A stretch of 33,749 bases of DNA. Origin: Spirochaetaceae bacterium. Lineage in GTDB: Bacteria > Spirochaetota > Spirochaetia > DSM-27196 > PWMO01. Each line of letters starts with the position of its first letter. Within the stretch, counting starts at the first letter, position 1. Where the stretch lies: the NCBI GenBank assembly GCA_007693485.1, contig REDM01000197.1:1-33749 (forward strand). Reading direction: 5' to 3'. Below the pieces are notes generated by a model that was not told the origin of the DNA, ran no database searches, and saw only the letters and a program-made list of their open reading frames with translations. The position numbers and the translations under genes were made by a program. Positions 1-33,749 of this stretch are shown in pieces.

Positions 1-759
1 GTGCCGGAAACGCCCCCGGCGGTGCACGTGGCGGTGAGTCCGCTTCCGTTCTCACCCGATGGTGACGGCGTGAACGACCTGTTGCAGATTCGCATGGAGG
101 CGCAGAGTCTGCTGCCGCTGGACCGCTGGACGCTGGACATCGTCGACCCGCGCGGGAACCCATTTGTCTCGTTTGGTGGTCGCGGTGCACCCGACCGGTT
201 CATCACCTGGAACGGCCTCTCCGATTCCGGCGAGCTGGTGCAGTCGGCGGAGGACTACACCGCGGTGCTGCGCGTCAGCGACACCCGCGGAAACCGGGCG
301 GAGATGTCGGCAACCATCCCGATCGACATCCTGGTCATGCGTGAGGGCGATCGTCTGCGGATTCGTATCCCGAGCATCCAGTTTGCTCCCAACACGCCCG
401 ACCTCTTTGACGTCGACCGCGAAGACCTTGACCGCAACCTGGCGACGCTGCGGCGGCTGGCGGTAATCCTGGAGCGCTACCCCGATCGGAGGATCCTGAT
501 CGAGGGGCACGCAGCTCACGTGTTCTGGCAGGAATCGACGGCGCAGGAGCGCGCTCAGCGCGCCGAAGAAGAGCGCAGCCGGCTGGCACCGCTGTCGCGG
601 GCCCGTGCCGAGGAGGTGCGCCAGGCGCTGATCATCCTGGGAATCGATCGCGACCGCATGCAGATTCAGGGACTCGGCGGAACGCGCCCGGTGGTGCCGC
701 ATAGCGACCGGCAGAACGTCTGGAAGAATCGACGAGTAGAGTTCATCCTGGAGCGCTGA
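1..759 (+). CDS. OmpA-family envelope protein, 5' end missing
   Basis: The reading frame is open from the first base, so the gene almost certainly starts outside the window and the GTG at position 1 need not be the start. The visible 252 residues begin with a FlgD/CHU_C-like immunoglobulin-fold segment (FSPDGDGVNDLL near residue 18, then a predicted beta-rich stretch to about 110). They end in an OmpA C-terminal peptidoglycan-associating domain (about 120-250): IQFAPNTPDLF, IEGH, LSRARAEEV, GLGGTRPVVP and KNRRVEFIL. An insertion of about 25 Glu/Arg/Ala-rich residues separates the IEGH strand from the LSxxRA helix. The Asp of the usual GHTD motif is Ala172, while the partner Arg (R202) is kept. 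The likely role is linking the outer envelope to the peptidoglycan. A terminator follows 21 bases after the stop. Confidence 0.85.
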   Translation: MPETPPAVHVAVSPLPFSPDGDGVNDLLQIRMEAQSLLPLDRWTLDIVDPRGNPFVSFGGRGAPDRFITWNGLSDSGELVQSAEDYTAVLRVSDTRGNRAEMSATIPIDILVMREGDRLRIRIPSIQFAPNTPDLFDVDREDLDRNLATLRRLAVILERYPDRRILIEGHAAHVFWQESTAQERAQRAEEERSRLAPLSRARAEEVRQALIILGIDRDRMQIQGLGGTRPVVPHSDRQNVWKNRRVEFILER

Positions 760-780
760 TCCTCCCCCATCGATGCCTTG

Positions 781-812
781 CCGGGCGGTCCTTGACGGGC
801 CGCCCGGTTTTT
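781..812 (+). terminator. Rho-independent terminator of the OmpA-family gene
   Basis: A GC-rich stem (CCGGGCGGTCC paired with GGGCCGCCCGG, one G-T wobble, five-base loop) is followed by a T run at 808-812. It lies 21 bases after the stop codon of the preceding gene, as expected for an intrinsic terminator. Confidence 0.85.
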
Positions 813-821
813 CGGTACAGT
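792..821 (+). promoter_or_regulatory. Candidate sigma70 promoter for the 874-2759 operon
   Basis: TTGACG (792-797) and TACAGT (816-821) are separated by 18 bases and match the -35 and -10 consensus at 5/6 and 4/6. The start point would be near 828, about 45 bases before the ATG at 874. The -35 lies in the loop and descending arm of the preceding terminator, so the two signals share DNA. Confidence 0.5.
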
Positions 822-873
822 AGGGGTCCTGCATTCGTATGCACGGATACACAGAATAGGAGACAGCTACTCC

Positions 874-1092
874 ATGGGAAAGACACACCGCGGTTCCAAT
901 CTGCGCGAAGAAAAAACCAAGTCCGGACGCGGCACCTGCCCGATTACCAAGCGCTCGGGCGTCAAGTTGTTGTACGAACACGAGGTCGACGGAAAGAAGG
1001 TCATGATTTCCAAGTCGGCAAAAGCCACCCTCGCCAACGCAAAGCGGCGGCAGGTAAAGAAAGAGCGACAGTCCGCACCCGCCGAAGCGTAA
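874..1092 (+). CDS. Small basic conserved-type protein of unknown function
   Basis: This gene encodes 72 residues starting MGKTHRGSN, with a good ribosome site (AGGAGA at 858-863, 10 bases before the ATG) and a candidate promoter upstream. The protein is Lys/Arg-rich with no signal peptide or membrane segment, so it is probably cytoplasmic and could bind nucleic acid. The centre (GTCPITKRSGVKLLYE, then VDGKKVMISKSAKA) has the layout of a small zinc-ribbon protein. However, only one Cys (C22) remains where paired CxxC motifs would be expected, so zinc binding is unlikely. The stop codon is 9 bases before the DUF432 gene, suggesting one transcript. I recognise no specific function. Confidence 0.75.
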   Translation: MGKTHRGSNLREEKTKSGRGTCPITKRSGVKLLYEHEVDGKKVMISKSAKATLANAKRRQVKKERQSAPAEA

Positions 1093-1101
1093 GCGTTCAT
1101 C

Positions 1102-1902
1102 ATGAACCGTTCTGCGCAGTGGGAGCTGGACGACGGCGTCGTCTACCACTGGGCCATCGGCTCGCTTGCACTGTGGATCTGCCGGACGGTCGGTGAGTGG
1201 TCCTACGCATGGACTCACACCGACCACCTCGTGCTTCCTCTCACGGACACACCGTCACCTCATGCGCTTCCCCCTGAAGACCTCACGTGGACACGGGTAG
1301 TGTCTGCATCTCCGGCTCAGGGAATCGAGTTCGCGGTGCGGCCCCCGGACCGTGCCACGGTGATTAAGGGTGAGCAGGCAATCGCCGTGCTTCCGCACAC
1401 CACCGCGGAGCTGTTTGCGCCCGTGCCGGTCTGGATCACGGCGTCGACAATTGGGGACAAGCCGCAGATGCTCTTTGAGGTACCAACGCAGCGGCTGCAC
1501 CGGCGATGGTTTGGTTCGCCGATGCAGGGAACCCTCTGTTACTCGGTACACGCCGGCTTTTCGACCCACGCGTCGGAAGTGAGTGCTGATCCGGTGTACG
1601 CGCTCTGCCCCATCCGGGTGCGAAACCTGAGCAACGAGACGTTCCGCACCGACGCGCTCTACATTCAGTCGGACCAGCTGAACCTCTATCGTCCCGAAGG
1701 CAGCCACTGGTTGCACAATCTGGTCACCAACTCCGAGATAACTACCGTTGCCGCTGCCGATGACGTGAGCTTTGCCGTCTCCAGCGATCGGGGAAAGAGC
1801 CGTCCGGACGGGCAGCTGGTTGCCCGCGCGCGTCGGCGCCACGAAGAGAGCTGGTGGAAGCGCGGTTACGTGCTCTTCCAGCGCATAAGCAATTACGGCT
1901 AA
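1102..1902 (+). CDS. DUF432-family protein
   Basis: This gene encodes 266 residues with no signal peptide and no convincing membrane helix. The overall pattern fits DUF432: an acidic N-terminal beta-rich part, a central LPHTTAELFAPVPVWI segment, then WFGSPMQGTLCYS (about residues 134-146) and an NLSNETFRTDALYIQSDQLN segment (about 175-194). Family assignment is from memory of the motif pattern, not a search. DUF432 genes are known to occur beside MscS channel genes, and here an MscS gene follows 56 bases later, supporting the call. The molecular function of the family is not established; a regulatory or accessory role for the channel is an inference. There is no clear Shine-Dalgarno before the ATG, so translation may depend on the upstream small gene ending 9 bases before. 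Confidence 0.7.
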   Translation: MNRSAQWELDDGVVYHWAIGSLALWICRTVGEWSYAWTHTDHLVLPLTDTPSPHALPPEDLTWTRVVSASPAQGIEFAVRPPDRATVIKGEQAIAVLPHTTAELFAPVPVWITASTIGDKPQMLFEVPTQRLHRRWFGSPMQGTLCYSVHAGFSTHASEVSADPVYALCPIRVRNLSNETFRTDALYIQSDQLNLYRPEGSHWLHNLVTNSEITTVAAADDVSFAVSSDRGKSRPDGQLVARARRRHEESWWKRGYVLFQRISNYG

Positions 1903-1958
1903 CGGAAATTGCGGCAGGCGATGAATTACCGCATCAGAGCGGCCACGGGGGTACCACC

Positions 1959-2759
1959 ATGCATCTGTTGATGCCCGACGAGCTCCGATCACTGTTTACT
2001 CTCGACGCCCTGCTGGTAGTAGCGCGGATTCTCGTGGTTTTGTTGGTCACCCTGCTGGTGGTTCGTCTCATCGCCTTCGTGACCATTCAGATCTTCAAGA
2101 AGCGCTTCTCCCAGCAGACCCTCATGATCATGAAAAAGACGATCATCTACTCCGGGGTAACCATCGCATGGATGATCGTGCTTGCTCAATTTGGTCTCAA
2201 TCTCACAGCGCTGCTGGGTGCAGCCGGTATCGCCGGTATTGCCATCGGTTTTGCCGCGCAGACCAGCGTCTCCAACGTGATCAGTGGAGTGTTCTTGATC
2301 TCGGAGAAGTCGTTCTCCGTGGGTGACGTGATCCGCGTTGGAGCCTTCACCGGAACGGTTCTCACCATCGACCTGCTTTCGGTCAAGATCCGCACCTTTG
2401 ACAACCAGTATATCCGGGTTCCCAACGAGACCCTGATCAAGTCTGAGGTGACCAATATCACCCGCTTCCCGATCCGCCGATACAACATGGAGTTTGTGGT
2501 GAAGTTCGGCAGCGACCTCGCTCTGCTGAAGGAGATCCTCCTCGACTGCGCGCGCAGCAACACCAACTGCCTCGACGAACCGGAGCCGCTCTTTGTGATC
2601 AACACCTTCGGCCGCTACGGAATCGAGGTGCTCTTTGGCATCTGGTTTGTCAAAGAGGACTTCCTGGCGGTGCGCAACTCAATGATGACCAGCGTTCACA
2701 CCGCTCTGCAGGAAGCGGGCATCGAGTTCGCGATCGCGCCGCCGCTGCCGCAGGTGTAG
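1959..2759 (+). CDS. mscS: Small-conductance mechanosensitive channel, MscS family
   Basis: This 266-residue inner-membrane channel should open under membrane tension and release solutes during hypo-osmotic shock. Hydrophobic helices lie near residues 14-40 and 58-78. They are followed by the pore-lining TM3 signature, rich in Gly and Ala (LLGAAGIAGIAIGFAAQT), and then the conserved SNVISGVFLISEKSFSVGD start of the cytoplasmic beta domain (about 83-125). FDNQYIRVPNETLIKS and the C-terminal alpha/beta domain complete a minimal MscS without extra N-terminal helices. The frame is open further upstream to 1854, but that would overlap the DUF432 gene. ATG 1959 is preferred, with ATG 1971 as an alternative; neither has a strong ribosome site. 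It ends 20 bases from the convergent LarA-like gene. Confidence 0.92.
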   Translation: MHLLMPDELRSLFTLDALLVVARILVVLLVTLLVVRLIAFVTIQIFKKRFSQQTLMIMKKTIIYSGVTIAWMIVLAQFGLNLTALLGAAGIAGIAIGFAAQTSVSNVISGVFLISEKSFSVGDVIRVGAFTGTVLTIDLLSVKIRTFDNQYIRVPNETLIKSEVTNITRFPIRRYNMEFVVKFGSDLALLKEILLDCARSNTNCLDEPEPLFVINTFGRYGIEVLFGIWFVKEDFLAVRNSMMTSVHTALQEAGIEFAIAPPLPQV

Positions 2760-2779
2760 CGCGAGCGGCGGCATAGCTC

Positions 2780-4054
2780 CTATTCGCCGAAGAGTTCCCG
2801 CCGCACCCAGAGCCCAAGCGCAGGATTGGAGATGAAGAAGATCTCCTCGCCGTCGGGGAGGGTGTTGAACCCGTCCTTGAGCGTCTTTGGATCGTATCGG
2901 CGGGTCATCTCGGCGTAGTCGGCGTAGGCAAAGCCCACACCCTCGATCTCCTCGCGGGTGAGGGTGCCCGGGCAGTAGGTGATGGAGAAGCGGCCCTCCG
3001 GGGCTCCGTGCACCAGGTGGGCCGCGGCGCCGAGGCTCTCGGCGAGCTCCCGGTGCTGCGCCACCAGAGCGATCACCTCTTCTGATCCGCGATACCCGTA
3101 CTTGCGGATGAGGCGGTCGTTCTCCGGGTCTTCGCCGAACTCGCGGACCCCCGGTGCCAGAACGATCAACTCACCGCCGTCGGCAATGGCCATGCGCGTG
3201 CGGTAGATCGCCTTGTTGCCGATCCAGGTGCTCTTGTACTCGGTGGGATCCATGTAGGCGACCACCTTTCGAAGCCCTGCGTCCACGCGGGTCAGATTGA
3301 CCTTGGCGGCAAGTTCGGCGGCGCGGTAGAAGCACTCGTCGTCGTCGCCGACGAAGAGGCCGCGCACCGCCAGCGAGCCGTCGGGCTCGGCGCCAACCAC
3401 GGTGAGAATGTAGATGATCGGAAGGTCGCGGGCAAACTCGCGAGAGGCGTAGTTGAGCAGGGCGCGAACCGGGCTGTCGGCGCGTCCCATGATGCGCTCC
3501 ATGCCGTAGACCGCTCCGAGGTAGTGGCTCTTGTTGATGCCGTCGCGGCCGCCGGTTCCCACGAAGACGTTCTTGTTGTAGTTGGCCATGCCGATGACCT
3601 CGTGCGGAACCACCTGACCGATGGAGAGAATCAGATCCATTCCCCCGTGGGTAAGCAGGCGGTTGACCTGAGCGGGCCACTCAAAATCGAGTCTGCCCTC
3701 CGACACGTGGTGCACAAAGTCGGACGGCACGGTCCCCAGGGTTGTGAGGTCCTGCTTCCAGTTGTGTTCACGAAAGAGCGACCGCGGAACGCCGGGGAAC
3801 ATCGTGGCAATCTGGGTATCGGACATCGGGCTGTGGGTGCCGATGGCGGGCAGCACCGCGGCGAGGCGGTCACCAAGGTGGTCGTAGGCGAGGCGGGTGA
3901 GCAATCCCGCCTGCGAGTGAAACCGGCTCATGTCCGGCGGGATGGCGAGGACGTTTCGCGCCGCCGGAAACCGGTCCAGCACGCCTGCTATCGCTTCGCG
4001 AAGTTCGTCGGGGGTCAGTCGGGCCTCGGTGCTGCCTTCTGCATGGTAGGTCAT
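2780..4054 (-). CDS. LarA-like (DUF2088) putative nickel-dependent racemase
   Basis: This gene encodes 424 residues, the usual length for the lactate racemase (LarA) superfamily. Residues aligning with LarA active-site positions can be picked out. These are PPDMSR (Asp and Arg of the DxTR motif, about 39-44), GTHSPM (His, about 72-77), VVPHEVIG (His), NYNKN (Lys, which in LarA carries the nickel-pincer cofactor) and INKSHYLG (His nickel ligand). The family's typical AGFSGG segment is replaced, so this is a divergent subgroup and the substrate may not be lactate; racemase or epimerase activity on another hydroxyacid is the best guess. No cofactor-synthesis genes (larB, larC, larE) are in the window. 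The start is 3 bases after the acetate kinase stop, so the two genes are co-transcribed. The function is inferred from family membership. Confidence 0.8.
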   Translation of the reverse strand: MTYHAEGSTEARLTPDELREAIAGVLDRFPAARNVLAIPPDMSRFHSQAGLLTRLAYDHLGDRLAAVLPAIGTHSPMSDTQIATMFPGVPRSLFREHNWKQDLTTLGTVPSDFVHHVSEGRLDFEWPAQVNRLLTHGGMDLILSIGQVVPHEVIGMANYNKNVFVGTGGRDGINKSHYLGAVYGMERIMGRADSPVRALLNYASREFARDLPIIYILTVVGAEPDGSLAVRGLFVGDDDECFYRAAELAAKVNLTRVDAGLRKVVAYMDPTEYKSTWIGNKAIYRTRMAIADGGELIVLAPGVREFGEDPENDRLIRKYGYRGSEEVIALVAQHRELAESLGAAAHLVHGAPEGRFSITYCPGTLTREEIEGVGFAYADYAEMTRRYDPKTLKDGFNTLPDGEEIFFISNPALGLWVRRELFGE

Positions 4055-4057
4055 CGA

Positions 4058-5428
4058 TTACTCACACTCGGGGTCGTCGATCCGCACGCCGCGGTCCGCC
4101 GAGAGGACGATCTCACCGAGCCCTTCGACCTTCTCGATATCGCGGTCGATACAGCCGTTTCGTTCCTTGTTCTGGTAGTCCTCGGTCTGAAAGCTGTAGG
4201 TGAAGTTTGTATGCGCGTCGTAGGTTCCCTGCATGATCGCGAAGGTGTCCTCGGTCATGACCAGCTCTTCGTCGGTGGGGATGACGAGAATTCTGGTGGG
4301 GGAGTCGTTGGTGGAGATGATGGTCTCCGCGTTCTTGGTGCGCGAGGCCGCGTTGCGGGCCCGATCGAGCTTGATGCCCATGAACTCGAGCCCTTCGGTG
4401 GCCTTTTCGCGGATCAGCGGGCCGCGTTCACCCACACCGGCGGTGAACACCACCGCATCCACCCGCCCGAGGGCCGCGGCGTAGGCGCCGATGTACTTTC
4501 GAATGCGGTACGCTTCCATCTCAATTGCAAGTGCGGCCTGCTCGTCGCCAGCCTCGGCTGCGAGTTCAATGTCGCGGCGATCGACGTACTTTTCGGTGAT
4601 ACCGAAGACCCCGCTACTCTTGTTCAGCGCACGCTCCACATCGTCGGCCTTCATGCCGGCGGTGTTTACCATGTAGAAAGGGATGGCGGGATCGATGTCA
4701 CCGCTGCGGGTCCCCATGATGAGCCCCTCCAGCGGGGTGAGGCCCATGGAGGTATCCACCGATACGCCGTTGCGCACCGCGTTGATGCTGGCCCCGTTGC
4801 CGATGTGGGCGATGATGAGATTGATCTGAAAGGGATCCTTCCCAAGCAGGACCGCCGCGCGCTTGGCCGTGTAGAGAAAGGATGTTCCGTGAAAGCCATA
4901 CCGCCGCACGCCGTACTTGCGGTACCAGTCGTAGGGAAGGGCGTAGAGGAAGGCCTTCTTTGGCATGGTCTGGTGCCACGCGGTATCCATGATGGCGCAG
5001 TGGGGAACCTCGGGCAGCACCGATTGGGCGGCCTCAATCCCCATGATGTTGGCCGGGTTGTGCAGCGGGGCCAGATCCTGAATCTCGCGGAACGCGGCGA
5101 GTACCTCATCGGTTACCAGAACCGACTTGGCGAATTTCTCGCCTCCGTGCACCACGCGATGACCAACGGCCTTCACCTCGGAGATGTCCGCAATCGCTCC
5201 GTGCGTGGGATCGAGGATGGTGGCAATGATGAGCTCAATGGCCACGCGATGATCGGGGCAGGGATGTTCCTGTTCGTGTTCGTCTTTTCCACGCGCCTTG
5301 TGCTTGATGACTGAGCCGGCCTGGGTCACGCGCTCCACAATGCCGGACGCAAGCGCCTCGTGCTCGTCCCAGTCGTAGACCTGGTACTTGACGGAAGAGC
5401 TTCCGCAGTTGAGCGTCATGATAACCAT
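4058..5428 (-). CDS. ackA: Acetate kinase with C-terminal extension and an altered active-site motif
   Basis: Acetate kinase converts acetyl phosphate and ADP to acetate and ATP in fermentative energy conservation. Motifs appear in order: NCGSSSVKY (7-15), RVVHGG (91-96), MDTAWH (Asp148), YGFHGTS (177-183, with His180), HIGNGAS (208-214), GTRSGDIDP (Arg241) and TDEELV (385-390). These numbers coincide with the well-studied Methanosarcina enzyme. Two oddities stand out. The normally invariant FHGTSH motif reads FHGTSF, with Phe184 replacing the second His. The protein also runs about 55 residues past the usual end (456 versus roughly 400), with an acidic tail ending in DDPECE. A strong ribosome site (GGAGGA) precedes the ATG. 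Other catalytic residues are intact, so I infer an active kinase. Confidence 0.93.
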
Positions 5429-5557
5429 AGAGTTCCTCCAGAGGCTCGATTTCGTGAACGGGTTCGGATGGAATCGTTACTCGCAATAGTGCCACAAATC
5501 CGCCGAAACTGCAACCGATGGAGCCGCTTCGCGCTTCGGAACCCGGAAGTGGAGAAA

Positions 5558-5586
5558 TTTTCCCTTGCGAAATCGGGAAAACCCGA
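5558..5586. repeat. Nested inverted repeats around the -35 box of the sugar operon
   Basis: Two perfect dyads overlap here: TTTTCCC (5558-5564) with GGGAAAA (5575-5581), and TCGGGAAAACCCGA (5573-5586). The second lies in the spacer between the -35 and -10 boxes. They could be binding sites for a second regulator in addition to the LacI-type protein; no factor can be named from sequence alone. Confidence 0.45.
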
Positions 5587-5593
5587 CTATCAT
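5565..5593 (+). promoter_or_regulatory. Sigma70-type promoter of the sugar ABC operon
   Basis: TTGCGA (5565-5570) and TATCAT (5588-5593) with a 17-base spacer match consensus at 4/6 and 5/6. The start point would be near 5600, leaving a leader of about 80 bases before the binding-protein gene at 5682. Confidence 0.65.
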
Positions 5594-5602
5594 AGTTGTT
5601 AC

Positions 5603-5614
5603 TAACGCGAGTTA
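5603..5614. promoter_or_regulatory. Candidate LacI-type operator
   Basis: TAACGCGAGTTA is a near palindrome (10 of 12 positions) with the central CG typical of LacI-family operators. It begins about 4 bases after the predicted transcription start, an ideal position for repression. A LacI-family regulator is encoded at the end of the same operon. The pairing of this site with that protein is an inference. Confidence 0.5.
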
Positions 5615-5681
5615 TACGCGGAAACCCGAAAGAGAACCGATCCACCGCGGTGGGTTGGTTCGCGAATTAGGAGGAAAGGGA

Positions 5682-7031
5682 ATGAAACAGCAAACAACGA
5701 TGCGAGTTGCGATCGTTGCGGTTCTGGTTGTCGTGGCGGTGGTATTTGCCGCATGCGGACCCCGCACCGAACAGGCGGCAGCTCCGGCCCGTGATTTCAC
5801 GGATAACCCGTGGACCGACGGACAGGATCTCTCCGGCACCACCGTGCAGATCTTTGGTGCATTCGTCGACGAAGACGCTCGCCGGTTCAACCGTTCGATG
5901 CAGCCGTTCATCGAAGCAACCGGAATCAACGTGGTCTACGAAGGTTCGGGTGACTTTGAGTCGCTCATCACCGTCCGCGTCGAAGGCGGAAGCCCGCCCG
6001 ACATGGCCGCCTTCCCGCAGCCGGGACTGCTCGGAGACTTTGTCGGCGGTGGACAGGTCATCGACCTGAACGACTGGTTCAGCATGGACTACCTGCAGCA
6101 GCAGTACGACCAGAGCTGGCTCGACATGGCCACCATGGACGGCATCATGTCCGGATTCTGGCACCGGGCCAACGTGAAGAGTCTGGTCTGGTACCCGGTG
6201 AAAGCGTGGGAAGAGGCCGGGTATGACATCCCCGAGACCTGGGACGAGCTGATGGAGCTTTCCCGGCAGATGGTCGCCAACGGGCACACCCCGTGGAGCA
6301 TCGGTATTGAATCTGCAGGTGCGACCGGATGGGTCGGTACCGACTGGATCGAGGACATTCTGCTTCGCATCGCGCCGGTGGAGGTCTACGACGAGTGGGT
6401 AACCGGCGACCACCCCTTCGACAGCCCGGAAGTACGCCGCGCTTTCGAGATCATGGGTGAAATCTGGTTTGAACCGGACTTTGTGGTCGGTGGCATCGAC
6501 GCCATCGTCGGCGTGCCCTTCGGTGACGCCCCCAATGCGCTCTTTACCGACCCGCCGTCGGCGTGGATGCATCGCCAGGCGAGCTTCATCCCTGCCTTCT
6601 TCCCTTCGGGTGTAGAGATTGGCGTGGACGTAGACTTTTTCTACCTGCCGCCCATCGACACCGACATCGCCCCGCGACCGGTCCTCGGCGCTGGAGACAT
6701 CTACGGGGTCTTCAACGATCGCCCGGAGGTACGGGCACTCGCACGCTTCATGACCCAGGGTATCTCCACCCGCGCGTGGGTTGAAGCCGGTGGCTTTGTA
6801 TCGCCCCATCGCGACGCCGACCTTGACTGGTATCCAACCGACATCGATCGTCGCTTCGCTGAGATCATCGCAAACGCAGATCCCTTCCGCTTCGACGGAT
6901 CGGACCTGATGCCTGGTCCCGTTGGTGCCGGATCGTTCTGGTCGGAGATCACCAACTACGTGAACAACTATCCCAACGTTCCGCTGCAGCAGACCCTGCG
7001 GAACATCGATGCGAGCTGGCCGGGACGCTGA
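5682..7031 (+). CDS. Sugar ABC transporter substrate-binding lipoprotein (alpha-glucoside type)
   Basis: This 449-residue family 1 extracellular solute-binding protein delivers sugar to the two permeases encoded next. The ATG at 5682 has a strong ribosome site (AGGAGGA at 5669-5675). The residues that follow form a lipoprotein signal: a basic start, a Val/Ala-rich core and the box VFAAC with Cys25, which would be acylated. The mature part has the bilobed binding-protein pattern, including LSGTTVQIFGAF, GGSPPDMAAFPQPG, WYPVKAWEEAGYDIPETWDE and the hinge-side GAGDIYGVFNDRP. Similarity in style to AglE-type alpha-glucoside binders is from memory, so the substrate is uncertain. An upstream in-frame TTG (5565) is rejected because it lies within the promoter. 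A terminator-like hairpin follows the gene. Confidence 0.9.
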   Translation: MKQQTTMRVAIVAVLVVVAVVFAACGPRTEQAAAPARDFTDNPWTDGQDLSGTTVQIFGAFVDEDARRFNRSMQPFIEATGINVVYEGSGDFESLITVRVEGGSPPDMAAFPQPGLLGDFVGGGQVIDLNDWFSMDYLQQQYDQSWLDMATMDGIMSGFWHRANVKSLVWYPVKAWEEAGYDIPETWDELMELSRQMVANGHTPWSIGIESAGATGWVGTDWIEDILLRIAPVEVYDEWVTGDHPFDSPEVRRAFEIMGEIWFEPDFVVGGIDAIVGVPFGDAPNALFTDPPSAWMHRQASFIPAFFPSGVEIGVDVDFFYLPPIDTDIAPRPVLGAGDIYGVFNDRPEVRALARFMTQGISTRAWVEAGGFVSPHRDADLDWYPTDIDRRFAEIIANADPFRFDGSDLMPGPVGAGSFWSEITNYVNNYPNVPLQQTLRNIDASWPGR

Positions 7032-7049
7032 GTTTCCCGGTGATACAGA

Positions 7050-7083
7050 GGCAGGGTGCCGGGTGGTGCCCTGCCAATTTTTT
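7050..7083 (+). terminator. Intra-operon attenuator between binding protein and permease genes
   Basis: GGCAGGG (7050-7056) pairs perfectly with CCCTGCC (7069-7075). The stem extends inward by two wobble and two GC pairs to a GGGT tetraloop, then AA and six Ts follow. It sits between the binding-protein stop and the permease ribosome site, so partial termination would give more binding protein than permease, as is common in such operons. Confidence 0.7.
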
Positions 7084-7103
7084 CGCTCCCCTTCGGAGGA
7101 CGT

Positions 7104-8183
7104 ATGAGTGACGCGGTAATTCAGAAAAACCGGACGGTACAGGTCCTGCTGAGCCTGGCGGTTGCAGTAGTACTGGTTGTGGTGTTTGCGTGGAGTTTCC
7201 ATTTCATGCGCGCAGCGACGGCTCCCCGGCTCCTCATCGCGGTTGTCGCGATGGTTGTCGGTGTAGGAGGTATCTGGGCGCTGTTTCTGACGGCAGACCA
7301 TCTGGTGGCCCAGATGCCCGTCAAGCTCCGGGAAATCCTGAGACCCTACGTATTCATCACACCCGCCTTCCTGGTGCTGCTGGTCTACATCATCTATCCG
7401 ACCATCCGCACGGTCTATATCAGTTTCTTTGACTTCACCCGGGGCGGTACCCCGCAGAACTTTGGACTGCAGAACTACGTGCGCGCGTTCACCGACCCGG
7501 CTCTGCTGATTGCCCTGCGCAACAACCTGCTCTGGCTGATCTTCGTGCCGCTGTTCTCGGTTTCGATTGGGCTGGTCATCGCGGTGCTGGTGGACCGCAT
7601 CCGGTGGGAGAAGATCGCCAAGTCGCTGATTTTTCTGCCCATGGCGATATCCTTTGTCGGCGCGTCGGTCATCTGGCGCTTCATCTACTATCGTGCCCCC
7701 TTTGGTGCCCAGATCGGACTGCTCAACGCCATCGTTGTGGCCATGGGTGGAGACCCAGTTGGCTGGCTCCGGCTCGAGCCGTGGAACAACTTTTTTCTGA
7801 TCGTCATCATGGTGTGGCTGCAGACCGGATTCGCGATGGTTATTCTCTCATCGGCGGTCAAGGGAGTGCCGGGAAGCCTGCTCGAGGCGGCCCGCATCGA
7901 CGGCGCCGGCGAGTTCCGCGTCTTTTTTCAGGTCATTATTCCGTTTATCAGTGGCGCAATTCTGACGGTGACCACTACCATCGTGATTTTGGTGCTGAAA
8001 GTGTTCGACGTCGTCTTTGTGATGACCAGTGGCCGGTTTAATACGGAGGTGCTGGCAAACATGATGTACAACCAGATGTTCATCCAGGGTACGTACGGAC
8101 GGGGAGCCGCACTCGCAGTCATCATCTTCATCGCGGTGACGCCGGTAATGATTCACAACATCCGTAAGCTGAACAAGGCGTGA
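7104..8183 (+). CDS. Sugar ABC transporter permease, MalF-like
   Basis: This inner-membrane permease of 359 residues forms half of the sugar channel. ATG 7104 is chosen because GGAGGA lies just upstream (7095-7100). Two extra hydrophobic helices near the N-terminus (about 12-32 and 40-65) precede the core, which starts at LRPYVFITPAFLVLLVYIIYP. This extended N-terminus is typical of the MalF/AglF side of the importer. The EAA loop that contacts the ATPase is LLEAARIDGAGEFRVFFQVI (about 256-275). The next gene begins 10 bases after the stop. The transported sugar cannot be told from sequence. Confidence 0.9.
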   Translation: MSDAVIQKNRTVQVLLSLAVAVVLVVVFAWSFHFMRAATAPRLLIAVVAMVVGVGGIWALFLTADHLVAQMPVKLREILRPYVFITPAFLVLLVYIIYPTIRTVYISFFDFTRGGTPQNFGLQNYVRAFTDPALLIALRNNLLWLIFVPLFSVSIGLVIAVLVDRIRWEKIAKSLIFLPMAISFVGASVIWRFIYYRAPFGAQIGLLNAIVVAMGGDPVGWLRLEPWNNFFLIVIMVWLQTGFAMVILSSAVKGVPGSLLEAARIDGAGEFRVFFQVIIPFISGAILTVTTTIVILVLKVFDVVFVMTSGRFNTEVLANMMYNQMFIQGTYGRGAALAVIIFIAVTPVMIHNIRKLNKA

Positions 8184-8193
8184 GGGGGGCGGT

Positions 8194-9081
8194 ATGGCAG
8201 ACTCTTTGGTAATTCAGAAGCGAAAGCTCCGTCCGGAAGAAATAACCAGCAAGGTGTTGCTCAATCTCTCCGTTGTAGCAATTGTGGTCATCTGGACCAT
8301 TCCCACCTTTGGCCTGTTGATCAGCTCGTTTCGCACGCCGGAGGCGATCAACTCCACTGGTTGGTGGACCGCGGTGTTCCATCCCTTCTCGCAAGGTTTC
8401 TGGACTCTTGGAAACTATCTGCGCGTACTCACCGAGGACCAGATGGGAACAGCGTTTGCCAACAGCCTGTTGGTTACGATACCGGCAACGGTCATTCCCA
8501 TCACCATAGCGGCATTCGCTGCCTACGGTCTCGCGTGGATGAACTTTCTCGGCCGACGGCTGCTCTTCATCCTGGTAGTTGGCCTGATGGTGGTGCCGCT
8601 GCAGACCTCGCTGCTCCCGCTGTTCCGGCTCTACAACGACACCGGTCTGGCGGGCACCTACCTCGGGATATGGCTCGCGCATACCGGCTTTGGTCTGCCG
8701 CTCGCCACCTATCTGCTCTACGGCTATATCTCCCAGATACCGCGAGAGCTCATCGAGGCCTCCGAGGTGGACGGTACCACACCGATGACCAAGTTCATCT
8801 ACCTGGTCCTGCCGGTCTCGGTGCCTGCGATTGCATCGTTTGCGATTTTTCAGTTTCTCTGGGTCTGGAACGACCTGCTGGTCGCCCTCATCTTTCTGGG
8901 AACGCGAGTTGATGTGGCCGTAGTGACTACGCGTCTGTCGGAATTGGTTGGTTCGCGCGGGCAGGCGTGGTACGTTCTGACCGCGGGCGCGTTCCTGTCC
9001 ATGATCATGCCCCTGATTGTATTCTTTGCGTTGCAACGGTACTTTGTGCGCGGAATGATGGCAGGATCGGTCAAGGGATAG
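8194..9081 (+). CDS. Sugar ABC transporter permease, MalG-like
   Basis: This 295-residue protein has six predicted membrane helices and is the second half of the sugar channel. The N-terminus contains a first helix (about 25-48) ending in LLISSFRTPE, a MalG-family hallmark. The EAA loop reads ELIEASEVDGTTPMTKFIYL (about 185-204), followed by LPVSVPAIASFAIFQFLWVWND. A purine-rich ribosome site (GAGGGGGG) precedes the ATG. It is the last transport gene: a LacI-type regulator follows directly, and no ATP-binding subunit is encoded in the operon, so a shared MsiK/UgpC-type ATPase elsewhere must energise the importer. Confidence 0.92.
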   Translation: MADSLVIQKRKLRPEEITSKVLLNLSVVAIVVIWTIPTFGLLISSFRTPEAINSTGWWTAVFHPFSQGFWTLGNYLRVLTEDQMGTAFANSLLVTIPATVIPITIAAFAAYGLAWMNFLGRRLLFILVVGLMVVPLQTSLLPLFRLYNDTGLAGTYLGIWLAHTGFGLPLATYLLYGYISQIPRELIEASEVDGTTPMTKFIYLVLPVSVPAIASFAIFQFLWVWNDLLVALIFLGTRVDVAVVTTRLSELVGSRGQAWYVLTAGAFLSMIMPLIVFFALQRYFVRGMMAGSVKG

Positions 9082-9119
9082 GGCGTCGTCAGGACGCCAT
9101 GCCCCGACAGAGGAACCAC

Positions 9120-10157
9120 GTGAAGCAGCGACGGGTATCAGCAGAAGATGTGGCACAGGCGGCGGGCGTATCGCGCACTACCGTGTCGTTTGTGCTGAAC
9201 AACACACCCGGCAAGAACATCTCGGAGGCAACGCGGCAGCGCGTGCTCTCCGAGGCGTCTCGCCTCGGGTACACCCCCAACGAGGATGCCCGTCGGCTGG
9301 CGATGGTGCGGCACAACACCATCGGGCTCTACATCTGCCACTCACAGTTTGTCTATACCGATGCCTTCATCGTGCGCACCGTGGAGGGCATGGCGCAGAC
9401 CATCAACCGCAACCGGGCGCGACTGCTGATTCATCCGCTTACGCTTACCGAAGAAAGCTACCTGTCGCTTGCGCGCCACGACGGCGTCGACGGCATCGTG
9501 CTCATCAATGCCCATGAAAACGATCCCGCGCTCACCGATTTGGTGGAAGCGCGGTTTCCCGTTGTTGCCATGGATCATCTCCCGGACGTTTTGATCGATC
9601 AGGTCTACGTGGACAACACCGCGGCGGCGCGGGAACTGATTACCTATCTGATCGACCTGGGGCACCGCCGGATCGCCATGATCACCCACGCGTCCCTCGT
9701 CTACGCCGCTTCTCAGGCGCGCCACCTTGGATACCGGGACGCCCTGGCGGCGGCGGGCCTTGATGTCAACGATGCACTGGTGCGTTACGGAGACTTCTCG
9801 GAGCGCAGCGGGTACGCGGCCATGATGGAGCTGCTCGAGACCGAACCGCGGCCCACCGCGGTCTTCGCAGGAAACGACGTGATCGCCTACGGCGCGTTGA
9901 GTGCCGCGCGTGACGCTGGACTGACGGTCCCCGACGACATCTCAATCGTGGGGTTTGACGACGATCACCTCTCCCGCTATCTCAACCCCCCGCTTACCAC
10001 CGTTGCCCTTCCCGCGGCCGGAATGGGCTCGGCCGCGGCATCGCTGATCATGGATCGGCTTACCGGGGACACGCCCCAAGAGCCCTCCCACATCGTCTTG
10101 CCGTCCCATATCTCGGTGCGGGGATCGTGCCGGCGTATTGTTCCCGACGAAACGTAA
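9120..10157 (+). CDS. LacI-family transcriptional regulator
   Basis: This 345-residue sugar-responsive DNA-binding protein has an N-terminal helix-turn-helix with the family pattern VSAEDVAQAAGVSRTTVSF (about residues 6-24). The hinge helix follows (GYTPNEDARRLA), then a periplasmic-binding-protein-like effector domain (TAVFAGNDVIAYGALSAARD, VPDDISIVGFDDD). GTG 9120 is preferred because AGAGGA (9109-9114) lies five bases upstream and it places the HTH close to the start. ATG 9099 would add seven residues and is possible. The gene closes the sugar importer operon, so it most likely controls that operon through the dyad at 5603-5614. Confidence 0.9.
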   Translation: MKQRRVSAEDVAQAAGVSRTTVSFVLNNTPGKNISEATRQRVLSEASRLGYTPNEDARRLAMVRHNTIGLYICHSQFVYTDAFIVRTVEGMAQTINRNRARLLIHPLTLTEESYLSLARHDGVDGIVLINAHENDPALTDLVEARFPVVAMDHLPDVLIDQVYVDNTAAARELITYLIDLGHRRIAMITHASLVYAASQARHLGYRDALAAAGLDVNDALVRYGDFSERSGYAAMMELLETEPRPTAVFAGNDVIAYGALSAARDAGLTVPDDISIVGFDDDHLSRYLNPPLTTVALPAAGMGSAAASLIMDRLTGDTPQEPSHIVLPSHISVRGSCRRIVPDET

Positions 10158-10222
10158 GCGATTTGTGCGATCTTTTTCGCTGACACGCAAGCACACGGAT
10201 CTTTCGCCCCGTTGATAGGGGT

Positions 10223-11629
10223 ATGATGCGACAACCGTTTTTTGCTCAGGTTGCGTTCCTGCTGGTATTCGGAGCGCTTGCAGCGGTTTCCCTCAGCGGT
10301 CAGGAACCGCTCCTGCGCACGCTGAACCGGTATGGAACCACCTCGGGGTTTGAACACCGCATTCTCCTGGACTCCGGATCAACCCGGGCTCTCGCCGCGG
10401 CGGGTCATGGCCGCGCAGGGGAGTTTGTCGCACTCGGTTTCTCGACTCCGCAGCTGGTGGCGGGACCGGTCACGGTAAACGGCCTGATCCGCGAGATGAA
10501 CCGCCCCACACGCTACACCGCCGACTCCACCGTCTACCGTGAGGAAACCGGCCTCCGGTTGGAAACCGCGCTGGAGCCGGTCCGACGGTATGGGCTGCAG
10601 GTGCGGCCGTGGGGAGCTGCTCCGGCGCTCCTGGTGGTGATGCAGGATGAGCGGCCGGAGCTGGTTGGTGCACACGGCTCGTTTACGCGGGGTGCGCTGA
10701 CGCTGGCGGCGACCGTGGTTCGCGCCTTTCCCGACGGCGAACGGCTCGATGAGAGCTGGTACACCGAGTATCCGCGCTTTCCCGGTGGTACGGTGGAGCA
10801 GGCGGCGCTCGAACTCACCGTCCGCAGCGGCCGCTCCGGCGCGTCGGCGGCGGGCTTTTTGTCGGGAGGAGGGCTGGTTGCCGCGGCGCCGGGCGGCCGG
10901 GTCCGGCTGGAACACCGTGGTACGGTGGTGCGTGCAGCGGTTGTGGGGAGCTGGGTGGGAAGGGAGTACGCACAGACCGATGGACGGTTCTCTCGTGATG
11001 AGCGGTATACCGGGGGAACGACGCGGGTGGGCCGCACTCGGGGTTTCTACGCGCAGGCGGCCGCGGGCGAGCGCGTCGGTCGGGCACCCTTGCGCGATGA
11101 GCGCGTGGGAACGGTGCGCCGCGATCAGCGGCTGGCGGTGGGAGTCGCGGAGCACGGCCGCGGCCGTCTTCGCCTCAGCTCGGCCGTGGCAGGGGGGTGG
11201 GTCTCGACCCGTGACGATCGCGGGCGCTGGGTCTGCACGCGTACCGTTGAGGCAATAGGGGGCATTCGGGTGGGCGCGGCGCGTGCCCGGGTACGGTTGG
11301 AGCGGCGTGAGCGAGATGGGATCGCAGACCGCGATCGCGGAGAAGTGGTGATGGGATACCGTGGCCGCACCTTTTTTGGCGAGGGCCGGATGCTGGTTGA
11401 TGCAGCGGCTCACGGGGTGCCGGAATTCGGCGGGCGTCTGGAGATGGGCGTCCGGGGCGGTGGCTTTGAGCTATCGGGCCGCGTCGCCACCATCGACTCG
11501 GTGACGGCCTACGAGCTGGTGGAGGACGGCCGTGTTCCGTTCAGCTTCAGCCTGTCTCTGACGACGCGGCATCGGTCCAGTCGCCCACGCGCAGCACCTC
11601 CCGTTCCAGACGGAAGCCAAACGCGGTGA
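10223..11629 (+). CDS. Unrecognised exported protein, probable outer-membrane beta structure
   Basis: This gene encodes 468 residues. The N-terminus is a plausible Sec signal peptide (MMRQPFFAQ then a Leu/Val/Ala-rich core, cleavage after LSGQ near residue 28). The rest is rich in Gly, Arg, Val and Ala with many short alternating strands separated by turns, such as GRVRLEHRGTVVRAAVVGSW and GGRLEMGVRGGGFELSGRVA. This suggests a beta-barrel or beta-rich secreted protein; it has almost no Cys or Lys. I recognise no family. It follows the LacI gene by 65 bases without a visible terminator. The last 83 bases overlap the convergent murB 3' end, so the C-terminal 27 residues are dictated partly by murB sequence. 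The ORF is long and in register with a signal peptide, so I consider it real. Confidence 0.65.
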   Translation: MMRQPFFAQVAFLLVFGALAAVSLSGQEPLLRTLNRYGTTSGFEHRILLDSGSTRALAAAGHGRAGEFVALGFSTPQLVAGPVTVNGLIREMNRPTRYTADSTVYREETGLRLETALEPVRRYGLQVRPWGAAPALLVVMQDERPELVGAHGSFTRGALTLAATVVRAFPDGERLDESWYTEYPRFPGGTVEQAALELTVRSGRSGASAAGFLSGGGLVAAAPGGRVRLEHRGTVVRAAVVGSWVGREYAQTDGRFSRDERYTGGTTRVGRTRGFYAQAAAGERVGRAPLRDERVGTVRRDQRLAVGVAEHGRGRLRLSSAVAGGWVSTRDDRGRWVCTRTVEAIGGIRVGAARARVRLERRERDGIADRDRGEVVMGYRGRTFFGEGRMLVDAAAHGVPEFGGRLEMGVRGGGFELSGRVATIDSVTAYELVEDGRVPFSFSLSLTTRHRSSRPRAAPPVPDGSQTR

Positions 11630-12494
11630 AGACCGCCTCCTCCACGTGGGTTGCCAGCTGGTCGATGTCGGTTGCGGTGGCCGTGCCGGCGTTGATGATG
11701 ATGTTGGCGTGGCGCGGCGACACCTGGGCGCCGCCAACGCGAAACCCGCGCAACCCGAGGCGATCGATGATGACCCCGCTCGGTGCGCCGAAGGCACGGT
11801 CGTTCTTGAACATCGATCCCGCCGACGGCGCGGCGAAGTGCCCCTTGGACTCGCGGTCCGCCTGGTAGCTGCGCATCTGTTCCCACACGGAGTCCGGTTC
11901 CTGAGCGGTCAGCCGGATGCCGCAGCGCAGAATAACCGCGTCGTCGGACTGAAAGGGAGACACCTTGTAGGCAAAATCGTCGGCCACCGGTACGTAGCGG
12001 CGTTCGGTGCCGTCGCGTGACAGCAGATCGACCCAATCCAGCACGTCAAAAACCTCGCCATCGTAGCAGCGCGCGTTCATCCAGACGGCGCCGCCGACGC
12101 TTCCCGGCATTGCGTAGAGGAAGTGGATTCCCGCGTAGCCGCGGTCTGCGCACCACGCGGCTGCGTCGCTCACGGGAAGCCCCGCGCCCACCGTCAGCGT
12201 CTCGCCGTCGATCGACAGGGCGTTGAACCGGGACATGTCGATGACCATCCCCCGGATTCCGCGGTCGGAGACAAGGATGTTTGCCCCGCCCCCCAGTACA
12301 AAGGCAGGAATGCCTTCGTCTCGACAGACCGCAAAGAGCGTGGCGAGGTCATCTGCGTCGGCGGGCTCGGCGAAGAGGTCGGCGGGGCCGCCAACCCGAA
12401 AGGTGGTGTGCGCCGCCATCGGCTCTTTTTCGCGGAGGGAGCCGCGAATGTTGATCTTTCCCTCGATTTTCTTTACGCTCGGCATTGGAAACAT
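11547..12494 (-). CDS. murB: UDP-N-acetylenolpyruvoylglucosamine reductase
   Basis: This FAD- and NADPH-dependent enzyme reduces the enolpyruvyl group to give UDP-MurNAc in peptidoglycan precursor synthesis in the cytoplasm. It has 315 residues, normal for the family. Visible motifs are HTTFRVGGPADLF (FAD domain start), VLGGGANILVSD, GAGLPVSDAAAW, the flavin-binding MPGSVGGAVWMNA, the catalytic-serine segment AGSMFKND and the C-terminal GGAQVSPRHANIIIN. No Shine-Dalgarno precedes the ATG; a second in-frame ATG at 12485 is an alternative start. A TACTAT -10-like box lies just upstream of the first ATG on this strand, so the message could be nearly leaderless. It is divergent from cysS with only 51 bases between them, and overlaps the convergent upstream gene by 83 bases. 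Confidence 0.94.
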   Translation of the reverse strand: MFPMPSVKKIEGKINIRGSLREKEPMAAHTTFRVGGPADLFAEPADADDLATLFAVCRDEGIPAFVLGGGANILVSDRGIRGMVIDMSRFNALSIDGETLTVGAGLPVSDAAAWCADRGYAGIHFLYAMPGSVGGAVWMNARCYDGEVFDVLDWVDLLSRDGTERRYVPVADDFAYKVSPFQSDDAVILRCGIRLTAQEPDSVWEQMRSYQADRESKGHFAAPSAGSMFKNDRAFGAPSGVIIDRLGLRGFRVGGAQVSPRHANIIINAGTATATDIDQLATHVEEAVFTAFGFRLEREVLRVGDWTDAASSETG

Positions 12495-12545
12495 AGTAGC
12501 GAAAGTGCCACATTCTTTCCACAACTCAATCAGGAGGCCACCGGT

Positions 12546-13970
12546 ATGGGGTTTCGGCTGTACAATACCTTGACGCGCTCGCTCGAAGACTTCGAGCCCA
12601 CCTCGCCCGACAAGGTTGGCATGTACTGTTGTGGCCCCACCGTCTACAACTACGCCCACATCGGGAACCTCCGCACCTACATCTTTGAAGACCTCCTGCG
12701 CCGCACCCTGGAGATGGCCGGGTACGAGGTCTATCACGTGATGAACGTAACCGATGTGGGACATCTGACCGACGACGCCGACGACGGCGAAGACAAAATG
12801 GAGCGCAGCGCCCGCGAGATGAAACGCTCCGTCTGGGATATCGCGGCCTTCTTCACCGAGCGCTTCTTTGAGGATACACAGAAACTCAACATCGTCGAGC
12901 CGTCGGTCTGCTGCAAGGCGACCGATCATGTCCCTCAGATGATCGAATTAATCGAAACCCTTGAGCGCGGCGGCTATACCTACGTCGCCGGAGGGAACGT
13001 CTACTTTGACATTGCGAAGTTTCCCGAGTACGGAAAGCTCGCTCTTCTGGATCTTGAGGAGCTCAAGGCGGGCGCCCGCATCGAGGTAGATGCCAACAAA
13101 CGCAACCCGCACGACTTCGTGCTCTGGTTCACCCGCAGCAAGTTTGAGCATCAGTCGATGCTGTGGGACTCGCCGTGGGGGAGGGGCTATCCGGGCTGGC
13201 ACATCGAGTGCAGCGCCATGAGTCTGCACTATCTTGGTGACCAGTTTGACATCCACTGCGGCGGTATCGACCACATCTCCGTCCACCACACCAACGAGAT
13301 CGCCCAGACCGAGGCGGCTACCGGCAAACCGTGGGTAAAATACTGGGTGCACGGCGAGTTTCTGGTGATGGATTCGGGCAAGATGTCTAAGTCCAGAGGT
13401 GGCTTTCTTACCCTCGCCAAGCTGGAAGACGAAGGGTTTGACCCGCTGGACTACCGGTACTTCTGTCTCGGCGGTCACTACCGGACCCAGCTGCAGTTCA
13501 GCTTTGAATCGCTGCAGGCCTCGCAGAACGCGCGGCACAAACTGATGGAGCGGATCGCGCAACTGCGCCGTGAGGCCGGTGACGCGGCGGAAGCCGTCTC
13601 CGCGGACTGGTCGGGAGGCTACGCAACGGCTTTCCGGGAGAACCTCTGTGACGATCTCAACACCTCCCGTGGTCTCGCCGAGTTGTGGGGGCTGCTGAAA
13701 GACCACTCGCTGCCGGCGATCGACCGGCTGCGTCAGGTTGCGGCGATGGATCAGGTCCTGGGACTGCGGCTGCTCGACGTCGCCGAGGAGAGTGAGGACA
13801 CCGATCTGGCGGCCGAAGTTGCATCGCTGATCGCCGAGCGCGCTGCGGCGCGCGCAAATCGCGACTTTTCCCGCGCCGACTCAATTCGTGATGAGCTGGT
13901 CGCGCGTGGCATTGTGCTCGAGGATCGTCCGGACGGCACAATATGGAAAAAAATGCGCAAATCGCTGTAA
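12546..13970 (+). CDS. cysS: Cysteinyl-tRNA synthetase
   Basis: This class I aminoacyl-tRNA synthetase charges tRNA-Cys. It has 474 residues. The signature CGPTVYNYAHIGNLRTYIFED region (29-49) contains the HIGH-type motif HIGN (38-41), and KMSKS is at 279-283. Zinc ligands are C29, C222 (HIECS), H247 and E251 (HHTNE), with the same spacing as the E. coli enzyme. The C-terminal DALR-like region ends in RANRDFSRADSIRDELVARG and the usual GIVLEDRPDGTIWK. AGGAGG at 12532-12537 precedes the ATG. It is divergent from murB and is followed 28 bases later by the ECF sigma gene. Confidence 0.97.
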   Translation: MGFRLYNTLTRSLEDFEPTSPDKVGMYCCGPTVYNYAHIGNLRTYIFEDLLRRTLEMAGYEVYHVMNVTDVGHLTDDADDGEDKMERSAREMKRSVWDIAAFFTERFFEDTQKLNIVEPSVCCKATDHVPQMIELIETLERGGYTYVAGGNVYFDIAKFPEYGKLALLDLEELKAGARIEVDANKRNPHDFVLWFTRSKFEHQSMLWDSPWGRGYPGWHIECSAMSLHYLGDQFDIHCGGIDHISVHHTNEIAQTEAATGKPWVKYWVHGEFLVMDSGKMSKSRGGFLTLAKLEDEGFDPLDYRYFCLGGHYRTQLQFSFESLQASQNARHKLMERIAQLRREAGDAAEAVSADWSGGYATAFRENLCDDLNTSRGLAELWGLLKDHSLPAIDRLRQVAAMDQVLGLRLLDVAEESEDTDLAAEVASLIAERAAARANRDFSRADSIRDELVARGIVLEDRPDGTIWKKMRKSL

Positions 13971-13998
13971 CGAAGCGGCGGTTTGAGTTGTTTACCCT

Positions 13999-14526
13999 AT
14001 GAGTTGGCGGGATTCGCACACACGACACTTTCAGCACGTATACGACGAGGTCTTCCCGATCATCGTACGGATCGTGTATCGAATTACCGGTGACCTCGAC
14101 AGTGCCGAGGAAGTCTGTCAGGACGCGTTCATTCGGTTCTATGAGCGGATGGACACCATCCCGGATTCCGAACAGGCCAGGTACTGGCTGATTCGCGTTG
14201 CGAAAAACCTCGCACTGAATCTGCAAAAGCGCAGGGGGAGGGAACGTCGTGCCTACGAGCGCGTCTTTCGTGAACCCGCCCCCCGCGAAGTGTCCGGGGA
14301 AACCGAAGTGCTGAAGGCGGAATCGTCCAAGGCGGTGCAGCACGCGCTGAACCGGCTTCCGGAAGGTTTGCGAACCGTTCTGATCATGAAGGAGTACGGC
14401 GACCTGAACTACAAAGAGATCGCAACAGTCCTGGGAATCACCGAAGGAAACGTCAAAGTACGGGTTTTCCGAGCCCGTGAACGACTGGCCGAGGTGCTCA
14501 AGGAGGGCGACGTCTATGTGCCCTGA
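13999..14526 (+). CDS. ECF-type RNA polymerase sigma factor
   Basis: This 175-residue alternative sigma factor has regions 2 and 4 only. Region 2 spans about 10-80 (HVYDEVFPIIVRIVYRITGD, SAEEVCQDAFIRFYERM, ARYWLIRVAKNLALN). Region 4 spans about 112-168 (LNRLPEGLRTVLIMKEYGDL, YKEIATVLGITEGNVKVRVF) with a clear helix-turn-helix. It belongs to the SigE/RpoE group. The anti-sigma gene overlaps its 3' end by 11 bases, so production of the pair is coupled. No good Shine-Dalgarno is visible before ATG 13999. It probably directs this operon and envelope genes elsewhere in response to an external signal. Confidence 0.93.
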   Translation: MSWRDSHTRHFQHVYDEVFPIIVRIVYRITGDLDSAEEVCQDAFIRFYERMDTIPDSEQARYWLIRVAKNLALNLQKRRGRERRAYERVFREPAPREVSGETEVLKAESSKAVQHALNRLPEGLRTVLIMKEYGDLNYKEIATVLGITEGNVKVRVFRARERLAEVLKEGDVYVP

Positions 14527-15133
14527 TCGCGAATTGTTGTCCGCGTACCTCGATGGCGAGGTACCCTCACCCTGGAAAGAGCGAATCGCCGACGAGCTGC
14601 AGAATGATGCGGAGTGCGCAGCGGTGTACGCCCAACTCTGCGAGGGCCGTCGTATGCTTCATTCCGACCCCGAACCCGATTTCGCAGCGTCCAAGCAAGC
14701 CGTGTGGCAACGCATCGCCGATATGCCGCTGGTGCGGCGACCGGTTCCGCTGTGGCGCCGTCGTGTCGCGCTCCCGGTTCCGGTTGCGGCTGCCGCGGCT
14801 TCCCTGCTGATGCTGCTGGCCGGCGGATTGCTCTGGTTTACCGCGCGGGCCACCGTGGGGCCCAACGAGATTGCCTCATCGGCTGGTAATGAGCTTGTAG
14901 TGCGGATTGGAGAAATCAGCATCGAAGAGCTCCTGCGCGTGATCAACGCGGGTGAAACGGTTGGTGAGCTGACCGTTACCTTGCCGGATAGCGCTACGTT
15001 TGGGATTTTTGGAGAACCGCAGCTGGTTCGGGCTGCCGATTATCGGCGCCGTGAACCGGTAATTGTTCCGTTGGAGAACCCAACATCCACTGACGACGAA
15101 ACACACTCGGGGGCATCCGCCGGTCGCGAATGA
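14516..15133 (+). CDS. Membrane anti-sigma factor
   Basis: This 205-residue partner of the ECF sigma factor holds it at the membrane until a signal arrives. The ATG at 14516 lies inside the sigma gene end with an excellent ribosome site (AGGAGGG at 14501-14507, 8 bases away). The N-terminal cytoplasmic part starts MCPDRELLSAYLDGEVP, the usual opening of zf-HC2/anti-sigma domains. The HxxxCxxC zinc motif is reduced (only ECAAVYAQLC is present), so zinc binding is doubtful. One transmembrane helix lies at about residues 82-104 (VALPVPVAAAAASLLMLLAG). A periplasmic domain of about 100 residues follows. It overlaps the next gene by 4 bases. Confidence 0.85.
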   Translation: MCPDRELLSAYLDGEVPSPWKERIADELQNDAECAAVYAQLCEGRRMLHSDPEPDFAASKQAVWQRIADMPLVRRPVPLWRRRVALPVPVAAAAASLLMLLAGGLLWFTARATVGPNEIASSAGNELVVRIGEISIEELLRVINAGETVGELTVTLPDSATFGIFGEPQLVRAADYRRREPVIVPLENPTSTDDETHSGASAGRE

Positions 15134-15657
15134 CCACAAGAGCGCGGATGATACTGACCATGCGAATGACATCAACCGTACGACGAGTACTCCCCGCTGC
15201 GCTGTTTCTGGCAGTCACGGCGGGTGCCGCGGCCAATGACCTCGAGGAGGCCATGCGGCTGTTGGCGGAGCAGGCCCTCAGCGTACACATCGTTGCACGC
15301 ATCACCGAGAACGGTGAGGTGACGATGTGGAACATGGAGGTGTCGCGCGTTACCATTTCGGGGCGGGCGGTCTCGGTTCGCCTCGACGGGAGTAACGTTG
15401 TGGTGCAGGTGCAGTTCACGCCCATCCAGGAGGAGAGCGACCGGCTTGTTCTGGTCGCCCGGGGCGAAACCTGGGTGACCGTCGACCCCTCCGACGTCCA
15501 GTACCGCACCACCTTCTCTACCATGCCGATCACCCTTGGTGAGCCGGTAGTGTTCTTCCCCCTGGGTGCGCGTGCCGAGATCGACGCCACCAACGGGAAT
15601 CCCTTTAACATCGAGATCGAGGTCAGGGTAGTTCCCTTTCGTACGGCAAGCGAATAG
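15130..15657 (+). CDS. Exported protein of unknown function in the sigma-factor operon
   Basis: This gene encodes 175 residues. ATG 15130 overlaps the anti-sigma stop (ATGA), so translation is coupled; an in-frame ATG at 15160 would give a tidier signal peptide. The N-terminus is basic followed by LPAALFLAVTAGAAAND, consistent with Sec export and cleavage near AAA. The mature part alternates beta-strands (GEVTMWNMEVSRVTISGRAV, ITLGEPVVFFPLGARAEID), giving a small beta-rich periplasmic domain. No Cys and no lipobox are seen. I recognise no family. Its place between the anti-sigma gene and a TIG/transglutaminase-fold gene suggests a role in sensing or building the envelope. Confidence 0.8.
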   Translation: MTTRARMILTMRMTSTVRRVLPAALFLAVTAGAAANDLEEAMRLLAEQALSVHIVARITENGEVTMWNMEVSRVTISGRAVSVRLDGSNVVVQVQFTPIQEESDRLVLVARGETWVTVDPSDVQYRTTFSTMPITLGEPVVFFPLGARAEIDATNGNPFNIEIEVRVVPFRTASE

Positions 15658-15669
15658 AATAGGAGCTCG

Positions 15670-17358
15670 ATGAGTCCTATGGTTCGCAATCCTCTCGCAT
15701 TCTTCCGGAGCGCCGGATTCCTGATTGGTTTCTTCTTTCTCGTGCTCGTAGCAGCGCTCTTACTGGTGATTCGCGTCTCCAGCAGTCCGCCGGTTATTGA
15801 GTCGATTACACCCGAGATCGGGCGGCCGGGCGACGTGGTGACCATCACGGGTCGGAACTTCGGGTCCGAGCGCAGCCGCAACAGTGTGCGGATTTCGGGT
15901 CGGACGCCGACCGCGTCGGCCTACCTCGAGTGGTCTGATCGCCGCATTCGAGTTCGTCTTCCCGCGGAAGTGATCTCCGGGCTGGTCTACGTCCACACGG
16001 CAAACGGTCGCAGCAACGGCGTGCTCTTCACCAACGGCGACCACCTTCCCGAGCGTATTGCTCCCGTCCCTCAGCCGGGACGCCCGGTGATTACGCGCAT
16101 CGATCCCGAGTCTTCGCGGGTCGGGAACGTCGTCACCATCCACGGCCGCCGCTTCGGTGAGAATCGCAAGAATAGCCGTGTGCTCTTCGCGTGGGAGGCC
16201 GAGGGTGCAGACAACCCGGGCCGCATTGTCGCACAGACGGGGAGTATCGCGGGTATTGTCACCGACTACGTGTACGAATTCTGGTCTGAGCGCGTGATTC
16301 GCGTGCGGGTGCCCAATGGTGCGGCTACGGGACCGGTAGTGGTCCAGACCGACAAGGGGACCAGCCCCCCGATGAGTCTGCGCGTAGAGCAGACGGTTGG
16401 TCGCAAGACGTTTCACGATCGTCGAAGTTTTGCCGTGCATTACGCCATCGAGATCGATGAAATCGCGGTCGATCCGGAGCTCGGATCCTGGAACCGGCTC
16501 TACATCTGGAAACCGATGGTACAGTCGCTTCCCGAACAGCGCAACGTGCAGGTGCTTGCACGCACGGGAGCCCCGCTCTTTGAGGACCTCGCGGGGTTGA
16601 CGGTGCACGAGTTCTCGGGGCTCGCGCCGGGAGGCCGCGCGGGTCTGTCTGCCACGGTGCTCTTTGATCGGTACGCCGTAACTACCGAGATCGATGCAAA
16701 CCGGGTCCCGGTGCGTTATACGATCGACGACCGATTTCTGCAGAAGTACCTCGCCGAGAGTGCCATCCTCCCCGTTGCGGATCCGGTTATTGTCAATACC
16801 GCGCGGCAGGTCACCGGCCGCATCACCAATCCCTATCTCAAGGCGCAGGCACTCTACAACTGGGTGTTGGACCGTCTGCAGCCGGTGCACCGGGAAGCCA
16901 GTACGCGGCCGGTACAGGCGGTTGAAGCGCGCACGGGGAATTCCTACAGCTACGCGACGCTCTACGCGGCGCTGTTGCGCGCGGCGGGAGTCCCGTCCCG
17001 GGTGGTGGCCGGGCATGTCATCGACACCGAGCTCGTTCCGATCCGTCACTACTGGGTTGAGTTCTTTCTGCAGGACTTCGGTTGGGTGCCGGCCGATCCG
17101 GCTCTGGGAGACGGAATGCACGCTGAACGCCTGCCTGAGCGGTCCAATCTGCGAACATTCTTCTTTGGCAATCTCGACTCGGGCCGGATCACGTTTTCTC
17201 CCGGCCTGCTCATCGGGCGGAACCTTCACGTTGACGGCCGACGACGCGATGTTCCCGAGCTGTTCTCGCTGCAGACCCACTACGAAGAGGCGGTTGGGAA
17301 TCTGGTGGGTTACCGAAGCCGCTGGCTCGATCTCACGGTCCTTGGTGAGCAGCCCTGA
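15670..17358 (+). CDS. Membrane-anchored IPT/TIG and transglutaminase-fold protein, Cys to Ser at the active site
   Basis: This gene encodes 562 residues. An N-terminal signal-anchor helix (about 14-36) is followed by two IPT/TIG immunoglobulin-like repeats, at about 39-120 (IESITPEIGRPGDVVTITGR) and 138-235 (ITRIDPESSRVGNVVTIHGR). A linker region comes next, and then a transglutaminase-like domain (about 385-500). That domain contains RTGNSYSYATLYAALLRAAG, IRHYWVEFF and GWVPADPALGD. The His (H460) and Asp (D476) of the triad are present, but the position of the catalytic Cys holds Ser425. It therefore may be a non-catalytic binding or scaffold protein, or a serine variant. AGGAG precedes the ATG, 12 bases after the previous stop. 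It is probably surface or periplasmic and tethered to the inner membrane. Confidence 0.88.
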   Translation: MSPMVRNPLAFFRSAGFLIGFFFLVLVAALLLVIRVSSSPPVIESITPEIGRPGDVVTITGRNFGSERSRNSVRISGRTPTASAYLEWSDRRIRVRLPAEVISGLVYVHTANGRSNGVLFTNGDHLPERIAPVPQPGRPVITRIDPESSRVGNVVTIHGRRFGENRKNSRVLFAWEAEGADNPGRIVAQTGSIAGIVTDYVYEFWSERVIRVRVPNGAATGPVVVQTDKGTSPPMSLRVEQTVGRKTFHDRRSFAVHYAIEIDEIAVDPELGSWNRLYIWKPMVQSLPEQRNVQVLARTGAPLFEDLAGLTVHEFSGLAPGGRAGLSATVLFDRYAVTTEIDANRVPVRYTIDDRFLQKYLAESAILPVADPVIVNTARQVTGRITNPYLKAQALYNWVLDRLQPVHREASTRPVQAVEARTGNSYSYATLYAALLRAAGVPSRVVAGHVIDTELVPIRHYWVEFFLQDFGWVPADPALGDGMHAERLPERSNLRTFFFGNLDSGRITFSPGLLIGRNLHVDGRRRDVPELFSLQTHYEEAVGNLVGYRSRWLDLTVLGEQP

Positions 17359-17371
17359 ACCAACCCGATTC

Positions 17372-17400
17372 TTGACAGTGGAAGGCATTTCTCCTACCTT
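17372..17400 (+). promoter_or_regulatory. Candidate promoter of glyA
   Basis: A perfect -35 TTGACA (17372-17377) is followed after 17 bases by TACCTT (17395-17400), a weak -10 (3/6). The start point would fall near 17407, downstream of the first possible ATG (17401), which supports the later TTG start for glyA. Confidence 0.5.
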
Positions 17401-17433
17401 ATGCTCACGTCATCTCGTGTGAGGAGCCTTGCC

Positions 17434-18729
17434 TTGAATCCCCTTCAGAACGTTGATCCCGAGCTCGCCCAGGTTATCCATCAGGAAGAAGAGCGGCAGC
17501 GAACAAAACTGGAAATGATTGCATCGGAAAACTTTGCCTCCGACGCGGTCCGAGCGGTTGCGGGATCAGTGCTTACCAACAAATACGCCGAGGGATACCC
17601 CGGCGCACGATACTACGGCGGGTGCGAATACGTGGACCTCGCCGAGAACCTCGCCCGCGATCGCGCCAAAAAGCTCTTTGATGCGGCCTACGCCAACGTG
17701 CAGCCGCATTCGGGCAGCTCGGCCAACATGGCGGTCTATTTCTCCATCCTGAAGCCCGGAGACACGATCATGGGGATGGACCTCGCGCACGGGGGGCACC
17801 TTACCCATGGAAGTCCGGTCAACTTTTCGGGAAGTCTCTACAAGGTCGTAAGCTACGGCGTTACCCGCGAGACCCAGACCATCGATTACGATGAGGTCGC
17901 CCGGATTGCGCGGGAAAACCGACCAAAACTCCTCATCGCCGGAGCCTCCGCCTATCCGCGCCTCTGGGATTTCGAGCGGTTTCGCGCGATTGCAGACGAG
18001 GTGGGCGCCTTTCTCCTGACCGACATGGCTCACTTTGCCGGACTGGTGGCCGCAGGGGTTCATCCCAGTCCGATCAAGGCTTCCCATTTTACCACCACCA
18101 CCACCCACAAGACCCTGCGAGGACCGCGCGGCGGAATGATCCTGATGGGGAGCGATGACGAGAACAGCCTCGGCATCGTGGCGGCCAAGTCGGGGCGCAC
18201 CAAGCGCTACTCGGAGATCATCGACTCGGCGGTCATGCCGGGGATTCAGGGTGGTCCGTTGATGCACATCATCGCCGCTAAAGCGGTGGCCTTTCACGAG
18301 GCGCTCCACCCCTCGTTTGTGACCTACCAGAAGCAGGTTGTGGCCAACGCGAAGGCCCTCGCCGGGGTGCTTGCCGACGGTGGCGCGCGCGTGATATCCG
18401 GAGGCACCGACAACCACCTCATGCTCATCGACGTGACCGGCTTCGGGCTGACCGGCAAAGAAGCTGAGGTTCTCCTGGACGAGGCAAATATCACGGCAAA
18501 CAAGAACGGAATTCCCTTTGATACGCGCAGCCCCCTGGTGACGTCGGGCGTTCGCCTGGGGACTCCGGCGCTGACCACGCGCGGGCTCACCGAAGCCGAT
18601 ATGCAGACGGTTGGCGGCTTTATCCTCGAGGTGCTCTCCGGTGGCGCCGATAATCCGAATATCCCGCGTATCCGTGATCGGGTACGCGCGTTCGCGGAGC
18701 AATTCCCCCTCGTCGCACCGGGGAAATGA
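17434..18729 (+). CDS. glyA: Serine hydroxymethyltransferase
   Basis: This PLP enzyme interconverts serine and glycine with tetrahydrofolate, supplying one-carbon units. From the TTG at 17434 it has 431 residues, close to the bacterial norm. Motifs include MIASENFAS, the [20 protein letters not shown] substrate region, [24 protein letters not shown] and the PLP-lysine segment [15 protein letters not shown] with Lys226. The C-terminal part includes [19 protein letters not shown]. The TTG start is preferred over ATG 17401 because GAGGAG (17421-17426) lies 7 bases before it and because the ATG would lie upstream of the predicted transcription start. It has its own promoter. Confidence 0.96.
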
Positions 18730-18818
18730 ACCGATAGTGGAAACAAGGACGTCCCTTCGGTTGTGAACTCGCTGTCGATGGGATAATACTTGGTTATGCG
18801 TACTGGCCCGAGGCTTCA

Positions 18819-18848
18819 TTGACAAAGCCGGAAGGCGGTTCGTATACT
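18819..18848 (+). promoter_or_regulatory. Sigma70 promoter of the double-cNMP-domain gene
   Basis: Perfect TTGACA (18819-18824) and TATACT (18843-18848, 5/6) are separated by 18 bases. The start point near 18855 leaves a leader of about 20 bases carrying the GGGAGAGG ribosome site. Confidence 0.75.
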
Positions 18849-18874
18849 ACAGAAGGACCGCGGTCGGGAGAGGT

Positions 18875-20107
18875 ATGAGCAGCCCATTACAGCTATCGAT
18901 GGTGAACTTCAACAAGGGTGCGTACATCGTTGTTGAAGGGAAACAAAACGCCGACTACTTCTTCATCATCCGCTCCGGCAAGGTACGCATCAGCAAAGAG
19001 GTTGAGGTGGTTGAGGAAGAGGGCGGCAACGTCCTCGGACCGGGCGACTTCTTCGGTGTTGTGTCCACCATGTCCTCTCACAGCCATATCGAGACCGCGC
19101 AGGCCCTGACCGACGTCTCTCTCATTGCCGTACACAAGGACAACTACCATCTGCTGATCGAGAAAAACACTCCGGTTGCGATGAAGATCATCGAGGGGTT
19201 TTCTCGACGCATGCGGTACCTCGACGAGGCGCTTGCCCGCATCACCTTCAAGGACTCGGTGGAGGCTGACCTCAATCATCTCTTCTTCGTGGCCGAGTAT
19301 TACGCGCGACAGAACCAGTACAACCTCGCGTACTACGCCTACTACCAGTACATCAAGTACTGCCCCCAGGGTGAAAACGTGCAGGTGTCGCGCGAGCGGC
19401 TCATGAAGATCAAGCCGTACGCAAAGGCGGTCTACCTCGACGGCGATGAGCAGGCGTTTACCCGCACCTATCCCAAGGACACCATGATCTTTTCGGAGAC
19501 CATGCCCGGGAAGGAGCTCTACATTATTCAGAAGGGAAGCGTCAAGATCACCAAGATTGTCAATGACAACGAGGTGCTGCTCGCCGTTCTCAAACAGGGA
19601 GATATCTTTGGAGAAATGTCCCTGATTGAGAACAAGCCGCGGTCAGCGTCTGCCGTTGCCTTCGAAGACTCGGTGCTGCTTGCGGTCAACAAGGAAAACT
19701 TCGCCCGCATGGTGACCTCTCAACCGCAGATCATCGCACGGCTCACCACGCTTCTCGCGGAGCGGATCTGGTTCATCTACAAGCAGTTGGCAAACACCCT
19801 GCTCACCGACAAGGTGGGAAAACTCTACGATGCGTTGTTGATACAGCTCGAAAAAGCGCGGGTCACCATTCGCAGCGGAGAGAGTTACACCTTCGGGTTT
19901 GGCACGCGAGAACTGATCAACATGGTTGGACTCCCGATGGCCGAAGGCACGCAGACGGTTCGCGAACTGCTGCGCAACTCCAAGATCAAGGCCACCGAGA
20001 ACCGTATCGTGGTAACCGACGTCGAAGAGGTCGCCAAGCAGGCCAACTACTACCGCAAGATGCAGAAGATCGAGCGCGCCCGGCGCGATCAACGCCGCAT
20101 CAGCTGA
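18875..20107 (+). CDS. Double cyclic-nucleotide-binding-domain protein, Crp-related
   Basis: This cytoplasmic protein of 410 residues has two cNMP-binding beta-roll domains. The first is at about 8-110 (FNKGAYIVVEGKQNADYFFI, GPGDFFGVV). The second is at about 205-315 (IFSETMPGKELYIIQKGSVK, QGDIFGEMSL, ENKPRSASAVA). The second carries the phosphate-binding Arg in PRSASA. The first has SHIETAQA there, so it probably does not bind nucleotide. A Tyr-rich helical segment between them (HLFFVAEYYARQNQYNLAYY, about 130-170) looks TPR-like. The C-terminal 90 residues (FGFGTRELINMVGLPMAEGT, VRELLRNSKIKATENRIVVT) resemble the winged helix of Crp/Fnr proteins, so it may bind DNA. Ligand and targets are unknown. 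It has its own strong promoter. Confidence 0.85.
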   Translation: MSSPLQLSMVNFNKGAYIVVEGKQNADYFFIIRSGKVRISKEVEVVEEEGGNVLGPGDFFGVVSTMSSHSHIETAQALTDVSLIAVHKDNYHLLIEKNTPVAMKIIEGFSRRMRYLDEALARITFKDSVEADLNHLFFVAEYYARQNQYNLAYYAYYQYIKYCPQGENVQVSRERLMKIKPYAKAVYLDGDEQAFTRTYPKDTMIFSETMPGKELYIIQKGSVKITKIVNDNEVLLAVLKQGDIFGEMSLIENKPRSASAVAFEDSVLLAVNKENFARMVTSQPQIIARLTTLLAERIWFIYKQLANTLLTDKVGKLYDALLIQLEKARVTIRSGESYTFGFGTRELINMVGLPMAEGTQTVRELLRNSKIKATENRIVVTDVEEVAKQANYYRKMQKIERARRDQRRIS

Positions 20108-20125
20108 CGCGCTGCTTCTGCGAGG

Positions 20126-20147
20126 CGGCGGAGTGTGCCCTCCGCCG
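20126..20147. terminator. Hairpin between convergent genes
   Basis: CGGCGGAG (20126-20133) pairs perfectly with CTCCGCCG (20140-20147) around a six-base loop, between the convergent cNMP-domain gene and araB. No T run follows on either strand, so it may stabilise 3' ends or terminate only weakly. Confidence 0.4.
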
Positions 20148-20160
20148 TGCAATCAACCCG

Positions 20161-21855
20161 TTAACCGGTCGCTCGCGCCTCCGCCCGAATTGCGATCAGC
20201 TCCTTCATGACGTCAGAAAGATCATCCGACGAGCCCTTCACGCCGAAGGCGTCGTGGACGCGACGGTAGAGCCGATAGAGGCGCTCGTAGACCCGTGCGT
20301 TCTCGGGAATGGGGGTAAAGACCCGATCGAGGGTTCCCGTCATGGCGGCGATCGCTGCGTCAAAGCCGTCGTGCCCGCCGGCCGCCTTGCCCGCGACCAC
20401 CGCCCCGGCCATTGCCGAGCCCACTGCCGGGGTCTGCGTGCTGCGCGCGATCTTCAGCGGCCGGTTCATGATGTCGGCGTAGATCTGCATCACCATCGGG
20501 TTCTTCACCGAGATACCGCCGCAGTTCACAATCTCCGTGACCGCCTGGCCGTATTCTTCAAATCGTTCCATGATCACGCGGGCGCCAAAGGCGGTTGACT
20601 CCACCAGGGCGCGGTAGATCTCAGCCGGGCGGGTGTACAGCGTCATTCCCAGCAGGGTTCCGGTGAGTCGGACGTCCACCAGCACGGTGCGGTTCCCGTT
20701 GTGCCAGTCGAGGCCCAGGAGACCGCTTTGGCCGGGAACGAGTTTCTCGGCCTCGCGCGTGAGCGCTTCGTGGCTTCCGGCCTCGGCGCCACCGGGTTTG
20801 ATGGAATTGACCATCCAGTTGAAGATGTCGCCCACAGCGCTCTGCCCCGCCTCCAGGCCGTAATAGCCGGGGAGGATCGAGCCGGGCACAATGCCACAGA
20901 GGCCGGGAATGTCCGCCGGGGGCGTGGCCTCGGGCACCACCATCATGTCGCAGGTTGAGGTTCCCAGGATCTTCACCAGAACGCCTGGCTTGATTCCCGA
21001 GCCAACGCCGCCGAGGTGGGCGTCAAAGGCTCCCACCGCCACCGGAATGCCCGCGCGGAGACCCGTTCGCTTCGCCCACTCGTCGGAGAGGGTGCCGGCA
21101 GCCTGGTCCACTGTATAGGTGGTGTCGGGAAGCGAGGCGCGGACGCGGGCGAGCTCGGGATCGAGACCGGAGAGAAATTCCGTGTCGGGATAGCCTCCCC
21201 AGTCGCGGTGAAACATCGCCTTGTGGCCCGCGGCGCACACGCCCCGCTTCACGTCTGCGGGGTTGGCGATACCGCAGAGTACGGCCGGGATCCAGTCTGC
21301 AATTTCGATCCAGGTAAACGCCGCGTCAAAGACCTCTTTGGCTGCCCGGCGGCAGCGCAGGATCTTGGACCAGAACCACTCCGACGAGTAGATGCCGCCG
21401 CACTTTGCCAGAAACTGGGGGCGGTGGGTCCGGGCGTGGGCCGTAATCTCCTCGGCCTCGGTGGCGGAGGTGTGGTCCTTCCAGAGCCACGCCATGGCGG
21501 CAGGATGGTTGCGATAGGCGTCGGTGAAGGCCAGCGGGGTGCCGTCCGCGGCTACCGGCATGGGGGTGCTTCCCGTGGTGTCCACTCCCACGCCGATGAT
21601 CTGTTCCGGGCTGAATCCCGGGGTTTCGGCGGCGGTGGAGAGGGCGTCACGGATGACCGCTTCGGCGCCGTCGAGGTAGTCCTGTGGGTGCTGCCGCGCA
21701 AGGTTGGGGTCTTTGGCATCGAGAATGATCCCCGCCTCGCCGTGCGGGTAGTTCCACACGCTGGTTGCGATCTCTTCGCCGTTGGCGGTGTTTACAATGA
21801 CCGCACGCACCGAGTTTGTGCCGTAGTCGAGTCCGATTCCGTAGTTGTTGCCCAT
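20161..21855 (-). CDS. araB: Ribulokinase, FGGY carbohydrate kinase family
   Basis: This enzyme phosphorylates ribulose with ATP, feeding pentoses into the pentose phosphate route. The 564 residues match ribulokinases, which are longer than other FGGY kinases. The N-terminal domain begins GIGLDYGTNSVRAVIVN, with VGVDTTGSTPMPV following. The C-terminal ATPase domain has LVKILGTSTCDMMV, VESTAFGARVIMERFEEYG and NCGGISVKNPMVMQIYADIM, typical of AraB. The start is 9 bases after the topA stop, and the ribosome site GGAGG overlaps that stop codon (TAGGAGG), so its translation is probably coupled to topA. No araA, araD or transporter is adjacent, so the substrate L-ribulose is an inference from family. 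Confidence 0.9.
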   Translation of the reverse strand: MGNNYGIGLDYGTNSVRAVIVNTANGEEIATSVWNYPHGEAGIILDAKDPNLARQHPQDYLDGAEAVIRDALSTAAETPGFSPEQIIGVGVDTTGSTPMPVAADGTPLAFTDAYRNHPAAMAWLWKDHTSATEAEEITAHARTHRPQFLAKCGGIYSSEWFWSKILRCRRAAKEVFDAAFTWIEIADWIPAVLCGIANPADVKRGVCAAGHKAMFHRDWGGYPDTEFLSGLDPELARVRASLPDTTYTVDQAAGTLSDEWAKRTGLRAGIPVAVGAFDAHLGGVGSGIKPGVLVKILGTSTCDMMVVPEATPPADIPGLCGIVPGSILPGYYGLEAGQSAVGDIFNWMVNSIKPGGAEAGSHEALTREAEKLVPGQSGLLGLDWHNGNRTVLVDVRLTGTLLGMTLYTRPAEIYRALVESTAFGARVIMERFEEYGQAVTEIVNCGGISVKNPMVMQIYADIMNRPLKIARSTQTPAVGSAMAGAVVAGKAAGGHDGFDAAIAAMTGTLDRVFTPIPENARVYERLYRLYRRVHDAFGVKGSSDDLSDVMKELIAIRAEARATG

Positions 21856-21864
21856 GTGTGCCTC

Positions 21865-24429
21865 CTATCGCTTCTTACCCGCTGCGATGATGGCAACGGC
21901 CTCGTCGAGGGTCAGCGCTGCCACCGCCTCTTCGCTCTTTTTGTCGTCAGGAAGACTGATGTTCTTGGTTCCAAACTTGATGTAGGGGCCGTACTTACCA
22001 TCGTAGACGACGATCTTTTTGTCGCTTTTGGGGTCCTTGCCGAGGTCCTTGAGGGTTCGCGAGCGGCCGCCGCGGCCCTTCTTTTCTTCGGCCAGCAGCT
22101 CGAGCGCCCGGTCGAGGGAGACGGTATAGACGTCGTCATCTTTCTTCAACGATCGAAACTCACCGTCGTGCACCACGTAGGGCCCAAACCGCCCTACGTT
22201 GGCCACAACGTCTTTCCCGGTATCCGGGTGGGAACCGAGGGTTCGAGGGACGCTGAGTAGCTTGAGCGCGAGCTCAAGCGAGATCTCGGCTGCTCGCTGG
22301 TCGGGAGGAATGGCCGCCCGCCGCGGTTTGGGTTGCTCTTCGGTTACTTCGCCAAGCTGCACGTAGGGCCCATACCGCCCAACCAGGCAGTAGACGTTCA
22401 GGCCCGTTTCGGGGTCTTCCCCAATGGGAACCGGACCGTTCTTCTGCAGCTCGATCAGTTGTGCGATCTCTTCTTCGCTCAGATCGGCGGGAGCGACCTC
22501 TTCGGGGATGGATGCGTGCACCGGTTCCCCATCGCTGGTGTGGTGGACAATATACGCGCCGTATCGGCCAATCTTGATCTCGGTGCCGTCGTCAAGCTGG
22601 GGCAGGATGATGGTGCGCGACGCTTCGGGCTTGATCTCTCCTTCCCGTCGGTTGACCTGCTCTTTCAGACCGTCGGCGCCGAGGTAGAAGGAGTTGAGAT
22701 ACTCCAGATGGTCACGCTCGCCGACGGCAATTTCGTCCAGGGCCGTTTCCATCTCGGAGGTGAATGAGTAGTCGATGAGCGAGTGAAAGTGGAGCTCCAT
22801 CAGCTGAATGACGGCAAAACCGGTGAAGGTGGGCACCAGGGCGGAACCCTGACGACGCACGTATCCCCGCTCGTAGAGGGTGCTGATGATGGTCGCGTAC
22901 GTTGACGGCCGTCCAATGCCCTCTTTCTCCAGCCGTTGCACGAGGGACGCCTCGGTGTATCGGGCCGGGGGCTTGGTCTCGTGGAAGAGCGACTCCAGAG
23001 AGTCAACGGAGACGCTTTTCCCTTCGTTCAGGTCAGGAAGCAGCACTTCCTTGTCGTCAAGCGCCAGATCCGGATCGTCCTTGCCTTCGACGTAGACGCG
23101 CAGATAGCCGGGAAACAGGATCCGGCTGCCCGATGCGGCAAAGATGCAGTCCTCCACGCCGATGCGGGCGCTGACCTGGAGCTTTCGAGCATCCGCCATC
23201 TGGGTTGCCAGGGTGCGCTTCCAGATCATCTCGTAGAGGGCGCGCTCCTTGCCGGTAAGGCTGGTCTTTGATGGGTGCACAAAGGTTGCCCCCGCCGGTC
23301 TGATCGCCTCGTGCGCTTCCTGCGCTTCCTTGGACTTGGAGGTGAACTGCCGCGGCTCCGGGGAGAGATAGTCGGCGCCGTAGAGTTCTTCTACGCTGCT
23401 GCGGGCTCCCCCGATGGCCTCGGATGAGAGGTGGGGCGAGTCGGTCCGCATATAGGTGATGAGCCCCTCTTCGTAGAGACGCTGCGCCGCGCGCATGGTT
23501 TCGCGGGCCGAGAGCCCGAGCTTCCGGTTTCCCTCCTGCTGCAGTGTAGAGGTGATGAACGGAGGGGAGGGGCGCGAGGTGGTCTCTTTTTGGGTGACTT
23601 CGCTCACCGTCCACGGACGGTCGCGAAGCCGCGCCTCCAGATCCCGCGCGGCCGCTTCGTCGAGCAGCAGCACGTCCGTCTTGCCGGAGAGCTCACCGGT
23701 GGTGGAGTCAAAGTCCTTGGTACCGGCTACCCGTCTGCCGGCCACGCTCAGAAGCTTTGCCTCGAAGCGCAGCCGGGCCGAATCGTCCGGCGCAAAGAGC
23801 ATCGCCTTAAGGTCCCAGTAGACCGAGCGGCGGAAGCGGATTCGCTCGCGTTCGCGCTCAACGATGAGACGCACCCCCGGCGATTGCACCCGGCCGGCGG
23901 ACAGCCCGTACGCGATCTTCTTCCAGATCAGCGGGGAGAGGGTGTAGCCGTAGAGGCGATCGAGGATCCGCCGCGTCTCCTGTGCCTTGACCAGGCGCAT
24001 ATCGATGTCCCGGGAGCGGTCGATGGCTTCCTCGATCGCCGCGCGGGTGATCTCGTGAAACACCATGCGCCGAACCGGCGCTTTGGGCTTCAGGACCTCA
24101 ACCAGATGCCAGGAGATGCTTTCGCCTTCGCGGTCTTCGTCCGTAGCGAGCAGGATGGCATCGGCTGCCTTTACCTTGCGCTTCAGCTCGTTGATGAGCT
24201 TGGACTTTCCCTTGGGCGTTACATAGAGTGGCGCAAAGCCGTGTTCGACATCGATCCCCAATCGCGCCCACTCTTCTTTCTTGAGCGCGGCGGGGATGTC
24301 GGCTGCGGTTTGCGGGAGGTCGCGCACATGGCCGACACTCGCCTCAACGGTGTAGTTGCTCGGAAGAAAGCGCTTGATCGTTCGCGCCTTCGTCGGCGAC
24401 TCGACAATTACCAGGACGTTATCAGCCAT
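21865..24429 (-). CDS. topA: DNA topoisomerase I
   Basis: This type IA topoisomerase relaxes negative supercoils. From ATG 24429 it has 854 residues. The Toprim domain begins LVIVESPTKA and contains ATDEDREGES. The catalytic Tyr is Tyr326 in GLITYMRTDS, and GLSAGRVQSPGVRLIVERE and GIGRPSTYATIISTLYERGY mark the core. The C-terminal region carries several repeats of the form GRYGPYV (GRYGAYIV, GRYGPYVQ, GRFGPYVV, GKYGPYIK), the Topo_C repeat type, in place of the Cys4 zinc ribbons found in E. coli TopA. An ATG 18 bases upstream (24447) is possible; neither start has a Shine-Dalgarno. It is followed directly by araB on the same strand. Confidence 0.95.
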   Translation of the reverse strand: MADNVLVIVESPTKARTIKRFLPSNYTVEASVGHVRDLPQTAADIPAALKKEEWARLGIDVEHGFAPLYVTPKGKSKLINELKRKVKAADAILLATDEDREGESISWHLVEVLKPKAPVRRMVFHEITRAAIEEAIDRSRDIDMRLVKAQETRRILDRLYGYTLSPLIWKKIAYGLSAGRVQSPGVRLIVERERERIRFRRSVYWDLKAMLFAPDDSARLRFEAKLLSVAGRRVAGTKDFDSTTGELSGKTDVLLLDEAAARDLEARLRDRPWTVSEVTQKETTSRPSPPFITSTLQQEGNRKLGLSARETMRAAQRLYEEGLITYMRTDSPHLSSEAIGGARSSVEELYGADYLSPEPRQFTSKSKEAQEAHEAIRPAGATFVHPSKTSLTGKERALYEMIWKRTLATQMADARKLQVSARIGVEDCIFAASGSRILFPGYLRVYVEGKDDPDLALDDKEVLLPDLNEGKSVSVDSLESLFHETKPPARYTEASLVQRLEKEGIGRPSTYATIISTLYERGYVRRQGSALVPTFTGFAVIQLMELHFHSLIDYSFTSEMETALDEIAVGERDHLEYLNSFYLGADGLKEQVNRREGEIKPEASRTIILPQLDDGTEIKIGRYGAYIVHHTSDGEPVHASIPEEVAPADLSEEEIAQLIELQKNGPVPIGEDPETGLNVYCLVGRYGPYVQLGEVTEEQPKPRRAAIPPDQRAAEISLELALKLLSVPRTLGSHPDTGKDVVANVGRFGPYVVHDGEFRSLKKDDDVYTVSLDRALELLAEEKKGRGGRSRTLKDLGKDPKSDKKIVVYDGKYGPYIKFGTKNISLPDDKKSEEAVAALTLDEAVAIIAAGKKR

Positions 24430-24525
24430 ACGGACGATATGCTGCAAAATTACCGGGTTTCGTCAAGTGCACGAATGCGGGGGCGGCGCAGGCACCCCCT
24501 TTTGACTGGTTGTTCTCGTCGGACC

Positions 24526-25038
24526 TCACACCCCGGCCGGCTGTTCCGTACCGGCTTTCTTCTGCACACTGCCGGCTACCGCCGAGAGCTCGGCATCACG
24601 AAACACCCGATCGACGTCCAGAATAATGATGAAGCGGTCGTCTTTCTTTCCTACGCCGGCGATGAAATCGGTGTCGACGGTTGTGCCGATCTTGGGTGGA
24701 TCTTCGATCTGGTCGCTGGTGATGTCAACCACTTCCTGGACGGAATCCGCAAGGCAGCCGATAGTGATGAGATCCCCCTGCGATGCGATCTCGGTGACCA
24801 CAATACTGGTGCGCACGGTGTGCTCAATTCGCTCCATACCGAACTTGGTTCGCAGGTCAATGACCGGCACGACGTGCCCGCGGATATTGATGACTCCAAT
24901 CATGTAGTCGGGCATCCGGGGAATCTTGGTCAGGTCGGGTACTTCGAGTACCTCTCTCACCTTGGCAACGTCAACGGCGTACTGTTCTTTGTCCAGGGTG
25001 AAGGTGAGATACTGATTCGCGGTTTCGGTGATTTCCAT
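24526..25038 (-). CDS. cheW: Chemotaxis coupling protein CheW
   Basis: This cytoplasmic adaptor of 170 residues connects chemoreceptors to the CheA kinase. The whole length is a CheW domain: NQYLTFTLDKEQYAVDVAKV, REVLEVPDLTKIPRMPDYMI, GVINIRGHVVPVIDLRTKFG and the C-terminal RFIIILDVDRVF, followed by a short polar tail. AAGGAG precedes the ATG. No other chemotaxis gene is nearby, so this is a stand-alone copy with its own promoter; motile spirochaetes often have several cheW genes. It is divergent from valS. Confidence 0.95.
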   Translation of the reverse strand: MEITETANQYLTFTLDKEQYAVDVAKVREVLEVPDLTKIPRMPDYMIGVINIRGHVVPVIDLRTKFGMERIEHTVRTSIVVTEIASQGDLITIGCLADSVQEVVDITSDQIEDPPKIGTTVDTDFIAGVGKKDDRFIIILDVDRVFRDAELSAVAGSVQKKAGTEQPAGV

Positions 25039-25088
25039 CTCTGCGCTCCTTGTCGGGAATTCTATGATCAGCCTATTCTTTATTATAA

Positions 25089-25116
25089 ATTATACATCAA
25101 AAAAGTCTACCATCAA
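25089..25116 (-). promoter_or_regulatory. Promoter of cheW
   Basis: On the minus strand TTGATG (25116-25111) and a perfect TATAAT (25094-25089) are 16 bases apart. A second TATAAT lies at 25087-25082. The region is strikingly AT-rich compared with its surroundings. Confidence 0.65.
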
Positions 25117-25145
25117 TCGGGCGATTTGTCCACTTTTTTCGTCCG

Positions 25146-25175
25146 TTGCGTCTGGTCGCGATAATCTGGTAGGAT
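25146..25175 (+). promoter_or_regulatory. Candidate promoter of valS
   Basis: TTGCGT (25146-25151) and TAGGAT (25170-25175), each matching 4/6 consensus positions, have an 18-base spacer. The start point near 25182 gives a leader of about 43 bases. I see no T-box-like structure in so short a leader. Confidence 0.4.
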
Positions 25176-25224
25176 AACGGCACCGCAGGCATCAGCGTGC
25201 GACCACCCAACACGAGGCGGTTTG

Positions 25225-27897
25225 ATGAAGGCAATTGAGCTGGCAAAAACATTTGATCATCAGGACTTCGAAGACCGGATCTACGCGATGTGGAAGGAAG
25301 GCGGCTACTTCGCCCCCTCCGATCCGGCCAAGATCGCGTCGGACCAGAACCCGTTTGTCATTGTGATCCCGCCGCCCAATGTAACGGGCGTGCTCCATAT
25401 GGGTCACGGCCTGAACAACAGTCTGCAGGACGTGCTGATTCGCTACTATCGCATGCTCGGCCGTCCGACGCTCTGGGTCCCCGGTACCGACCATGCGGGT
25501 ATCGCGACGCAGAACGTAGTAGAAAAGAAGCTGCGGGCAAAGGGAACGAACCGGCGCGAACTCGGCCGTGAGCGGTTTGTGGAAGAGACGTGGAAGGTCA
25601 AGGAAGAGCACCACGCCATCATCACACGACAGCTCGAGAAGATCGGTGCGTCGTGCGACTGGAACCGCGAGCGCTTCACCCTCGATGAGGGACTCTCCAC
25701 CGCCGTGCGCGAAGTATTTGTCTCGCTCTACGAACGAGGCCTGATTTATCGCGGCAACTACCTGATCAACTGGTGCAGCTCCTGCGGTACCGCGCTCTCC
25801 GACGACGAGGTGGAGCACACCGAGGTCAACGGGCGGATGTATCATTATTATTATCCGCTCGCCGACGGTTCGGGGCAGGTGGAGATTGCCACCACGCGGC
25901 CGGAGACCATGCTTGGGGACACCGGTCTGGCGGTCAATCCCAAAGATACCCGCTACAGCCACCTGGTGGGCAAGCGCGCAATTCTGCCGCTGGTGGGGCG
26001 TGAGATTCCCATTGTTGCCGACAGCTACGTATCGATGGAGTTTGGTACCGGCGTGGTCAAGGTGACTCCGGCCCACGACCCCAACGACTGGGAGATTGGC
26101 CGACGGCACGAGCTTGAAGTGGTCAATATTCTCAACCCCGACGGCACACTGAACGAAAACGTCCCCGAGGCGTACCGCGGGCTGCCGGTACGCGACGCAC
26201 GCAAAGCGGTGATTCGTGACGTGCAGGCAGCGGGTCTCTTTATTCGGGATGAAGAGCATCGCCATCAGGTCGGCCACTGCTATCGGTGCGATACGCGCAT
26301 CGAGCCGTTTCTCTCGGATCAGTGGTTTGTCAGGATGAAGCCGCTCGCCGAGAAGGCGCTGGGCGCGTGGCGCCGCGGCGAGGTGCAGTTCTACCCACAG
26401 CGCTGGGAAAACACCTACACCAACTGGCTCGAGAACATCCGCGACTGGTGCATCTCCCGCCAGCTCTGGTGGGGGCACCGGATTCCCGTCTGGTACGACG
26501 ACGAGACCGGCGAGATGATTGTCTCGCGCACCGATCCAACCGAAGACCCCGCGAACGCGGGGCGGACGCTGCGGCAGGACGAAGACGTGGTGGATACCTG
26601 GTTCTCATCGTGGCTCTGGCCGTTCTCCACCCTGGGGTGGCCCGATCAGACCGCCGATCTCGCCACCTTCTACCCAACCACGTCGCTGGTCACCGGGTAC
26701 GACATCATCTTCTTCTGGGTCGCGCGCATGATCATGGCGGGCATGGAGTTCATGGGGAAGGTGCCCTTTCGCGACATCTACATCACCGGGCTGGTGCGGG
26801 ACAAACAGGGACGCAAGATGTCCAAGTCGCTGGGCAACGGAATGGACCCGCTGGATATCGTCACGCGCTTCGGCGCCGACGCGCTGAAGTTTACGCTGGC
26901 GTTTCTGGCAGCGAAGGGGCAGGATATTCTGCTCGACGAGGAAGACTTTCACTTTGGCAGCAAGTTTGCCAACAAGATCTGGAACGCCTCGCGCTATCTG
27001 TTGATGAACCTTGAGGGCCGCACCCTCCTTCCCCGAGATGAGATTGAGCTGAAGCCCATCGACCGATGGATCTTCCATCGACTCAACGAGGCGGTTGCCG
27101 AGACGCACCGGGCCATGGAGGCGTACCGCTTCAACGATGCAAGCAACGCCGGATACGAGTTCTTCTGGAACGACTTCTGCGACTGGTACATCGAGGCCTC
27201 CAAGCTCTCGCTCTACAGCGAAGACGAAGCGGAGAAGGATCGCGCGGTGAGCCTCCTGATGTACGTACTGGAAGAGAGTCTGCGGCTGTTGCACCCCTTT
27301 CTGTCGTTTATTACCGAAGAGATCTACCAGAAGCTGCCGGAGTTCCCCGAACCGCGGTCAGAGAGCATCATCGTGGCGCCCTATCCGCGCATTCAGGAAG
27401 AACGCAGTGCCCCCGAGGTCGCCCGCGACGTGACCGCGCTTCAGGAGCTGGTGCGCGCGGTGCGAACCCTGCGCAGTGAGTTCACCATTCCCCCGTCGCG
27501 CGAGATAGCGGTGCACGTACGGACCGAAGCGGGCTTTGTTTCGGCGGCCTTTCTGGAGCAGCAATCCCCCTTGATTCGGATGCTGACCACGGCGGATCGC
27601 CTGACCTTCTCCGGGGCTGCACCCGCCGAACCGGGGAGTATCGCGGCGGTGGGGACCGGTTTTGAGGCCTACGTGTTCATTCGCGACGTGATCGACGTGG
27701 CCGCCGAAGTAGCCCGGCTGACCAAGGCGGTGGAGAAAACCCGCGGTCAGCTCGTGGCCAGCGAGAAGAAACTGAGTAACGCCGGCTTTCTGGAGAAGGC
27801 CGGCGAGGAGATCGTGCAGAAGGAGCGGGAGAAGCGGGATGAGCTCGCTCGCCGCATCGAGAAGATGACCGGATACATCACCGAGCTTTCCGGTTAG
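25225..27897 (+). CDS. valS: Valyl-tRNA synthetase
   Basis: This class I synthetase charges tRNA-Val and edits mischarged threonine. It has 890 residues. Motifs are PPPNVTGVLHMGHGLN with the HIGH-type HMGH (58-61), the editing domain start (EIATTRPETMLGDTGLAVNP), the WCISRQLWWGHRIPVWY segment and KMSKSLGNG (531-535). An anticodon-binding domain follows. A C-terminal coiled coil (about 820-890: AEVARLTKAVEKTRGQLVAS, SNAGFLEKAGEEIVQKEREK) is typical of bacterial ValRS. GAGGCGG lies just before the ATG; a TTG directly upstream is a less likely start. A lipoprotein gene follows 30 bases later. Confidence 0.97.
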   Translation: MKAIELAKTFDHQDFEDRIYAMWKEGGYFAPSDPAKIASDQNPFVIVIPPPNVTGVLHMGHGLNNSLQDVLIRYYRMLGRPTLWVPGTDHAGIATQNVVEKKLRAKGTNRRELGRERFVEETWKVKEEHHAIITRQLEKIGASCDWNRERFTLDEGLSTAVREVFVSLYERGLIYRGNYLINWCSSCGTALSDDEVEHTEVNGRMYHYYYPLADGSGQVEIATTRPETMLGDTGLAVNPKDTRYSHLVGKRAILPLVGREIPIVADSYVSMEFGTGVVKVTPAHDPNDWEIGRRHELEVVNILNPDGTLNENVPEAYRGLPVRDARKAVIRDVQAAGLFIRDEEHRHQVGHCYRCDTRIEPFLSDQWFVRMKPLAEKALGAWRRGEVQFYPQRWENTYTNWLENIRDWCISRQLWWGHRIPVWYDDETGEMIVSRTDPTEDPANAGRTLRQDEDVVDTWFSSWLWPFSTLGWPDQTADLATFYPTTSLVTGYDIIFFWVARMIMAGMEFMGKVPFRDIYITGLVRDKQGRKMSKSLGNGMDPLDIVTRFGADALKFTLAFLAAKGQDILLDEEDFHFGSKFANKIWNASRYLLMNLEGRTLLPRDEIELKPIDRWIFHRLNEAVAETHRAMEAYRFNDASNAGYEFFWNDFCDWYIEASKLSLYSEDEAEKDRAVSLLMYVLEESLRLLHPFLSFITEEIYQKLPEFPEPRSESIIVAPYPRIQEERSAPEVARDVTALQELVRAVRTLRSEFTIPPSREIAVHVRTEAGFVSAAFLEQQSPLIRMLTTADRLTFSGAAPAEPGSIAAVGTGFEAYVFIRDVIDVAAEVARLTKAVEKTRGQLVASEKKLSNAGFLEKAGEEIVQKEREKRDELARRIEKMTGYITELSG

Positions 27898-27927
27898 GGT
27901 CAGGCCGAGATCGAAAGGAGGCAGACG

Positions 27928-28749
27928 ATGAAACAGAGCAGTGGAATACAACGACGCACCATGGTGCGTCTGATTGCAGTTGCCATGCTGCTGGTGGTGG
28001 GCTTCACCGGGTGCGGCACCCTGGACGCGGTGATGTCGGATGCACTGGGTACCGCCCTTTCACGGCCCGCCGAACGGATGATGGCAGATATCGCAGGGTT
28101 GACCGACGCGCTCGCCTTCCAGCTCACCTTCACGCAGGTGTTCTTTCTGGGCGGCTACGGAGCAGGATACGACGACTTTGCGGAAGGCGAAGGGACCACC
28201 TGGCAGATCAGGGCGCGCGAGGGCCGTGACACCAGCGTGGTGAACGCGGAGCGCGCTCTGCTGCGGCGGAACACCGACGGCAGCGCGTGGTGGTACCTCC
28301 GTTACCAGTCCGAGGAGAGTGAGCTGGAGTACGAGGCGCGGATTGACGCGGAGTTCCGTGCAATGGAAGTCTACTTCCGTGATCCCGAAACCGGCGAGAT
28401 TCGCCACCGTGTCTTCGACCATCCCGACGTTGCCTCGGACACTGATGACGAAGATTGGGACGGTGACTACGACGACGACTTCATCGCCACGGAAGACGAC
28501 TTTGGCGACTACCGTCGAGAGCGCGTTCGGATTACCGTAGGTGCCGGCACCTTTGACGCTGATCATATCGTGTATGATTATCGTGACGAAGAGACCGGGG
28601 AAGAGTTCGAGTACCACTGGTGGGTGAGCGATCAGGTGCCCGGCGAACTGGTGAAGTACGAGTGGATCAGCGCCACCGAGGGAACCACCCTGAGCGGTGA
28701 GCTGATGCAGATCCGGCGGGATTACCGAACCCGCTTCGGCGCGTACTGA
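27928..28749 (+). CDS. Lipoprotein of unknown function with an acidic central tract
   Basis: This gene encodes 273 residues. AAAGGAGG (27914-27921) gives a strong ribosome site. The N-terminus is a lipoprotein signal: basic start, LLVVGFTGC with Cys29 as the acylated residue. This is a relaxed box of the sort common in spirochaetes. The mature protein has a short helical part, a beta-rich region (SAWWYLRYQSEESELEYEAR, RAMEVYFRDPETGEIRH) and an Asp/Glu-rich stretch (about 169-190) that might bind cations. It ends with more beta strands (FEYHWWVSDQVPGELVKYEW). I recognise no family. It probably shares the valS transcript. Confidence 0.8.
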   Translation: MKQSSGIQRRTMVRLIAVAMLLVVGFTGCGTLDAVMSDALGTALSRPAERMMADIAGLTDALAFQLTFTQVFFLGGYGAGYDDFAEGEGTTWQIRAREGRDTSVVNAERALLRRNTDGSAWWYLRYQSEESELEYEARIDAEFRAMEVYFRDPETGEIRHRVFDHPDVASDTDDEDWDGDYDDDFIATEDDFGDYRRERVRITVGAGTFDADHIVYDYRDEETGEEFEYHWWVSDQVPGELVKYEWISATEGTTLSGELMQIRRDYRTRFGAY

Positions 28750-28759
28750 CCCTTTGGGG

Positions 28760-28786
28760 CGTGCGGCTCAGGTGCTGATCCGCACG
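28760..28786. terminator. Weak hairpin at convergent gene ends
   Basis: CGTGCGG (28760-28766) pairs with CCGCACG (28780-28786) around a 13-base loop, between the lipoprotein stop and the end of pyrI, partly within the pyrI coding region. No T run follows, so the terminator call is tentative. Confidence 0.28.
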
Positions 28787-29223
28787 TCGTCAACGAGATA
28801 GCGCTTTTCACAGTAACTGCATCGTACCCGAATGCGACCGTCACCGTGCTGCGGGCTGGTGACAAAGTGCGTTTTGATGTGTTCCAGGTTGGTCACGCAG
28901 GCGGGGTTGGGGCAGAGAATGAGCCCCGCGATGGCCTCGGGAATCGCAACGGGAATCTTCTCGGCGATTTCGTAGTCGCGGATGATCGAGATGGACGCCA
29001 TGGGTGCGATCAGCGCGATGCTGTTTGCCTCGTCGCTGGACAGCTCGTGATCTTCGATCTTGATGAGGTCCTTGCGGCCGTGTTTCCTGCTGCCGAGGTT
29101 CATGCCCACCAGCATCTGCGATCCGTGAATCTTCAGAATCTCGGCTACCTGCCACGCCTTCCCCGCCGGGATGTGGTCAATGACCGTTCCGTTGCGGATC
29201 GCGTCGACCTTGAGTTGCTTCAT
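28768..29223 (-). CDS. pyrI: Aspartate carbamoyltransferase regulatory subunit
   Basis: This subunit binds nucleotide effectors and joins catalytic trimers into the allosteric class B aspartate transcarbamoylase. It has 151 residues. The N-terminal allosteric domain starts MKQLKVDAIRNGTVIDHIPA. The zinc domain carries all four Cys ligands, in LCPNPACVTN (C104, C109) and RCSYCEKRY (C135, C138). The start codon overlaps the pyrB stop (ATGA), giving coupled synthesis. It is the last gene of the pyr operon. The presence of intact effector and zinc domains suggests CTP feedback control of the pathway. Confidence 0.96.
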   Translation of the reverse strand: MKQLKVDAIRNGTVIDHIPAGKAWQVAEILKIHGSQMLVGMNLGSRKHGRKDLIKIEDHELSSDEANSIALIAPMASISIIRDYEIAEKIPVAIPEAIAGLILCPNPACVTNLEHIKTHFVTSPQHGDGRIRVRCSYCEKRYLVDDVRIST

Positions 29224-30131
29224 TTCGTGCCCTCCGTTCCCAGCAGTTTCGCCAGAATTGCCTGTCGGACCGGCACACCGTTTGCTGCCTGCTGGAAGTA
29301 GTAGGCGTGGGTGGTCCGATCCACCGCGGTGCTGACTTCGTTGACGCGGGGGAGGGGATGGAGCACCCGCAGGGTTGGTTGTGCTCCTTCCAGCACCGCC
29401 GGCGTGATAACGTAGCTGTTCTTCACCCGCTCGTACTCTTCAGGGTCTACAAAGCGCTCACGCTGAACGCGGGTTACGTACATGATGTCGAGGTCCGGTA
29501 CAATACCGTCGAGGCTCGTGAGTTCCTGGTACGGCACCCCGGCTTCCCGGAGATCTTCCAGCAGATACGAGGGAAGGGCGAGGTGCTGCGGCGAAATGAA
29601 GAAGAAGCGCGGGCTGAACTCACTCAGGGCCTGAACCAGCGAGTGCGCGGTTCGCCCGAACTTGAGGTCTCCCACGAGCGCAATCGACAACCCGTCCAGG
29701 CGTCCCTGCGTCTTGATGATGGAGTAGAGGTCGAGCAGGGCCTGCGTGGGATGTTGATTGGCTCCATCGCCGGCGTTGATGACGGGGATGTCGACCACCT
29801 CGGAGGCGAAGCGCGCGCTTCCCTCGACCGCGCTTCGCAGGACGATGAGGTCGGCGTACATGCTGATGGTCTTGAGGGTGTCCGCGAGGCTCTCTCCCTT
29901 CTGCAGCGAGGTGCTGCTGGTGCCGCTCATCGACAAGGTCTGTCCTCCCATCCGCTTCATCGCGGTGTCGAAGGAGAAGTGCGTTCGGGTTGACGGTTCG
30001 GCGAAGAGCAGCGCGGCGAGCTTCCCGGTCAGGTCGGGCCGTACGTCGCCCTGCTCGATGCGGGCCGCAAAATCGAGAATCGATTCAATCTCAGCGCGCT
30101 TCAGATCGCGCATGGAAATCAGGTTGTTCAC
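29220..30131 (-). CDS. pyrB: Aspartate carbamoyltransferase catalytic subunit
   Basis: This enzyme condenses carbamoyl phosphate and aspartate in the committed step of pyrimidine synthesis. It has 303 residues. Carbamoyl-phosphate site: FAEPSTRTHFSFDTAMKRMG (STRT and following), KGESLADT and the HPTQALLDLY motif. The aspartate-binding part has YVTRVQRERF and LHPLPRVNEV. The start is a GTG that overlaps the preceding stop codon (GTGA), with GGAGG four bases upstream. The gene is followed directly by pyrI, so the enzyme is the class B holoenzyme. Confidence 0.97.
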   Translation of the reverse strand: MNNLISMRDLKRAEIESILDFAARIEQGDVRPDLTGKLAALLFAEPSTRTHFSFDTAMKRMGGQTLSMSGTSSTSLQKGESLADTLKTISMYADLIVLRSAVEGSARFASEVVDIPVINAGDGANQHPTQALLDLYSIIKTQGRLDGLSIALVGDLKFGRTAHSLVQALSEFSPRFFFISPQHLALPSYLLEDLREAGVPYQELTSLDGIVPDLDIMYVTRVQRERFVDPEEYERVKNSYVITPAVLEGAQPTLRVLHPLPRVNEVSTAVDRTTHAYYFQQAANGVPVRQAILAKLLGTEGTK

Positions 30132-31579
30132 CGTGCCTCCTTCGAGCCCGAGCGCACTGCGCTCCAGGCGGTCTCTCGATACCAGGCCGCCTCGGCGGCC
30201 GGATCCGCGGCGGCATAGATTCCTCTTCCCACGATGATTGCGTCGGCACCGGCCCGTACCGCGGTGGCGGGATCGAGGTAGTGCTGCCCAAGGTCGTCAC
30301 CCGCCTTCGCTCGGTGGACTCCCGGTACCATCAGCAGCTGGCCGGCGGGGATGCGATCGCGCATCGCACGAAGGTCGGCCTCGTCTTCTCCGTGGCCGAT
30401 GTAGCCGGCCACGCGATCACTGCGACGCGCCCCGGTTTCAATCACCCGCCGGGTGTACTCGTCGGTGATCAGGTTGCCCTGCGAACTCATCCGGGCAAGG
30501 AGCAGAGCTCCCTGATCGGGATGCAAGCCCTCGGAATCGCCGAAGAGGCCGTCCAGAATCGCCTCACCGGCAATCATGTGTACGGTGACCAGATCCGCCC
30601 ACTCAGCGATGCGCCCGGCCCCGCCGCGAAACTGCTTGCGCACGGTGCTGCCGATGTCGGCAAACTTTCGATCCTCAAAGAGCAGGAGGTCATGCGCGCG
30701 AGCGGTTTCGGTGAGTCGCTCAACAAAGGCGGTGGATTCTCCCCGCATGATGTCGGCGTGGGTTTTTACCATCACCAGATGGTCCGCGGTTGCCTCGAGC
30801 ACCGCAAAAAAGCGGTCCGGGTCGTCGATGTCGAGCGAGAGCACCAGGTTCGAGCGCTTGCGTGCGATGGCGGCACGGACCCGCTGCGCCGACGGCGACG
30901 CGACGGCCGGCGAGAGCGGGCCTGCGCCGGGCGGAGAGCCGACCGCAGGCGAGGCGCCGCTTCCGGATTGCAGCCCGGCGGTGAAGGTCCGAACGGCTTC
31001 GGCCTGCGCTGCGCTCAGTTTGCCGGTCTGGCTCAACTCAGCGACAATCTGGTCCAGCGTTATGGCGGCCGTGAGACCAAGGCCCAGGGCCAACAGCTCC
31101 GCGGCGGCGTTGGCACTGCGGTCAACCACCACGGCGATCTCCTGCGCCACGAGGCCCTCGGCCCGAAGCGCGTCGGCGGCCTCGCGCTTGCTTCCCCCGG
31201 TTGTCACCAGGTCGTCTACCAGGAGGCAACGACTTCCGAGGGCAATGTCACCCACAATCGTTCCGCCGGTGCCCCACGCTTTGGCCTCCTTGCGCAGCAT
31301 CACCATCGGCAGGTCAAGCAGGGTGGCAAGGTGGGTTGCAATGGGGATGGCGGTGTAGGGGATACCGACTACGGCGTCAAACGGCGGCGCGGCAGGTTTC
31401 CCCGGTCCGCGGTAGCGGTCCGCGATCAGTTCCGCCATCGCGCGGCAGAGTGCGGGTCGGGTAACCGCCGCGCGCAAGTCGAGGTAAAACGGCGACACCA
31501 GGCCGCTCCTCAGGGTGAAACTGCCGAATCGAATCGCTCCGATATCGTGCAGCGCGTGAATGAACTCTCGGGTATTCAT
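30128..31579 (-). CDS. Bifunctional orotate phosphoribosyltransferase / OMP decarboxylase (UMP synthase-like)
   Basis: One 483-residue protein carries the last two steps of UMP synthesis. The N-terminal OPRT domain (about 1-195) has FGSFTLRSGLVSPFYLDLR, VGIPYTAIPIATH and the PRPP motif LLVDDLVTTGGSK (119-131). A Pro/Ala/Ser/Gly linker lies at about 200-232. The C-terminal ODC domain (about 240-475) has VKTHADIM, the catalytic FEDRKFADIGSTV (301-313: D303, K305, D308), WADLVTVHMIAGEA, ARMSSQGNL, VPGV and the phosphate-binding VGRGIY. Both domain order and ODC sequence style (FEDRKFADIG rather than a bacterial FLDLKFHDIP-type motif) match eukaryotic UMP synthase. GGAGGA lies before the ATG. It sits 36 bases after pyrC and overlaps pyrB. 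All catalytic residues are present, so I expect both activities. Confidence 0.95.
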   Translation of the reverse strand: MNTREFIHALHDIGAIRFGSFTLRSGLVSPFYLDLRAAVTRPALCRAMAELIADRYRGPGKPAAPPFDAVVGIPYTAIPIATHLATLLDLPMVMLRKEAKAWGTGGTIVGDIALGSRCLLVDDLVTTGGSKREAADALRAEGLVAQEIAVVVDRSANAAAELLALGLGLTAAITLDQIVAELSQTGKLSAAQAEAVRTFTAGLQSGSGASPAVGSPPGAGPLSPAVASPSAQRVRAAIARKRSNLVLSLDIDDPDRFFAVLEATADHLVMVKTHADIMRGESTAFVERLTETARAHDLLLFEDRKFADIGSTVRKQFRGGAGRIAEWADLVTVHMIAGEAILDGLFGDSEGLHPDQGALLLARMSSQGNLITDEYTRRVIETGARRSDRVAGYIGHGEDEADLRAMRDRIPAGQLLMVPGVHRAKAGDDLGQHYLDPATAVRAGADAIIVGRGIYAAADPAAEAAWYRETAWSAVRSGSKEAR

Positions 31580-31615
31580 ACTCCTCCTGTTCCAGATCGT
31601 TTCCGATCAATTTCG

Positions 31616-32947
31616 TTACCGGTAGTCAATAAAAACCCCTGCGGCAATGGTGGCCCGTACCGCCCCGGTAAGCTGCATCCCCGCGAAGGGTGAGTAGCGG
31701 GCCTTGGTACAAAAGCGGGACGGGTCCACCGTCCACTGGTGTGCCGGGTCAACCACCACCAGGTCGGCGCGTCTGCCCTCGGCGATGGTTCCGCGGTCGC
31801 TCAGGCCAAAGACCTCTGCGGCGCGCGACGAGGTCAGCTGCGGCAGCAGATCCAGAGGAAACACCCCGCGGTGAACGGCATCGAGCAGCAGTGCGAAGGT
31901 GGTTTCCAGCCCGGGGAAGCCCGACGGTGCGGCGTGGTATGGGCGGGCCTTCTCTTCCAGGGTGTGGGGCGCGTGGTCCGAGCCAACTGTGTCGATGACA
32001 CCGTCGCGAACGGCCTGCTGCAGCGCGCGCACATCCCGCGGCTCACGAAGCGGCGGATTCACCTTCCCGAAGTTCCCCACGCGATGCAGGATTTCATCAT
32101 CCAGAAAGAGATGATGCGGCGTCACCTCGGCAACGATGCGCGCATGCGCTTTGGCGTCACGGATGATTGCAATCTCTTCCTCGGTTGACACATGAACGAG
32201 GTAGAGGGTGCAGCCGGTTTCCGCGGCAAGCCGGCAGACCAGCCGCGTGCCCTCAACGCTGCACTCGCGTGGTCGGTGCCGTCCGTGGGCCGAAGCGTGA
32301 TCGGGGAGGGATGCGGTCTCGGCTGCATCGAGGCAGGCTTGAAGTTCCTCGTGGACGGCCACGGCCACGTCGTGGCGTGCCGCACACTGCATCACCGCGC
32401 GTACCGTCTCGGGATCGTGGACCACTTCGTTGGAGCTGGTCCCCGCGAGAAACAGCTTGATGCCAACCACATCGGCAGGCCGCCGTTGCAGCATTGCCTC
32501 GAGGTCGGCGAGGTTGTGGTCGGTGGCGCCAAGCCAGAACCGCGCATCGACGTGTCCGTTCGCGGCGCCGTTGACGGTGGTGTGGGCGGCACGTACGGCA
32601 CCACGCTTCTCATTGAGGGCGGACTGGGTCTCGGTGGGCGGGATGGTGTTGGGCATGTCGAAGATGGTGGTGAAGCCCCCACGCAGGGCGGCGGCTCCCG
32701 CGGATGCCCAGTCTTCTTTGAACGCCTGACCAAGATCCCGCACGTGGACGTGGGGATCGATTCCGCCGGGAAACACGAGCAAACCGTTGAGGTCAATCTC
32801 CCGGTCCGCGGCGAGCCGCGTCGATCCGGCAGCACCAATGGTCTCGATGCGATCGTCGCGAACTCCAATGTCTACTTCACTGTGGGCGCCGTGATTGGGT
32901 GTGCCATCCTCTAAAAGAAGGCGGGCGTTTCGCAGGATGAGGGTCAT
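31616..32947 (-). CDS. pyrC: Dihydroorotase
   Basis: This zinc amidohydrolase cyclises carbamoyl-aspartate to dihydroorotate. From ATG 32947 it has 443 residues. Metal and catalytic residues are visible: DPHVHVR (H66, H68), the likely carboxylated Lys164 in VVGIKLFLAGT, LVHVST (His252), EVTPHHLFL (H278/H279), NPPLRE and GSDHAPH with the catalytic Asp324. It is of the longer class I type, like PyrC of Bacillus, rather than the short E. coli form. GGAGGTG precedes the ATG, which overlaps the preceding pyrK stop (ATGA). The frame is open further upstream through pyrK, but that extension is only a shadow. Confidence 0.96.
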   Translation of the reverse strand: MTLILRNARLLLEDGTPNHGAHSEVDIGVRDDRIETIGAAGSTRLAADREIDLNGLLVFPGGIDPHVHVRDLGQAFKEDWASAGAAALRGGFTTIFDMPNTIPPTETQSALNEKRGAVRAAHTTVNGAANGHVDARFWLGATDHNLADLEAMLQRRPADVVGIKLFLAGTSSNEVVHDPETVRAVMQCAARHDVAVAVHEELQACLDAAETASLPDHASAHGRHRPRECSVEGTRLVCRLAAETGCTLYLVHVSTEEEIAIIRDAKAHARIVAEVTPHHLFLDDEILHRVGNFGKVNPPLREPRDVRALQQAVRDGVIDTVGSDHAPHTLEEKARPYHAAPSGFPGLETTFALLLDAVHRGVFPLDLLPQLTSSRAAEVFGLSDRGTIAEGRRADLVVVDPAHQWTVDPSRFCTKARYSPFAGMQLTGAVRATIAAGVFIDYR

Positions 32948-33749
32948 CGGGTGCACACCTCCCGGTTGGTCAACGGAACCCGTGCGCCGGTGGCGTCGCG
33001 CCGGTAGACGCCAAACTCGGACGCAGCCACCAGAACCTCGCGATTGAGTACTGGTCCCTCCACACAGACGCGGAGTCCCAGTGGATCGAGGGTGCAGCTG
33101 CCGCAGATGCCCATTCCGCATTTCATGTAGCGCTCGATGAGAAATTGCGTGGGAGTGGTCTCGCAGTGGGGAAGGAGGGCCACCAGCATCGCCTCGGGAC
33201 CCGCAGCGTAGATGCGGTCGAACGACTCGGTCTGCAACAGGCGCACCGCCTGGTCCACCGCGGTGGTACCGTCTTCGGCTTCGAGCGCGACGATCTGGCG
33301 AAGCGGCAATTCTGCGAGGCGCCGGCGGCAGAGCAGGGTCGTGGAATCGCGGGCAGCGTTCACGAAGGTCACGCTTGCCCCCCCGGCGGTGAGGGTTTCG
33401 GCGAAAAAGGTGAGCGGTGGCACCGCGCACCCGCCGCCAATCAGAAGAACACTGCCCGAGTGGGCAAAAAAAGAGGAGCCGTAGGCTCCTCGAATGGAAA
33501 ACAGATCACCGGGTCGTGCCCGAAGCAGGCGGTCACTGAACGGGCCGATGCGCCGGACGGTAACGGACACCCTGCCGTTCTCGCAGCCGCTGATCGAAAA
33601 GGGCTTGTCGTCGGTCTGCAGGTCGCTGATCATCAGAAACTGCCCGGGTAGCGCTGCGAGCTCGAGGTCGAACGTGATCGTGGCCGCGTCGCTGCTCTCC
33701 GGGTTCACCGCGGCAACCGCTACCGAATGCCGCTCAAACAGAAGCGGCT
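32944..33749 (-). CDS. pyrK: Dihydroorotate dehydrogenase electron-transfer subunit, 5' end missing
   Basis: This FAD and [2Fe-2S] protein passes electrons from dihydroorotate dehydrogenase (class 1B) to NAD. The frame stays open to the window edge (reading PLLFERHSVAVAAVNP), so the GTG at 33708 is not necessarily the start. Visible parts are LPGQFLMISD, the FAD-binding KPFSISG (Lys in place of the more usual Arg), the NAD-domain LLIGGGCAVPPLTFFAE and the iron-sulphur loop MKCGMGICGSC followed by RVCVEGPV, giving four Cys ligands. Its stop overlaps pyrC. The catalytic subunit pyrD is expected just upstream, outside the window. Confidence 0.92.
   Translation of the reverse strand, partial: PLLFERHSVAVAAVNPESSDAATITFDLELAALPGQFLMISDLQTDDKPFSISGCENGRVSVTVRRIGPFSDRLLRARPGDLFSIRGAYGSSFFAHSGSVLLIGGGCAVPPLTFFAETLTAGGASVTFVNAARDSTTLLCRRRLAELPLRQIVALEAEDGTTAVDQAVRLLQTESFDRIYAAGPEAMLVALLPHCETTPTQFLIERYMKCGMGICGSCTLDPLGLRVCVEGPVLNREVLVAASEFGVYRRDATGARVPLTNREVCTR

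Follow-up and report, generated by a model that had tools for sequence, protein, structure and literature searches.

The window analysed is a whole contig of 33,749 nucleotides from a Spirochaetaceae bacterium, and it carries a set of pyr genes in the order pyrK-pyrC-UMPS-pyrB-pyrI. All of them lie on the minus strand, with the following features.

32944..33747, minus strand: pyrK-like electron-transfer subunit of dihydroorotate dehydrogenase (Pfam DHODB_Fe-S_bind), overlapping pyrC by 4 bases
31616..32947, minus strand: pyrC, dihydroorotase of the amidohydrolase family (Pfam Amidohydro_1), 36 bases upstream of UMPS
30128..31579, minus strand: UMP synthase (UMPS), an OPRT-ODC fusion of 483 aa with an ATG start and a TGA stop
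30962..31579, minus strand: OPRT domain of UMPS, residues 1-206 (Pfam Pribosyltran at 42-157; AlphaFold; Foldseek)
30908..30961, minus strand: interdomain linker, residues 207-224, predicted to be disordered (pLDDT < 50)
30152..30898, minus strand: eukaryote-like ODC domain of UMPS, residues 228-476 (OMPdecase; Foldseek)
29220..30131, minus strand: pyrB, aspartate carbamoyltransferase catalytic chain (TIGR00670, E 1e-107), with a GTG start
28768..29223, minus strand: pyrI, aspartate carbamoyltransferase regulatory chain (TIGR00240, E 1e-47), overlapping pyrB by 4 bases

Overlaps of 4 bases occur at pyrK/pyrC, UMPS/pyrB and pyrB/pyrI. At the UMPS/pyrB junction, the four bases GTGA take in both the stop of UMPS and the GTG start of pyrB, as expected from an earlier sequence-only reading that had described the gene as integrated in a pyr operon by such an overlap. 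The 5' end of the pyrK-like gene is cut by the contig end, and genes upstream of pyrK are therefore missing from the window. Orthologues of pyrC adjoin UMPS in many related loci, and the window genome contains only one ODC gene.

The UMPS frame runs from 31579 to 30128 on the minus strand without an internal stop. Pfam, AlphaFold and Foldseek agreed in placing both domains on one chain with OPRT first, the OMPdecase match covering residues 243-465 (E 2e-43); this domain order had been read correctly from the sequence, and the segments FEDRKFADIG, WADLV, MSSQGNL, VGRGI and IPYTAIPIAT that it pointed to are all in the translation. The AlphaFold model displayed two well-folded domains joined by the disordered linker, with a mean pLDDT of 88. 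The OPRT domain contains the PRPP-binding motif LLVDDLVTTGGS and the mobile-loop segment RKEAKAWGTGG. In the ODC domain, K272, D303, K305 and D308 were invariant in the alignment of 28 bacterial fusions. These four are the catalytic residues of ODC, and with the PRPP motif of OPRT present both domains keep their catalytic residues. The conserved residues and the fold indicate that the gene probably encodes a bifunctional UMP synthase, in which the N-terminal OPRT domain would convert orotate and PRPP to OMP and the C-terminal ODC domain would decarboxylate OMP to UMP.

For both halves the closest solved structures are of eukaryotic proteins, which upholds the eukaryote-like character noticed earlier. 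The ODC half matched human UMPS ODC best (E 2e-47; Foldseek TMt 0.88, 38% identity). The OPRT half matched human OPRT 2wns (E 1.5e-36; TMt 0.86, 35% identity over the structural match) and Leishmania UMPS (E 7e-35), and enterobacterial PyrE reached only E 5e-18. Human and coffee UMPS resemble the window UMPS in domain order, both folds and catalytic residues, but the window protein lies in a separate clade for both domains and in a bacterial operon.

Fusions of the OPRT-OMPDC order are described from plants and metazoa, and OMPDC-OPRT fusions from kinetoplastids, oomycetes, diatoms and some cyanobacteria (PMC2705460, PMC9512073). As Makiuchi et al. 2007 are cited there, the two orders are independent fusions (PMC2705460, PMC9512073). 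The reverse PyrF-PyrE type (NF004034/PRK05500; Leishmania UMPS 3qw4) also has two activities on one chain, and its OPRT half is distantly related to that of the window; however, it differs in domain order and in its ODC subfamily (TIGR02127). The window UMPS scored 119.6 bits against NF004034, where the cut-off is 656, with the OPRT part alone matching, and thus falls outside that family. Unfused eukaryotic-type OPRT (NF010382/PRK13809) with an adjacent ODC gene in Chlamydiota, Dependentiae and Patescibacteria has related domains and the same gene order. These are two polypeptides whose genes often overlap and which lie in the clade with eukaryotes, whereas the window UMPS is one chain.

A scan for ODC relatives with one genome per species gave at least 492 confirmed stretches, from which the best 80 loci were kept; most of the bacterial relatives are MAGs. 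Among these best 80 of at least 492 loci, more than 50 carry a single-frame OPRT-ODC fusion, and they come from about ten bacterial phyla: Spirochaetota, Cloacimonadota, Neomarinimicrobiota, Ignavibacteriota, Calditrichota, Bacteroidota, Chlorobiota, Gemmatimonadota, Wallbacteria and one MAG labelled Gammaproteobacteria. The window UMPS is 42-60% identical over its full length to other bacterial fusions, its nearest relative excluded. In Cloacimonadota, the phylum of locus L054, 19 of 79 sampled genomes contain a full-length fusion. Within the window's own phylum, 393 genomes yielded only 5 with a strong eukaryote-like ODC, each time in a fused frame. The fusions of Cloacimonadota, Neomarinimicrobiota, Bacteroidota and others are the same fusion in the same clade and largely the same operon, and they differ from the window UMPS by sequence divergence only. 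The pyrK-C-UMPS-B-I order recurs in Cloacimonadota and others, and pyrC-UMPS-B-I in Bacteroidota and Calditrichota; this operon is conserved across several phyla. Neither NCBIfam nor the literature searched gave a name for the family. That search, with most subscription journals outside it, yielded no paper on the bacterial family and only eukaryotic and kinetoplastid UMPS fusions (e.g. PMC9512073, PMC2705460).

Eukaryotes were represented in the trees through PDB alignments, by human for both domains, coffee and yeast for ODC (the yeast sequence being identical letter for letter to PDB 3gdk), and Leishmania for OPRT. In the ODC tree, a split of 100/99 separated the bacterial fusions from human, coffee and yeast ODC together with unfused ODC of Patescibacteria, archaea, Chlamydiota, Dependentiae and some Gammaproteobacteria. 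Rooting with the ordinary PyrF of other spirochaetes was tried and rejected: the outgroup, on a branch of 4.5 changes, fell inside the window genus. This misplacement on a long branch is why the ODC tree is read unrooted. In the OPRT tree, the fused set (82/95) and the eukaryotic-type set (99/87) were joined at 100/98, apart from the OPRT of the window's own order and from enterobacterial PyrE. Divergent archaeal and Patescibacteria rows in this tree drew long-branch warnings and were left out of the AU tests. The concatenated two-domain tree separated the bacterial fusions from the eukaryotic-type set at 100/100, with the window genus nested in an 11-row spirochaete set (97/89).

A clade of the window genus with eukaryotes was rejected for ODC (p-AU 6.5e-5) and for OPRT (p-AU 0.0066). 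Neither domain therefore belongs to the eukaryotic UMPS clade, and both fall with the bacterial OPRT-ODC fusions, OPRT alone more weakly (82/95); the window also has the pyrC-UMPS-pyrB-pyrI context of that clade. The window UMPS is a member of a widespread bacterial OPRT-ODC family that is sister to eukaryotic-type OPRT and ODC. The sequence-only reading had offered a transfer between domains, to be recognised by a joint branch with eukaryotic UMPS in separate domain trees; that branch is absent for both ODC and OPRT, and the window stands in a purely bacterial fused clade. Its other proposal, an independent fusion in a bacterial lineage, holds in that the fusion is bacterial but fails in that it is not particular to this lineage, since about ten phyla share it.

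Gene order points to the origin of the fusion. In Kerfeldbacteria (L109), pyrB-I-K-C is followed by unfused, overlapping OPRT (pyrE) and ODC (pyrF) genes, and in the spirochaete locus L086 the same order is followed by the fused UMPS. The fusion of the bacterial family would thus have begun as neighbouring pyrE and pyrF genes of a pyr operon. Two further fusions are nested among unfused relatives in the clade with eukaryotes. One is a 479-aa frame in Patescibacteria G947 (L172:673-2109, minus strand), which is 72% identical to the unfused L103 and is apparently a recent separate fusion. The other is a 474-aa frame in Chlamydiota G583 (L179:686-2107, minus strand), sister to unfused Dependentiae genes. 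The surveys for Chlamydiota and for the phylum of the Verrucomicrobia MAG G434 took in nearly the same genomes. Grouping with eukaryotes was rejected for L172 (p-AU 9.6e-5) and for L172 and L179 together (p-AU 1.5e-5). Because both are nested among unfused genes and apart from eukaryotes, repeated fusion of neighbouring genes is likely. These results suggest recurrent formation of the fusion from pyrE and pyrF genes lying side by side, while gain and loss are not distinguished by the tree alone. The odds are about even that the fusion in the animal and plant order arose at least four times from such pairs, in the ancestor of the bacterial family, in eukaryotes, in L172 and in L179, and that both domains of eukaryotic UMPS have their nearest prokaryotic relatives in gene pairs of Patescibacteria, Chlamydiota, Verrucomicrobia and Coxiellaceae.

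A single ancient OPRT-ODC fusion, preceding both the bacterial and the eukaryotic clades, is a tentative and less probable account, in which the unfused genes of Chlamydiota, Dependentiae and Patescibacteria would be later splits. It agrees with the sister position of the two clades and their shared domain order, and the count of changes (5) does not separate gain from loss. However, the placement of L172 and L179 apart from eukaryotes and the close likeness of L172 to its unfused neighbour L103 speak against it, as do the unfused pairs, which are often adjacent or overlapping and are a natural source of new fusions. The fusion regarded as characteristic of animals and plants is thus common among bacteria and has probably arisen more than once, a finding relevant to the origin of eukaryotic UMP synthase.

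Other fused frames were seen in the same groups. Patescibacteria G803 contains a 903-aa frame (L176:433-3141, plus strand) that is a candidate dihydroorotate dehydrogenase-OPRT-dihydroorotase triple fusion; its OPRT part is an HMM match at 357-555, and the other two parts were recognised by eye. Frames in Patescibacteria (L178:1495-2976, minus strand) and Chlamydiota (L180:962-2485, minus strand) have a C-terminal OPRT and a putative N-terminal PyrF, the reverse fusion.

The survey of related spirochaetes proposed earlier gave a divided answer: other spirochaetes carry the fusion, but elsewhere in the window's order PyrF-PyrE is found instead, in 15 of its genomes among those examined. The two of these frames that were compared with NCBIfam matched NF004034 over the whole length, below the cut-off, and their ODC is of the TIGR02127 type. 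Most genomes of the order also have a pyrB frame of 520-590 aa, and in the window genus pyrB and pyrI are separate. Two such frames were compared with NCBIfam: that of L129 proved to be a PyrB-PyrI fusion, matching NF009916 at E 4e-225, a little below the curated cut-off, and that of L128, from the window's own family, matched more weakly. Loci L130-L151 of order relatives resemble L129, with a single frame for both the catalytic and the regulatory chain.

The window pyrB is 54-68% identical to pyrB adjoining fusions in other groups and 30-36% identical to the order's own, and the pyrB tree agrees with these values. Within the genus, its identity is 91% to G005 and 75% to both G002 and G001; to G027 it is 66%. 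G003, also of this genus, retains ODC and OPRT as separate genes together with the long pyrB frame. In G004, pyrB and pyrI of the matching type lie at a contig edge, and no UMPS was recovered there. Binning error was dismissed as the source of the window pyr genes, because three other members of the genus (G001, G002 and G004) have valS and a lipoprotein gene on either side of their pyr genes, as the window does.

The likeliest explanation for the window genus is a whole-operon transfer between bacteria. Its ancestor would have received the pyr operon from another bacterium, and this operon would have replaced the order's own pyr genes, namely the reverse PyrF-PyrE and the long PyrB-PyrI frame. 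On OPRT alone, the AU test did not reject a clade of the window genus and the OPRT native to its order (p-AU 0.28), which is taken as weak resolution near the root; the transfer therefore rests on ODC, pyrB and operon structure. We give a probability of about 0.88 to the joint reading of a bifunctional UMPS of the bacterial fusion family, derived from adjacent pyrE-pyrF genes and brought in with an operon from another bacterium.

A fusion made inside the spirochaete lineage from its own pyrE and a captured ODC is improbable: the order does have an OPRT of its own, with which the OPRT test is compatible, but both domains group with other bacterial fusions and the neighbouring pyrB indicates the same source as the fusion. 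Transfer of the gene from a eukaryote to a spirochaete, suggested by the eukaryotic best solved relatives and by the animal and plant domain order, is rejected at present sampling as very improbable indeed, because dozens of bacterial fusions stand nearer to the window UMPS (42-60% full-length identity, the nearest relative excluded, against about 38% for human ODC), an association with eukaryotes fails the AU test for ODC as well as for OPRT, and the operon context is bacterial. The supposed inter-domain transfer is thus removed, and a likely replacement of the whole operon in a spirochaete lineage takes its place. As in the window genus, valS also lies near a fused UMPS in another spirochaete (L057:4881-6542, minus strand).
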